From contig JFAX01000011.1 in the NCBI GenBank assembly GCA_000585015.1, positions 38,810-102,809 on the forward strand: 64,000 nt of DNA. Reading direction: 5' to 3'. The stretch's first letter is position 1; every line of letters starts with the position of its first letter. Below, in pieces: positions 1-64,000 of this stretch. The notes beneath the pieces are model-generated. The model was not told the origin of the DNA, did not search any database, and worked only from the letters and a program-made list of their open reading frames with translations. Source of the stretch: Candidatus Accumulibacter adjunctus (GTDB lineage Bacteria > Pseudomonadota > Gammaproteobacteria > Burkholderiales > Rhodocyclaceae). A program made the translations under genes and the position numbers.

Positions 1-798
1 GGGTCCGAAATTCCAGGCTTCGGCAAAGCGAGCGCCTTGCTGGTACAGGCGCTCGCCCAGGATGAGATAGCCGGCGAGCGGTTCGAGGACATGCTGCCAG
101 GGGCGGACCGCTTCCGGATGCCGGACCAGCAGCGGGCGCCGGTCGGCAAACGCGCGCACGGCATCCGGGACCAGTCGGCCGGTCGACCAGTCGCCGCCGC
201 CGATGGCGTTGCCGGCGCGCGCCGTCGCCAGCGCGGTGGCGTGTCCGCGATGATCGCCCGAAGCGAAGAAGGACGAGCGATACGCGGCTGCGACCAGTTC
301 GGTGCAGGCCTTGCTGCTGCTGTACGGATCGGTTGCCCCGAGCGGGTCGCTCTCGGTGCAGGCTGTCGCGCGCGGTTGGTAGCACTTGTCGCTGCTGACG
401 ATGACGACGCTGCGCACGCAGCCGGTCTGCCGGATCGCGTCGAGCAGGTTGACCGTTCCCATGACGTTGGTCGCATAGGTTTCTGCTGGCCGGGAGTACG
501 AGGGAAGCACCAACGCCTGGGCGGCGAGATGGAACACGACCTCCGGCCGGTGGCTGGCGAGGGCAGCCGCCAGTGCGTCCCGATCGCGGATGTCGGCCAG
601 GATCGACACCATCTGCCCCGCAAGTCCGGTGAGCTCGAACAGGTTTGGCTGCGTCGCCGGTGGCAGTGCCAAGCCGATCACCCTTGCACCCATTGTCTGC
701 AGCCAGAGCGCCAGCCAGCCACCCTTGAAGCCGGTGTGGCCGGTGACTAGGACCCGTCGGTCCTGCCAGAACGCCGGCGTGATCACCAGGTTTTCCAT
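1..798 (-). CDS. rfbG: CDP-glucose 4,6-dehydratase (3' end runs off the window edge)
   Basis: Minus-strand translation [40 protein letters not shown]... with SDR GxxGFxG motif and ...[11 protein letters not shown]... ; partner of adjacent rfbF. Confidence 0.85.
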
Positions 799-1553
799 GG
801 TGCGTTGCCGGAAGCCCACAGCTGCTCCAGATGGTTTCGGTCGCGCAGGGTATCCATCGCGTGCCAGAAGCCATCGTGGCGCCAGGCGGCGAGTTGCCCG
901 CTCCGTGACAGCTGGCTGACCGGTCCGGCTTCCCACATGCAGGAATCGCCGTCGATCAGGTCGATCACTCGCGGACTGAGGATGAAGAAGCCGCCGTTGA
1001 TCCAGGCGCCGTCTCCGGCCGGTTTTTCCTGGAAGGCGAGCACGCGATCCGCGGCCAGATCGAGAGCGCCGAAGCGGCCTGGCGGAGTGACGGCGGTGAC
1101 GGTTCCCAGAACCCCCTGCTGTCGGTGGAATTGGATGCTGGCGGCGATGTCGATGTTGCCGACGCCATCGCCGTAGGTGAAGCAGAACGGCTCATCATCC
1201 TCCAGATGCGCGCGCACGCGCCGCAGCCGCCCACCCGTCTGCGTCGAGTCGCCGGTGTCGATCAGCGTCACCCGCCAGGGTTCGGAGTGGCGCTCATGCA
1301 CCTCGATCCGGTTGTTGGTCAGGTCGAGGGTGACATCCGACATGTGCAGGAAGTAGTTGGCGAAGTACTCCTTGATGACGTAGCCGCGGTAGCCGAGACA
1401 GATCACGAAGTCGTTGATGCCGTGGCTGGAGTAGATCTTCATGATGTGCCAGATGATCGGCTTGCCACCGATCTCGACCATCGGTTTCGGCCTGACGATC
1501 GTTTCCTCGGCGAGCCGCGTGCCCACGCCACCGGCGAGGATGACCGCCTTCAT
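783..1553 (-). CDS. rfbF: glucose-1-phosphate cytidylyltransferase
   Basis: [41 protein letters not shown]; nucleotidyltransferase signature; internal start chosen over the longer ORF. Confidence 0.93.
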
Positions 1554-1632
1554 CGATGCCTGGCCGCCGCCTCTTCCGGGCCTGCGTTGCGTGCCACCAG
1601 TTGGTCGGGAGCGATTGCCTCCATCTGCTCCG

Positions 1633-2358
1633 TCACTCGTCGATGACGACGCTGGTGTAGACCTCCTGCACGTCGTCGAGGCTTTCGAGCACATCGATCA
1701 GTTTCTGCATGCGCAGCGCCTCGTCGCCCGCGAGCTGGGTCTCGTTCTCGGCCTTCATGGTGACGCTGCCGTACTCGGCGGTGAAGCCGGCGGCGGCGAG
1801 CGCTTCCTTGACCGCCATGTAGTCGTTGGCGGGCGTGATCACTTCGACCGATCCGTCGTCGTTGCTCAGGACGTCATCGGCGCCGGCGTCGATCGCCGCC
1901 TCCATCAACGCCCCTTCGTCGGTTCCGGGGGCGAAGAGGAGCTGGCCGCAATGCCTGAACTGGAAGGCGACACAGCCGTCGGTGCCGAGGTTGCCGCCGT
2001 ACTTGTTGAAGGCGTGCCGCACTTCGGCGACGGTGCGCGTGCGGTTGTCGGTCAGGCAATCGACGATGACGGCTGCACCACCGATGCCGTAGCCCTCGTA
2101 GCGCACCTCGATGTAATCGACGCCCTCGAGCTCGCCGGTTCCCTTCTTGATCGCATTGTCGATCTTGTCCCTGGGCATGTTCACCTGCTTGCCCTTGTCG
2201 ATCGCCAGTCGCAGGCGCGGATTGAACGAAGGATCGCCACCGCCGGCCTTGGCGGCAACGGTGATCTCGCGTGCGATCTTGGAGAAGGATGCGCTGCGCT
2301 TTTCATCCTGCTTGCCCTTGCGGTGCTGGATGTTGGCCCATTTCGAATGTCCTGCCAT
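1633..2358 (-). CDS. yebC: YebC/PmpR family protein
   Basis: [21 protein letters not shown]... canonical N-terminus. Confidence 0.95.
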
Positions 2359-2498
2359 GCTGCCCTCTGAACGAATTCCTGGATCCTGCGGCCGCTCCCG
2401 GAGCAACAAAACGGGCCGCAAATGATCGATAATCAAGGCCGGCATTCTAGCACTTCCGTCGAACCATCCCTTCCCGTCATCGCTTTCCGGAGTCGTCC

Positions 2499-3986
2499 AT
2501 GGTCGCACCACTTGTCGTCGCCAGGCATGAAGACACTGAACTGGCGTTGCTGCCCGCACTCGCCAACCGTCACGGACTGATCACCGGCGCCACCGGGACC
2601 GGCAAGACGATCACCCTGCAACTGCTCGCCGAGCGCTTTTCGGCCATTGGCGTGCCGGTGTTCATGGCCGACGTCAAGGGGGATCTGTCGGGACTGGCCG
2701 CTGCCGGCAGCCTGACGCCGAAGCTGCAGCAACGGCTCGCAGCGCTCGGCGTCACGGATCACGTACCGGCGCGCTGTCCGGTGGTCTACTGGGACGTTTT
2801 CGGCGAGCAGGGGCACCCGGTGCGGGCGACGATCTCGGACATGGGGCCGGTGCTGCTCGCCCGGCTGTTGAACCTCAATGACACGCAGTCCGGCGTCCTG
2901 CAACTGGTGTTCCGCATCGCCGACGACAACGGCCTGCTGCTGCTCGACCTCAAGGACCTGCGGGCGATGGTGCAGCATGTCGGCGAGAACGCGAAGAACT
3001 TCACCACCGAGTACGGCAACGTCTCGGCGGCTTCGATCGGCGCCATCCAGCGCGGGCTGCTGAACCTCGGCGAGCACGGTGGCGACCTGTTCTTCGGCGA
3101 GCCGATGCTCGACATCGGCGACCTGATGCAGACCGACGATGGCCGGGGCGTGGTCAACATCCTGGCCGGCGACAGGCTGATGGCTTCGCCGCGCCTCTAT
3201 TCGACCTTCCTGCTCTGGTTGCTCGCCGAGCTGTTCGAACAGCTGCCTGAAGTCGGTGACGTCGACAAGCCCAAACTCGTCTTCTTCTTCGACGAGGCGC
3301 ATCTGCTCTTCAACGAGGCGCCGGCGGCGCTGCTCGAGAAGATCGAACAGGTGGTGCGGCTGATCCGCTCGAAAGGAGTCGGCGTCTACTTCGTCAGCCA
3401 GAACCCGCTCGACATTCCCGACAAGGTGCTCGGCCAGCTCGGCAACCGCGTGCAGCACGCCCTGCGCGCCTTCACCCCGCGCGACCAGAAGGCAGTCAAG
3501 GCCGCCGCGCAGACCCTGCGCGCCAACCCGAGGTTCGACGCCGAGGCGGCGATCACCGAGTTGGGCGTCGGCGAGGCACTGGTTTCGTTTCTCGACGAGA
3601 AGGGACGGCCGAACGTCGTCGAGCGTGCCTTCATCCTGCCGCCGGCTTCGCGGATTGGCCCGCAGTCCGCCGAGGAGCGACAGGCGGTTATCAAGGCTTC
3701 CGCCATCTACGGGCATTACGAGAATGCCGTCGACCGCGAGTCGGCCTACGAGAAGCTCAAGGGCGTTGCGGCGGAGCAAGCGCCGGCTGGCGAATCGGCT
3801 GCCGGTGGACAGCCGCCGGCAGCCGGTGGTGGTGGCTGGCTGGGCAGTCTTGGCCGCGGGCGTGGTGACTCGGTGATCCAGACGGCGGCAAAGAGCGCGG
3901 CGCGGGCGATCGGCTCGCAGGTCGGCCGCGAGATCATTCGCGGTGTCCTCGGCTCGATTCTCGGCGGCGGGTCGCGCCGCCGTTGA
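2499..3986 (+). CDS. DUF853 (HerA-like helicase/YjgR) family ATPase
   Basis: Walker [19 protein letters not shown] Walker B; C-terminal GGGGWLGS...[28 protein letters not shown]. Confidence 0.92.
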
Positions 3987-4002
3987 TCGGGACTGACGGT
4001 GC

Positions 4003-4024
4003 GCAGCTCCCTCCCGGGAGCTGC
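4003..4024. terminator. Hairpin between convergent DUF853 and OprB ends (possible bidirectional terminator)
   Basis: gcagctccc-tccc-gggagctgc, perfect 9 bp stem; no clear U-tract. Confidence 0.5.
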
Positions 4025-4034
4025 ACGCCGACCC

Positions 4035-4183
4035 TCAGAGCGTCAGTTGCAGGCGGACGCCGGCGACGGTCGAATCGGGCAACTGGAAGCCCGGGTTGAA
4101 GATGCGCTGGATCACCGGCTGGACGACCAGACCGGGAAGCAGTGGCGCCTGGTAGGTGATCTCGACCACCGTCTCGTTGTTCG
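4035..4183 (-). pseudogene. OprB-family carbohydrate porin, 3'-terminal remnant
   Basis: NNETVVEITYQAPLLPGLVVQPVIQRIFNPGFQLPDSTVAGVRLQLTL, near-identical to the C-terminus of the intact porin at 13351-14757. Confidence 0.88.
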
Positions 4184-4923
4184 CTGTAGAAATAGGCACC
4201 GGTCCGTGCCGTTCCCAAATGACGCAATGCGACGACAAAGAGTGTCAGGCTTGCCCCGTGGCTGGCAAACCCCAGAGCCGAGGCGCGATCACTACCTTCG
4301 CCCGCGGCCATGCTGCATCGAGTACCAGAGCCAGCAGGAGGTTGGTCGTCCCCGCCGCCAGCCCCTTGCTCATGGCGATGAAGGAGGCATCGGCCAGAGA
4401 CACCTTGCGCGTCAGGTTGTTGTCGATCGCCCAGGCCAGACAGGCGCCGAGTACCAGAAGCGCCGCCTCGCTCCCCGCGAAACGGGCTTCGCCGGGCCAG
4501 GTCAGCACGACGGCGCCGGCCACAATGGCCAGCATCCCGAAGGCAACGCGGCGGTCGAAGCTTTCGTGGAAGACAAACCACGCCAGAAGGGCCGTCAGCA
4601 CGCCTTCCGCATTGAGGAGCAGCGAGGCGCCGGAAGCGGGCGTCCGCTGCAGCCCGAGCATCAGCAGCGCCGGCGCGATGACGCCACCAGAGAGAATGGC
4701 GCCGGCAAGCCAGCCGCGTTCGCCGCGCGCCAGCGAAACGGCCGGCATGCGCTGCAGGCAGCGAATCAGGAACAGGCCGATTCCCGAACCCAGATAGAGC
4801 CGCGCCGCCAGCAGCCAGGGACTGACATGGGCCAGCAACAGTTTCGCCAGGGGCGGTGCTGGCGCCGAAGAGGAGCGCGGCGGCCAAGGCAGCGGCGATG
4901 CCGCGCATACCCGCTTGTTTCAT
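4184..4923 (-). pseudogene. EamA/DMT family transporter, frameshifted twice and C-terminally truncated
   Basis: N-term MKQAGMRGIAAALAAALLFGAST in one frame, LAHVSPWLLAARLYLGSGIGLFL...LLLALVLDAAWPRAKVV in another, then SHGASLTLFVVALRHLGTARTGAYFYS back in the first, ending at the OprB repeat border. Confidence 0.75.
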
Positions 4924-5381
4924 GGTCGAGCGCCATCGCTCGTCGCGCCGGTGTCGGCCGGTCGATGACAGGCACAGGCCTCGCCTTGCGCGGCCGCGAC
5001 CAGCTCGTGCAGGATGCCGCACGCCGACGCCTTGTCGGGCGTGGCACACTGCCCACGCAGTGCCATGAGTTGCTGCTCCAGTGCCTGCATGCTGGCCAGG
5101 CGCGCACGGACCCGGGCCAGATTCAGATCGACGAGATGATTGATTTCCCCGCAATCGGATTCCGGACTGTCGACGATCGACAGCAGGCGCTGAATGTCCG
5201 CCAGCGGAATGTCGAGAGCCCGGCAGTGGCGGATGAAGGCCAGTCGCGCCAAGTCGCCTGGGGCGTAGGTACGGTAGCCGTTGTCGCTGCGTTTCGGTGC
5301 GCTGAGCAGCCCGGCTCTTTCGTAGTAGCGGATCGTGTCAACCTCGACCCCGGTCGTCCTCGCCAGTTCGCCTATGCGCAT
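4920..5381 (-). CDS. cadR: MerR family Cd(II)/Pb(II)-type transcriptional regulator (CadR/PbrR-like)
   Basis: MRIGELARTTGVEVDTIRYYERAGLL...; Cys positions DCGEI, CATPDKASACGIL, CACH. Confidence 0.85.
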   Translation of the reverse strand: MRIGELARTTGVEVDTIRYYERAGLLSAPKRSDNGYRTYAPGDLARLAFIRHCRALDIPLADIQRLLSIVDSPESDCGEINHLVDLNLARVRARLASMQALEQQLMALRGQCATPDKASACGILHELVAAAQGEACACHRPADTGATSDGARP

Positions 5382-5413
5382 CGCGTTCTCCGTGTTTCGA
5401 CTGTCCTGTATTT

Positions 5414-5449
5414 TACCCTTGACTATGGAGTCGCTCCAGGGTTTTCAAT
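5414..5449. promoter_or_regulatory. MerR-type promoter/operator with long -35/-10 spacer
   Basis: TTGACT-atGGAGtcgCTCCagggtt-TTCAAT: 19 bp spacer containing the dyad GGAG-tcg-CTCC, between divergent cadR-like and transporter genes. Confidence 0.7.
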
Positions 5450-5479
5450 GAGGCTATTGCCTACTCGCAGGAGATCATC

Positions 5480-6103
5480 ATGGCCGCTTGCAACTGTGGT
5501 TCCAACGCGGGTTCCGGCGCTGTCAGTCCGCGCTTTCGCAAGGCGCTGTGGATCGCGCTCGCCGTCAACGCATCGATGTTCGTCGTCGAAACCGTGGCCG
5601 GTCTGACTTCCGGCTCGGTCGCTCTGTGGGCCGATGCCCTCGATTTCGCCGGCGACGCGGCAAACTACGGCATTTCCCTCCTGGTACTGTCTCTGGGGCT
5701 TGCCTGGCGCGCCCGCGCCGCCCTGTTCAAGGGTGCGTCCATGCTTGGCTTCGGTGTCTTTGTCCTCACCCGGACGCTGTGGAGCCTCTTGCATGGGGTT
5801 CCACCGGAGCCGCTGACCATGGGAGTCGTCGGCCTGTTCGCCCTGCTTGCCAACCTGAGGGTCGCCGTCCTGCTCTACACCTTTCGCGAGGGCGACGCCA
5901 ACATGCAATCGGTGTGGCTGTGCAGCCGCAACGACGCCATCGGCAACGTCGCGGTCATGCTCGCCGCCGCGGGGGTCATGGGTAGCGGCAGCGTGCTTCC
6001 GGACGTGGCGGTTGCGGCCGTGATGGCCGGTCTCGCGCTCTCGTCCGGGCTGGCCATCGTCCGCCAGTCCCGCATGGAACTCGCCACTGTGCTCCCGCGC
6101 TGA
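5480..6103 (+). CDS. cation transporter (CDF-like cation efflux)
   Basis: MAACNCGSNAG...RKALWIALAVNASMFVVETVAGLTSGSVALWADALDFAGDAANYGISLLVL. Confidence 0.82.
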   Translation: MAACNCGSNAGSGAVSPRFRKALWIALAVNASMFVVETVAGLTSGSVALWADALDFAGDAANYGISLLVLSLGLAWRARAALFKGASMLGFGVFVLTRTLWSLLHGVPPEPLTMGVVGLFALLANLRVAVLLYTFREGDANMQSVWLCSRNDAIGNVAVMLAAAGVMGSGSVLPDVAVAAVMAGLALSSGLAIVRQSRMELATVLPR

Positions 6104-6123
6104 ACATGATAGGATGCGCCCCC

Positions 6124-6483
6124 ATGCGTCGCTGGCTGACCATTCTTCTCCTCTCCGTGCTGCCGCTCCAGTTCGTCTGGGCCGCAGTGGCTGGCTATTG
6201 TCAACACGACAGCGGCGAAACGGTGAAGCATTTCGGCCATCACGAGCACAAGCACGACGTGCCGGAAGATGCCGAGCAAGGCGCCGACGACGGCCAGTTG
6301 CCGCTGGCCGATTTCGATGGTGACTGCACGGACTGTCACGCGAGCTGCGCCGTTGCTCCCTCTGCGGCCGTCGCGCTGCCGGTGATCCCGGTGCTCTCTT
6401 TCGCGATCCCCTGGGCGTCGCAGCTGCCTGCGCCGCCGCCATTGACGCAGCCCGATCGCCCCAACTGGTCCGTCTCCGCCTGA
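6124..6483 (+). CDS. CzcI-like cation efflux accessory protein
   Basis: Signal peptide, then YCQHDSGETVKHFGHHEHKHD, CTDCHASC; directly upstream of czcC. Confidence 0.7.
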   Translation: MRRWLTILLLSVLPLQFVWAAVAGYCQHDSGETVKHFGHHEHKHDVPEDAEQGADDGQLPLADFDGDCTDCHASCAVAPSAAVALPVIPVLSFAIPWASQLPAPPPLTQPDRPNWSVSA

Positions 6484-6600
6484 TCGGCGGGAGCGGTCGT
6501 TCCTGTTCTCTGTCAGCGGCGCCAGCCGGCACGCGACAGGCCGTCAGCGGACCTGTCCCCGCCGATTCCCCGATGTGTTTGTTCATCACTGGAGAATCGG

Positions 6601-7869
6601 ATGCACTCTAGCTCATGCATTACCCGCCTTCTGTCACTCGCTCTGCTTGCCTTGAGCCCCTGGGCCGCAACACCGGCGCGGGCTGAATCGGCGGCAGTCG
6701 ACGCCCGCAGCGCGACTCTCAGGCAGGCCTACGACACCGCTTGGGCGCGCCAGCCCGAGGCGCTTTCCGTCGACCTGCGGCGCGACGCCGCCGAGGCCCG
6801 CAGCCGCCAGGCCGAGGCGTGGACCGTCGAACCCCCGAGCATCGAGATGGGCGCCAAGAGTGACCGCGTCCTGAAAAACGACGGCGACCGCGAATACGAG
6901 GCCGGTCTCATCCTGCCACTCTGGCTGCCCGGCGAGCGGGGCCGCAGCGGCGCCGTTGCCGAGGCCGAGGCGAAGGTCGTCGACAGCCGCGTGGCTGCGG
7001 CCCGCCTGCGCACCGCCGCAGCCGTACGCGATGCCTGGTGGACCTGGCAGCGGCTGCTCGGCGAACGCAACTTGACACAGTCCCGCCTGGTCAGCGCCCG
7101 GCGCTTGGCCGAGGACGTGGGGCGCCGCGTACGGGCAGGTGACCTTGCACTGGCCGACCGCCATCAGGCCGAGGGCGCTGCCGCGGCGGCCGAGGTTGCG
7201 TTGGCCGAAAGCGACAGCCAGCTCGCCCGGGCAGCGCAGCAGTTGCGCGCTGTGACCGGCCTTCTGCCGGCGCCGGCCGCAAGCGAGCGCCCGGAGAATC
7301 TACCGCCGCTGCCGAGCGACTTCACTGCCCTGGATGCGACGCACCCGGCAGCCGTCGAACTGTTTGACCGAGCCGAACTGGCCCGTCGCGTCGCCGATCT
7401 GGCGAGTGTTCAGACCCGCAACAACCCGGAACTGCTGCTTGCCACTACCCGCCAGCGTGGCGCTTTCGGTGAACCGTGGCAGCAGACGGTGACGCTCGGC
7501 GTGCGCATTCCCTTTGGTTCGGAAAACCGCAACCGTGCCCGGGTTGGGCAAGCCCGTGCCGAAGCAATTGAAACCGAAACCCAGCTGCGCCTGGAACGGG
7601 ATCGCCTCGCCGCTGACCTCGAAGCCGCACGCATTCAGGTGGAGTCGGCGCGCCTCCAGCTCGCCGCGGCAGAGAAGCGCGCCGGGCTGGCGCGCGAATC
7701 GCGCGGCTTTTTCGAGAAATCCTTCCGGCTCGGCGAAACTGACTTGCCGACACGGCTGCGCATCGAGATCGAAGCCGTCGAGGCGGAACGCCAGGCGTCA
7801 CGTGCCCGCATCGATCTGGCCGCGGCCATTTCCTCGCTACGCCAAGCCTTGGGCTTGCTCCCCGAATGA
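6601..7869 (+). CDS. czcC: TolC family outer membrane protein of HME-RND efflux (CzcC-like)
   Basis: Signal peptide, OEP-type repeats; first gene of a CBA order. Confidence 0.88.
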   Translation: MHSSSCITRLLSLALLALSPWAATPARAESAAVDARSATLRQAYDTAWARQPEALSVDLRRDAAEARSRQAEAWTVEPPSIEMGAKSDRVLKNDGDREYEAGLILPLWLPGERGRSGAVAEAEAKVVDSRVAAARLRTAAAVRDAWWTWQRLLGERNLTQSRLVSARRLAEDVGRRVRAGDLALADRHQAEGAAAAAEVALAESDSQLARAAQQLRAVTGLLPAPAASERPENLPPLPSDFTALDATHPAAVELFDRAELARRVADLASVQTRNNPELLLATTRQRGAFGEPWQQTVTLGVRIPFGSENRNRARVGQARAEAIETETQLRLERDRLAADLEAARIQVESARLQLAAAEKRAGLARESRGFFEKSFRLGETDLPTRLRIEIEAVEAERQASRARIDLAAAISSLRQALGLLPE

Positions 7870-7886
7870 TGAACAGGATACTTGCC

Positions 7887-8456
7887 ATGAACAACAGGAT
7901 GCTTCTCGCCGCCGTCGCACTGGGCTTCGGCATGACGCTCGCGATTCCGCCGGCACAGGCCGGCGCCGGCCACGATCACGGCGAAGCACCAGCGGCCAGT
8001 ACCGGTACCCCGGTACCCGGAGTGACCGCCGTTTCCGAATCCTTCGAACTGGTCGGCCGCCTGCTGCACGACGAGCTGTCCATCCTCGTCGACCGCCATG
8101 CCAGCAACGAGCCCGTGCTCGATGCCTCGTTGACGGTCGAGGTTGCCGGCCGCAGCGCCGTTGCCGCCTTCCATGCCGACAACGGTGATTACTCGCTCAC
8201 CGACGCGGCGATCCTCGGCCAGCTGCGCCAAGCCGGCAGCAAGCCGCTGACCTTTACGCTGATCGCCGGCGAGGAGAGCGATCTCCTGAGCGGCGAACTG
8301 GATGTTCACGACGAAGCGGACAACGCCGCTTCGCAACACGGGCATGGCTGGCAGGAATACGCGCTGTGGAGTGCTGCCGGCGTTGCCGGGCTGGCGATCC
8401 TCGTCGCCCTGGGTCGCCGCCTGCGCAATGCCCGCCATGCCGGAGGTGCCGCATGA
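7887..8456 (+). CDS. exported His-rich protein with C-terminal TM, czc-associated
   Basis: MNNRMLLAAVALGFGMTLAIPPAQAGAGHDHGEAP... then WSAAGVAGLAILVALGRRL; between czcC and czcB. Confidence 0.7.
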   Translation: MNNRMLLAAVALGFGMTLAIPPAQAGAGHDHGEAPAASTGTPVPGVTAVSESFELVGRLLHDELSILVDRHASNEPVLDASLTVEVAGRSAVAAFHADNGDYSLTDAAILGQLRQAGSKPLTFTLIAGEESDLLSGELDVHDEADNAASQHGHGWQEYALWSAAGVAGLAILVALGRRLRNARHAGGAA

Positions 8457-9475
8457 AGCACCGCGTCCTGATCGCCGCCATCGGCTTCTTGATCGCTGCC
8501 AGCCTGAACCCGGTCATCGCCGGCGAAGGGCACGACCATGGCGATGCCCCACCGGCCGCCAGCGGCAACGGTCCGAAACGCCTGCCGGATGGCAGCGTCT
8601 TCCTGCCCAAGCCGGCCCAGCGGCAACTGAACGTCCGTACCCAGGCCGTCGTCGCCGGCGAGCTGCCGCGCGCCTTCGAGCTTAACGGCCGGGTCATGAT
8701 GGACCCGAATGCCGGAGGCAAGGTGCAGGCCATCGTCGCCGGCCGCGTCACCCCAGGCCCCAAGGGCTTGCCCTACGCTGGCCAGGCGGTCGTCAAGGGC
8801 GAGGTGCTGGCCTACGTGACGCCCGAAGTGGGCGGCAACAGCCGTTCGCTCAACGAAAGCCGCCTGCGCCGCCTGCGCGAACTGTCGGACACCGTGCCGC
8901 GCAAGCTGATCGAGGAAGCGGAAGCGGCGGTTGCCAACGAACAGTTGCGGGCGCCGGTCAGCGGCGTCATCGCCTCGTCCAGCGTCGTCTCCGGGCAGGT
9001 CGTCGAGGCCCGCGAGGTGCTGTTCGAAATCGTCAATCCCGAGCGCCTGCTGATCGAAGCACTGGCGTTCGATCCGGCGATCGGCAACGACATTGCCCGC
9101 GCCTTCATCGCCGTCGGCGACGACAGCCTGCCGTTGCGCCTGGTCGGTGTCGCCCGCAGCCTGCGCGAGCAGGCTCTGCCGCTGACTTTCCGGGGCGAGG
9201 GGAAGGCCCTGGCCGTGCTGGCGGTCGGACAACCCGTCAGCGTCTTTGTCCAGACGCGAGGTAAAGTGGCCGGCATCGCGGTGCCGGCGGCGGCCCTGAT
9301 GCGGAATCCGGCCAACCAGAACATTGTCTGGGTCAAGACGGCGCCGGAGCATTTCGCGCCGCGCGTCGTCACCAGTGACGCGCTCGACGGCAACCTGGTC
9401 GCGATCACCTCAGGGCTGCAGGCCGGCGACCTGGTCGTCGTGCGCGCAGCCGGCCTGATCAACCAAGTGCGTTGA
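8453..9475 (+). CDS. czcB: efflux RND periplasmic adaptor subunit (CzcB-like)
   Basis: ...VVKGEVLAYVTPEVG...EQLRAPVSGVIASSSVVSGQVVEAREVLFEIVNPERLLIEA. Confidence 0.88.
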   Translation: MKHRVLIAAIGFLIAASLNPVIAGEGHDHGDAPPAASGNGPKRLPDGSVFLPKPAQRQLNVRTQAVVAGELPRAFELNGRVMMDPNAGGKVQAIVAGRVTPGPKGLPYAGQAVVKGEVLAYVTPEVGGNSRSLNESRLRRLRELSDTVPRKLIEEAEAAVANEQLRAPVSGVIASSSVVSGQVVEAREVLFEIVNPERLLIEALAFDPAIGNDIARAFIAVGDDSLPLRLVGVARSLREQALPLTFRGEGKALAVLAVGQPVSVFVQTRGKVAGIAVPAAALMRNPANQNIVWVKTAPEHFAPRVVTSDALDGNLVAITSGLQAGDLVVVRAAGLINQVR

Positions 9476-9487
9476 GCGGGGGCCGAC

Positions 9488-12400
9488 ATGTTCAAGTGGT
9501 TACTCGATAGCAGCCTGGCCAACCGGCTGCTGGTCATCATCGCCAGCCTGGTGCTGATGGCCTACGGGGCGTTCACCTTGTCGCGCACGCCGGTGGATGT
9601 CTTTCCCGACCTCAACAAGCCGACCGTCACCATCATGACCGAGGCGGGCGGCATGGCCGCCGAGGAGGTCGAGCTGCTCATCACCTTCCCGCTGGAAACG
9701 GCGATGAACGGGCTACCGGGCGTCGAGAGCGTGCGTTCGGTGTCCAGCGCCGGGTTGTCGTTCATCTACGTGACCTTCAACTGGCAGACCGAGATCTTCC
9801 GGGCGCGACAGATGGTTTCCGAACGACTTTCGGCGATGGAGGAGAGTCTGGCCGCCGGCGTCGTGCCGCGCATGGGACCGATCAGTTCGATCATGGGCGA
9901 GATCATGCAGATCGCGATTCCCATCGACACGGCGAAAATCTCGCCGATGCAGGTGCGCGAATACGCCGACTGGGTGCTGCGCCCGCGTTTGATGGCGATT
10001 CCCGGGGTCGCCCAGGTGATTCCCATCGGTGGCGAGGTGCGCCAGTTCCAGGTGCAGCCCAACACCGTGCGCATGGCTGAGCTCGGCATCACGCAGGCGC
10101 AGCTGGACAGCGCCCTTCGCGGCTATGCCGCGAACACGTCCGGCGGCTTTCTCGAAGTCAACGGCCGCGAATACCTGATCCGCAATCTCGGCCGTACCTC
10201 GCGGCTCGACGACCTGCGCAACCTGGCGCTGAGCGCCCGCTCGGGCCAACCGATCATTTTGCGGCAAATTGCCGACGTCACCTTCGCGCCAGCCATCAAG
10301 CGCGGTGATGCCGGGTTCGAGGGCAAGCCGGCGGTCATCCTGGGGGTGCAGAAGCAGCCGACGGCCGACACCATCCAGTTGACCCGCGGCATCGAAGCGG
10401 CTCTCGGCGACCTGAAGAAATCCTTGCCGCCGGGCATGGAGGCGCCGCAGGTCACCTTCCGCCAGGCGAGCTTCATCGAGGCTTCGATCGGCACCCTGCA
10501 GGGCAAGCTGATCGGCGCCTCGGTTTTCGTGGCGCTGATCCTCTTCTTCTTCCTCGGCACGCTGCGTCCGACGGTCATTGCGCTGACCGCCATCCCGGTG
10601 TCCATCTTCATCACGGCGCTGGTCTTCCGGTATTTCGGCCTCTCGATCAACACCATGACCCTGGGCGGCTTGGCCATCGCCATTGGCGGCCTCGTCGACG
10701 ACGCCGTGGTCGGCGTTGAAAACGTCCTTCGGCGCCTGAAGGAAGACCGGGAAAAGCATCCCCACGCCCGCCTGCATCCGATCGAGCTGGTGGCACGGGC
10801 GACCTTGGAGGTGCGCTCGGCGATTCTCTACGCGACGATCATCATCGTCCTCGTCTTCCTGCCTCTGTTTGCCCTGCCGGGCATGGAAGGGCGGCTGTTC
10901 GTGCCGCTCGGGGTCGCCTTCATCGTTTCGACGCTGGCTTCACTGGTGGTTTCGGTGACCGTCACGCCGGTCCTCTCCTTCTACCTGTTGCCGCGAATGA
11001 AATCGCTCGATCACGGTGACACCCGCCTGTTGGCGTGGCTGAAAGCCGGCTACCGCCGCAGCCTGCAGGTCGTCCTCGATCACCCGCGCGGGGCGCTGGC
11101 GATCGGCGGCAGCGCCGTCGTCATCGCCGCGCTGGCCGTGCCTTTCTTCCCGAAAACCTTCCTGCCGCCATTCAACGAGGGCACGCTGCTGATCGGGATG
11201 CGCCTGAACCCAGGCGTCACGCTCGCCGAATCCTCGGATCTCGCGCGGCAGGCCGAGGTACTGGTCAGGCAGGTGCCCGAGGTGGTGCATGTCGGCCGAC
11301 GCAGCGGACGGGCGGAACTCGACGAGCACGCCGAGGGCGTGCATGTCAGCGAACTCGACGTCGGCCTCAAGCCGGCGACGGAATTGACGCGGCCGATGAG
11401 CGAGGTCAGCGCCGACATTCGCGCCCGCCTGATCAACCTGCCGGCAGCGATTTCCATCGGCCAGCCGATTTCCCATCGCATCGACCACATGCTGTCCGGC
11501 GTGCGTTCACAGATCGCCATCAAGATTTTCGGCGAGGATCTGGATACGCTGCGCGCCCAGGCCGACGCCCTACGCGGCCGGCTCGCCGGCATCCCTGGCT
11601 TGGCCGACCTGGAGATCGAGAAGCAGGTGCTGGCACCGCAGATCAAGGTGCGCATCGATTACGCGGCAGCGGCCCGCTACGGCATCCCGACACCGCATTT
11701 GCTGGCCACCCTGCAGAACCTGATCGAAGGCGAAAAGGTTACCCAGATCGTCGAAGGCGGCCGGCGTTTCGCGCTGGTGGTTCGCCTGCCGGAATCGTCC
11801 CGCTCGCTCACCGGACTGGGGCAGATCCTGCTGGAAACGCCATCGGGCAGCATTCCGCTTTCCAAAGTGGCGAGCATCGAGGACAGCGACGGGCCGAACC
11901 AGATCAGCCGCGACGACGGCAAGCGGCGCATCGTCATTTCGGCCAACACCCAGGGACGGGCGTTGTCGGCGGTGATCGAGGATATCCGCAAGGCGGTGGC
12001 CGAAACGCCGCTGCCGGAAGGCTATTTCGTCACCCTGGGCGGGCAGTTCCAGGCGCAGGAAGAGGCTTCGCGCCTGGTCGGCCTGCTCGCTGTCGTCTCC
12101 TTGGTGCTGATGTTCGTCGTGCTCTACAGCCGCTACAGGTCGGTCACTCTTTCAGCGTTGATCATGGCCAATATCCCGCTCGCGCTCGTCGGCGCGGTGA
12201 TCGGCCTGTGGTTGTCCGGGCAGCCGCTTTCCGTCGCCGCTTTGGTCGGCTTCATCACGCTGGCCGGCATTTCGGTGCGCAACGGCATCCTGAAGGTCAG
12301 CCACTACATCAACCTGATGCGCATGGAGGGGGAATCCTTCGATCACAAGATGATCCTGCGCGGCTCGCTGGAACGTCTCTCGCCGGTGCTGATGACGGCG

Positions 12401-12607
12401 CTGGTCACCGCCTTCGCGCTGGCGCCGCTGCTCTTCGAGGCGGAACGGCCCGGCACCGAAATCCTGCATCCGGTCGCCGTGGTCATCTTCTCGGGCCTCA
12501 TCAGCTCGACCCTGCTCGACACCTTCCTGACGCCGGCGATGTTCTGGATGTTCGGCCGGAAGGACGCAGAACAGCTGATGACGAACCGCGACTCCGAAGC
12601 ACTTTGA
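9488..12607 (+). CDS. czcA: efflux RND transporter permease subunit (CzcA-like, HME family)
   Basis: 1039 aa; LANRLLVIIASLVLMAYGAFTLSRTPVDVFPDLNKPTVTIMTEAGGMAAEEVE; TM4 IGGLVDDAVVGVENVLRRL. Confidence 0.93.
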   Translation: MFKWLLDSSLANRLLVIIASLVLMAYGAFTLSRTPVDVFPDLNKPTVTIMTEAGGMAAEEVELLITFPLETAMNGLPGVESVRSVSSAGLSFIYVTFNWQTEIFRARQMVSERLSAMEESLAAGVVPRMGPISSIMGEIMQIAIPIDTAKISPMQVREYADWVLRPRLMAIPGVAQVIPIGGEVRQFQVQPNTVRMAELGITQAQLDSALRGYAANTSGGFLEVNGREYLIRNLGRTSRLDDLRNLALSARSGQPIILRQIADVTFAPAIKRGDAGFEGKPAVILGVQKQPTADTIQLTRGIEAALGDLKKSLPPGMEAPQVTFRQASFIEASIGTLQGKLIGASVFVALILFFFLGTLRPTVIALTAIPVSIFITALVFRYFGLSINTMTLGGLAIAIGGLVDDAVVGVENVLRRLKEDREKHPHARLHPIELVARATLEVRSAILYATIIIVLVFLPLFALPGMEGRLFVPLGVAFIVSTLASLVVSVTVTPVLSFYLLPRMKSLDHGDTRLLAWLKAGYRRSLQVVLDHPRGALAIGGSAVVIAALAVPFFPKTFLPPFNEGTLLIGMRLNPGVTLAESSDLARQAEVLVRQVPEVVHVGRRSGRAELDEHAEGVHVSELDVGLKPATELTRPMSEVSADIRARLINLPAAISIGQPISHRIDHMLSGVRSQIAIKIFGEDLDTLRAQADALRGRLAGIPGLADLEIEKQVLAPQIKVRIDYAAAARYGIPTPHLLATLQNLIEGEKVTQIVEGGRRFALVVRLPESSRSLTGLGQILLETPSGSIPLSKVASIEDSDGPNQISRDDGKRRIVISANTQGRALSAVIEDIRKAVAETPLPEGYFVTLGGQFQAQEEASRLVGLLAVVSLVLMFVVLYSRYRSVTLSALIMANIPLALVGAVIGLWLSGQPLSVAALVGFITLAGISVRNGILKVSHYINLMRMEGESFDHKMILRGSLERLSPVLMTALVTAFALAPLLFEAERPGTEILHPVAVVIFSGLISSTLLDTFLTPAMFWMFGRKDAEQLMTNRDSEAL

Positions 12608-12630
12608 TTTCTCCTGAAAGGAAACGCTCG

Positions 12631-13017
12631 ATGAAACCGATTGAACTCCTTGCCGCGATCGCGCTTGGCACTTCCCCCATCGCCCATGCAGCCGGCGGAC
12701 ACGATCACGGTACCGACCACAAGCCTGCCCATGGGGGTTTGGTCGTCGAATCGCATCATCTCGACTTCGAGCTGGTGGTCAAGCCCGAGGCGCTGCAACT
12801 CTTTGTCCGCGATCATGGCAAACCGGTCGATGTGTCCAAGGCGACCGGCAAGCTGACTTTGCTTTCCGGCAACGAAAAACTGGAACTGCCACTCACTCCG
12901 GCGGGTGATCATTTGGCCAGCAAAGGCAATTACACGCTTCAAGCGGGTCGTCCGGTAATTGCTCAGGTGGTGTTTCCGGGAAAGGCATCCGTCGCTGCCA
13001 GGTTCGTCTTGCGGTAG
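12631..13017 (+). CDS. small exported His-rich protein downstream of czcA
   Basis: MKPIELLAAIALGTSPIAHAAGGHDHGTDHKPAHGGLVVESHH... Confidence 0.75.
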   Translation: MKPIELLAAIALGTSPIAHAAGGHDHGTDHKPAHGGLVVESHHLDFELVVKPEALQLFVRDHGKPVDVSKATGKLTLLSGNEKLELPLTPAGDHLASKGNYTLQAGRPVIAQVVFPGKASVAARFVLR

Positions 13018-13175
13018 TTGCGAGATCCAAGGAGATCGTTGTGGTGTCGGCTTCCAGCCGCGTGAATTCCTGTCGAGTGGGTTCGTCGCGGAGGTCTGCA
13101 GCTGTCGCTCGTTCGCGGCTGACGTTCTTCCCGGAAGCGTGAATTCGCATGCAGCTCGATGTGTGGCGCAGCAAC

Positions 13176-13346
13176 CGGCGGCTGGCGAGTCGGTGGGCAG
13201 GATCCGCCTGCCGGCGGCGGGGGCTGGCTGGGCAGTCCGGGCGATCTGCTCGGCGGCGGTGGGCGTGGCGATTCGGTGATCGAGACGGCGGCGAAGAGCG
13301 CGGTGCGGGCGATCGGCTCGCAGTTTGGCCGCGAGATCATTCGCGG
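13176..13346 (+). pseudogene. DUF853 3'-terminal remnant (no stop codon, terminator region deleted)
   Basis: [48 protein letters not shown] matches the DUF853 C-terminus at 3782-3943; 87 bp (3944-4030 of the left copy) missing. Confidence 0.88.
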
Positions 13347-13499
13347 ACCCTCAGAGCGTCAGTTGTAGGCGGACACCGACGACGGTCGAATCGGGCAACT
13401 GGAAGCCCGGGTTGAAGATGCGCTGGATCACCGGCTGGACGACCAGACCGGGAAGCAGCGGCGCCTGGTAGGTGATCTCGACCACCGTCTCGTTGTTCG
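13176..13499 (+). repeat. Right copy of island-flanking direct repeat
   Basis: See left copy 3782-4183. Confidence 0.9.
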
Positions 13500-14757
13500 A
13501 GGTCAGCGGTGAGCCGGATTCGTCGGCCAGCAGGGCGCGTCCCTGCGGATCGGCGTGCGCGCGGGTCGCCGCGATGCCGAAGACGTCGTCCTCGCGACCG
13601 GGGAACGGGCCACGGAAGCTCATGCCGGCACTCAGCGAGTAGCCGAGCGTGCTCGTGCGCCCGTCGGTGAAGCCGTAGCGCGCGAAGAGGCTGAGGTCGC
13701 GCTTGCTTCCCGGCACCCGGTACACGGTCTGCTCGCCGAGCAGGTAGGCGCCCCAGTGCCGCGCGTCGCGTGGCTCGTCGTTGGCATCGACGGCGGTCAG
13801 CTGCTCGAAGCGAGGCGCATAGCGCCAGGCGCCGACCGCCACCTTGCTGATCGGCGAGTAGTCATCGTCATCGCCGGCCGGACCGAGGGCGTCGCCAAAT
13901 AGGCCGGCCTGCACGGGACTGAAGCCGACCTCGCCGATGAGCAGGCTGCCGGTGCTCTTGCGCCAGCTGATGTTGCGGCCGGCGGTGTCGATGCGCTCGC
14001 TGGGAATGCCGCGACTGATCGCCAGCATGGCGTACCAAGTCGGGTCGGGGTCGACCCGCAGGCGGGCGCCGTAACTGCTCGTGGCATAGATCGACGGGCC
14101 GGCCAGGCTGCCGAAGCTGCCGAACTCGGCGGCTGGGCCGAAGGACGGGTGGAGGAAGACTCCCGACGAGTCGGTGACATAGAACTCGCTGTCGAGCGGG
14201 TAGAGACCCGCGCGCAGCGACGCCTGGCCATCGAGGAACGACTGCTGCAGCCATGCCTCGAAGATGCCGCTGCGGTTGACCGGGACCTCGATGTTGTCGA
14301 CGCCCATGTAGCTGCCGACGTCGTCGAGGTTGACTCGACCGCCGCTGCTGCTGATCAGCACGACATGCGCCGAGCCGCCGCGCCAGCCGATCAGCTTTTC
14401 GCCGTCGAGCTCGATGGCGAGGTTGAGGTTGCCCATGTAGCCACCGCCGCGCTTGATGCCGCCGCTGTTGTTGCGCACGTAGTCGGCGGTATAGACGAGG
14501 TCTACCTGGACACCGGCGTCGAAGAGCCGCTGCCGGGTGCCGTCCCAGTCACCGCTGAGCGTGCTCGCCTGCCAGTCGGGGGCTTTGTCCTCGCTGCCGT
14601 CGTCGGTGGTCTTCCCTGCCCCTGCTGTCTGATCGCCACCTACCGGCGCTGTTGCCGCTGCCTCGCCGGCAGCCAGCCCGGGGATTCCTGACAGCATAAG
14701 GCAGGCGAGCAAGGTCGCCACTCTCTTGCTTCCAATCACGTTCTGTTGCGTCGGCAT
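13351..14757 (-). CDS. carbohydrate porin, OprB family
   Basis: Signal peptide; WDGTRQRLFDAGVQVDLVYTADYVRNNSGG...; ends QPVIQRIFNPGFQLPDSTVVGVRLQLTL. Confidence 0.9.
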   Translation of the reverse strand: MPTQQNVIGSKRVATLLACLMLSGIPGLAAGEAAATAPVGGDQTAGAGKTTDDGSEDKAPDWQASTLSGDWDGTRQRLFDAGVQVDLVYTADYVRNNSGGIKRGGGYMGNLNLAIELDGEKLIGWRGGSAHVVLISSSGGRVNLDDVGSYMGVDNIEVPVNRSGIFEAWLQQSFLDGQASLRAGLYPLDSEFYVTDSSGVFLHPSFGPAAEFGSFGSLAGPSIYATSSYGARLRVDPDPTWYAMLAISRGIPSERIDTAGRNISWRKSTGSLLIGEVGFSPVQAGLFGDALGPAGDDDDYSPISKVAVGAWRYAPRFEQLTAVDANDEPRDARHWGAYLLGEQTVYRVPGSKRDLSLFARYGFTDGRTSTLGYSLSAGMSFRGPFPGREDDVFGIAATRAHADPQGRALLADESGSPLTSNNETVVEITYQAPLLPGLVVQPVIQRIFNPGFQLPDSTVVGVRLQLTL

Positions 14758-15134
14758 TTTCTACCTGCTCTCTCCGTAAGAAATGGATCCAACCAAGCCT
14801 TGCCCCGTGCGCGGGTCAGCGACCGACCGTGGCGGTGCAGGCTTCATCGATGGGTGCCCGTTGCGTCTGCTGCTCGCCGGCAGCGAACCAGAGAGGCGCG
14901 GTGCGGGCGCAGCCGCTACACTGATCCTGCGAGGCCCGCTTGGCTGCGGCTGTGCCGCAGCGATTCGCTGTTCTCGGTTCACCGCTTTCGCTTGCGGACG
15001 GAGTGTTGAAGAAGAGGCTTGCCGGTGACCAATACCCGCTTGACGGTTGTGTTGCTTTAACATGGCTCTGTTACAAACACAGCACAGTGTACTGCAAGCC
15101 TGGATGAGCGTATCGGTTGCAGCGTCCGGGCGCG

Positions 15135-15599
15135 TCAATCGCGGCTTCCCTCGAATGCCGCCGTATCGCCGGGGCGGCGCAACATCTTGTTGACTTCGTC
15201 GGCGTGCAGTTCCTCATCGACGATCAACTCGCGTGCGTACTCCTCGAGGAGCACGTTTTTCCCGGCGACCAGGGCGAGCAACCGATAGTAGGCTGCTTTG
15301 GCCATGTTCTCGTGATCGAGGCTTTCCTTCAAGATGTCGCTGATGTCGTGGCGATGGGTTTCCAGCAAGGGGCCGATTGCCAGTGAGGGATGACCTCCGA
15401 GCAGCGTCACCAGCTCCCCGGCCCGCGCTGCGTGGGCAAGGCCTTCTGCGGCATTCTTCTTCATCCAGTCAACAATCGGCAGGCGGTTGTAGCCATAGAC
15501 CATCAGCGAGTAGTGCGTGTAGCGGACGACACCTGCCAGTTCAAGCTCCATGATCTGATTGAGAATCGAGATCACTTCTTCACGATCAAAGTTGCTCAT
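15135..15599 (-). CDS. ferritin-like/bacterioferritin-type protein
   Basis: MSNFDREEVISILNQIMELELAGVVRYTHYSLMVYGYNRLPIVDWMKKNAAEGLAHAARAGE...EELHADEVNKML. Confidence 0.82.
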   Translation of the reverse strand: MSNFDREEVISILNQIMELELAGVVRYTHYSLMVYGYNRLPIVDWMKKNAAEGLAHAARAGELVTLLGGHPSLAIGPLLETHRHDISDILKESLDHENMAKAAYYRLLALVAGKNVLLEEYARELIVDEELHADEVNKMLRRPGDTAAFEGSRD

Positions 15600-15750
15600 T
15601 CCTTGACTCCAGTCATTCGCGCCACGGAAGAGGCCGTCGCTGCAATTGGTGTGGCACAACCAATCGGCCGGTAGGGGGGAGACGGTACACGTGCTGGCGC
15701 CCTCGCGAGCAGCCGCGCTTGGACTCGGGCGAGCAGTCGTGGCTCGACGT

Positions 15751-16017
15751 TCAGCGTTCTTTCGTGCCGCGGCTGCTGACGATCAGCATCTTGCTGTGGG
15801 CTTGCGTCCGCGGACCGGCGGCGCACCCGGAACAGCCACTGCAGGGGCTCACACTCGCCGGACGGTCGGCTCCGCTGCTTGCGGCCAGTCCTCGGCGCCG
15901 CAGCAGCATCGGCCAGCGCCGGGCGAGCGCCGGCATGAGCGTGGCGGCGAACAGGCCGCGGCCGAGATGGGCGATGGCGGCGACCACCACGCCATAGGCG
16001 GCGATTTCCTCGAACAC
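15751..16017 (-). CDS. FeoB-associated Cys-rich small membrane protein (GTG start)
   Basis: VFEEIAAYGVVVAAIAHLGRGLF...CSGCSGCAAG directly after feoB. Confidence 0.55.
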   Translation of the reverse strand: MFEEIAAYGVVVAAIAHLGRGLFAATLMPALARRWPMLLRRRGLAASSGADRPASVSPCSGCSGCAAGPRTQAHSKMLIVSSRGTKER

Positions 16018-16018
16018 T

Positions 16019-17890
16019 TCAGCCTCCGGTGAGGAGCAGGGCGACGCGGTAGGTGACGAAAGCGGCGGCATAGGCCAGCGCGAACAGGTAGGCGGCCATC
16101 AGTACGGGGTAACGCCATGAGTTCGTCTCGCGGCGGACCACCGCCAGTGTCGACAGGCACTGCGGCGAAAACACGTACCACGCCAGCAGCGCGAAAGCGG
16201 TCGGCAACGACCAGCTGGCGGCCAGCATGGGCAGCAACTGATCGGCGACGTCATCGCCGGCAGCCGACAGAGCATAGACCGTGCCGAGGGCGCCGACCGC
16301 CACTTCCCGCGCCGCCATGCCGGGCACCAGTGCGATCGAGATCTGCCAGTTGAAGCCGATCGGCGCCAGCACGACCTCGAGCGCGCGCCCGAGCATGCCG
16401 GCGTAGGAGTACTGGATGGCCGGGCCGCTGGCGCCTGCGGGCGCCGCCGGGAACGTCGACAGGAACCAGAGCACGATCATCAGCGACAGGATGATGCCGC
16501 CGACACGCCGGAGGAAGATGCGCGCCCGTTCGAGCAGGCCGAGCAGCAGGCTGCGGCCATGCGGCCAGCGGTAGGAAGGGAGTTCAAGCATCAGCGGCGA
16601 CTGTACCCCCTTGCCGGCAGCCAGCCGGAGGACACCGGCCACCGCCATGGCACTGGCCACGCCGCCGACGTAAAGGCCGAACAGGACCAGGCCCTGCAGG
16701 TTGAAGACGCCGGCGACCGTCGTCTCGGGGATGAACGCGGCAATGATCAGCGCGTATACCGGCAGGCGCGCCGAACAGGTCATCAGCGGTGCGATCATGA
16801 TCGTCGTCAGGCGGTCGCGCCAGCTCGAGATCGTGCGTGCCGCCATGATGCCGGGTATGGCGCAGGCAAAGCTCGACAGGAGCGGAATGAACGAGCGTCC
16901 GGAGAGGCCGACGGTACCCATCAGGCGATCGAGCAGGAAGGCGGCACGCGGCAGGTAGCCCGAATCCTCGAGAGCCAGGATGAACAGGAAGAGGATCAGG
17001 ATCTGCGGCAGGAAGACGAGGACACTGCCGACACCGGCGATGATGCCGTCGACCAGGAGGCTGCGCAGGATGGTGTCCGGCATCCTCTCGCCGACCGTCT
17101 CGCCGATCGCCGCGATGCCATCCTTGATCAGCTCCATCGGCAGGCTCGCCCAACTGAAAACGGCCTGGAACATGAGGAACAGCGTACCGGCCAGGATGAG
17201 CATGCCCCAGACCGGGTGCAGGACGACGCGGTCGATTCTCTCGTCGCGGCGCGTGTCGACCGCCGGCTGGCTGACCGTCGCGGCCAGGATGCGTCGCACC
17301 TCGCGTTGCGTTGCGCCGACGTCGGTGACATCCGGCGGCAGCCAGGATGCCGGGGGCGAACCCGTCACCGCGAGCGGGGTATCGAGCTGACGGATCAGCT
17401 CGTCGGCACCGCCGCCCTTGATGGCGATCGTGCTGACGACCGGCATTCCCAGCTCGCGGGCGAGCGCCGGTACGTCGATGACGATGCCGCGCCGCTTGGC
17501 CAGGTCGGTCATGTTGAGCGCGAGAATCATGGGTACGCCCAGGCGCCTGACTTCGAGGACGAGTCGCAGGTTGAGCTTGAGGTTGGTCGCGTCGCTGACG
17601 CAGACGATCAGTTCGGGCGGTGGCTCCGCGTCGAGCCTGCCGAGGATGACGTCGCGGGTGATCTCCTCGTCGATGCTGAGTGCGTTGAGACTGTAGGCCC
17701 CCGGCAGGTCGAGCACACGGAAGCTCTTGCCGGCCGCGGTGGTGAACTGCCCTTCCTTGCGGTCGACGGTGACTCCCGGATAGTTGGCGACCTTCTGCCG
17801 GCTGCCCGTCAGGAGATTGAACAGCGCCGTCTTGCCACAGTTCGGGTTGCCGAGCAGGGCCAGGCGCAGGCCTTCCGTTGCGGCGCTCAT
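16019..17890 (-). CDS. feoB: ferrous iron transport protein B
   Basis: MSAATEGLRLALLGNPNCGKTALFNLLTGSRQKVANYPGVTVDRKEG. Confidence 0.96.
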   Translation of the reverse strand: MSAATEGLRLALLGNPNCGKTALFNLLTGSRQKVANYPGVTVDRKEGQFTTAAGKSFRVLDLPGAYSLNALSIDEEITRDVILGRLDAEPPPELIVCVSDATNLKLNLRLVLEVRRLGVPMILALNMTDLAKRRGIVIDVPALARELGMPVVSTIAIKGGGADELIRQLDTPLAVTGSPPASWLPPDVTDVGATQREVRRILAATVSQPAVDTRRDERIDRVVLHPVWGMLILAGTLFLMFQAVFSWASLPMELIKDGIAAIGETVGERMPDTILRSLLVDGIIAGVGSVLVFLPQILILFLFILALEDSGYLPRAAFLLDRLMGTVGLSGRSFIPLLSSFACAIPGIMAARTISSWRDRLTTIMIAPLMTCSARLPVYALIIAAFIPETTVAGVFNLQGLVLFGLYVGGVASAMAVAGVLRLAAGKGVQSPLMLELPSYRWPHGRSLLLGLLERARIFLRRVGGIILSLMIVLWFLSTFPAAPAGASGPAIQYSYAGMLGRALEVVLAPIGFNWQISIALVPGMAAREVAVGALGTVYALSAAGDDVADQLLPMLAASWSLPTAFALLAWYVFSPQCLSTLAVVRRETNSWRYPVLMAAYLFALAYAAAFVTYRVALLLTGG

Positions 17891-18168
17891 CGGGCTGCCT
17901 CGCACGCCGGCGTCACCAGCACGCGCTCGGCTTCGAAGCGGCGCAGGGCGAACATCGTGTCGCCGACCCGCACGGCCAGCGGATCGCCACCGGGGTAGCC
18001 GCGCGCGACGACGCGCACGCGCTCGCCGGGGATGAAGCCGATCTCGAAGAGTCGCAGGGCAATCTCCTGTTCCTCCGTCCGCTCATCGCTCGCGCCCGGT
18101 GCGCCGCTCACCGTTCCTTCCTGACCCATCGGCAGCTCAAACAGGGTCATCGATCCCGTGGTCGTCAT
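17887..18168 (-). CDS. feoA: ferrous iron transport protein A
   Basis: RLFEIGFIPGERVRVVARGYPGGDPLAVRVGDTMFALRRFEAERVLV. Confidence 0.92.
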   Translation of the reverse strand: MTTTGSMTLFELPMGQEGTVSGAPGASDERTEEQEIALRLFEIGFIPGERVRVVARGYPGGDPLAVRVGDTMFALRRFEAERVLVTPACEAAR

Positions 18169-18271
18169 CGTGGCGGGTTCCTCTCTTCGGATTGAATGTC
18201 GTCATGCTCGTGTATCGCAGCTCTCAGACCGTGCATCGCTCGCGGCTGGTCCAGGACTGTGCCCAAACGAT

Positions 18272-18288
18272 ATGCGAATGATTCGCAT
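18272..18288. promoter_or_regulatory. Fur-box-like palindrome upstream of feoAB
   Basis: ATGCGAAT-G-ATTCGCAT, perfect 8-1-8 inverted repeat about 100 bp upstream of the feoA start. Confidence 0.75.
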
Positions 18289-18419
18289 TTGTAAAGAGTT
18301 GCGAAGCGGTGTTGCCGTGCGCGCAACCCGCCGGTGAGCAGACTTGAATTGCCTCTCGTCAGGAATGCAGGCTGCGGCCGCAGCGACCACCGGGCCGGCG
18401 AGTGTCTGGCCTGCTTGGC

Positions 18420-19205
18420 TCAGGCGACGATCAGGCGGGCGGCGCTGCACAGTCGGTGACGCAGCCAGCCGAGGCCAAGTGCCGGCAGCGCCGCCTGCAG
18501 ACGCTCGGGGTGGGCTGTGGCGAGCAGCGTCAGGCGACCGCTGCCAAGTGCTGCAGTACCGGCCAGGCGGACGCACTGGCGAGCGACCGCTTCGGCGACA
18601 TCGACCAGCGCCGCCCGCTGGTCGACGATCGGTTGCAGAACGGGTGCCAGAAAGCTGTAGTGCGTGCAGCCGAGAACGATCTGGTCCACCCCGCACTCGA
18701 GCAGCGGGGTCAGGTGCTGGCGGGCCTCGGCGGCAAAATGCGGGTCGTCGAGGTGCAGCGTCTCGACACGCGTCGCCCAGCCCGGGCAGGCTTCGACATG
18801 CACCCGTACCGATCCGGCGTGTTGCCGGATCAATTCTGCCAGCCGCTCGCTGCGCGCCGTCGACTCGGTTGCCAGGACAGCGATGCGGCCGCTGCGGGAC
18901 TGAGCGGCCGCCGGCTTGACCCCGGGTTCGACGCCGACCACCGCCAGTTCGGGAAAATGCTCGCGAAAGGCCGCCACCGCAGCCGCGGTCGCCGTATTGC
19001 AGGCGACGACGATCACCCCGCAGCCGTCGTCGACCAGTCTGCGGCCAATCTGCAGGACGCGACTGCGGATGTAGCCATCCTCCTTGTTGCCGTAGGGCAG
19101 GTGCGCCGTATCGGCGAGGTAGATGAGGTCGGCTGCCGGCAGTTTCCGGGCAATGGCGGCGAGAACCGACAGGCCGCCCAGACCGCTGTCGAAGATGCCG
19201 ATCAT
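18420..19205 (-). CDS. murI: glutamate racemase
   Basis: MIGIFDSGLGGLSVLAAIARKLPAADLIYLADTAHLPYGNK; VVACNTATA; VLGCTHY. Confidence 0.96.
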   Translation of the reverse strand: MIGIFDSGLGGLSVLAAIARKLPAADLIYLADTAHLPYGNKEDGYIRSRVLQIGRRLVDDGCGVIVVACNTATAAAVAAFREHFPELAVVGVEPGVKPAAAQSRSGRIAVLATESTARSERLAELIRQHAGSVRVHVEACPGWATRVETLHLDDPHFAAEARQHLTPLLECGVDQIVLGCTHYSFLAPVLQPIVDQRAALVDVAEAVARQCVRLAGTAALGSGRLTLLATAHPERLQAALPALGLGWLRHRLCSAARLIVA

Positions 19206-19418
19206 GCTTGGCCGCGGCAGCTCGTCGCTGGTTCCTCCACGATCCGGGAGCCGGTCTTGGCGCCGGTGACGTCCCGCCGTGGAGGCTGTCGCCGCCACCG
19301 GCGCGCCTCGCTGGCTGCGACCGCGAGCCGGTGTGCCTTCAATCCCGTCGCGCTGGCAGCAGGCGGCCGCCGCGTCGACGCGCCCGCCACCGTTCGTACC
19401 CGAGCGCTTTGCGGCCGG

Positions 19419-19763
19419 CTAGCGCGCGGCAACGATGGCCACCTCGACCAGGAAATCGTGGTGCGCCATCCTGGCTTCGACGCAGACTCGTACCGGCGCC
19501 GTTCCCCGCGGAACCCAACGGTCCCAGACCGCGTTGACGGCGATGCTGTCCTCGATGTCGCGCAGGTAGATCGTCGCCATCAGCAGGCGGGACTTGTCAC
19601 TGCCGGCCCGTTGCAGAAGCTTCTCGATTCCGGCGAGGACCTCGTGCGTCTGGGTGGCGACATTGCTGTCGAGCGTCTGCGGGGTCTCGACGAGATAGAT
19701 GGTATTGCCGTAAGCGCAGATGTCCGAATAACGCTGCGTCGTTCCGTGCCGTTCGATCGCCAT
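19419..19763 (-). CDS. RidA family protein
   Basis: YSDICAYGNTIYLVETPQ...ATIYLRDIEDSIAVNAVWDRWVPRGTAPVRVCVEARM. Confidence 0.88.
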   Translation of the reverse strand: MAIERHGTTQRYSDICAYGNTIYLVETPQTLDSNVATQTHEVLAGIEKLLQRAGSDKSRLLMATIYLRDIEDSIAVNAVWDRWVPRGTAPVRVCVEARMAHHDFLVEVAIVAAR

Positions 19764-19929
19764 GCCTCCTCCTCTGTGAGCCGACGGTCATCGTTCCTTT
19801 TCATCAGTGGCAGCCGCGCCTGCAACCCCGGACGGTGCCCCCCCGCACCGTCGCTCCGGCAACCGCCTCTGGGCCCGATCGCGCGAAGGATCGGCACCCG
19901 CTGCGCGTCGCCGGCGCGGCCGCCCCGGT

Positions 19930-21450
19930 TCAGGCGGCGACGACGGGGATCTTGCCGATCCTCGTCTGCCATTCCCGTGGTCCTGTCTCGTGCACCGACT
20001 CTCCGGTCGAATCGACCGCCACGGTCACCGGCATGTCCCTGACCTCGAATTCGTAGATCGCTTCCATGCCGAGGTCGGCAAAGCCCACCACCTTCGCTGT
20101 CCGGATCGCCTTGGCGACCAGGTAGGCGGCGCCACCGACGGCCATCAGGTAGGCCGAGCGGTGCTTGCGTATGGCGGCGATCGCCGTCGGCCCCCGTTCG
20201 GCCTTGCCGACCATCGAGATCAGGCCGGTCTCGGCGAGCATCATCTCGGTGAACTTGTCCATGCGCGTCGCGGTTGTCGGGCCGGCGGGGCCAACGGCCT
20301 CATCGCGCACCGGATCGACCGGTCCGACGTAGTAGATGACGCGGTTGGTGAAGTCCACCGGCAGCGTCTCGCCACGCGCCAGCATGTCCTGGATGCGTTT
20401 GTGAGCCGCGTCACGGCCGGTCAGCATGCGGCCGTTGAGCAGCAGGGTCTGCCCCGGCTTCCAGGCGGCGACTTCCGCCGGTGTCAGTGTGTCGAGGTTG
20501 ACACGCGTCGAAGTCTCCGTGTTGGGCGTCCAGTTCACCTTCGGCCATTGATCGAGATCAGGCGGCGTCAGCACCGCCGGACCGGATCCGTCGAGGTGGA
20601 AGTGTGCATGGCGCGTCGCCGCGCAGTTCGGAATCATCGCCACTGGCAGGCTGGCGGCATGCGTCGGATAATCGAGAATCTTGACGTCGAGGACCGTGGT
20701 CAGGCCGCCCAGACCCTGGGCACCGATGCCGAGCGCGTTGACCTTCTCGTACAGTTCGAGGCGCAGCTCCTCGACACGGTTGCTGGCTCCGCGGGCGATC
20801 AGTTCGTGCATGTCGACCGGCGCCATCAACGATTCCTTGGCGAGCAGCATCGCTTTCTCGGGAGTGCCACCGATGCCGATGCCGAGGATGCCCGGTGGAC
20901 ACCAGCCGGCGCCCATCGTCGGCACCGTCTTGAGAACCCAGTCGACGATCGAGTCCGACGGGTTGAGGGCGTAGAACTTGGACTTGTTCTCCGAGCCACC
21001 GCCCTTGGCAGCGCAGATGACTTCGACATGGTGACCGGGGACGATCTCGAAATGGACGACCGCCGGCGTGTTGTCGCGCGAGTTCCGGCGCGTACCCGCC
21101 GGGTCGAGCAGGACCGATGCACGCAGCTTGTTGTCCGGGTGGTTGTAGGCGCGGCGGACGCCCTCGTCGCACATCTCCTGCAGCGACAGCCTGGCGTCCC
21201 AGCGGACCTCCATGCCCACCTTGAGAAAGATCACGGCGATGCCCGTGTCCTGGCAGATCGGCCGGTGGCCTTCGGCGCACATGCGGCTGTTGGTGAGGAT
21301 CTGGGCGATCGCGTCGCGCGCCGCCGGGCTCTGCTCACGCTCGTAAGCGGCGCCCAAGGCCTTGATGTAGTCCAAGGGATGATAGTAGCTGATGTACTGG
21401 AATGCGTCGGCAACGCTCTGAATGAAGTCTTCCTGCTTGATCGTGGTCAT
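19930..21450 (-). CDS. fumarate hydratase, class I (Fe-S)
   Basis: PICQDTGIAVIFLKVG...AAKGGGSENKSKF...GIGIGGTPEKAMLLAKESL. Confidence 0.94.
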   Translation of the reverse strand: MTTIKQEDFIQSVADAFQYISYYHPLDYIKALGAAYEREQSPAARDAIAQILTNSRMCAEGHRPICQDTGIAVIFLKVGMEVRWDARLSLQEMCDEGVRRAYNHPDNKLRASVLLDPAGTRRNSRDNTPAVVHFEIVPGHHVEVICAAKGGGSENKSKFYALNPSDSIVDWVLKTVPTMGAGWCPPGILGIGIGGTPEKAMLLAKESLMAPVDMHELIARGASNRVEELRLELYEKVNALGIGAQGLGGLTTVLDVKILDYPTHAASLPVAMIPNCAATRHAHFHLDGSGPAVLTPPDLDQWPKVNWTPNTETSTRVNLDTLTPAEVAAWKPGQTLLLNGRMLTGRDAAHKRIQDMLARGETLPVDFTNRVIYYVGPVDPVRDEAVGPAGPTTATRMDKFTEMMLAETGLISMVGKAERGPTAIAAIRKHRSAYLMAVGGAAYLVAKAIRTAKVVGFADLGMEAIYEFEVRDMPVTVAVDSTGESVHETGPREWQTRIGKIPVVAA

Positions 21451-21508
21451 TTGAGCTTCTCTCTCGGTGAATGGCAGCGTGCTTGCTGCTGCGGATGTCG
21501 GTTCACTC

Positions 21509-22066
21509 TCAGTGACGCGCGCCGTGGGACGGCTTGCTCAGCGCCACCGTCGTCGTCATCAGCCGGTCGACCCACGCCATCGCCAGCGCCGAAAGCAGGA
21601 AGACGACATGGATCACGACCTGCCACTTGATCGTGTGCTCGGTCATGTTGTCGGCGTTGATGAAGGTCTTCAGCAGGTGGATCGAGGAGATGCCGATGAT
21701 CGCCGTCGACAGCTTGATCTTCAGCACGCCCGCATTGACGTGCGACAGCCATTCGGGCTGGTCCGGGTGACCTTCGAGATCGAGTCGGGAGACGAAGGTC
21801 TCGTAACCACCGATGATGACCATGATCAGCAGGTTGGCGATCATGACCACGTCGATCAGACCGAGGACGACGAGCATGACCTCGGTCTCGGTGATGCGCG
21901 TGCTGCTGAAGAACAGGTTGTGGATCAGGTGCCAGAGTTCGAGCATGAACAGGTACACGTAGGCACACTGGGCGATGATCAGGCCGAGGTAGAGCGGTGC
22001 CTGCAGCCAGCGGCTCCAGAAGATGAACGTTTCCAGGCGGTCGATGGTTGGTTTGAGGGAACTCAT
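21509..22066 (-). CDS. yqhA: TIGR00645/YqhA family inner membrane protein
   Basis: [33 protein letters not shown]...[13 protein letters not shown]. Confidence 0.9.
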
Positions 22067-22319
22067 GGGCTTGCCAGGGGGGTGATCGGGATGCCGGATT
22101 CTAGCACCAAAGATTGACCCTTTTGCCGCATGCGGGGAATCGCCGCCGTGTAAGTGGGATGTAAGATTTCCGGCGTCTAATCGGTTGCGATTGGCGTTCC
22201 TGCAGGCAGCCACGGGGGGTGAAGCCGTGCGTCGCGGTTGCTGGCGTGTCGCGTGCCGGCGACGTCATTGTCTGTGTTCGAGTCGTCTGTCGTCCACCAT
22301 AAATCAGAGGAGATGGAAC

Positions 22320-24284
22320 ATGTCACTGAACGAGGCCGTAAACTTCTTCGCGCCCTCCGCCGAGTTCGTCAAGCAGGCGACCATTTCGGGCATGGACGCC
22401 TACAAGGCGCTCTGTGCCGAGGCCGACAAGGACTACACCGGTTACTGGGCGAGGCTGGCGCGCGAACACGTGTCCTGGAAGAAGCCGTTCACGCAGGTTC
22501 TCGACGAGTCCAACGCTCCCTTCTTCAAGTGGTTCGCCGATGGCACGCTGAACGCCTCGTACAACTGTCTGGACCGCAACGTCGAAGCCGGTCTTGGCGA
22601 CAAGGTGGCGATCGTCTTCGAGGCCGATGACGGCGCCGTGACCAGGGTCACCTACCGCCAGTTGCTGGCGCAGGTCAGCCAGTTCGCCAACGGTCTGCGC
22701 GCGCGCGGCATCAAGAAGGGCGATCGCGTGCTGATCTACATGTCGATGGGCGTCGAGGGAATCGTCGCCATGCAGGCCTGCGCGCGCATCGGCGCGATCC
22801 ACTCGGTCGTCTTTGGCGGCTTCTCGGCGCAGTCGGTCCGTGACCGCATCAACGATGCCGGTGCCGTGGCGGTGATCACCGCCGACGAGCAATGCCGCGG
22901 TGGCAAGAATCCGCCGCTCAAGCCGGCCGTCGACGAGGCCATCGCCCTGGGCGGCTGCGAGTCGATCCGGGACGTGATCGTCTTTCGCCGCACCGGCGGC
23001 GCCTGCAACATGGTTGCCGGCCGCGACATCTGGTGGCACGACGTCATCGCCGGTCAGTCCGACGTCTGCGAGCCGGAGTGGGTCGAGGCCGAGCATCCGC
23101 TGTTCCTGCTCTATACCTCGGGTTCGACCGGCAAACCGAAAGGCGTGCAGCATTCGACCGGCGGCTACCTGCTGCACGCCATCGTCACGACCAAGTGGAC
23201 CTTCGACCTGAAGCCCGACGACCTCTTCTGGTGCACGGCCGACATCGGCTGGGTCACCGGTCACACCTACATCGCCTATGGTCCGCTGGCCTGTGGCGCG
23301 ACCGAGATGGTCTTCGAGGGGATTCCGACCTATCCCGATGCCGGTCGCTTCTGGAAGATGATCCAGGAACACCGGGTCAGCATCTTCTACACCGCGCCGA
23401 CCGCCATCCGCTCGCTGGTCAAGGCTGCCGACACGAATCCGGCGGTCGCTCCGACGCAGTACGATCTGTCGTCGCTGCGCCTGCTCGGCACGGTCGGCGA
23501 ACCGATCAATCCGGCCGCCTGGCAGTGGTACTACGACAGCGTCGGCGGTGGTCGCTGCCCGATCGTCGACACCTTCTGGCAGACCGAGACCGGCGGCCAC
23601 ATGATCACGCCGCTGCCCGGCGTCACGCCGCTGGTGCCCGGTTCCTGCACCCTGCCTTTCCCGGGCATCCAGGCGGCGGTGGTCGATGAGACCGGTACCG
23701 AGCTCGACTGGGGCAAGGGCGGCCTGCTCGTCGTCAAGCGGCCGTGGCCGTCGATGATCCGCACCATCTGGGGCGATCCCGAGCGCTTCAAGAAGTCGTA
23801 CTATCCGGATGATTTCGCCGGCAAGCTCTACCTCGCCGGCGACGGGTCGATCCGCGACCTCAACACCGGCTACTTCACCATCACCGGCCGCATCGACGAC
23901 GTGCTGAACGTCTCCGGGCACCGCATGGGCACCATGGAGATCGAGTCGGCGCTGGTGTCGCATCCGATGGTCGCCGAAGCGGCGGTCGTCGGTCGTCCGG
24001 ACGACCTGACCGGCGAGGCCATCTGTGCCTTCGTCGTTCTCAAGGGTCCACGCCCGACCGGCGAAGCAGCGAAGAAGATGGTCAAGGAGTTGCAGGACCA
24101 CGTCGGACGCGAGATCGGCCCGATTGCCAAGCCGAAGGACCTGCGCTTTGGCGAGAACCTGCCGAAGACCCGTTCCGGCAAGATCATGCGGCGCCTGCTG
24201 CGTTCGCTGGCCAAGGGTGAAACGGTTGCGCAGGACGTCTCGACGCTGGAAAACCCGGCGATCCTCGAGCAGTTGCGCGGCTGA
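22320..24284 (+). CDS. acs: acetyl-CoA synthetase (AMP-forming)
   Basis: [42 protein letters not shown]. Confidence 0.93.
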
Positions 24285-24314
24285 GCGAGCGGGGCTTCGA
24301 AGCAACGCTTCCGG

Positions 24315-24352
24315 CGCTGGCGGAGAGCGGCGGTTGCCGCTCTCCGCCAGCG
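24315..24352 (+). terminator. Strong hairpin after acs
   Basis: cgctggcggagagcgg-cggttg-ccgctctccgccagcg, 16 bp perfect stem 31 bp after the acs stop; no U-tract. Confidence 0.6.
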
Positions 24353-24471
24353 AGGCCTGAACGGGTCGGGTGCTTCTCGGGCCCTGGACCCGAAGCGGCG
24401 GGCACGAGGCGGACATGCCCAGCCGGCGCCAGCGGTGCCGGCCGGTTCATTCGTGCCGATCAAGGAGCAGC

Positions 24472-26382
24472 ATGAGCACCAGTGCGGTCGACACGCTCAT
24501 TTCTGCGTGCATTCGGTTCCTGCAGGCTTACCCGCCCTTCGAGCAGATGGAGGCGGCGGCATTGCGCTTCCTTGCCGAGCGTGTCCGGCTGCAGCACTAC
24601 CCGAAGGGAGCGCGTATCCTGTCGACCGAGATGGGCGTCGCGCACGCCCTCTACATCATCCACCGTGGACGGGTGCGGGCGAAATCCACCGTCGGCCTTG
24701 GCAGTGGCGAAACGACTTCGTCGACGCTCGGCCCCGGACAGGCGTTCGCCATCGGTGCCCTGATGGCCCAGAGGCCGACCTTCGGCTCCTACGAGGCGGT
24801 CGACGAGGTCTTCTGCTATGAGCTCGCAGCAGACGACTTCTTTGCCTTGACGCAGAAGAGTTCGGCCTTCAACCTGTTCTGCACGCAGCACATCGCCGGC
24901 CTCCTCAAGCAGTCGCAGCAGCAGCTGCAATTGCAGTTCGCGCAGCGCGCCGCCGAACAGAAGACGATGAACTCGCCACTCGCGGCAGTCGTCAAGCGCG
25001 AAGCCGTTGCGGTTGCCACGACCGCATCGATTCGCGAGGTCGTCGAACTGATGGCCGAACGGCACCTCGGTTCGATGGTCGTGGTCGACGAACAGGAAGT
25101 GCCGGTCGGCATCTTCACCCTGTCGGACGTCCTCAAGCGCATCGTCCTTCCCGGCGCGTCACTCGCGCAGCCGATCGCGACCGTCATGTCGCCGGCGCCG
25201 GCGACCCTGCCCCTGGCGGCGAATGCGCACGATGCGGCCCTGCTGATGGCGATGCGCGGGATTCGCCATGTGCTCGCGGTCGACGAGGGGGGTCGCCTGC
25301 GCGGCGTGGTTTCGGAGCGCGATCTGTTCAAGCTGCAGGGAGCGGGCCTGCGGCAGATTCGACATGCGATCGATGCCGCGAACAGCCTCGAGGTGCTGCA
25401 GCATGCGCGCCGCGATGTGCGGCAATTGTCCTTGACGATGCTCGCCGAGGGCGTTGGCGCGGCGGAGATCACGCAGTTCATCTCCACCCTCAACGACACC
25501 GTGACGCGCCGCATCATCGAGCTGAATCTCGAGCGGCATGACCTCTATGGCATCGACTGGGCCTGGTTGTCCTTCGGGTCCGAGGGGCGGGATGAGCAGA
25601 CCTTCACCACCGATCAGGACAACGGGATCGTTTTCATCTGCACCGACATCATGGATCGCGAATTGACCCAGTTGCGCTTCCTCGATTTTGCACGCGATGT
25701 CAACGCGGATCTGGATCGCTGCGGGTTTCCGCTGTGCAAGGGCAACATCATGGCGAGCAACCCGGACCTCTGCCTGACCCTCGAGGAGTGGGAGGAACGG
25801 TTCGCGCGCTGGGTGCGGATGCCGGAGCCGCAGGCCTTGCTCAACGCAACGATCTTCTTCGACTTCCGTCCGCTCTTCGGCCGCTTCAATCTCGCCCACC
25901 GGCTGCGCCGGGAGCTGTTCCGGCAGACGCGTGGCAATCCGCTGTTCCTGCGCATGCTGGCCGAGAATGCACTGAGCGTGGCGCCACCTCTTGGACGGAT
26001 CCGCGACTTCGTCACCAGCACCGACCCGGAGCACCCGGGCACCATCGACCTGAAGACCTATGGCGTCCGCCTGTTCACCGACGCGGCGCGGGTCTTTGCT
26101 CTGGCGAATGCGGTCGAGGCGACCAACACCGTGCAACGGCTCCGGCGTGCCGGTGCCGTGATGAACATCGGCACTGACGATCTGGCGGCCAGCATCGAGG
26201 GCTTCAATTTCATCCAGCTTCTGCGGCTGCGTCATCAGCATTTCGAGCAGGAGCACGGGCGGCCGGGCGACAACCTGATCCGGCCGGACGATCTGAACGA
26301 GATCGAGCGGCGCGTCCTCAAGGAGGCCTTCCGCCAGGCGCGCAAGCTGCAGGCTCGCCTCAAACTTGACTACCAACTCTGA
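24472..26382 (+). CDS. cyclic-nucleotide-binding/CBS/DUF294 putative nucleotidyltransferase
   Basis: cNMP-binding-like N-term, tandem CBS domains, DWAWLSFGSEGRDEQTFTTDQDNGIVF (DUF294 GSxGRxEQ...D). Confidence 0.92.
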   Translation: MSTSAVDTLISACIRFLQAYPPFEQMEAAALRFLAERVRLQHYPKGARILSTEMGVAHALYIIHRGRVRAKSTVGLGSGETTSSTLGPGQAFAIGALMAQRPTFGSYEAVDEVFCYELAADDFFALTQKSSAFNLFCTQHIAGLLKQSQQQLQLQFAQRAAEQKTMNSPLAAVVKREAVAVATTASIREVVELMAERHLGSMVVVDEQEVPVGIFTLSDVLKRIVLPGASLAQPIATVMSPAPATLPLAANAHDAALLMAMRGIRHVLAVDEGGRLRGVVSERDLFKLQGAGLRQIRHAIDAANSLEVLQHARRDVRQLSLTMLAEGVGAAEITQFISTLNDTVTRRIIELNLERHDLYGIDWAWLSFGSEGRDEQTFTTDQDNGIVFICTDIMDRELTQLRFLDFARDVNADLDRCGFPLCKGNIMASNPDLCLTLEEWEERFARWVRMPEPQALLNATIFFDFRPLFGRFNLAHRLRRELFRQTRGNPLFLRMLAENALSVAPPLGRIRDFVTSTDPEHPGTIDLKTYGVRLFTDAARVFALANAVEATNTVQRLRRAGAVMNIGTDDLAASIEGFNFIQLLRLRHQHFEQEHGRPGDNLIRPDDLNEIERRVLKEAFRQARKLQARLKLDYQL

Positions 26383-26384
26383 GC

Positions 26385-27098
26385 ATGAGCTGGTTCTCGC
26401 GCCTTCTCGGTGCCCGGGACATTCCCGGCGTGGCCCTGACGGCCCGGCAGGAGCAGCTTCTGGGCGGCTGGCAGCAGTTGCCCGACGCCGACCTGCGGCG
26501 GTCGCACTATCGCTCTCGCTACGTGGTGATCGATGTCGAGGCGAGCACTGGCAATCCAGACACTGCCCGTCTGCTTTCGATTGCCGCCGTGGCGGTGATC
26601 GATGGCCAGATCTCTTTCCTGGATGCCTGGCGACTGGTGTTGGAAGAACAGGCTGCGGGGGCGGATCCGGTGCCGTCGCCGGCCGTCGCGGCGACCGAGT
26701 CGCTGGCTGGCTCGTCGCTGGCGGATGAGTTGATCTCCTTCCTCGGTTTCGTCGGCAAGGCGCCCATGGTGGCCTACAACGCCCGCTTCGTCAGAAGGCT
26801 CTTGCAGAGGACCCTGGCGGAGCATCTCGGTGTGCGGCTGCGACTGCCGTGGCTGGATCTGGCGTGGATCCTGCCCGACCTCTTCCGCGAGGTCGATGCC
26901 GGCCCCGCGCGGCTCGACGCCTGGCTGGAGCACTTCGGCATCAGCAGCATCCGACGCCATGAGGCATTGTCGGACGCTCTTGCCACCGCGCAACTGATGC
27001 AGATCGCCGTGGCCCATGCCGCCCGCAAAGGAATCGACACCCCGGCCAACTTGCGCGAACTGGAGAAGGCGCGCCGGCACATGCACCAGAGCGCCTAG
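26385..27098 (+). CDS. 3'-5' exonuclease (DnaQ-like)
   Basis: YVVIDVEASTGNPDTARLLSIAAVAVIDGQI; later YNARFVRRLL and RRHEALSDALATAQL. Confidence 0.85.
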   Translation: MSWFSRLLGARDIPGVALTARQEQLLGGWQQLPDADLRRSHYRSRYVVIDVEASTGNPDTARLLSIAAVAVIDGQISFLDAWRLVLEEQAAGADPVPSPAVAATESLAGSSLADELISFLGFVGKAPMVAYNARFVRRLLQRTLAEHLGVRLRLPWLDLAWILPDLFREVDAGPARLDAWLEHFGISSIRRHEALSDALATAQLMQIAVAHAARKGIDTPANLRELEKARRHMHQSA

Positions 27099-27110
27099 AG
27101 AGGGCCGGCG

Positions 27111-29147
27111 ATGGCCGACCAAACGGAGAGGCTGCGGCGTTACTACGCTTCCTACACGCTCGGGTTCTTCGCCTTCGTCCTCATGCTGGCGGTGCTCGAG
27201 CGCTACGGCATGCCACCACGCTGGATCGGCTACTCCTTCCTGCTGTTGACGATCTTCCTGTACGCGACGATCGGCGTCCTGGCGCGGACCACCAGCGTTG
27301 CCGAATACTACGTTGCCGGCCGCCGCGTGCCGGCCGTGTTCAACGGCATGGCCACCGGCGCCGACTGGATGAGCTCCGCCTCGTTCATGGGCCTGGCGGG
27401 AACCCTGTATCTGTCGGGCCATCAGGGGTTGGCCTACGTCATGGGGTGGACCGGCGGCTACGTCCTGGTGGCGTTGCTGCTGGCACCCTATCTGCGCCGC
27501 TTTGGCCGATATACGATCCCGGACTTTCTTGCGGCCCGCTATGGCGGCAATCCGGCACGGGTGGTCGGGGTCCTGGCGACCATCCTGGCATCGTTCGTCT
27601 ACGTCGTTGCGCAGATCTACGCCGTTGGCCTGATCACCAGCCGATTCGTCGGGCTGCAGTTCGAGATCGGCGTCTTCGTCGGTCTCGCCGGCATCCTGGT
27701 GTGCTCCTTCCTCGGCGGCATGCGTGCCGTGACCTGGACGCAGGTGGCGCAGTACGCGATCCTGATCGTCGCCTACCTGGTTCCGGTGACCATTCTCTCG
27801 CACGAGGTGACCGGAGTTCCCTTGGCGCAGCTGACCTATGGCGGCGTGCTGCAGCAGGTGCAGGTGCTGGAGGAGAGAATCTTCGGTGATCCCGGCGAAA
27901 TCGAGGCGCGCCGCCTGTTCCGCGAACGTGCCGATGCCTACCACGACCGCATCCTGTCGCTCCCCGAGTCGCTTGCCGAGGAGCGACGCGAACTGGCGGC
28001 CCGGATCAACGATCTGAAGAACGACAACGCACAGATGCGCGAGATCGTGGCGCTTGAACGCGAGCGCCGGGAACTGCCGCGAAACAGCGAAGACGCGCGT
28101 AACTACTGGGAGACCCACATGCGCCAGGCGGCGCAGCGGGGAGCCGATCCCGATCATCACATGACCGCCTACCCAGGCCAGGGCGAGTCGGTGAACGAGG
28201 TGGCACGGGCGAATTTCCTGACCCTCGTCTTCTGCCTGATGATCGGTACGGCAGCCTTGCCGCACGTCCTGACGCGCTATTACACCACGCCCGGTGTTCG
28301 CGACGCGCGCCTTTCGGTGTTCTGGTCGCTGCTCTTCATCCTGGCGCTGTACCTGACGGCGCCGGCCTATGCGGCCTTCGTCAAGCATGAAATCTACTCG
28401 CACCTGGTGGGGTCGCCGATCGCGCAACTGCCGCTGTGGGTGAGCTCGTGGGGCAAGATCGGCATGGTGTCGATCGAGGACATCAACGGCGACGGTATCG
28501 TGCAGCTGGCGGAACTGGTGCTCAACCCGGATGTGATCCTGTTGGCGACGCCGGAGATCGCCGGTCTGCCCTACGTCATTTCCGGTCTCGTGGCAGCCGG
28601 TGCGCTGGCGGCCGCGCTGTCCACCGCGGACGGCCTGTTGCTGACCATCGCCAGCGCGCTGTCGCATGACCTGTACTACAAGATCTTTCGCCCGCAGGCG
28701 ACGACACAGTGGCGGTTGGTCGTCTCCAAGTCGTTGCTGCTCGTCGTTGCGGTGCTGGCAGCCACGGTCGCTTCACAGAAGCCGGCGACGATCCTGTTCA
28801 TGGTGGCCTGGGCCTTCTCCCTTGCCGGCTCAGCGCTGTTCCCGGCGCTGATCGTCGGCGTGTTCTGGAAACGGGCGACGCGTGCCGGGGCCGTCAGCGG
28901 CATGCTCGTCGGTCTGCTGGTGACGCTTTACTACATGGTCCGCGTGCAGTTCGACTCGATCCCCTGGCTGCACATCCAGGGCATCGGCATGGAGCCATGG
29001 CTCGGGATCCAGTCGACATCGGCTGGCGTCTGGGGCGTCGCTGCCGGCTTCGCGACGATCGTCATCGTCAGCCTGTTGGACAAGCCACCAAGCAAGGAGA
29101 CGCAGGACTTCGTCGAGAGCGTTCGCTACCCGGAGTTCGACCGCTGA
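27111..29147 (+). CDS. sodium:solute symporter, VC_2705-type (acetate/monocarboxylate-like)
   Basis: VAEYYVAGRRVPAVFNGMATGADWMSSASFMGLAG; long charged insert and DINGDGIVQLAE loop. Confidence 0.9.
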   Translation: MADQTERLRRYYASYTLGFFAFVLMLAVLERYGMPPRWIGYSFLLLTIFLYATIGVLARTTSVAEYYVAGRRVPAVFNGMATGADWMSSASFMGLAGTLYLSGHQGLAYVMGWTGGYVLVALLLAPYLRRFGRYTIPDFLAARYGGNPARVVGVLATILASFVYVVAQIYAVGLITSRFVGLQFEIGVFVGLAGILVCSFLGGMRAVTWTQVAQYAILIVAYLVPVTILSHEVTGVPLAQLTYGGVLQQVQVLEERIFGDPGEIEARRLFRERADAYHDRILSLPESLAEERRELAARINDLKNDNAQMREIVALERERRELPRNSEDARNYWETHMRQAAQRGADPDHHMTAYPGQGESVNEVARANFLTLVFCLMIGTAALPHVLTRYYTTPGVRDARLSVFWSLLFILALYLTAPAYAAFVKHEIYSHLVGSPIAQLPLWVSSWGKIGMVSIEDINGDGIVQLAELVLNPDVILLATPEIAGLPYVISGLVAAGALAAALSTADGLLLTIASALSHDLYYKIFRPQATTQWRLVVSKSLLLVVAVLAATVASQKPATILFMVAWAFSLAGSALFPALIVGVFWKRATRAGAVSGMLVGLLVTLYYMVRVQFDSIPWLHIQGIGMEPWLGIQSTSAGVWGVAAGFATIVIVSLLDKPPSKETQDFVESVRYPEFDR

Positions 29148-29219
29148 TGGGCCGGTGGCCGACGGCCGGGAGAACCTCTGCCTGTGGTCGGCAGGGCGGA
29201 TGGCGCCTGGTGGGTGACG

Positions 29220-29489
29220 ATGCGGCTCGATGAGCGGCAGCGCGCGTACTGGCGGCGCAACCTTCGCCTGACGGCGTGGCTGCTCGGCTTGTGGTTCTTC
29301 GTTTCCTTCGTCGTCAGTTTTTTTGCGCGTGAAGTCGAGCACATCCTGTTCCTTGGCATGCCGCTTGGTTTCTACATGGGAGCCCAGGGAGCACCGCTGA
29401 CCTACCTGCTGATCATCTGGTGGTACGCGCGGCGGATGAACGCGCTTGACCGTGACTACGGTGTGGAGGATGCCGAAGACGAGGACTAG
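29220..29489 (+). CDS. DUF4212 sodium/substrate symporter small subunit
   Basis: [40 protein letters not shown]...[33 protein letters not shown]. Confidence 0.9.
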
Positions 29490-29647
29490 GAACTGCACCG
29501 GCGCCATCCGCGGACGGGACTGCCGGTCGCGCGTGCTGCCCGCGGCGAGGCGCTGCCGGCACTGGCGCCGGGAGGAGCGCGCGCGATTTTCCCTGCCGCG
29601 GCGCATGGTACAATCCTCCTCCCTTCAAGGCTCGTGAGGCGTATGCG

Positions 29648-30898
29648 ATGTTTTCAGTCAAAGACACCCTGGCGCAGGTAGACCCCAAGATCTGGCAGGC
29701 CATCCAGGACGAAAACCGTCGCCAGGAAGAGCACATCGAACTGATTGCCTCGGAGAACTATGTCAGCCATGCCGTGATGGCGGCGCAGGGTTCGCAACTG
29801 ACCAACAAGTACGCCGAGGGTTATCCCGGCAAGCGCTATTACGGCGGCTGCGAGCATGTCGATGCGGCGGAACAGCTGGCGATCGAGCGATTGAAGAAGC
29901 TGTTTGGCGCCGAGGCAGCGAACGTGCAGCCCAATTCCGGTTCGCAGGCGAATCAGGCCGTACTGATGGCCTTCGCCAAACCGGGTGACACGATCATGGG
30001 AATGAGTCTGGCCGAAGGAGGCCACCTGACGCATGGCATGCCGCTCAACATGTCCGGCAAGTGGTTCAATGTCGTCGCCTACGGCCTCGACAAGCATGAG
30101 GCGATCGACTACGACAGGATGGAAGCGCTGGCGCGCGAGCACCGGCCACGCATACTGATCGCCGGTGCCTCGGCCTACTCCCTGTGCATCGATTTCGAAC
30201 GCTTCGCCGCCGTGGCGAAGGAAATCGGGGCGATCTTCATGGTCGACATGGCGCACTACGCGGGCCTCATCGCCGCCGGCTGTTATCCCAACCCGGTGCC
30301 CTGTGCCGACGTCGTCACGTCGACGACGCACAAGACGCTGCGTGGTCCCCGCGGTGGTGTCATCCTGATGAAGGCGGAACACGAGAAGGCGATCAATTCA
30401 GCGGTCTTCCCGGGGCTGCAGGGCGGTCCCCTGATGCATGTCATCGCTGCCAAGGCGGTTGCTTTCAAGGAGGCACTGACGCCGGCTTTCCGCGATTACC
30501 AGGAACAGGTTCTGGCCAACGCGCGTGTCCTGGCACGCGTCCTGGCGGAAGAGCGCGGGCTGCGCATCGTCTCGGGTCGCACCGAATCGCACGTCTTTCT
30601 CGTCGATCTGCGCGCCAAGGAGATCACCGGCAAGGACGCTGAAGCCGCTCTCGGCGCGGCGCACATCACGGTCAACAAGAACGCGATTCCGAACGACCCG
30701 CAAAAGCCTTTCGTCACGTCGGGTGTTCGCATCGGCTCGCCGGCGATGACGACACGCGGCTTTACCGAGATTGAGTCGGAGCAGGTCGCGCACCTTATCG
30801 CCGATGTCCTCGATGCACCGGCTGACGAGGCAGTCCGGCTCCGGGTGCGGGCCGAGGTCGCCACATTGTGCAGGAAGTTCCCCGTTTATGGCGGGTAG
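29648..30898 (+). CDS. glyA: serine hydroxymethyltransferase
   Basis: [44 protein letters not shown]. Confidence 0.98.
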
Positions 30899-30903
30899 CA
30901 GCG

Positions 30904-31374
30904 ATGAAGTGCCCGTTCTGCGGTGCTGCCGAGACGACTGTCGCCGACACGCGGATCAGTGACGATGGCGACATCGTCCGCCGGCGGCGGCGGTGTCTGA
31001 AGTGCGACAAGCGCTTCACGACCCACGAACGGGCCGAGCTGCGGATGCCGCAGGTGATCAAGAAGAACGGCTCGAGGGTCGAGTTCGACCGCGAGAAGCT
31101 GGCCGCCAGTCTCGATCTGGCATTGCGCAAGCGGCCGGTGAGCAGCCAGGCGGTCGAGGCGGCGATCAGCCGCATCGAGGAAAAGCTGCTCGCACTCGGC
31201 GAGCGTGAGGTGGCTTCAGACAAGCTCGGCGAGATGGTGATGCGTGAGTTGAAGAAGCTCGACAAGGTGGCGTACGTCCGCTTTGCCTCGGTCTATCGGA
31301 ATTTCGAGGACGTGGACGAGTTCTCCAAGGTCATCCGTGAGGTCTCGCGGTCGGCCCAGCCGCTCGGTCGCTGA
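30904..31374 (+). CDS. nrdR: transcriptional repressor NrdR
   Basis: [42 protein letters not shown]. Confidence 0.98.
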
Positions 31375-32483
31375 TGCAACCCGCGTTCAGCGCGGCGGAT
31401 CATGAGTTCATGGCGCGAGCGCTGCGCCTTGCCGAGCGCGGCCTGCTGACGACCACGCCGAATCCGCGCGTTGGTTGTGTCATCGTGCGCGATCGACAGG
31501 TCGTCGGCGAAGGCTGGCATGTGCGGGCCGGCGGCCCGCATGCCGAAGTGCATGCGCTGCGGGAGGCTGGCGACAAGGCCCGTGGCGCCACCGCCTTCGT
31601 TACCCTGGAGCCCTGCAGCCATCACGGCCGTACGCCCCCTTGCGCCGAGACTCTGTTGGCGGCCGGCGTGCACCGGGTCGTCGCCGCCATCGAGGATCCG
31701 AATCCGCTGGTTGCCGGTCGCGGGCTGGCGGCCCTGCGACAGGCGGGCGTGCGCGCCGAATGTGGTTTGCTCGCCGACGCGGCGCGGGAACTCAACATCG
31801 GCTTCGTCAGCCGCATGACACGCGGCCGACCGTGGCTGCGGCTGAAGCTCGCCGCCAGCCTGGACGGCAAGACGGCGCTGTGCAACGGCGCCAGCCAATG
31901 GCTGACCGGCCCGGCCGCGCGGCAGGACGGTCATCGCTGGCGGGCACGCGCCTGCGCGATCCTGACCGGCAGTGGCAGCGTGCGGGCGGACGATCCGCAG
32001 CTCAACGTCCGCGGGATCGCGGAACTGCCCACCGAGATCGTCCGGCAGCCGCTGCGGATCGTCGTCGACAGTCGCCTCGAGGTCTCGCCGGACGCGCGGG
32101 TGCTGCAGGGTGGTGGCACCCTGGTCGTTGCTGCAGTGACTGACCGTGCCCGCAGCGCGGCGCTCGCCGAGTTGGGCGTCGAAGTCCTGCTGCTGCCCGG
32201 TTCGGACGGCCGGGTCGATCTGCGCGCACTGCTTGCCGAACTGGCCCGGCGCGGCATCAACGAACTGCACGTCGAAGCCGGCTTCGTACTCAGCGGCGCC
32301 TTGCTGCAGGCGGGCCTGGTCGATGAACTGCTGCTCTATCTGGCGCCTTGTCTCGTCGGCGATCTGGCGCGCGGAATGTTCGCTCTGCCGCAGCTCGAGT
32401 CGCTGGCCGGCAGGAAGCAGCTGCTCATTCGCGACGTTCGCCTGCTGTCTCAGGATCTGCGGCTGCTGGCGCGTTTCAGCTGA
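31374..32483 (+). CDS. ribD: bifunctional riboflavin deaminase/reductase
   Basis: HAEVHALREAGDKARGATAFVTLEPCSHHGRTPPCAE. Confidence 0.97.
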   Translation: MQPAFSAADHEFMARALRLAERGLLTTTPNPRVGCVIVRDRQVVGEGWHVRAGGPHAEVHALREAGDKARGATAFVTLEPCSHHGRTPPCAETLLAAGVHRVVAAIEDPNPLVAGRGLAALRQAGVRAECGLLADAARELNIGFVSRMTRGRPWLRLKLAASLDGKTALCNGASQWLTGPAARQDGHRWRARACAILTGSGSVRADDPQLNVRGIAELPTEIVRQPLRIVVDSRLEVSPDARVLQGGGTLVVAAVTDRARSAALAELGVEVLLLPGSDGRVDLRALLAELARRGINELHVEAGFVLSGALLQAGLVDELLLYLAPCLVGDLARGMFALPQLESLAGRKQLLIRDVRLLSQDLRLLARFS

Positions 32484-33234
32484 GCGTCGACGGTGCGCAG
32501 ACCGCGCACCGGGGATCACGCCCGAAGCGGACACTGCGCCAGTCCATCGTCAGGCCATCAAGCAACCACAACCGCCCGAGAGTGACCTCGCCGGCGCCGG
32601 CAATCAGCTTGAGCGCTTCGGCTGCCTGCATCGTGCCAATGATGCCGGTGAGCGGTGCAAAGACGCCCATCACGGCGCAGCGCGGCTCGTCGGCTTCGCC
32701 TGTTTCCGGAAACAGGCAGTTGTAGCAGGGGCCGTCGCCACGACGGCTGTCAAAGACCGCGAACTGGCCGGCGAAGCGGATGGCTGCACCCGACACCAGT
32801 GGTTTGCGATGGCTGACGCAGGCCCGATTGACGGCGTGCCGCGTGGCAAAGTTGTCGCTGCAGTCGAGCACGACGTCGGCGTCGGCGACCAGCGCTGCCA
32901 GTGCACCGCCGCTGACGCGTTGGGGTACCACTTCGACGTGGATCTCGGGGTTGATGCCGTGCAGTGCCGTCTGGCCGGAGGCAACCTTGCTCTGGCCGAG
33001 GCGCTCTTCGCTGTGCAGAATCTGGCGCTGCAGGTTGGTCAGGTCGACGGTGTCGCCGTCGGCCAGGGTGATCCGGCCAACGCCGGCGGAGGCCAGATAG
33101 AGCGCTGCCGGCGAGCCGAGTCCGCCGGCACCGATGATCAGCGCGCTCGCATCGACCAGGCGCTGCTGCCCGGCGATGCCGATCTCGTCGAGCAGGATGT
33201 GTCGGCTGTAGCGCAGCAACTGCCGGTCGTTCAT
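32476..33234 (-). CDS. moeB: HesA/MoeB/ThiF family adenylyltransferase
   Basis: MNDRQLLRYSRHILLDEIGIAGQQRLVDASALIIGAGGLGSPAALYLASAGVG. Confidence 0.92.
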   Translation of the reverse strand: MNDRQLLRYSRHILLDEIGIAGQQRLVDASALIIGAGGLGSPAALYLASAGVGRITLADGDTVDLTNLQRQILHSEERLGQSKVASGQTALHGINPEIHVEVVPQRVSGGALAALVADADVVLDCSDNFATRHAVNRACVSHRKPLVSGAAIRFAGQFAVFDSRRGDGPCYNCLFPETGEADEPRCAVMGVFAPLTGIIGTMQAAEALKLIAGAGEVTLGRLWLLDGLTMDWRSVRFGRDPRCAVCAPSTLS

Positions 33235-33245
33235 CGCGCGGGAGC

Positions 33246-33665
33246 TTACTTGTACTCTCGCCACTCCGGCGGCGTGTCGTCGTGGTCACCGTGTGGGTGG
33301 CGCTCCCAGGCATGGGTATAGGCCTGCGACTGCGAGCGCTTCAGCGGCCGTGCCGGGGTCTGCAGATTGTGCAACTGGGTTTCCTCGACGTAGTGGATCA
33401 GTGCCCGCACCATCTTGCTCAGCAGGGTGTTGTCGAGGTGGTGGCCGCGCTCTTCCAAGGACGTCTCGAGTTCCTGCAGCGAGTGTTGCCGCAGGTCATA
33501 GGCGACGACGATCTCGCGCTGCTGCTCGTGCGGTTCGACGAGCAACTGCTCGAGGCTGTCGAGGTAGGCGGCAGCCTCGGGGATCTGCCCAGGTGGGAGC
33601 CGCGCGAACACGATGGTCCGCTGCTTGCGGATCGGTGGTGGGGCTGGCGCAGCCGGTCGTTTCAC
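33246..33665 (-). CDS. conserved hypothetical protein
   Basis: 139 aa ORF between moeB-like and ctp genes on the same strand; coherent acidic/basic composition. Confidence 0.5.
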   Translation of the reverse strand: MKRPAAPAPPPIRKQRTIVFARLPPGQIPEAAAYLDSLEQLLVEPHEQQREIVVAYDLRQHSLQELETSLEERGHHLDNTLLSKMVRALIHYVEETQLHNLQTPARPLKRSQSQAYTHAWERHPHGDHDDTPPEWREYK

Positions 33666-33687
33666 CTTCGCTGTCCACCGGCGCGAG

Positions 33688-35121
33688 TCAGCGCGCCGTC
33701 TTCATGATCTGCATGCCCTTGAGCAGGTTGAGTGCCTGATTGAGCTGGTAGTCCTTCTTCGACGCCAGTTCACGGCTGGGCATTTCGGCAGCCTCGTCGG
33801 CATCGTCCTTCGGCACGCTGCCCTTCGGCTTCGCCGGCGCCACCGGCTTGGCGGGTTTCGCCGGCGCTTCCTTGGCCGGCGTACTGCCTTCCTTGTCGTT
33901 GTCGAGATGGTGCTCGAGGTTGGCTTCGCGCAAGCGCTCGGCCGAGGTGCCGTTGGCGCTCTCCTCGACGACGATGTCCGGGACGATCCCCTTGGCCTGG
34001 ATCGAGCGGCCGGACGGCGTGTAATAGCGCGCGGTCGTCAGCTTGATCGCCGTGTTGCCCGGCAGCGGCAGGACGGTCTGCACGGACCCCTTGCCGAAGG
34101 TGGTGGTGCCGAGGACGACGGCGCGCTTGTGGTCCTGCAACGCGCCGGCGACGATCTCGGAAGCCGACGCCGAGCCACCATTGACGAGTACCACCATCGG
34201 CACGGAACGCGCCTCCGGCGGCAGGTTCCGGATGTAATCGTCCCGGCTGCCACGCAGGTAGTCGCTCGGCGAGGTCGAATACCGGTGCTTGGCATCGGGT
34301 GCGCGGCCGTCGGTCGAGGTGACCAGGGTTTCCGGCGGCAGGAAGGCCGCGGAAACTCCGACGGCACTGTTGAGGAGGCCGCCGGGGTCGTTGCGCAGGT
34401 CGAGTACCAAACCCTTCAGTGGCCCATTCCGGAAGAGGTCGTTGAGGTGCTTGACCACCGCCGCGCCCGTGTTCTCCTGGAACGAAGTGATGCGCAGGTA
34501 GCCGTAACCGTCCTCGACCAGTTTCGACTTGACGCTCTGCACCTTGATCACTTCACGCGTCAGGGTGACATTGATCGGTTTTGCCTCCCCCTTGCGGACG
34601 ATCGACAGCCTGATCTGCGACTTCGGCTTGCCGCGCATGCGTTTGACGGCCTCCGTCAGCGTCAGTCCCTTGACGAGGGTGTCGTCGATCTTGAAGATCA
34701 GGTCACCGGTCTTGATGCCCGCCCGGTACGCTGGCGTGTCCTCGATCGGCGAGACGACCTTGACGAGGCCGTCTTCCATGCCCACCTCGATGCCGATGCC
34801 GCCAAATTCGCCCTGCGTTCCGACTTGCAGATCCTTGAACGCGTCGGCGTCAAGGTAGCTCGAGTGCGGGTCGAGGTTGGAGAGCATGCCGCTGATGGCG
34901 TGCGTGATCAGTTTCTTGTCCTCGACCGGCTCGACGTAGCCGCTCTTGATGGCGTTGAAGACTTCCGCAAAGGTGCGCAGTTCCTCGATGGGCAGGCTGG
35001 CGCGTGTTTCCTTGTCAGCGATCGCCGAAAACTGCAGGCTGATCAGCACGCCGCCCAGCAACCCCGCGCCGACCAATCCGGCCTGTCTCAACTTGCCCAT
35101 TCGTCTCACTCCAGTGCGCAT
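33688..35121 (-). CDS. S41 family C-terminal processing peptidase
   Basis: PDZ GIGIEVGMEDGLVKVVSPIEDTPAYRAGIKTGDLI; LVNGGSASASEIVAGALQDHKRAVVLGTTTFGKGSVQT; start uncertain. Confidence 0.94.
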   Translation of the reverse strand: MRTGVRRMGKLRQAGLVGAGLLGGVLISLQFSAIADKETRASLPIEELRTFAEVFNAIKSGYVEPVEDKKLITHAISGMLSNLDPHSSYLDADAFKDLQVGTQGEFGGIGIEVGMEDGLVKVVSPIEDTPAYRAGIKTGDLIFKIDDTLVKGLTLTEAVKRMRGKPKSQIRLSIVRKGEAKPINVTLTREVIKVQSVKSKLVEDGYGYLRITSFQENTGAAVVKHLNDLFRNGPLKGLVLDLRNDPGGLLNSAVGVSAAFLPPETLVTSTDGRAPDAKHRYSTSPSDYLRGSRDDYIRNLPPEARSVPMVVLVNGGSASASEIVAGALQDHKRAVVLGTTTFGKGSVQTVLPLPGNTAIKLTTARYYTPSGRSIQAKGIVPDIVVEESANGTSAERLREANLEHHLDNDKEGSTPAKEAPAKPAKPVAPAKPKGSVPKDDADEAAEMPSRELASKKDYQLNQALNLLKGMQIMKTAR

Positions 35122-35248
35122 CATCTTGTGTGCGTCGCCGATGGGTGGGCAGAAACCGTGCTCAAGCCCGCTGGCTGCTGCACAGGGGGGGTTCTGCTCG
35201 CCCATGCCCGTCGTCCGGGCCCGCTGGCGACGGGTTGTCAACAGGCCT

Positions 35249-36670
35249 TCAGTGCCTGGCGCCGACCCAGGCCATCGGATCGAGCGGTCTGCCCTGATGG
35301 CGCAGCTCGAAGTATAAACCGGATTCCGGATTGCCACCGCTGTTGCCGACGGTGGCGATCACCTCGCCCAAACGCGCTTCCTCGCCGACGTTCTTCAACA
35401 GCGACTCGTTGTTGGCATAGATCGACAGGTAGCCGCCGCCATGATCGACGATCATCAGGTTGCCGAAGCCGCGCATCCATTCGGCGAAGACGACCTTGCC
35501 GGCGGCGATGCTGCGCACCTCACTGCCATTGCTGGCCAGGATGAACAGGCCCTTCCAGTTGCTCCCCTCCTGTCGCGTGGTGCCAAAGCGATTGCTGACG
35601 GATCCTCGCGTCGGCAGGCGCAACTGTCCCTTCAGACGCGCCAGGCCAGCGGCGCCAGTCGTCGAGGACGCTTCCTCGGCACGACTTGCCGCCGCTGGCG
35701 ACACCGCGCGCGTGTCGCCGGCAGCGGCTTCCGCCGGCGATGCCGGCTCGCGGGCTTCGGGGGATCTTGCCGGCTCGCGCCGCTGCGCTTCACGGCGGGC
35801 GTCGCCCGCCTGCGCGGCAAGGATTCGCGCCAGTCGGTCGACGAGTTCAGCCAAGCGCCTCTCATCGCGCTGCAGGCTGCCGATCTCCCGCCGCTGTGCG
35901 GCGATCTGCTCCGAAACCTTGGCAAGAGCCAGTTGCCGCTGCTGTCGTTGCGCAATCAACCGGGCATGCTCCTCTCGCTGCCGGGCCTCGCTGGTGGCGA
36001 TCAGATCGGCCTGTTGGCGGGTCTCGCGGGCGAGCGCCTGCTGGCGCTGCAAGTTCGCCTCGATGTCGCGCAGGATCTCGCGCCGTGCACGGCCGATCAT
36101 CTCGAGATAGTGGAGGTCGCGCGCCAGCTGGTTCGGGTCATCGCCGTTGAGGAACATGCGCACTGGATCGGGATTGCCCCGCAGGTACTGTCGGTGCAGG
36201 AGGCGTGCCAGTTGCTCCTGCTGCGCGTTGAGTACCCGGCCGAGATCACCCGACTGCCTTTCCAGTTCGTTGAGGCGAGCCCGCAGTCTCTCGGTCTCGC
36301 TCCCCGTTTCGTGCAGTTGGCGTTGGGTGGCCGAGATGGCGCGCTCCGCTTCCTGCAACTGATCGACGGCGTCCCTGCGCGAACCTTCGGCGGCGCTCAT
36401 CTGCCGGCGAAGCGCTTCGATCTGGCTGCGCAGCGACTTCAGGTTGCCTTGCTTTTCAGCCACCTCGCCAGCGGCCGCCGGGTCCACGCCGGCCGCCGGG
36501 TGACGACTGCCGGCCATCGCTGCCGGCACCAGAGCGCCGAGCAGCAGGGCGAGGAGGCCCAGGCAGCGCCAGTTCGAGGCTGCGAAGGCGGCGGGCGCTT
36601 CGCTCCTGGCCGTCGTCGCTCGGCTGTTCGGCCCCGCTCTCGCCTGCCGACAGCCGCTCGAGGTGACCAT
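35249..36670 (-). CDS. murein hydrolase activator EnvC-like (coiled coil + M23/LytM domain)
   Basis: coiled coil, then LMIVDHGGGYLSIYANNESLLKNVGEEARLGEVIATVGNSGGNPESGLYFELRHQGRPLDP. Confidence 0.92.
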   Translation of the reverse strand: MVTSSGCRQARAGPNSRATTARSEAPAAFAASNWRCLGLLALLLGALVPAAMAGSRHPAAGVDPAAAGEVAEKQGNLKSLRSQIEALRRQMSAAEGSRRDAVDQLQEAERAISATQRQLHETGSETERLRARLNELERQSGDLGRVLNAQQEQLARLLHRQYLRGNPDPVRMFLNGDDPNQLARDLHYLEMIGRARREILRDIEANLQRQQALARETRQQADLIATSEARQREEHARLIAQRQQRQLALAKVSEQIAAQRREIGSLQRDERRLAELVDRLARILAAQAGDARREAQRREPARSPEAREPASPAEAAAGDTRAVSPAAASRAEEASSTTGAAGLARLKGQLRLPTRGSVSNRFGTTRQEGSNWKGLFILASNGSEVRSIAAGKVVFAEWMRGFGNLMIVDHGGGYLSIYANNESLLKNVGEEARLGEVIATVGNSGGNPESGLYFELRHQGRPLDPMAWVGARH

Positions 36671-36856
36671 CGCGCTGCCTTGTTCGCGCCGGAAACTTTC
36701 GTCGGTGGTGCGCGAGAAGCGCTCGTGGGTCGGTCTGATGCTCGCCAATGAACGAAGCCGGTCCTGCAGGAACGTGAGAAGGCTGTGCCCGAACGCCGAC
36801 GCGAGGCGCCGCAAGCCGCCGAAATGCGGGGGCACTCCGTAGATCAGGCTTTTCTT

Positions 36857-36875
36857 TTATAATGCGCGATTATAA
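36857..36875. promoter_or_regulatory. AT-rich inverted repeat overlapping a TATAAT -10 upstream of the ArsR gene
   Basis: TTATAAT-gcgcg-ATTATAA; likely autoregulatory operator. Confidence 0.6.
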
Positions 36876-36899
36876 GATAAACGGCGATGCTGGCGAGAC

Positions 36900-37208
36900 G
36901 TGCCCATCAAGACGAGTCTGATCGACAAGCAGGAGCACATCGAGCAAGCGGCACGCGCGCTGAAATCGATCTCGCACCCGTTGCGCCTGAAGATCCTGTG
37001 CGTGATCGGGGACCAGGAGGCATGCGTGCAGGAGATCGTCGAGGCGGTTGGCACCTCGCAGAGCAACATCTCGCAACATCTCGCGATTCTGCGCGAAAAA
37101 GGTATATTGCTTGCCCGCAAGGAGGCCCACCGTGTCTTTTATCGGGTCGGCGATGAGCGGACATTGCAGCTCATCGGCATGATGCGCGAGGTATTCTGCG
37201 GCGGCTAA
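36900..37208 (+). CDS. ArsR/SmtB family regulator, YgaV/BigR/SqrR-like Cys arrangement (GTG start)
   Basis: ALKSISHPLRLKILCVIGDQEACVQEIVEAVGTSQSNISQHLAILREKGIL...MMREVFCGG. Confidence 0.85.
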   Translation: MPIKTSLIDKQEHIEQAARALKSISHPLRLKILCVIGDQEACVQEIVEAVGTSQSNISQHLAILREKGILLARKEAHRVFYRVGDERTLQLIGMMREVFCGG

Positions 37209-37290
37209 GGCGGCAGCTTGGTGCCCCGCTTCAAGCCATCGCCTGCCAGCGCCTCTTGCGTCTGGTGGTCGCCATCGGTATCTGGAGCCT

Positions 37291-37713
37291 GTGTTGGAAT
37301 TCGTACAACAGAACATCTTTCTCATTGCCATCGCAATAGTCAGCGGCGGCATGTTGCTGGTGCTGACGTTCCGCCGCCCGGGCGGAGCGAAAGCGGTCAC
37401 GGCGAGTGAGGCGACGATGCTGATCAACCGCGAGAGCGCGCAGGTGATCGACATCCGCGACCCGAATGAGTACATCGCCGGGCATCTCGTCGACTCGCGC
37501 AACATTCCGGCGGCTTCGTTGGCGGAGCGTGCTGGCGAACTCGAGCAGTTCAAGGAGAAGCCGTTGATTCTCGTCTGCCAGTCCGGAGCGCGGTCGCAGG
37601 TGGCCTGCGGGACGCTTGGCAAACTGGGCTTCGTACGCGTGCACAATCTGGAAGGGGGTATCGCCGCGTGGGGCGAGGCCGGGCTGCCGCTGAAGAAGGG
37701 GGCGCGTCGATGA
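37291..37713 (+). CDS. membrane-anchored rhodanese-like protein (GTG start)
   Basis: N-terminal TM; VIDIRDPNEYIAGHLVDSRNIPA...LILVCQSGARSQ. Confidence 0.92.
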   Translation: MLEFVQQNIFLIAIAIVSGGMLLVLTFRRPGGAKAVTASEATMLINRESAQVIDIRDPNEYIAGHLVDSRNIPAASLAERAGELEQFKEKPLILVCQSGARSQVACGTLGKLGFVRVHNLEGGIAAWGEAGLPLKKGARR

Positions 37714-37985
37714 GCGTTCGGGTGCCGGTGCTGATGTACTCGACGGCGGTCTGCCCCTACTGCATCCGCGCCGAACAACTCCTCCGCGCCCGGGGCGTCG
37801 CCGAGATCGAGAAGGTGCGGATCGATCTCGATCCCGAACGGCGCAGCGAAATGCAGGTACGGACTGGCCGACGCACCGTGCCGCAGATCTTCATTGGCGC
37901 AACACACGTTGGCGGTGCCGACGACTTGGTTGCACTCGATCGTTCCGGCAAGCTGCTGCCACTCCTCGCCGGCGAGAGTGCCTGA
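37710..37985 (+). CDS. grxC: glutaredoxin 3
   Basis: VLMYSTAVCPYCIRAEQLLRARGV...RRTVPQIFIGATHVGGADDLVAL. Confidence 0.95.
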   Translation: MSVRVPVLMYSTAVCPYCIRAEQLLRARGVAEIEKVRIDLDPERRSEMQVRTGRRTVPQIFIGATHVGGADDLVALDRSGKLLPLLAGESA

Positions 37986-38039
37986 GCCCTGGTTGCCGGG
38001 TTTCGTTGATCCATTTTCTACCCTTGGCCGAAAGCTACC

Positions 38040-38507
38040 ATGAGCGAACAAGAAAACCCCGTATTTGCAATCGAGAAGATCTATATCAAGGATTTCTCGC
38101 TGGAGGTGCCCAATGCGCCCCAGATTTTTCTCGAGCGCGAGTCACCCCAGGTCGGCATCCAGTTGCAGAGCAATGCGCAGGCTATCGGCGAAGGAATCTT
38201 CGAGGTCACGCTGACCACCACCGTGACCTCCAAGATCGGGGAGAAGACCGTATTCCTCGTCGAGGTTGGGCAGGCGGGCATCTTTCGCGTGCAGAACGTG
38301 CCAAGCGAGAACATGGATCCGCTGCTGTCGATCGCCTGTCCCAACATCCTCTTCCCGTACGCGCGCGAGGCGGTGTCCGATGCCGTCACTCGTGCTGGCT
38401 TCGCGCCCGTGATGCTGCAGCCGGTGAACTTCGAAGCGCTCTACATGTCTCGCCTGCAACAGCAGCAGGAAGCGGCCGGTGGTGCGGCCGGCGAGGCGAC
38501 GGCCTGA
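38040..38507 (+). CDS. secB: protein-export chaperone SecB
   Basis: FAIEKIYIKDFSLEVPNAPQIFLE...CPNILFPYAREAVSDAVTRAGFAPVMLQPVNFEALY. Confidence 0.97.
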   Translation: MSEQENPVFAIEKIYIKDFSLEVPNAPQIFLERESPQVGIQLQSNAQAIGEGIFEVTLTTTVTSKIGEKTVFLVEVGQAGIFRVQNVPSENMDPLLSIACPNILFPYAREAVSDAVTRAGFAPVMLQPVNFEALYMSRLQQQQEAAGGAAGEATA

Positions 38508-38510
38508 GCC

Positions 38511-38945
38511 ATGCCGCGCTTGCTCGGCGCGTTGCTTGCGGCCGGTCTGGCGGCGCCAGCGTTGGCCATCGAGTATCGCACCGTCGACGTGCCGACCGTC
38601 CTTTATGACGCGCCGTCGCAGAGGGGGGGCAAGTCGTTCGTCATCCGGCGCGGGACCCCGGTCGAACTCGTGGTCAACCTCGAAGGATGGTCAAAGGTGC
38701 GTGATGCCGATGGCGGGTTGGCCTGGATCGAGGCAAAGCACCTCGTCAAGCGGCGGACTGTCATCGTCACCACGCCGCGCGCCCAGATCCGGCTGAGTCC
38801 CGAGGAGTCGGCACCCATCGCCTTTGAGGCGGCCAGAAATGTGTCGCTGAACTTTCTCGAGACCGCCCCGGGTGGTTGGGTCAAGGTGCGTCATCGCGAC
38901 GGCGAAACGGGCTTCGTGCGCGCCAACCAGGTCTGGGGCCTGTGA
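38511..38945 (+). CDS. SH3-like domain exported protein
   Basis: Signal peptide; VDVPTVLYDAPSQRGGKSFVIRRGTPVELVVNLEGWSKVRDADGGLAWIEAKHL. Confidence 0.85.
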   Translation: MPRLLGALLAAGLAAPALAIEYRTVDVPTVLYDAPSQRGGKSFVIRRGTPVELVVNLEGWSKVRDADGGLAWIEAKHLVKRRTVIVTTPRAQIRLSPEESAPIAFEAARNVSLNFLETAPGGWVKVRHRDGETGFVRANQVWGL

Positions 38946-39470
38946 GCTGACGGTCCGTCGCATTGTAGCTGGTCGAGCCGACGGGCGGCCGGTCGCGATT
39001 GCCGGGCTTCCTTCCCTGCTGCTGGCCGTTGGTGCTCGCGCGCCGAGTCTGCGTCTCGGCTTCGCGCGGCCTGCGATCCCCGTTTGACGAGACGCATTGC
39101 CCGCCGCGGAACATGCCGTTCCTGCGGTCGCGTCTGTCTTCACCGACGGTCCATTTCCTGCCCGTGCGCCGCACCCGGCGGCACCAACTGTGCCGGATCC
39201 TCGGGACAAGGGCGATCGTCGGTGCTGCGCCTGCCACGCGCCGCTATTCACCCGTTCCCCGCTGACCGCGCGGTCACACCCTGGGTCATCCTCGGTACGG
39301 GCCGGTCGAGGCCCGGTTGCGCCATCGAACCGCAATGTGGGCCTGCGATGCTGCGGCGGCCGTCCGCTCGGTGTCGATCGAGCAGCGCGCGCAGGTGTTT
39401 GCGGCAAGCGGGCATGAAACGTGCTTGCCCACTCCGTGCGTTTCTTGTTTCAAAGGAGGTATGCACGAAC

Positions 39471-40592
39471 ATGCACAAGAGTCTATTTTCTCGCCATACG
39501 CTGGCCGGGCTGCGCCTGGCCAATCGCATCGTCATGGCACCGATGAACCGCAACCGTGCCTGTGACACACAACTCGCGCCGACCGCGATGAGCGCGCTGT
39601 ATTACGCTCAGCGGGCGTCGGCGGGGCTGATCGTTGCCGAGGGGACTCCGGTCTCGCCGCAGGCCCGCGGTTGCGCGCGCACTCCGGGAATCTACACGCC
39701 GGCACAGATTGTCGCCTGGCGCAACGTCACGCGCGCGGTGCACCGAGCGGCTGGGCGCATCTACCTGCAGTTGTGGCATGTCGGGCGTGTCGGCCACTGC
39801 AGCCTGCGGGCTGATGGTTCGCCACCCGTCGGACCGAGCACCATCGGCTTGAGCGCCGACCGGGTGCCGGTCCTCGCAGGCGGCCACGAGCCGGTTCTGG
39901 TTCCTTGCCATCCACCTCGTGCGCTACGCACGCACGAAGTCCGCGAGGTGGTGGCGGATTTTGCGCGTGCCGCAGCGAACAGCCTGGCAGCCGGCTTCGA
40001 CGGGGTCGAGATCCATGCCGCCAATGGCTATCTCTTCGATCAGTTCCGTTGTCCCTACCTCAACGATCGCAGCGACGAATATGGCGGTACGACAGGAAGA
40101 CGCTGGCGCTTCCTGCTCGAGACGGTAGCGGCGGTTGCCTCGGTGGTCGGCAGCGAGCGCGTCGGCGTCCGCATCTCGCCGCTGGGGGTCGCACACGAGA
40201 TGCAGCCCGATCCGGCGCCGCTGTTCACCTATGGCCAACTGGCGTACCAACTCGCTCGCATGCGGGTCGGCTACCTGCACGTGTATGACCAGTCCGCGAG
40301 CTGGATTCACGATCCTGCCAGCGAATTGCTGCAGCACCTGCGAGCGTGTTACGGCGGCAGCATCATCCTCTGCGGCGGATTCGACCGGCAGCGCGCCGAA
40401 GCTGCATTGTCCTCGGACAACGCCGATCTGGTCGCCTTCGGCAAGCACTTCATCGCCAACCCGGATCTCGTCCACCGTCTGCGGATCGGCGCGCCCCTTG
40501 CGGCCTACGACGCAAAGACGATCTACAAGGGGGGCGAAAGCGGCTACATCGACTATCCCTCACTCGCCGAGGAGGCGGTTGCCGAAGCCTGA
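39471..40592 (+). CDS. Old Yellow Enzyme family alkene reductase
   Basis: LFSRHTLAGLRLANRIVMAPMNRNRA...YLQLWHVGRVGH...FDGVEIHAANGYLFDQF. Confidence 0.94.
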   Translation: MHKSLFSRHTLAGLRLANRIVMAPMNRNRACDTQLAPTAMSALYYAQRASAGLIVAEGTPVSPQARGCARTPGIYTPAQIVAWRNVTRAVHRAAGRIYLQLWHVGRVGHCSLRADGSPPVGPSTIGLSADRVPVLAGGHEPVLVPCHPPRALRTHEVREVVADFARAAANSLAAGFDGVEIHAANGYLFDQFRCPYLNDRSDEYGGTTGRRWRFLLETVAAVASVVGSERVGVRISPLGVAHEMQPDPAPLFTYGQLAYQLARMRVGYLHVYDQSASWIHDPASELLQHLRACYGGSIILCGGFDRQRAEAALSSDNADLVAFGKHFIANPDLVHRLRIGAPLAAYDAKTIYKGGESGYIDYPSLAEEAVAEA

Positions 40593-40815
40593 GACCCGAC
40601 GCCCGGTGGTGCCGTGGCCGGCGCTCTTCAGGTAGCCTTGAATCGGTCGTTGTCGTGGCTGAGCACGGGCGCTTGAGTCGACGATGCAGGTGCGCGGTCG
40701 CGACGACCTGCCGGTCCGACGATGGCCGCGTGGATCGCCTTATACTGACGGGAGTGGGCTATCGGACGCCAGTCCCCGCCCCGACCCGGTAGCCGATCAC
40801 CTCAGGAGACAAACC

Positions 40816-42819
40816 ATGCCTCTATCCTCCCACCCCATGGCCTCTTCGCTGCGTGCTTCGGATACCGGCAAGATCGTCACCGCCGACGAAGCGGTGCGGC
40901 TGATTCGTGACGGCGACACGATCGCCACCAGCGGCTTCGTCGGCATCGGCTTTGCCGAGAACATCGCCATCGCTCTCGAGGAGCGTTTTCTCGCCAGTCA
41001 GGGCAGCGACCCCGAGGGCCTCGGCAGACCGCGCAACCTGACCCTGGTGTATGCCGCGGGGCAGGGCGACGGCAAGGCGCGGGGGCTCAACCATTTCGGC
41101 CACGACGGGATGCTCGCGCGCGTGATTGGTGGTCACTGGGGTCTCGTGCCGAAGCTGCAGGCGCTGGCGGTGGCCGACCGCGTCCAGGCCTACAACCTGC
41201 CGCAGGGGGTGATCGCACACCTGTTTCGCGACATCGCAGCCGGCAAGCCGGGGACGATCACCCGTGTCGGACTTGGCACCTTCGTTGATCCACGGTTTGG
41301 CGGTGGCAGACTGAACGCGTCGACCAGCGAGGAACTCGTCCGCGTGCTGCCGATCGATGGCGAGGAGTACCTGTTCTACAAGGCCTTTCCGATTCATGTC
41401 GGAATCATCCGCGGCACCACTGCCGACGCCGACGGCAACGTGACGATGGAGCGGGAAGCGCTGACGCTGGAAGCACAGGCGATCGCGATGGCGGCGCGGA
41501 ACTCGGGTGGTGTGGTCATCGTCCAGGTCGAGCGCATCGCCGAGCGTGGCACGCTCAATCCGCGGCAAGTGAAGATCCCGGGGGTTCTGGTGGACTGTGT
41601 CGTGGTTGCCGAGAAGCCGGAATACCACATGCAGACCTTCGGCGAACAGTACAGCGCGGCATTTGCCGGTGAGATCCGCGTACCGCTGTCGGCGATTCAG
41701 CCGATGCCGATGAGCGAACGCAAGATCATCGTGCGCCGCGCGGCGTTCGAGCTGCAGGCCAACGCCGTGGTCAACCTCGGGATCGGCATGCCCGAAGGGA
41801 TCGCGAGCGTTGCCGCCGAGGAGAAGATCTCCGATCTGGTGACGATGACCGCCGAACCCGGAGTGATTGGCGGGATCCCTGCGGGCGGGCTCAACTTCGG
41901 TGCGGCGACCAACGCGCAGGCGATCATCGATCAGCCGAGTCAGTTCGATTTCTATGACGGCGGCGGTCTTGACCTGGCCTTTCTCGGTCTCGCCCAGGCG
42001 GATCGCCAGGGCAACCTGAATGTCTCGCGCTTCGGCCCGCGTCTGGCTGGCGCCGGTGGTTTCATCAACATCTCGCAGAACGCCAGGAAGGTGGTCTTCG
42101 TCGGCACCTTCACTGCTGGCCAGCTCGAGGTGACGGTCGAGGAGGGTCGCCTGCGCATCCTGCGCGATGGCCAGGCCAGGAAGTTCGTCAACGAGGTCGA
42201 GCACAGGACCTTCAGCGGCCGCGAAGCGCAGCGACGAGGCCTGACGGTGCTCTACATCACCGAACGTTGCGTTTTCCGCCTCTGTTCCGAGGGGCTCGAG
42301 CTGGTCGAGATCGCGCCGGGTGTCGACCTGCAACGCGACATTCTCGACCGGATGGACTTCGTTCCGGTGATGCACTCGGCGCCGCTTCTGATGGACCCGC
42401 GGATCTTCCGCGACGAACCGATGAAACTGCGTTCGCAGCTGCTGGCGCTGCCGCTCGCCGAGCGCCTCTCCTACGATGCGGCGAAGAACATCCTGTTCAT
42501 CAACTTCGAGGGGCTTGACATCCGTAGCCCGGCCGACATCGAGGCGGTGCGGCGGGCGGTCATCGAGCGGCTGGCGCCCGTCGGCCGGCGGGTGAATGCC
42601 GTGGTCAACTATGACCGGTTCTCGATCCTGCCCGAACTGGTCGACGAGTACATCGAGATGGTCAAGGGCCTGATGGAGACCTGCTATCACGATGTGACGC
42701 GCTTCACCTCGAACACCTTCCTGCGTGCCCGGCTGCGCGAGGCCCTCGAGAAGCGGCAGATCGCTGCGCGCAGCTTCGGCACTGCTGCCGAAGCAGAGGC
42801 AGAGCTCGGGCGTCGCTGA
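40816..42819 (+). CDS. fused alpha/beta acyl-CoA:carboxylate CoA-transferase with C-terminal extension
   Basis: [19 protein letters not shown]...[17 protein letters not shown]; additional ~130 aa after residue ~530. Confidence 0.9.
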
Positions 42820-42856
42820 ACGACCACGACCGCCAGCTGCCGTCCGGAGGAGAAGC

Positions 42857-43585
42857 ATGCAAAGACTGCTCGCGCTCATCGGCCCGTTGCCCTTCATCGG
42901 CCTGGCGATCGTCGCCGCAGGTCTGTCGCTGGCGGTGGCCGTCTGGCTGTTCGACACGCTGTCCGTCGGCCTGCTCGCGGTCAGCAACTCGGGCTGGCGT
43001 TACGCTCTGACCGGTTTGCTGTTGGCTGCCTGCTACTTTGTCTACGGTCTGACGCTGCTCTGCGTCGCGCCGCTGTTGAACTTCGTGCTCGGTGGGCGCC
43101 TGCGGCCGTACCGTGGCTCGGCGGTGTCGCTGACCGCCCTGCGCTGGTATGTACACTGCACGCTGACGCTCGTGGTCCGCTATTCCTTTCTCGAATTCGT
43201 GACGCCGTCACCCTTTGCCCAACTCTATTATCGGCTGATGGGGATGCGCATCGGGCACAACGTGACGATCAATTCGACTGCCCTCGCCGATCCATCGCTG
43301 CTCGAGATGGGAGACGGCGTGACGATCGGCGGTTCGGCCAGCATCATGGCGCACTATGCACAGGGCGGCTACCTGGTGATTGCTCCAGTCCGGATCGCGG
43401 CCGGTGCGACCATCGGCCTGCGGGCGATCGTCATGGGCGGTGTCGAGGTCGGCGAGAGGGCCAAGGTTCTTGCCGGTTCTTTCGTCCTCCCCAACACACG
43501 CATTCCGGCTGGCGAAACCTGGGCCGGGATACCGGCGCGGCGGGTTGAACCCGAGCGCCTCGACGTCCCCAGCGGAGCCGCCTGA
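42857..43585 (+). CDS. membrane protein with left-handed beta-helix (acyltransferase-like)
   Basis: N-terminal TM helices, hexapeptide repeats IGHNVTINSTALADPSLLEMGDGVTIGGSASI...GATIGLRAIVMGGVEVGERAKV. Confidence 0.75.
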   Translation: MQRLLALIGPLPFIGLAIVAAGLSLAVAVWLFDTLSVGLLAVSNSGWRYALTGLLLAACYFVYGLTLLCVAPLLNFVLGGRLRPYRGSAVSLTALRWYVHCTLTLVVRYSFLEFVTPSPFAQLYYRLMGMRIGHNVTINSTALADPSLLEMGDGVTIGGSASIMAHYAQGGYLVIAPVRIAAGATIGLRAIVMGGVEVGERAKVLAGSFVLPNTRIPAGETWAGIPARRVEPERLDVPSGAA

Positions 43586-43588
43586 GCG

Positions 43589-44209
43589 ATGTCGCAGCTG
43601 CCGGCATGGGATGTCGTCGCCTGGCGGCTGCTCGCCGTCGTCGGCGGTCTTGTCGGCTGGTTCGTGACGCAGCGCCTGATCGGTAAACGCCGTCTCGCCG
43701 ACGGCGTGATGTACGATCATCTGCACCGGCTGACGGCCAGTGGCAACGCCTGGCTGCATGAGCATCCGGGCGCTGCGCGGGCAGTGCTGGTCGGCAGCTC
43801 GCTGGCGATCGATGCCGTCACCCTGTTCGTGCTCGCCTACGCCCTGATCGGGCCGAGCTTCAGCCCGTTCCTTGGTCTGCTCAGCCTGTTTGCCCTGCGC
43901 CAGTTGAGCCAGGCGCTGGTCGCCCTGCCGGCGCCGGCGGGCATCATCTGGCGTGATCCGGGCTTTCCCTCGCTCTTCGTGACCTATTCCGTAGGCAACG
44001 ATTTCTTCTTCTCGGGACACACCGCGCTCGCCGTGTACGGCGCCATGCAGGTCGCGACTCTCGGCATCTCCGCGCTGACCGTCCTCGCGGCCCTGCTCGC
44101 CATCCTGCAGATGGTGCTCGTCATCCTCCTGCGGGCGCACTGGACCCTCGACGTGCTGGGCGGGCTGTTTGCCGCGCTTCTGGTCGGCGTCGTCTTCTGG
44201 CCTGCCTAG
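43589..44209 (+). CDS. PAP2 (C-type)/sphingomyelin-synthase-like membrane phosphatase family
   Basis: GNDFFFSGHTALAVYGAM...LRAHWTLDVLGGLFAALL. Confidence 0.75.
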   Translation: MSQLPAWDVVAWRLLAVVGGLVGWFVTQRLIGKRRLADGVMYDHLHRLTASGNAWLHEHPGAARAVLVGSSLAIDAVTLFVLAYALIGPSFSPFLGLLSLFALRQLSQALVALPAPAGIIWRDPGFPSLFVTYSVGNDFFFSGHTALAVYGAMQVATLGISALTVLAALLAILQMVLVILLRAHWTLDVLGGLFAALLVGVVFWPA

Positions 44210-45165
44210 GGCAGGTCGGTTTGCCGCCGCGGTTCGCCGCCGGTCCGGCGAAGCCGGCGTGACCAGGCCCGGATGTCGGCCAGGCTTGCCGTCGCACCGC
44301 CACAGACGATGAAGAGCACGCGCGAGTGGCCGGTGAGCGCCGGCGATCGCTCGTAGGCCAGGGCCAGAGTGGCACCGCAGGCGGGCTCCACGAGCAGTCG
44401 ATGGTCGTCAAGGAAGCGCTCGCAGGCGTTGAGCGCCGCAGCATCGGAGACGACGACGCTGTCTACCGGGTGCGCCAGCGAGCACGTGAAAGCCTGTTCG
44501 CAGACTCGTTTGGCGCCGAGCGAGGTGGCGACACTGCTGATTTCCGCGAGCGCGACGATTCTGCCAGCGCGCAGCGAGCGATGCAGCGAGTCGGCACCGG
44601 CCGTTTCGACGGCAATCACCGGAATGTCGTCGAGACCGTTGCGGCGCAACCCTTCGATCACGCCGGCGAGCAGGCCGCCACCGCCGACCGCCAGCACGAT
44701 GGCGTCCGGCAGCAGCCTGGAGCGGGCAATCTCGTCGACCAGGGTGGCATGGCCTTGCCAGAGCAGCGGGTCGTCAAAGGGGTGGATGAAGGCGTCTCCC
44801 GCCGCCAGCAAGGACAGCGCCAGGCTGTTCGCCTCTTGCCAGGAGGGACCATGCACGATGACCTCGGCCCCTTCCTGCCGCAGTAGCTCGCGCGCCCGGG
44901 GGGAAGTGCTCTGCGGCACGACGACGGTGACCGGCAGCGAGAGCTGCCGACCGGCATAGGCCACCGCGAGGCCGGCATTGCCGCCCGAAGAGGACAGCAA
45001 GCGGCGCGCACCGGCGCGCTGGTGCTCCTCGCAGGCGGCGCCAATACCGCGAATCTTGAACGAGCCCGGCGGCTGCAGGGCTTCCAGCTTGAGCCACACC
45101 GAACGTTGGCTCGCCAGCCCGAGACGGCGCGATTCGATCAATGGTGTTTCGATGTGCAGGGGCAT
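44206..45165 (-). CDS. PLP-dependent threonine/serine dehydratase family
   Basis: VWLKLEALQPPGSFKIRGIG; SSSGGNAGLAVAYAG; VLAVGGGGLLAGVIEG. Confidence 0.9.
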   Translation of the reverse strand: MPLHIETPLIESRRLGLASQRSVWLKLEALQPPGSFKIRGIGAACEEHQRAGARRLLSSSGGNAGLAVAYAGRQLSLPVTVVVPQSTSPRARELLRQEGAEVIVHGPSWQEANSLALSLLAAGDAFIHPFDDPLLWQGHATLVDEIARSRLLPDAIVLAVGGGGLLAGVIEGLRRNGLDDIPVIAVETAGADSLHRSLRAGRIVALAEISSVATSLGAKRVCEQAFTCSLAHPVDSVVVSDAAALNACERFLDDHRLLVEPACGATLALAYERSPALTGHSRVLFIVCGGATASLADIRAWSRRLRRTGGEPRRQTDLP

Positions 45166-45471
45166 CGTCTTCGCTCGCAGTGTGCGCCCGCCGCCGGCCG
45201 GTGGCGACACGTGTGACGCCGCAGCCAGGCGGCTGTCGGCGATCGGCAGCCGTCTGGTGAGCTTCCGGGCGGCTGCTGATGCAACCGATTATCGCCGAGG
45301 AATGGGCCTCGAGCATGTTCCGGCGGTACGATCGGAACGAGGCAGCTGCGTCTCCAGAGAGGGAGAGCGCAAGGGGGAGTGTGCGGCGAGCGAGTGACGC
45401 CGGCTTGCAAGCGCACTCGCTTTCTGATATCAAGTCGTCTTTTTTTCAACCGGGGAACGGGGTCTTCGAAC

Positions 45472-45897
45472 ATGGCTGAAGAATTGCTCCAGAGGCATTT
45501 CACTCCCTACGTGCAGCACGCTGGCGAGGAGTACATGAACAGCGATCAGCTGGCGCACTTTCGTGACATCCTGGAGGCCGTCAAGCTGCAGTTGATGGAG
45601 GACATCGAGCGGACGGTGCATACCATGCAGGATGAGGCGACGGTGTTTGCCGATCCCAACGACCGAGCCAGCCAGGAAACCGACATCGCGATCGAACTGC
45701 GCAACCGTGACCGCGAGCGCAAGCTGATCAAGAAGATCGAGGAGACCATCCAGCGCATCGACAGTGGGGATTACGGTTATTGCGCCGCCTGTGGCGTCGA
45801 GATCGGCATCAAGCGGCTCGAGGCACGCCCGACGGCGACGCTCTGCATCGACTGCAAGACCCTGGAGGAAGTGCGCGAAAAACAGATCGCCAAGTAG
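45472..45897 (+). CDS. dksA: RNA polymerase-binding protein DksA
   Basis: [69 protein letters not shown]. Confidence 0.96.
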
Positions 45898-46237
45898 CCT
45901 CCGCAAGACAGAGAGCGCCGGTCGGCGAAACGGCTGCGCTTGGGTGCCCGCGGAGCGGGTTCTGCGGCACAGTCCCGGCAGTGAAGCAGACGCCGCGGGT
46001 TGCCGCCGGGTTTGCGCCGCGGGATGCCGTCCGACGCGGGGAACAGAGCCAGCGGGCGGCGTGTCGCGGGCGAGGCGGAGTGCGGGGAGCCTTGCCGGCT
46101 GCAGCAACGGCCGCTGTCCCCGACACGGCCCGAACCGGGTCGCTGCTGGCGCCGACAGACAGCGTGCCGTAGTCCCGCCAGGAGCACCGCATCCTGGCGA
46201 CGCGACGGCCAGTAGTACCTCCGGACACTTCAGCACC

Positions 46238-48187
46238 ATGACCTACACCGCAGAATCGATTGCCGTTCTCAAGGGCCTTGAGCCCGTACGCCATCGGCCG
46301 GGAATGTACACGCGCACCGATTGCCCGTTGCACATCATCCAGGAAGTGATCGACAACGCCGCCGACGAGGCGCTCGGCGGCCATTGCCGGCGAATCGGCG
46401 TCACCCTGCACCGCGATCACTCGGTGAGCGTGCAGGACGATGGCCGCGGCATTCCGGTCGAGATGCATCCGCTCGAGAAGGTGCCGACCGTCGAGGTCGT
46501 GTTCACCCGGCTGCATGCCGGCGGCAAGTTCAACAAGGACGACGGGGCTTCTGCCTACCGTTTCTCCGGCGGTCTGCACGGGGTTGGCGTGTCGGTGACC
46601 AATGCGCTTTCGACCCGCCTCGAGGTCGAGGTCGTGCGCGACGGGGCACGGCATCAGATGGCTTTTTCCGGCGGGGCAGTGATCGAACCGCTGCACCGGG
46701 TTGCCGATGCACCGAAAAGGATGAGCGGCACGCGCGTGCGCGCGTGGCCGGACCCGGCCTTCTTCGACTCGCCGGTCATCCCGCCGCCACAGCTCGAACG
46801 TCTGCTGCGCAGCAAGGCGCTGTTGCTGCCGGGCCTGCAGGTCGTGCTGACGGTCGAGGATGGCGCGACCAGCGAGTGGTGTTTCGCCAACGGCATGGTG
46901 CAGTACCTCGCCGAGCAACTCGACGGCGAGCCCGTGGCTCCGGTGTTCAGCAGCGAGAAGTACGCTGTCCGTGGCGACGAGAACTTTCCTGTCGGCGCAG
47001 GTGCCGCCTGGGCCATCTGCTGGACGGCCGAGGGTGGCTTGGCACGCGAATCCTACGTCAATCTGATACCGACTCCAGCCGGCGGCACCCATGAAGCCGG
47101 CCTGCGCCAGGCGACGCTCGATGCCATCCGCAGTTTCGCCGAACATCATGCGCTGCTGCCCAAGGGCGTCAAGCTCGCCGCCGAGGATGTCTTCTCGCGC
47201 GCCAGTTTCGTGCTCGCCGTACGCATGCTCGATCCTTCGTTCCAGGGGCAGACGAAGGAACGACTGAACTCGCGCGATGCCGTGGCGCTGGTGGCGCGGA
47301 TGGTGCGCGACAGCTTCGAACTGTGGCTGAACGAGCACCCCGAGGCGGCCAAACGGATCACCGAGCTGGCCATCCGGGCGGCGCAGGCACGCACGCGTGC
47401 CGGCCAGAAGGTCGAGAAGCGCAAGCAGTCGGGGGTGGCGATCCTGCCGGGCAAGCTGTCGGATTGCCAGAGCGAGGACCTCGGTCGCAACGAGATCTTT
47501 CTCGTCGAAGGGGACTCGGCAGGCGGTTCGGCCAAATCGGGGCGTGACAAGGAGGTACAGGCGATCCTGCCATTGCGCGGCAAGGTGCTGAACACCTGGG
47601 AGGTCGAGGCAGGCAGCCTGTTTGCCAATCGCGAGGTGCACGACATCGCCGTCGCCCTCGGCATCGACCCGCATCCGGCGAACGCTCCCGACTCGGTGCT
47701 GCTCAATCTGCGCTACGGCAAGGTCGTGATCATGACCGATGCCGATGTCGATGGGTCGCACATCCGCGTTCTGCTGTGCACCCTCTTCTATCGCCATTTC
47801 CCGCGGCTGGTCGCGCGTGGGCACCTGTTCTTCGCGCAGCCACCGCTGTACCGTCTCGATGTGCCCGCGCAGGGCAAGGCGCGGCCACCGCGCAAGATCT
47901 ACGCGCTCGACAATGCGGAACTCGAAGCCTCACTCGATCGTCTGCGCCTCGAGGGTGTCAAGCGTGAAGCGGTCACCATCTCGCGCTTCAAGGGTCTGGG
48001 CGAGATGAATCCGGAGCAGCTGTGGGAGACGACGATGTCGCCCGACACGCGCCGCCTGATGCGCATCGGCATGCCGGGCAGCGAGGCGGCGCGGCCGGTG
48101 ATGACGATGTTGATGGCCAAGGGTGAATCGGCGGGCCGGCGCGCCTGGATGGAAGAAAACGGTGCCCTGATCGGCGCCGAGCTGTGA
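46238..48187 (+). CDS. parE: DNA topoisomerase IV subunit B
   Basis: [64 protein letters not shown]. Confidence 0.96.
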
Positions 48188-48212
48188 CCGGACGAGCGAA
48201 AGTGAACCGCAA

Positions 48213-50555
48213 GTGAGGAAAGACCAGACCCCCGACCTCTTCGCCGACCTGCCACCGGCGCCGCCGGCAGTGCCGCCGCAACCGCCCGCGTCGCCCGCGA
48301 CGGACGACGACAGCATCCTGCTGCACGAATCGGCGGCCCGCGACTACCTCGAGTACGCGGTGGCGGTCGTCAAGGGACGCGCGCTGCCGGATGTCAAGGA
48401 CGGCCTGAAGCCGGTACAGCGGCGTGTCCTCTTCGCCATGCGCGAACTCGGGCTGTCGGCGACGGCGAAGCCGGTCAAGTCGGCACGGGTCGTTGGCGAC
48501 GTCATCGGCAAGTACCATCCGCACGGCGACACCTCCGCCTACGATGCCATGGTGCGTGTCGCACAGCCCTTCATGCTGCGCTACCCGCTGGTCGACGGGC
48601 AGGGCAACTTCGGTTCGCGCGATGGCGACAATGCGGCAGCGATGCGCTATACCGAGGCACGCCTGACGCCGATCGCCGAGTTGCTGCTGGCGGAACTCGG
48701 CGAGGGGACGGTCGATTTCCAGCCGAACTATGACGGCTCGTTTGACGAACCGACCTGTCTGCCGGCCCGGCTACCCTTCGTCCTGCTCAACGGATCCTCG
48801 GGCATCGCCGTCGGCATGGCGACCGAGATTCCGCCGCACAACCTGCGCGAGGTCGCCGCAGCAGCGATCCACCTGATCGAACAGCCGCAGGCCGGGCTCG
48901 AGCAACTGCTGCAGCACGTTCCAGGGCCGGATTACCCGGGCGGCGGGCAGATCATTTCCTCGCCGGCCGACATCGCTGCCGCCTACGGCAGCGGCCGCGG
49001 CACGTTGCGCGTGCGGGCGCGCTACGAGTTCGAGGAAATGGCACGCGGGGCCTGGCAACTGGTGGTTCGCGAGCTGCCGCCCGGTGTCTCGTCGGCGAAG
49101 GTTCTGGCGGAGATCGGCGCATTGATCAACCCGCAGGTGAAGCCGGGCAAGAAGACCATCGACCAGTCGGCGGCGCAGCTCAAGACGCTGATGGCATCCC
49201 AGCTCGACCGTGCGCGCGACGAGTCGGGCAAGGACGACGACGTGCGGCTGGTCTTCGAGCCGAGCAGCTCGCGCATCGACCGCAACGAGTTCGTCGCGCT
49301 GCTGCTCGCGCATACCAGTCTCGAAACCTCGGCATCGATCAACCTCGTCGCCGTCGGCATCGATGGCCGGCCGTGCCAGAAATCGCTGCCCGAGCTGCTC
49401 GGCGAATGGTGCACCTTCCGTATCCGGACCGTGCACCGGCGGACCGGTCATCGCCTGCAGAAGGCCGATGACCGGATCCACATTCTCGAAGGCCGGCACA
49501 TCGTCTTCCTCAACATCGACGAAGTGATCCGGATCATTCGCCAGGCCGATGATCCGAAGGCGGCGCTGATCGCCCGCTTCGCGCTTTCCGACCGACAGGC
49601 GGAAGACATCCTCGAGATCCGCCTGCGGCAGCTCGCCCGCCTCGAGGGGATCCGCATCGAACAGGAACTCGAGCGGCTGCGCAGTGAGCGCGAGGGCCTG
49701 CTGAAACTGCTGGGCAGCGATGCGCTGCTGCGGCGGCAGGTGGTGCGCGAGATCAGGGCAGACGCGGAGAAGTACGGTGACGCGCGGCGGACGGTCATCG
49801 AAGTGGCGGTGACGGCGTCGCGTTCCGAGGTGGCTGCGGTCAGCGACGAAGCAGTGACCGTGATCATTTCGGAGAAGGGCTGGGCGCGTGTCCGGCAGGG
49901 GCACGGACTCGATCTTTCCGGTGTTGCCTACAAGGACGGCGACCGGGCGGGGTCGGCGCTGGAGTGCCGCTCGGTCGACTCGTTGGTGATCGTTTCGAGC
50001 GAGGGACGGGCGTTTACCGTGGCGATTGCCGGCCTGCCCGACGGTCGCGGCATGGGCGCGCCGCTCTCGTCGTTCGTCGACCTCGGCAGCGGCCGGATTG
50101 CGCATGTCCTCACCGGCCAGGCAGAAGAAGCGATCCTGATCGCCAAGACCTCGGGCTATGGTTTCATCTGTACTTACGGCGACCTGTTGTCACGGCAGAA
50201 AGCCGGCAAGGCTGTCGTCAGCGTCGAGGAGGGTGCCAGCATCCTGCCGCCGCTCCGGCTTGCCGCCGCCGACCATCTCGGCGCGTTGTCCAGCGACGGT
50301 CGCCTGTTGATCTTTCCGCTCGAGCAGATGAAGCGCCTCGCCAGCGGCAAGGGGGTCCAGATCATCGGCCTGCGTGCAGGTGAATCGCTGCGCGCGGTGA
50401 TTGTCACCCGTGGGTCGCGGGTGGCAATCAGGGGAAGCGTGCGCAATCGGCCGAAGACGCTCCCGTCGGAGGACAGGCACCTCGGTCAACGTGCACGTCG
50501 TGGTGCGCCGGTCGGGCCACTGGGGAACATCACGCTGGACCATTGGCCCACTTGA
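48213..50555 (+). CDS. parC: DNA topoisomerase IV subunit A (GTG start)
   Basis: [25 protein letters not shown]...[20 protein letters not shown]. Confidence 0.96.
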
Positions 50556-50595
50556 GCTGCGGCCAGCCGCGGCCTGCAAGGAAGGAGAGCAAGGA

Positions 50596-51075
50596 ATGCG
50601 CAGCACAAACAACCCTTTTCGCGTCGTTGCCGCCGCTACCGCTTGCCTGGTCGCGGCCATGGCCGTCCAGGCGGAGCAGGTGGGATGCGTGACGACCGAG
50701 TGGAAGCTGGTCGGTGCGAACCACCGCGTCTGCGTCGAGAGTTTCCCCGACCCGAAGGTGCCCGGTGTCACCTGTCACGTCAGCCAGGCGCGAACCGGTG
50801 GTGTCAGCGGTTCGCTCGGCCTGGCCGAGGATCCGTCGCAGTTTTCGCTTGCCTGCCGGCAGACCGGTCCGATCAGCCTGCCGGACAAGCTGCCGAAGGA
50901 GGCGACGGTGTTCTCGGGCGATACGTCGGTGCTGTTCAAGGAAACGCGCGTCGTCCGCATGTGGGACGAAGCGAACCGGACGCTGATCTATCTCGCGATC
51001 AGTCGCAAGCTGATCGACGGCGCGCCGGCGAACAGCATTTCAACCGTGCCGCTGATGCCCTGGGGCGGGCGCTGA
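50596..51075 (+). CDS. creA: CreA family exported protein
   Basis: VGCVTTEWKLVGANHRVCVESFPDPKVPGVTCHVSQARTGGVSGSLGLAEDPSQFSLACRQTGPI. Confidence 0.9.
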   Translation: MRSTNNPFRVVAAATACLVAAMAVQAEQVGCVTTEWKLVGANHRVCVESFPDPKVPGVTCHVSQARTGGVSGSLGLAEDPSQFSLACRQTGPISLPDKLPKEATVFSGDTSVLFKETRVVRMWDEANRTLIYLAISRKLIDGAPANSISTVPLMPWGGR

Positions 51076-51154
51076 TGCTGCGCCGGCGGCCCGCCAGCGG
51101 TCGACGCCTTGGCGAACGGCTGCCCGCCGTGCCGGTGCTGCAGCAGCGGAGACC

Positions 51155-52390
51155 GTGATGGTGCCCGCGCAGCCGGAACTGGACGTCAGCCGTCTCGGCC
51201 AGGTGTTCACGCCGCCAGCGATCGTCGACCTGATGCTCTCGCTGGTGCGCAATCGCGGTCGCGTCCTCGAGCCCGCCTGCGGCGATGGCGCCTTCCTGCA
51301 GCATTTCCCGTTCGCCGTCGGCATCGAGATCGATCCGCGCCACGCGCCACCTGGCGCTCGCGTCATGGATTTCTTTGCCCTGCCGGCCGAAGAGTCGTTC
51401 GCCACGGTGATCGGCAATCCGCCCTATGTGCGCTACCAGGACATCGCCGTCGCGACCCGTCTCCTCATCCGGCGCAGCGTGCTCGATGGACGTGCCAACC
51501 TCTATCTGTTCTTCATCGAGCAGTGCTTGCGGCATCTCGCTCCCGGTGGTGAACTCGTCTTCATCACCCCGCGCGATTTCCTCAAGGCAACGTCGGCGGT
51601 GCCACTCAACCGCCTGCTGTACGCGGCGGGGACGATCACCGATTTCGTCGAACTCGGCGATTCGCGGCTGTTCGACGATGCAACGCCGAATTGCGCCATC
51701 TGGCGTTTCGAGCGCGGCAATTTTTCACGCCGGACGCGCTACGCGGCGCAGGGCGTTGCCGATGGGCTGGCAGGCCTGGCGCGGTTGCAGTGGGACGAGC
51801 GCCATTTCGTCGAGAGCGGCGGGCACCTTCTGTTCACGCGCGGCGACTACGACCTGCACCTGGCCGACATCGCTTTCGTCAAGGTTGGCGCGGTCTCGGG
51901 CGCCGACGAGCTTTACGCCAGCGAGGTGTACGGCAATCGGAACTTCGTCTGCTCGTCGACGGTGCGCAGCGGCAGGACGCGGCGCATGCTGTGGTGTGAG
52001 GCAGGCGAACCGCCACCAGCGGCCCTGCTGCCGCACAAGGAACGCCTGATCACGCGTCGCATTCGATCCTTCGACGAGTCCAACTGGTGGCACTGGGGGC
52101 GCGGCTATCATCAGTCGGCCTTGCCACGGGTCTATGTCAACGGCAAGACGCGCAGCCCGCGACCCTTCTTCTGCCATTCCTGTACGCATTATGATGGGTC
52201 GGTGTTGGCAATCTTCCCGCACGATCCGCTGCTTGCCGTGCAGCGACTGGCGGATGCGCTGAACACCGTCGACTGGTTGGATCTCGGTTTCGTCTGCGAT
52301 GGCCGCTTCCTGTTCACCCAACGCAGCCTCGAGCAGACTCCGCTTCCCAGCCCGCTGCGAGCCCTGCTGCCGGCTCGCGGTGTAGAATGA
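51155..52390 (+). CDS. class I SAM-dependent DNA adenine-N6 methyltransferase (NPPY)
   Basis: LGQVFTPPAIVDLML...VLEPACGDGAFLQHF...VIGNPPYVRYQ. Confidence 0.88.
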   Translation: MMVPAQPELDVSRLGQVFTPPAIVDLMLSLVRNRGRVLEPACGDGAFLQHFPFAVGIEIDPRHAPPGARVMDFFALPAEESFATVIGNPPYVRYQDIAVATRLLIRRSVLDGRANLYLFFIEQCLRHLAPGGELVFITPRDFLKATSAVPLNRLLYAAGTITDFVELGDSRLFDDATPNCAIWRFERGNFSRRTRYAAQGVADGLAGLARLQWDERHFVESGGHLLFTRGDYDLHLADIAFVKVGAVSGADELYASEVYGNRNFVCSSTVRSGRTRRMLWCEAGEPPPAALLPHKERLITRRIRSFDESNWWHWGRGYHQSALPRVYVNGKTRSPRPFFCHSCTHYDGSVLAIFPHDPLLAVQRLADALNTVDWLDLGFVCDGRFLFTQRSLEQTPLPSPLRALLPARGVE

Positions 52391-52440
52391 ACGATTGCCG
52401 CGCAGCCGGATGAGCACATCGGCGAGGAAAACTGGAGCCC

Positions 52441-53751
52441 ATGGTCCCACATCTGAAAACCGCACTGGATGGTCCGCTGCTCGAAATCGAAAGGCGTTTC
52501 CTCGACCTGATGCCCGAGATCGAGCGCTGGTTCCGCGCCCAATGGCAGGAGCACACGCCGCCGTTCTATGGCTCGGTCGACCTGCGCAATGCAGGTTTCA
52601 AACTGGCGCCGGTCGACATGAACCTGTTTCCCGGCGGCTTCAACAACCTCGACGCGACCTTTCTGCCGCTCTGCGTCCAGGCAGCCATGACGGCGGTCGA
52701 CCGCATCTGCCCGGACGCCAGGCGCCTGCTGCTGATCCCGGAAAACCACACGCGCAACCTCTTCTACTTGCAGAATGTCGCCCAGATCGCGAAGTTCCTG
52801 CGCCTGACCGGACTCGAGGTTCGCCTTGGATCGTTGCTGCCCGGGATCGAGCGGCCGACGCCGGTGGAACTCGCCGATGGCACGACGCTCCTGCTCGAGC
52901 CGCTGCAGCGCAACGGGTCGCGGCTTGGGCTGGGCGGCTTCGAGCCCTGCGCCATTCTGCTCAACAACGATCTCTCGGCGGGGATTCCGGAGGTGCTGCG
53001 CGACCTCGACGAGCAGTTCGTCCTGCCGCCGCTGCACGCGGGTTGGGCGCTGCGCCGGAAGTCGAACCACTTTGCCGCCTACGACACGGTGGCGAGCGAC
53101 TTCGCGCGGCTGACGGGCATCGACGCGTGGCGGATCAATCCCTACTTTTCGGTCTGCAGCAGTGTCAACTTTCATCAGCGGCAGGGGGAAGAGTGTCTGG
53201 CTGCGAATGTCGACGCGGTGCTCGAACTGATTCGCGAGAAGTACCGCCAGTACGAGATCGAGGAAACGCCCTACGTCGTGGTCAAGGCCGACGCCGGAAC
53301 CTATGGCATGGGGGTGATGACGGTCAAGGATGCGGCGCAGGTGACGGGCCTCAGCCGCCGGCAGCGCAACAAGATGTCGGTGATCAAGGAGGGTTTGGCG
53401 GTCTCCCAGGTGATCATCCAGGAAGGCGTGCACAGCTTCGAACGGGTCGGCAGCGGCAGCGAGGAGGGGGTCGCCGAACCGGTGGTCTACATGATCGACC
53501 GTTTCGTCGTCGGCGGCTTCTACCGGGTGCACAGCGGGCGGGGCCCGGACGAGAACCTGAATGCGCCGGGAATGCATTTCCAGCCGCTCGCCTTCGCGAC
53601 CAGTTGCTCGCTGCCCGATCATTGCCAGAACCCGGACGCGGCGCCGAACCGTTTTTATGCCTATGGCGTCGTCGCCCGCCTGGCACAGCTGGCTGCTTCA
53701 GTCGAACTCGAACGTACTGCACCCGTCAAGGAGCCGCTACCGTGCGCCTAG
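52441..53751 (+). CDS. gshA: glutamate-cysteine ligase (proteobacterial TIGR02049 type)
   Basis: FYGSVDLRNAGFKLAPVDMNLFPGGFNNLD...VVKADAGTYGMGVMTVKDA. Confidence 0.93.
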   Translation: MVPHLKTALDGPLLEIERRFLDLMPEIERWFRAQWQEHTPPFYGSVDLRNAGFKLAPVDMNLFPGGFNNLDATFLPLCVQAAMTAVDRICPDARRLLLIPENHTRNLFYLQNVAQIAKFLRLTGLEVRLGSLLPGIERPTPVELADGTTLLLEPLQRNGSRLGLGGFEPCAILLNNDLSAGIPEVLRDLDEQFVLPPLHAGWALRRKSNHFAAYDTVASDFARLTGIDAWRINPYFSVCSSVNFHQRQGEECLAANVDAVLELIREKYRQYEIEETPYVVVKADAGTYGMGVMTVKDAAQVTGLSRRQRNKMSVIKEGLAVSQVIIQEGVHSFERVGSGSEEGVAEPVVYMIDRFVVGGFYRVHSGRGPDENLNAPGMHFQPLAFATSCSLPDHCQNPDAAPNRFYAYGVVARLAQLAASVELERTAPVKEPLPCA

Positions 53752-54695
53752 CATTCATCGTCGATCGCCTGCAGTCGCTGCGGGCCTACAAGGACACGAG
53801 CATCGCCATCATGCGTGCCGCCCAGGCGGCCGGACACGCCGTGTGGACGATCCAGCAGGAGGCGATCCACTGGTCGCCGCTGCACGGCGTGTGTGCCGAA
53901 GCGGTGCACCTCGAAATGCTCGCCGACGACACCGACTGGTTCGTCGAGGTCGATCGGCACGTCGTCGCCCTGCGTGATTTTCGCGCCGTGCTGATGCGCA
54001 AGGATCCACCCTTCGACATCGAGTACGTCACCACCACCTGGTTGCTCGAGCGGGCTGAAGCCGAGGGTGCGCGCATCTTCAACCGGCCACGTGCCCTGCG
54101 CGATCACCCGGAAAAGCTGTCGATCACCGAGTTCGCCCGCTTCACGGTACCGACGACGGTCGCCCGGGACGGTGGCATCATCCACTCCTTCATTGATACC
54201 GAGCGCGACGTGATCCTGAAGCCGCTCGGGGGCATGGGCGGCAGCGAGGTCTTCCACGTGCGCCACGACGATCCCAACCGCAACGTGATCGTCGAGGCGC
54301 TGACGCACGCTGGTGCGCGAACGATCATGGCGCAGCGCTACATTCCCGAGATCGCCGACGGCGACAAGCGCATCCTGCTCGTCGCCGGCGAGGTGGTTCC
54401 CTTCTGCCTGGCGCGCATTCCGAAGGCCGGCGAGACCCGTGGCAACCTGGCTGCCGGCGGCAAGGGCGTGGCGCGGCCATTGAGTCCGCGTGACCTCGAG
54501 ATCGCTGGCACACTGGCGCCGGTACTCGCCGCCCGGGGTCTGCTGCTGGTCGGTCTCGACGTCATCGGCGACTGGTTGACCGAGATCAACGTCACCAGCC
54601 CGACGTGCATGGTGGAGATTGCCGAGCAGACGGGTTTCGACGCCGCTGCCCTGTTCGTCGCCGCGCTGGAGCGTCGGTGCGTGGCCGCTGCCTAG
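53742..54695 (+). CDS. gshB: glutathione synthase (GTG start)
   Basis: RLAFIVDRLQSLRAYKDTSIAIMRAAQAAGH...VILKPLGGMGGSEVFHV...EINVTSPTCMVEI. Confidence 0.95.
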   Translation: MRLAFIVDRLQSLRAYKDTSIAIMRAAQAAGHAVWTIQQEAIHWSPLHGVCAEAVHLEMLADDTDWFVEVDRHVVALRDFRAVLMRKDPPFDIEYVTTTWLLERAEAEGARIFNRPRALRDHPEKLSITEFARFTVPTTVARDGGIIHSFIDTERDVILKPLGGMGGSEVFHVRHDDPNRNVIVEALTHAGARTIMAQRYIPEIADGDKRILLVAGEVVPFCLARIPKAGETRGNLAAGGKGVARPLSPRDLEIAGTLAPVLAARGLLLVGLDVIGDWLTEINVTSPTCMVEIAEQTGFDAAALFVAALERRCVAAA

Positions 54696-55720
54696 GCTTC
54701 GCCGGCGTCCTGCTCTGGGTTTTCGTTGCCGCCTGCAGCAGGGCGCCGGTGTACCAGCAGGAATCCTTCGTCTTCGGAACTCGCGTCGAAGTGTTGATCG
54801 CCGGTCTGCCCGAAGCGCGGGCACGGGCGGCGGCGGCTGCGGTGCTGCGCGAGTTCGATCGCCTGCATCGCACCTACCACGCCTGGAGACCATCCGAGCT
54901 GAGTGCGCTCAACGCCGCCCTGGCGGCTGGCAGAGTCCAGACGGTGAGCGAGGAGATGGCAGAACTGCTGGTCGACGCACAACGTCTGGCGCGGCTCGGC
55001 GATGGGCTGTTCGACCCTGGCATCGGTCGGCTGATCGAACTCTGGGGGTTTCACTCGGACGAGCTGCCGACTGGACTGCCGGATGAGGCGGCGCTGGCTG
55101 CCTGGCGCAGCGCCCAGCCGGGCATTGCCGATCTGCACCTGAGCGGGCTGCAGGCGAGCAGCCGGCAGCGCCAACTGGCGATCGATTTCGGCGGTTATCT
55201 CAAGGGCGTTGCGCTCGACCGCGCGACGAGCATCCTGCGGGCGCAGGGGGTTGGCAACGCGCTGGTGAACATTGGCGGCAACGTCATGGTGCTCGGCAGC
55301 CGCAATGGCCAGCGCTGGCGGGTGGGAATCCAGCACCCGCGGCAGCCCGGGCCGATGGCGACGATCGAACTCGACGATGGCGAGGCGGTCGGCACCTCGG
55401 GCGATTACCAGCGCTACTTCGAGGTCGCGGGCAGGCGTTACGCGCATCTCCTCGATCCGCGCAGCGGCCGGCCGGCGTCCGGTACGCAGGCCTTGACCGT
55501 GCTGATCACGGCCCGCCCGGCGGCTGGAGCACTTTCCGATGCTGCTTCGAAGCCCTTGTTCATCGCCGGCGGCGACTGGCCGGCCTTCGCCCGTCGGTTG
55601 CAGGTGGCGCATGTCCTGCGTGTCGATGGCGACGGGCGCTGGCAGCTCAGCAGGGCAATGCAGGATCGCCTGGAGTTCGTCGGTGGGCGGCCGCGGGCAC
55701 TCGAAGTCGTGCCCCCCTGA
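54677..55720 (+). CDS. apbE: FAD:protein FMN transferase (ApbE), GTG start
   Basis: FGTRVEVLIAGL...LAIDFGGYLKGVALDRA...ALVNIGGNVMVLG...HLLDPRSGRPA. Confidence 0.93.
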   Translation: MRGRCLGFAGVLLWVFVAACSRAPVYQQESFVFGTRVEVLIAGLPEARARAAAAAVLREFDRLHRTYHAWRPSELSALNAALAAGRVQTVSEEMAELLVDAQRLARLGDGLFDPGIGRLIELWGFHSDELPTGLPDEAALAAWRSAQPGIADLHLSGLQASSRQRQLAIDFGGYLKGVALDRATSILRAQGVGNALVNIGGNVMVLGSRNGQRWRVGIQHPRQPGPMATIELDDGEAVGTSGDYQRYFEVAGRRYAHLLDPRSGRPASGTQALTVLITARPAAGALSDAASKPLFIAGGDWPAFARRLQVAHVLRVDGDGRWQLSRAMQDRLEFVGGRPRALEVVPP

Positions 55721-55795
55721 GGCACCTCGCTGCGATCGCCGTCGAGAGCGCGGCGGAATGGCTTAGAATGGCGACCTGTCGCAAAGGATGCTGCA

Positions 55796-56209
55796 ATGAT
55801 CGGTATATTTCTGGTGACGCACGGGACCCTCGGCGAGAGCCTCATCCAGAACGTCTGTCACGTGCTCAACAAGCGGCCGCCACTGATCGCGCAGCTCGGT
55901 GTTGCGGCGCAGGACGACCCGCTCGACATCCTGCCGCTGGCGCGTCTGTTGCTGCAGGAGGTCGACGGCGGCGAGGGTGTCCTGGTGATGACCGATGTCT
56001 TCGGCGCCACGCCCGGCAACCTCGCCCTCAAGCTGCTCGCGCCGGGTCGTGTCGAAGGGGTCTCCGGGGTCAGCCTGCCGATGTTGCTGCGGGCACTGAC
56101 CTATCGCGAGCGCGGGATGGAAACCATGGTCCAGAAGGCAATCAGCGGCGCCCGTGACGGTGTGGTCAGGTTGCCGCCGGCGCTGGGCAGCGGTGCGGGG
56201 GAGGGTTGA
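55796..56209 (+). CDS. PTS mannose/fructose-type EIIA
   Basis: IGIFLVTHGTLGESLIQNVCHVL...VLVMTDVFGATPGNLALKL. Confidence 0.92.
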   Translation: MIGIFLVTHGTLGESLIQNVCHVLNKRPPLIAQLGVAAQDDPLDILPLARLLLQEVDGGEGVLVMTDVFGATPGNLALKLLAPGRVEGVSGVSLPMLLRALTYRERGMETMVQKAISGARDGVVRLPPALGSGAGEG

Positions 56210-56479
56210 ATGGTACGTGCCGAAGTCGAGATCCGCAACAAGCTCGGGTTGCACGCGCGCGCTTCAGCCAAGCTGACGCAGCTTGCGGGTGGGTTTGCCA
56301 GCGAGGTGTGGATGGAAAAGGGGAGCCGCCGGATCAACGCCAAGAGCATCATGGGCGTGATGATGCTGGCGGCCGGCAAGGGTTCCACGGTGATCGTCGA
56401 GACCGATGGTGCGGATGAACAGGCGGCGAATGAGGCGATTCTCGAACTGATCGCCAGCCGCTTCGGAGAGGCGGAGTGA
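56210..56479 (+). CDS. ptsH: HPr phosphocarrier
   Basis: IRNKLGLHARASAKLTQLAGGF...RRINAKSIMGVMMLAAGKGSTV. Confidence 0.96.
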   Translation: MVRAEVEIRNKLGLHARASAKLTQLAGGFASEVWMEKGSRRINAKSIMGVMMLAAGKGSTVIVETDGADEQAANEAILELIASRFGEAE

Positions 56480-56486
56480 ACGCGGC

Positions 56487-58229
56487 ATGAGTTTTACCCT
56501 GCATGGCCTGCCGGTATCGGCCGGTATCGCGATCGGCCAGGCGCACCTGATGTCGCACGCGACGCTCGAGGTGTCGCATCTGGTGATCTCGCCACGCATG
56601 GTGGACAAAGAGGTTGCCCGCTTCGAAGCGGCGCTGGCGCGCGTGCGCGACGAGTTCGCCGCGCTCAAGGGCCGCACGCAGCACAGCTCGGCGGAGTTCG
56701 GCGCTTTCATCGACCTGCACTCGATGATCCTGTCCGACCCCGAACTGGCCGAGGTCCCGAAGGATCTGATCCGCGAGCGTCGCTGCAACGCCGAGTGGGC
56801 GCTGGTGCAGCAAATGGAAGTGCTGGTCGACCAGTTCGAGAAGTTCGACGATCAGTACCTGCGCGAGCGCAGCTACGACGTCCGCCAAGTCGTTGAAAGG
56901 GTGATCAAGGAACTCGTCGGTCAACCGGGCCGCATGGCGCTGAAGTCGAGCAAGGGATTGAAGGAGGAGAACCTGATCGTCGTCGCGCATGATCTCTCGC
57001 CGGCCGACGTCATCGCCTACAAGGAGCATCACTTTGCCGCCTTCGTCACCGACGTCGGCGGCTCGACCTCGCACACTGCGATTCTTGCCCGCAGCCTGCG
57101 CATCCCCGCAGTTCTCGGTCTGCACAACGCCAGGCAGCTGATCCGCGACAAGGAAGTGTTGATTGTGGACGGCACGCGTGGCGTGCTGATCGTCAATCCC
57201 GATCCGCGCATACTCGACGAATACCGGCTGCGCAAGACGCAGATCGAGCTCGAGCGCTCGAAGCTCCGGCGTCTGAAGACGGCGCGCTCGGTGACTCTCG
57301 ACGGCGTCGACATCGATCTGCACGCCAACATCGAGCTGCCCGGCGACGTGGCGAACGCACTCGATGGTGGCGCCGAGGGCATCGGCCTGTTCCGCACCGA
57401 ATTCCTCTTCCTCGACCGGGGCGACATGCCGACGGAGGAAGAGCAGTTCGAGGCCTACAGCGCGGTCGTAAAGGGGATGGGTGGCCGGCCGGTGACCATT
57501 CGTACCTTCGATCTGGGCTACGACAAGGACCTCCATCCGGAGAAGGTTTTCGGCGAACGCCTGCAGAGCAACCCGGCGCTCGGACTGCGCGCGATCCGCC
57601 TGTCGCTGGCCGAGCCAAAGATGTTCCAGACACAGTTGCGCGCCATCCTGCGCGCGTCGCGCCACGGCAAGATCAGGCTGTTGATTCCGATGCTCTCACA
57701 GGCACACGAGATCGACCAGACGCTGGCGGCGATCGAGCGCGCGAAGTCGAGCCTGCGCGGCGAAGCGGCCGCTTTTGACGAGGCGATCGAGGTTGGCGCG
57801 ATGATCGAGATTCCGGCGGCAGCTCTGGCCATTGGTCTGTTTCTGCGCCGCATGCACTTCCTGTCGATCGGCACCAACGACCTGATCCAATACACGCTGG
57901 CCATCGATCGCAGTGACGAACAGGTCGCGCCGCTTTACGATCCGCTGCATCCGGCCGTGCTGATGCTGCTCGCGCACACCATCGCCAGTGCGGAGAAGGT
58001 CAACGTCCCGGTTTCGATCTGTGGTGAACTCGCGGGTGACCCGTCGCTGACACGCCTGCTGCTGGGCATGGGGCTGCGGCAGTTCTCGATGCATCCGGCG
58101 CAGATTCTCGCAGTCAAGCAGACGATCATGCAGAGCAACTGTGCCGAGCTGGCGCCGATCGTCCGCCGCCTGCTGCGTCATGAGGAGCCGGCAAAGATCC
58201 GGGAACAGCTGGCCAAGCTCAACGGGTAA
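56487..58229 (+). CDS. ptsI: PTS enzyme I
   Basis: [56 protein letters not shown]. Confidence 0.97.
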
Positions 58230-58242
58230 CGGTCGAACAGTG

Positions 58243-59370
58243 ATGTCATCAGAGAATTCCGTCGGCGTCGTCGCCGCGCAACGAGTACGCTTCGCCTCGC
58301 CCTTGCTGCTCAAGAGCGGTGCCGAACTGCCCGGCTTCGAGCTCGTCTTCGAGACCTATGGCACGCTCAACGCCGCGCAGTCGAACGCGGTCTTGGTCTG
58401 CCATGCGCTTTCTGGCAGTCACCACATCGCCGGCCACTATGCCGACGATCCGGAAAACGTCGGCTGGTGGGACAATCTGGTCGGTCCGGGGAAGCCGCTC
58501 GACACGCGGAAATTCTTCGTCGTTGGCGTCAACAATCTCGGCGGTTGCTATGGTTCCACCGGACCGCTGTCGGTCAATCCCGCAACGGGCCGGCGTTACG
58601 GCGCCGACTTTCCGATGGTGACGGTCGAGGACTGGGTCGCGGCACAGGCACGCCTTGCCGACCACCTGGGCATCGCAACCTGGGCCGCCGTCGTCGGCGG
58701 CAGCCTGGGAGGAATGCAGGCACTGGCGTGGTCGATACAGCTTCCGCAACGCATCCGGCATGCTCTGGTGATCGCCTCGGCGCCGAAGCTGTCGGCACAG
58801 AACATCGCTTTCAACGAGGTGGCGCGGCAGGCAATCGTCTCCGACCCCGACTTTCACGCCGGCCACTACGCCGAGAACGGGGTCATTCCGACGCGTGGCC
58901 TGCGCCTGGCGCGCATGGTGGGCCACATCACCTATCTCTCCGACAGCCAGATGGGTGAGAAATTCGGTCGCCAGTTGCGGCATGGAGCGCACAACTTCAG
59001 CTACGACGTCGACTTCGAGATCGAGTCCTACCTGCGTTACCAAGGCGACAAGTTCGCGCGCTTCTTCGACGCCAACACCTACCTGATGATGACCAAGGCG
59101 CTCGATTATTTCGACCCCGCCTATGAGTATGACGGGAATCTGGCGGCTGCCCTGGCGCGCGCGCAAGCCAGCTTCTTCGTGGCCAGTTTTTCGACCGATT
59201 GGCGCTTCGCGCCGGCGCGTTCGCGGGAGATCGTCTTCGCCCTGCTGCACAATCGATTGCGTGTGGCGTATGCCGAGATCGAATGCGACGCCGGACACGA
59301 CTCGTTCCTGCTCGACGACCCGCATTATCATTCGCTGCTGCGCGCCTACCTGGAGAACATCAGCGTATGA
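58243..59370 (+). CDS. metX: homoserine O-acyltransferase
   Basis: [51 protein letters not shown]. Confidence 0.96.
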
Positions 59371-59990
59371 CCGAGCACGAGAGAAGGGTCAAGGCGGAAC
59401 AGCGGGAGCGGTTCGACTTTGCCGTCATTGCCGGCTGGATTCCGCCGGGTGAGCGTGTGCTCGATCTCGGTTGTGGTGACGGCAGGCTGTTGCGCTACCT
59501 CAGCGAGACGCGCGACGTCAGCGGTTACGGGGTCGAGATCGATGGCGACAGCGTGCTCGGTTGCATCCGCAACGGCGTCGACGTCATCCAGATGGACATC
59601 GAGTGCGGGCTGTCCGGTTTCGAGGACAAGTCCTTCGATCACGTCATCATCTCGCAGGCGCTGCAGACGATGCTTGCCACGGAAGGCACCCTCAACGAGA
59701 TGCTGCGTGTCGCCGACGAAGCGGTGGTCAGCTTCCCCAACTTCGCCTACCGAAGCAATCGCGCGGCGATCGCTGCCGGGCGCATGCCGGTTTCCGAGGA
59801 CTTGCCATACGACTGGTTCGATACGCCGAACGTACGCTTCTTCACCATCGCCGATTTCGAGGATCTGTGTGCTCGGCTTGGTATCCAGATTCGCGAGCGC
59901 CTGGCCTTCGATGAAGCAGGTCGCGAGGTCAGCGACGATCCCAACCTCAACGGCAGCCTGGCTTTCTATCGTCTCGGACGCGCCACTTGA
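59367..59990 (+). CDS. metW: methionine biosynthesis protein MetW
   Basis: [51 protein letters not shown]; overlaps metX. Confidence 0.95.
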
Positions 59991-61252
59991 TGATGCCTGG
60001 TTGGCTGCGCCTGCTGCTGACGAGGCGGATGCTGATCTGTGTGCTGACCGGATTCAGTTCCGGGATGCCGCTGTACCTGCTCCTCAACCTGCTGCCGGCA
60101 TGGTTGCGCAGCGAGAGTGTCGACCTGAAGACCATCGGCCTGTTTGCGCTGATCCAGTTTCCGTACACCTGGAAGTTCGTCTGGGCGCCGCTGCTCGACC
60201 GCTACCGCCTGCCACTCGGCCGCCGCCGCGGCTGGATGCTGCTGTCGCAGATCGGCCTCCTGTTGTCGATCGGGCTGCTTGGCGGGTTGTCCCCGGCGGC
60301 TGAGCTGACCGCGATCGTCTGGCTGTCGGTGGCGCTGGCTTTCCTGTCGGCAACCCAGGACATTGCCCTCGATGCGTTTCGCCGCGAGATCCTGAGTGAC
60401 GAGGAACTCGGTCTTGGCAACTCGGTGCATGTCAACGCCTATCGGGTCGCCGGTCTGGTGCCGGGGTCCCTGTCGCTCATTCTTGCCGACCTGCTGCCCT
60501 GGGCGCAGGTCTTCTGGATCACTGCCGCCTTCATGCTGCCGGGAATGGTCATGGCACTGCTGGTTGCCGAACCGGCGGTCTCCGGCGCGCCGAAGACCCT
60601 GCGCCAGGCGGTGGTCGAACCCTTCCACGAGTTCATCGGTCGCAAGGGCTGGTCGGGTGCGCTGCTGGTGCTTGGCTTCCTCTTCCTTTACAAGCTTGGC
60701 GATTCGCTGGCGACGGCGCTGTCGACGCCCTTCTACCTCGATCTGGGTTACAGCAAGACCGACATCGGCGTCATCGCCAAACACGCCGGCCTCTGGCCGG
60801 CGGTCTTCGGCGGCCTGCTCGGCGGACTGTGGATGGTGCGGCTGGGCATCAACCGCGCCCTCTGGCTGTTTGGCGTGGTGCAATGGGTGACCATTCTGGG
60901 CTTCGCCTGGCTCGCCTGGCGTGGCGTACAGACGAGCATCGACGGCGTCGACCGGGCGGCGCTGGCGGGTGTCATCGCTGCCGAGTACCTCGGCGTCGGG
61001 CTCGGTACCGCAGCCTTCACTGCCTTCATCGCGCGCGCCACCAACCCGGCCTTCACCGCCACCCAGTTCGCGCTGTTTACCAGCCTGGCGGCCGTACCGC
61101 GCACCTTCATCAATGCCGGTGCCGGGGCGCTCGTCGAGGCAGTGGGGTGGTTCAGCTTCTTCATCATCTGCTTCGTGCTTGCCGCGCCAGGCATGGCCCT
61201 GCTGCTCAAGGTCGCGCCATGGAACGAGACGCTGCCGTCGCCACGGCCCTGA
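59987..61252 (+). CDS. ampG: AmpG family MFS transporter
   Basis: GFSSGMPLYLLLNLLPAWLRSESVDLKTIGLFALIQFPYTWKFVWAPLLDR; LSATQDIALDAFR. Confidence 0.92.
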   Translation: MMMPGWLRLLLTRRMLICVLTGFSSGMPLYLLLNLLPAWLRSESVDLKTIGLFALIQFPYTWKFVWAPLLDRYRLPLGRRRGWMLLSQIGLLLSIGLLGGLSPAAELTAIVWLSVALAFLSATQDIALDAFRREILSDEELGLGNSVHVNAYRVAGLVPGSLSLILADLLPWAQVFWITAAFMLPGMVMALLVAEPAVSGAPKTLRQAVVEPFHEFIGRKGWSGALLVLGFLFLYKLGDSLATALSTPFYLDLGYSKTDIGVIAKHAGLWPAVFGGLLGGLWMVRLGINRALWLFGVVQWVTILGFAWLAWRGVQTSIDGVDRAALAGVIAAEYLGVGLGTAAFTAFIARATNPAFTATQFALFTSLAAVPRTFINAGAGALVEAVGWFSFFIICFVLAAPGMALLLKVAPWNETLPSPRP

Positions 61253-61950
61253 TCGCAGCCGCCCGGGAGCTGTCGCTGCGGCTGTCACGGCTCAGCTTCG
61301 GGCCGCCGGTCAGCCACGTCTACGACCCACTGGGCTATGCCTGGTCCGGCTACGAATGCTACCTGCGCCGTTATGCGGCAAGCGCCCGCAGGATTCTCTT
61401 CCTCGGCATGAACCCGGGCCCCTTCGGGATGGTGCAGACGGGCGTTCCGTTCGGCGAGGTGGCGGCGGTGCGGGACTGGCTTGGCATCAGCGTGCCTGTC
61501 GCGAAACCCGTGCGGGAGAACCCGTGGCGACCGATCGAAGGCTTCGCCTGTGCCCGTTCGGAGGTCAGCGGGCGACGGTTGTGGGGCTTGTTCCGCGAGC
61601 GCTTCGGCAGTCCGGAGGCTTTCTTCGCCGAGCATTTCGTCGCCAACTACTGCCCGCTCGCCTTTTTCGATCGTGGCCGCAACCTGACGCCCGACAAGCT
61701 GCCGGCAGCGGAGACCGCGCCGCTGCATGCTGCCTGTGACGATCACCTCAGGCTGCTGGTCTCGATCCTGCAGCCTGCGTGGGTGATCGGCATCGGCGCC
61801 TTCGCTGAGCAGCGGGCAGCCGCGGCTCTCGCCGGGATGCCGGTGCGAAGCGGTCGCATACTGCATCCGAGCCCCGCGAGTCCGGCCGCCAATCGTGGCT
61901 GGGCGACAGCGGCGACGCGGCAGATGCAGGCACTCGGAGCGTGGAGCTGA
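61219..61950 (+). CDS. SMUG1-like uracil-DNA glycosylase
   Basis: RRILFLGMNPGPFGMVQTGVPFGEVAAVRDWLGI; NYCPLAFFDRGRNLTPDKL; HPSPASPAANRGW. Confidence 0.88.
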   Translation: MERDAAVATALIAAARELSLRLSRLSFGPPVSHVYDPLGYAWSGYECYLRRYAASARRILFLGMNPGPFGMVQTGVPFGEVAAVRDWLGISVPVAKPVRENPWRPIEGFACARSEVSGRRLWGLFRERFGSPEAFFAEHFVANYCPLAFFDRGRNLTPDKLPAAETAPLHAACDDHLRLLVSILQPAWVIGIGAFAEQRAAAALAGMPVRSGRILHPSPASPAANRGWATAATRQMQALGAWS

Positions 61951-62024
61951 GTCTGCGCGATTCGCCCTCCGCTCTGGCTGTCGCGGCGACTTGCCGGGGG
62001 GCGCCAAGGCTGCTGCCGCGCCAC

Positions 62025-62345
62025 TCAGCTGCGGTCGACGATGCCCAGGTCCGACAGCTCACGGCGCAGCATGCGCCACGTACGCCAGGCAAGGAAGGCG
62101 CGGCTGCTCCACCGCCAGACGCGGCTCGGCCGCAGGATGACGAGCACGGCGACACCCGTCGCGACCAACTCCGGATGCCGCTTGAGGTAGTCGCCGCACT
62201 GGCGTGCGCCGGCGACGACGCGGTCGGCCGTTGCCATCGCGTCGCCCAGTGGCTGCAACTGCTGCGTGAGCAACTGGCGCTGGCTGCTGATGCGCTCGAG
62301 CAGCCGGCCACGCTCGACCGCGAGGTCAATCTGCTCTTGTTTCAC
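62025..62345 (-). CDS. YqjK-like protein (GTG start)
   Basis: VKQEQIDLAVERGRLLERISSQRQLLTQQLQPLGDAMATADRVVAGARQCGDYLKRHPEL; follows YqjE-like. Confidence 0.6.
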   Translation of the reverse strand: MKQEQIDLAVERGRLLERISSQRQLLTQQLQPLGDAMATADRVVAGARQCGDYLKRHPELVATGVAVLVILRPSRVWRWSSRAFLAWRTWRMLRRELSDLGIVDRS

Positions 62346-62736
62346 CGCGCACAGCGCCCTGCAGCAGACGGATGTCGTGTTCGAGCTCGGCGATGCTGGT
62401 GGTGAACAGGTGCCGGCGAGCAAGCGCGCCGCGGCGCAGTGCCAGCAGTGCCGCGCCACCGGCGAGCAGGAAGCCGGCGCTGAGGATGCTCAGCAGCAGC
62501 AGCCGTTGCTCCCAGAAGAGAACGGCCAACACGGCAAGCACGAGAATGGTGCCGACGATCAGGCAGAAGCTGGCCATTTGCGCCAGCAACAGCAGACGGA
62601 GGGCGCGCAGCTTCTCCTCGGCGAACTCGTTGGCAAGCAGTTCGAGGCGCGTGCGGCCAGTTGCCAGCAGTGTCGCGGCGCCGTTCTTCGTCGCCGCCAG
62701 GATGCCGCCGCTGACACCGCTGGAGCGGTCGCTCAT
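62326..62736 (-). CDS. phage holin family/YqjE-like membrane protein
   Basis: RLELLANEFAEEKLRALRLLLLAQMASFCLIVGTILVLAVLAVLFW. Confidence 0.8.
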   Translation of the reverse strand: MSDRSSGVSGGILAATKNGAATLLATGRTRLELLANEFAEEKLRALRLLLLAQMASFCLIVGTILVLAVLAVLFWEQRLLLLSILSAGFLLAGGAALLALRRGALARRHLFTTSIAELEHDIRLLQGAVRGETRAD

Positions 62737-62750
62737 CGCGTCCGCGCTGC

Positions 62751-63071
62751 TCAGCGACGGCCGATGATCACGCCGAGCAGCAGGCCGACGGCTGCAGCCA
62801 GGCCGACCGCGCGCCAGGGGTTCTCATGGACGTAGTCGTCGGTGGCGCGTGCGGCCGCCTTGGTACGGTCGACCAGGGCAGCTTCGGCGTCGGCCAAGCG
62901 GATGCGGGCGTCGCGCAGCCGTTCGCCGAAGCGCTCGCGCAGATCGCCCATCTTGTCGCCCGCGACGCCGGCGGTGGCGCGCAGGATTTCCTCTGCGTCT
63001 GCGACCACGACCTTCATGTCGGAGACGAGTTTCTGTTTGTTGGCGGTGGAAAGATCGGTGACTTCGGACAT
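62751..63071 (-). CDS. DUF883/ElaB-YqjD family protein
   Basis: DMKVVVADAEEILRATAG...DDYVHENPWRAVGLAAAVGLLLGVIIGRR. Confidence 0.9.
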   Translation of the reverse strand: MSEVTDLSTANKQKLVSDMKVVVADAEEILRATAGVAGDKMGDLRERFGERLRDARIRLADAEAALVDRTKAAARATDDYVHENPWRAVGLAAAVGLLLGVIIGRR

Positions 63072-63166
63072 TGCGGGCCTCACAGTGGAAGGTGGTGACA
63101 GGAAGGACACAACTGCTACGGGACCTCTCGACGAGACCTTCACATTATAGAAAACGCTGGCGAAGA

Positions 63167-63967
63167 TCAATCTTTGTCGGCAGTTGCCAGCGTGTAGTCG
63201 TAATCGATCGTCAGCGGAGCATGATCGCTGAAGCGCTCCTCCTTGTAGATCGCGGCGCGTCGCGCGGTAGCGGCGATGTTCGCCGTTGCCAGCTGGTAGT
63301 CCAGTCGCCAGCCGACGTTTCTTGCCCACGCCTGTCCGCGATTCGACCACCAGGTGTATGAGTCGCCAGTGGCCTGCGGGTGCAGCCGTCGGTAGACGTC
63401 GCACCAACCGTCCTCGTTCAGGAGGCCGCTGACCCAGGCTCGCTCCTCGGGGAGGAAGCCCGAGTTGCCACGGTTGCTGCGCCAGTTCCTGAGATCGATT
63501 TCCTGGTGTGCGATGTTCCAGTCGCCGCAGACGATGATCTCGCGGTCGCTGTCGGCGAGGTCTTTCAGATGTGGACCGATCAGCGCCATGAATCGGTACT
63601 TGGCTTGCTGCCGTTCAGCCGAGCTCGACCCGGACGGCTGGTAGAGGCATACCACCGACAGCCGGCCGAAATCGGCGCGCAGGTAGCGGCCTTCGGCGTC
63701 GAACTCGGTACTGCCGAGTTGATCGACCACCCGGTCGGGTATCGTCCGGCACCACAGGCCGACGCCACTGTAACCTTTCCTCGCCGCATGGCAGTAGCAA
63801 GCGTGCAGGCCGGCGGGTGACCGCATCTGCTCGTCGAGGTCCGTCGCGTCCGCTCGCAGTTCCTGGACGCAGACGACATCGGCGTCCTGCCGCTCGAGCC
63901 AGGGCAGGAGACCCCGCCGCCAGGCCGATCGAATGCCGTTGAGGTTCAGCGTAATGATGCGTAACAT
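63167..63967 (-). CDS. xth: exodeoxyribonuclease III
   Basis: MLRIITLNLNGIRSAWRRGLLPWLERQDADVVCVQELRA; GDWNIAHQEIDLRNW; RLDYQLAT; FSDHAPLTIDYD. Confidence 0.95.
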   Translation of the reverse strand: MLRIITLNLNGIRSAWRRGLLPWLERQDADVVCVQELRADATDLDEQMRSPAGLHACYCHAARKGYSGVGLWCRTIPDRVVDQLGSTEFDAEGRYLRADFGRLSVVCLYQPSGSSSAERQQAKYRFMALIGPHLKDLADSDREIIVCGDWNIAHQEIDLRNWRSNRGNSGFLPEERAWVSGLLNEDGWCDVYRRLHPQATGDSYTWWSNRGQAWARNVGWRLDYQLATANIAATARRAAIYKEERFSDHAPLTIDYDYTLATADKD

Positions 63968-64000
63968 AGCTGTCCGGCGCCGGGACCGGCTTTCAGTGAA

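Follow-up and report, generated by a model that had tools for sequence, protein, structure and literature searches.

The locus raises the question of why a transporter should carry what looks like the loop of a calcium-binding protein. In the 64,000-nucleotide stretch of Candidatus Accumulibacter adjunctus DNA analysed here (the window), the gene at 27111-29147 on the forward strand contains, at 28479-28514, twelve codons that a sequence-only reading took for a canonical EF-hand loop between the predicted TM helices of a VC_2705-type solute symporter, from which it proposed Ca2+ binding or gating of an acetate-type transporter next to acs. What has to be asked is which transporter this is, where the loop lies, whether it is an EF-hand, and what a calcium ion would do there.

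The 678-residue product is recognised by TIGR03648 (“VC_2705 family sodium/solute symporter”) with an E value of 1.4e-226 and 753 bits, the cut-off being 320.75, and it also matches the SSF family (Pfam ID PF00474), so the proposed family assignment holds. The AlphaFold2 (AF2) model, built on an alignment of 74 sequences (pLDDT 92.8, pTM 0.92), contains 14 TM helices, and its best Foldseek matches in the PDB are SGLT2, SiaT, SGLT1, CHT1, and NIS, with E values of about 1e-14 and a probability of 1.00 for SGLT2, SiaT, and CHT1. The model shows the five-plus-five inverted repeat of the SSS/LeuT fold, with TM1 and TM6 broken at residues 87-88 and 382-383. In TM8, Ser504 and Thr505 are conserved in 90% or more of the homologues, and we take this pair to be the counterpart of the Ser/Thr pair at the Na2 site of PutP.

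The symporter gene is adjoined by a gene for a DUF4212 small subunit (29184-29489, forward strand; TIGR03647 with E=1.1e-29; Pfam ID PF13937), whose true start is probably the ATG at 29220. Here this partner gene follows the symporter gene on its downstream side, whereas in most of the other Burkholderiales loci fetched it directly precedes it. The genes on the other side, all on the forward strand, are acs, encoding acetate-CoA ligase (22185-24284; TIGR02188 with E=6.8e-287; true start probably near 22320), a gene for a cNMP-binding/CBS/DUF294 nucleotidyltransferase-like protein (24370-26382, by Pfam), and one for a DnaQ-like 3'-5' exonuclease (26385-27098; Pfam ID PF00929). Both of the latter are common neighbours of TIGR03648 symporters in the named loci, the cNMP/CBS/DUF294 gene being adjacent in many of them. 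The full-length family match, the adjacent partner gene, and the nearby acs are shared with VC_2705/TIGR03648 plus DUF4212 systems, of which the symporter described here represents a long form with an extra helical insert in extracellular loop 3 (EL3). A riboswitch candidate has been tied to TIGR03647 (PMC6429828); a scan of positions 20000 to 36000 with Rfam models, which may not include that candidate, gave no family at or above its gathering score.

This setting also bears on the substrate. Although flanks are often short, acs is found within the available flank in at least 19 of 80 named loci and DUF4212 in at least 67 of 80. The linkage of acs, DUF4212, and VC_2705 is also seen on four plasmids from haloarchaea and in Paracoccus denitrificans. 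TM6 carries the ActP-like motif GTA-LPH-L-R-Y/F-T, and, together with the acs linkage, this makes acetate the likely substrate, in agreement with the acetate-type transporter first proposed. Na+-coupled carboxylate transport is predicted from the family, Ser504/Thr505, the acs linkage, and TM6. The protein shares the SSF fold and the TM6 motif with ActP and MctC, but ActP is accompanied by DUF485 instead of DUF4212, has a short extracellular loop 4 (EL4) without the calcium-type loop, and is only 26% identical to the symporter. An identity with ActP was rejected, TIGR02711 giving 167 bits where its cut-off is 1099. On a Paracoccus alcaliphilus plasmid (L198), a DUF485-ActP pair fills the slot of DUF4212-VC_2705 in the order acs, small subunit, symporter, DUF294, and thus stands in the equivalent place beside acs; the arrangement suggests that the two pairs are functionally exchangeable.

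The twelve codons translate exactly to DINGDGIVQLAE (residues 457-468), within the open reading frame of the symporter, and the 13-mer DINGDGIVQLAEL matches the PROSITE pattern PS00018 in full, so the loop sequence was correctly recognised. Against a background of shuffled copies of the same protein, 0.00025 matches to PS00018 are expected per copy, which, together with the conserved columns described below, rules out a chance origin of the motif. The AF2 topology places the loop between two TM helices, as the sequence-only reading had supposed, namely TM7 (396-432) and TM8 (488-526), outside the membrane in EL4 (residues 433-487, 28407-28571 on the forward strand), and excludes a location within a TM helix. 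EL4 is modelled with a pLDDT of 94-98, and of about 97 at the loop itself, as a helix (442-449), a strand (453-455), the calcium-type loop, a three-residue turn (466-468), an exit strand (469-471), and a second helix (473-483). A single Lys or Arg is found in EL4 (counted over residues 431-488) versus three to four in most cytoplasmic loops, which supports a periplasmic location. The extra insert of the long form lies on the same side; it is an all-helical element in EL3, about 120 residues long (approximately residues 239-358, 27825-28184 on the forward strand), with helices at 239-344 and a pLDDT of 89-98. EL3 is 93-175 aa in the long form versus 43-59 aa in the short form, which lacks the insert; the long form is mostly betaproteobacterial. 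The AF2 model of a short-form member has the same strand-loop-strand order, again outside the membrane.

Whether this is an EF-hand has to be answered in two parts. The 12-residue consensus of PS00018 is present with all its ligand positions, and to this extent the name was justified; the loop is, however, unpaired and framed in the models by strands instead of helices, and Pfam EF-hand models give no match at E<=10 for the loop segment and none at E<=1 for the whole symporter, which together rule out a true EF-hand domain. The homologues do conserve D1, [DN]3, D5, and G6 together with an acidic ligand further on, and the loop shares these features, as well as the strand-loop-strand arrangement, with the Dx[DN]xDG loops surveyed outside EF-hands by Rigden and Galperin (PMC3123361). 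Strand-loop-strand settings are documented for these loops, whose Ca2+ binding does not depend on the fold around them (PMC3123361). On the combined strength of sequence and model, we classify the loop as a Dx[DN]xDG calcium-type loop in a structural context other than the EF-hand and predict that it binds Ca2+. The putative ligands are D457, N459, D461, the carbonyl of I463, and E468. The words “symporter” and “transporter” are absent from the main text of the survey, whereas the loop described here sits in EL4 of a LeuT-fold symporter, and in the limited set of open-access papers searched we found no report of a calcium loop in TIGR03648 symporters or in the EL4 of any SSS transporter.

Homologues were collected from genomes (299 spanning the phylum, 101 belonging to the same family), from the 80 named loci (nearly all betaproteobacterial), from two more alphaproteobacterial samples, and from plasmids, giving 254 sequences in total. 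The plasmid search gave no match at 1e-60 with the long form as the query, and with the short form it returned alphaproteobacterial, gammaproteobacterial, and haloarchaeal relatives. Among the long-form homologues, D457, N459, and D461 are kept in 115/115, Glu or Asp at position 12 of the loop (residue 468) in 110/115, and G462 in 109/115. Positions 456, 458, and 460 vary widely, 470 is variable too, and the median column entropy of EL3 and EL4 is 1.98 bits; the ligand positions named by the sequence-only reading are thus conserved well above their neighbours. Their codons vary synonymously (GAC/GAT 83/32, AAC/AAT 90/25, GAC/GAT 90/25, and GAG/GAA 58/49), indicating that the conservation acts on the protein level. 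The five exceptions with Gly at position 12 include four from named loci, all of them Caballeronia (L166, L170, L171, and L178), where DVNGDG is retained with Gly in place of Glu and the site may be partly lost.

In the short form, the loop reads DKNGDG[RK][IM], keeping DxNxDG; between it and a conserved [NSG]E[LMV] further on lies an insert that ranges from a few residues to about 50. The conservation of this motif past the insert and directly before the exit strand indicates that the position of the Glu ligand is retained. A second TIGR03648 paralogue of the short form is encoded in the same genome (L060, contig C5), with the extended loop DKNADGRIQYY...NEL and a C-terminal end that runs into a stretch of N. 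More divergent members show other ligand sets compatible with calcium, for example, DVDGNGRVGISE and DLNKDGILAVKE.

An alphaproteobacterial lineage and several divergent relatives have replaced D-x-N-x-D by C-x13-C, with the consensus CGx[AN]Ax8AC. The 254 sequences comprise 213 of the calcium type, 29 of the cysteine type (L083, L086, L199-L212, L227-L229, L239, L246, L247, L249, L252, and L257-L262), 0 with both, and 12 with neither. Both cysteine columns are 100% Cys in the cysteine type (n=29) and 0% Cys in the calcium type (n=213), and the spacing of exactly 13 residues is found in 29/29 sequences. On a tree computed without the EL3 and EL4 columns by a quick method, in which the placement of some long branches is uncertain, four changes are required to account for the cysteine state, and well-supported branches make at least two of them unavoidable. 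The pair is most simply read as a disulfide in the oxidising periplasm, presumed to stand in for the Ca2+ ion. An engineered precedent is a polyester hydrolase in which a disulfide in place of a Ca2+ site made the enzyme calcium independent and more stable (PMC4856421). Asp is still present at position 12 in 27/29 cysteine-type sequences, and this acid may have a role besides Ca2+ binding. The 12 sequences with neither state include one ActP added for comparison and four haloarchaeal members, which have a short EL4 without the calcium-type loop and without the cysteine pair. These four are encoded on plasmids of Haloferax, Halococcus, Haladaptatus, and Halocatena (L189-L192) in the gene order acs-DUF4212-VC_2705.

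The swap between the two types suggests that the loop is held in place either by calcium or by a disulfide. EL4 is a moving lid in many LeuT-fold transporters, and the explanation that we consider probable is that the Dx[DN]xDG loop in EL4 of this sodium/carboxylate (probably acetate) symporter binds periplasmic Ca2+ as a structural staple, for which a disulfide substitutes in one lineage. In the Ca2+-rich periplasm, D457, N459, D461, the carbonyl of I463, and E468 would hold one ion more or less permanently, and this ion would tie the entry strand (453-455) to the exit strand (469-471). Pinned in this way, the EL4 hairpin that joins TM7 to TM8 would be fixed in length and position, and, by analogy with PutP, it probably covers the periplasmic entrance; in the C-x13-C lineage, the disulfide would do the job of the ion. 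Titles cited in PMC7918813 describe EL4 as governing the periplasmic entrance in PutP.

The loop might also bind no metal at all, DxNxDG being a tight Asx/Gly turn for the hairpin that has come to resemble an EF-hand loop by convergence. The ion is so far only predicted, the Pfam EF-hand models do not match, position 12 can be Gly, and the cysteine-type sequences keep the acid there, all of which would fit such a turn. A simple turn, however, has no need of side-chain oxygens at positions 1, 3, 5, and 12, and it leaves unexplained the complete match to PS00018 at the low expectation given above, the distant Glu retained past long inserts in the short form, and ligand swaps such as DxDxNG that keep the calcium chemistry, so that we regard a metal-free loop as unlikely.

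The gating part of the original proposal fares no better. Reversible Ca2+ occupancy in the physiological range would here switch EL4 between open and closed and so set acetate uptake, an idea that draws on the location of the loop in EL4, on the control of the entrance by EL4 that the same cited titles attribute to PutP, and on the dopamine transporter, which is modulated by Zn2+ bound partly via EL4 residues (PMC3578762). The dopamine transporter likewise has a metal at EL4 of a LeuT fold, but its inhibitory Zn2+ is bound by His, Glu, and Asp of separate elements (EL2/EL4), whereas the symporter has one contiguous calcium-type loop whose side-chain ligands are all local, with none spread over moving parts. 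A Ca2+ switch is also hard to reconcile with a lineage in which a cysteine pair replaces the Asp/Asn triad, a disulfide not being such a switch, and with haloarchaeal members that have neither state beside acs and DUF4212, which makes Ca2+ control dispensable for transport. The cysteine swap and these haloarchaeal members argue for a constitutive staple rather than a Ca2+ switch, and we consider the regulatory gate improbable. A variant in which external Ca2+ is an allosteric ligand setting the balance of the EL4 gate, with the C-x13-C lineage locked in a state like the Ca2+-bound one and possibly redox switchable, appears doubtful as well. A docking surface, on which the loop together with the helical insert of EL3 would bind another periplasmic protein or the DUF4212 subunit with the metal being incidental, is very unlikely, for although the model places both EL3 and EL4 in the periplasm and DUF4212 lies beside the symporter gene in the named loci counted above, short-form members without the insert carry the loop too, and the surface residues 456, 458, 460, and 470 are free to vary, unlike those of an interface.

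Both the symporter family and the type of calcium loop were already known; as far as our limited open-access search goes, their combination in EL4 of an SSS transporter is new. With the calcium staple as the preferred reading, this widespread symporter family, in which most members fix the lid with a metal loop and another lineage does so with an invariant pair of cysteines, offers a natural experiment on lid rigidity, and D457, D461, and E468 provide single-residue handles on how much of that rigidity is required. If the reading is true, the known settings of Dx[DN]xDG calcium loops would come to include a membrane transporter, and acetate uptake would be predicted to depend on Ca2+ in proteobacteria such as Accumulibacter-like organisms.
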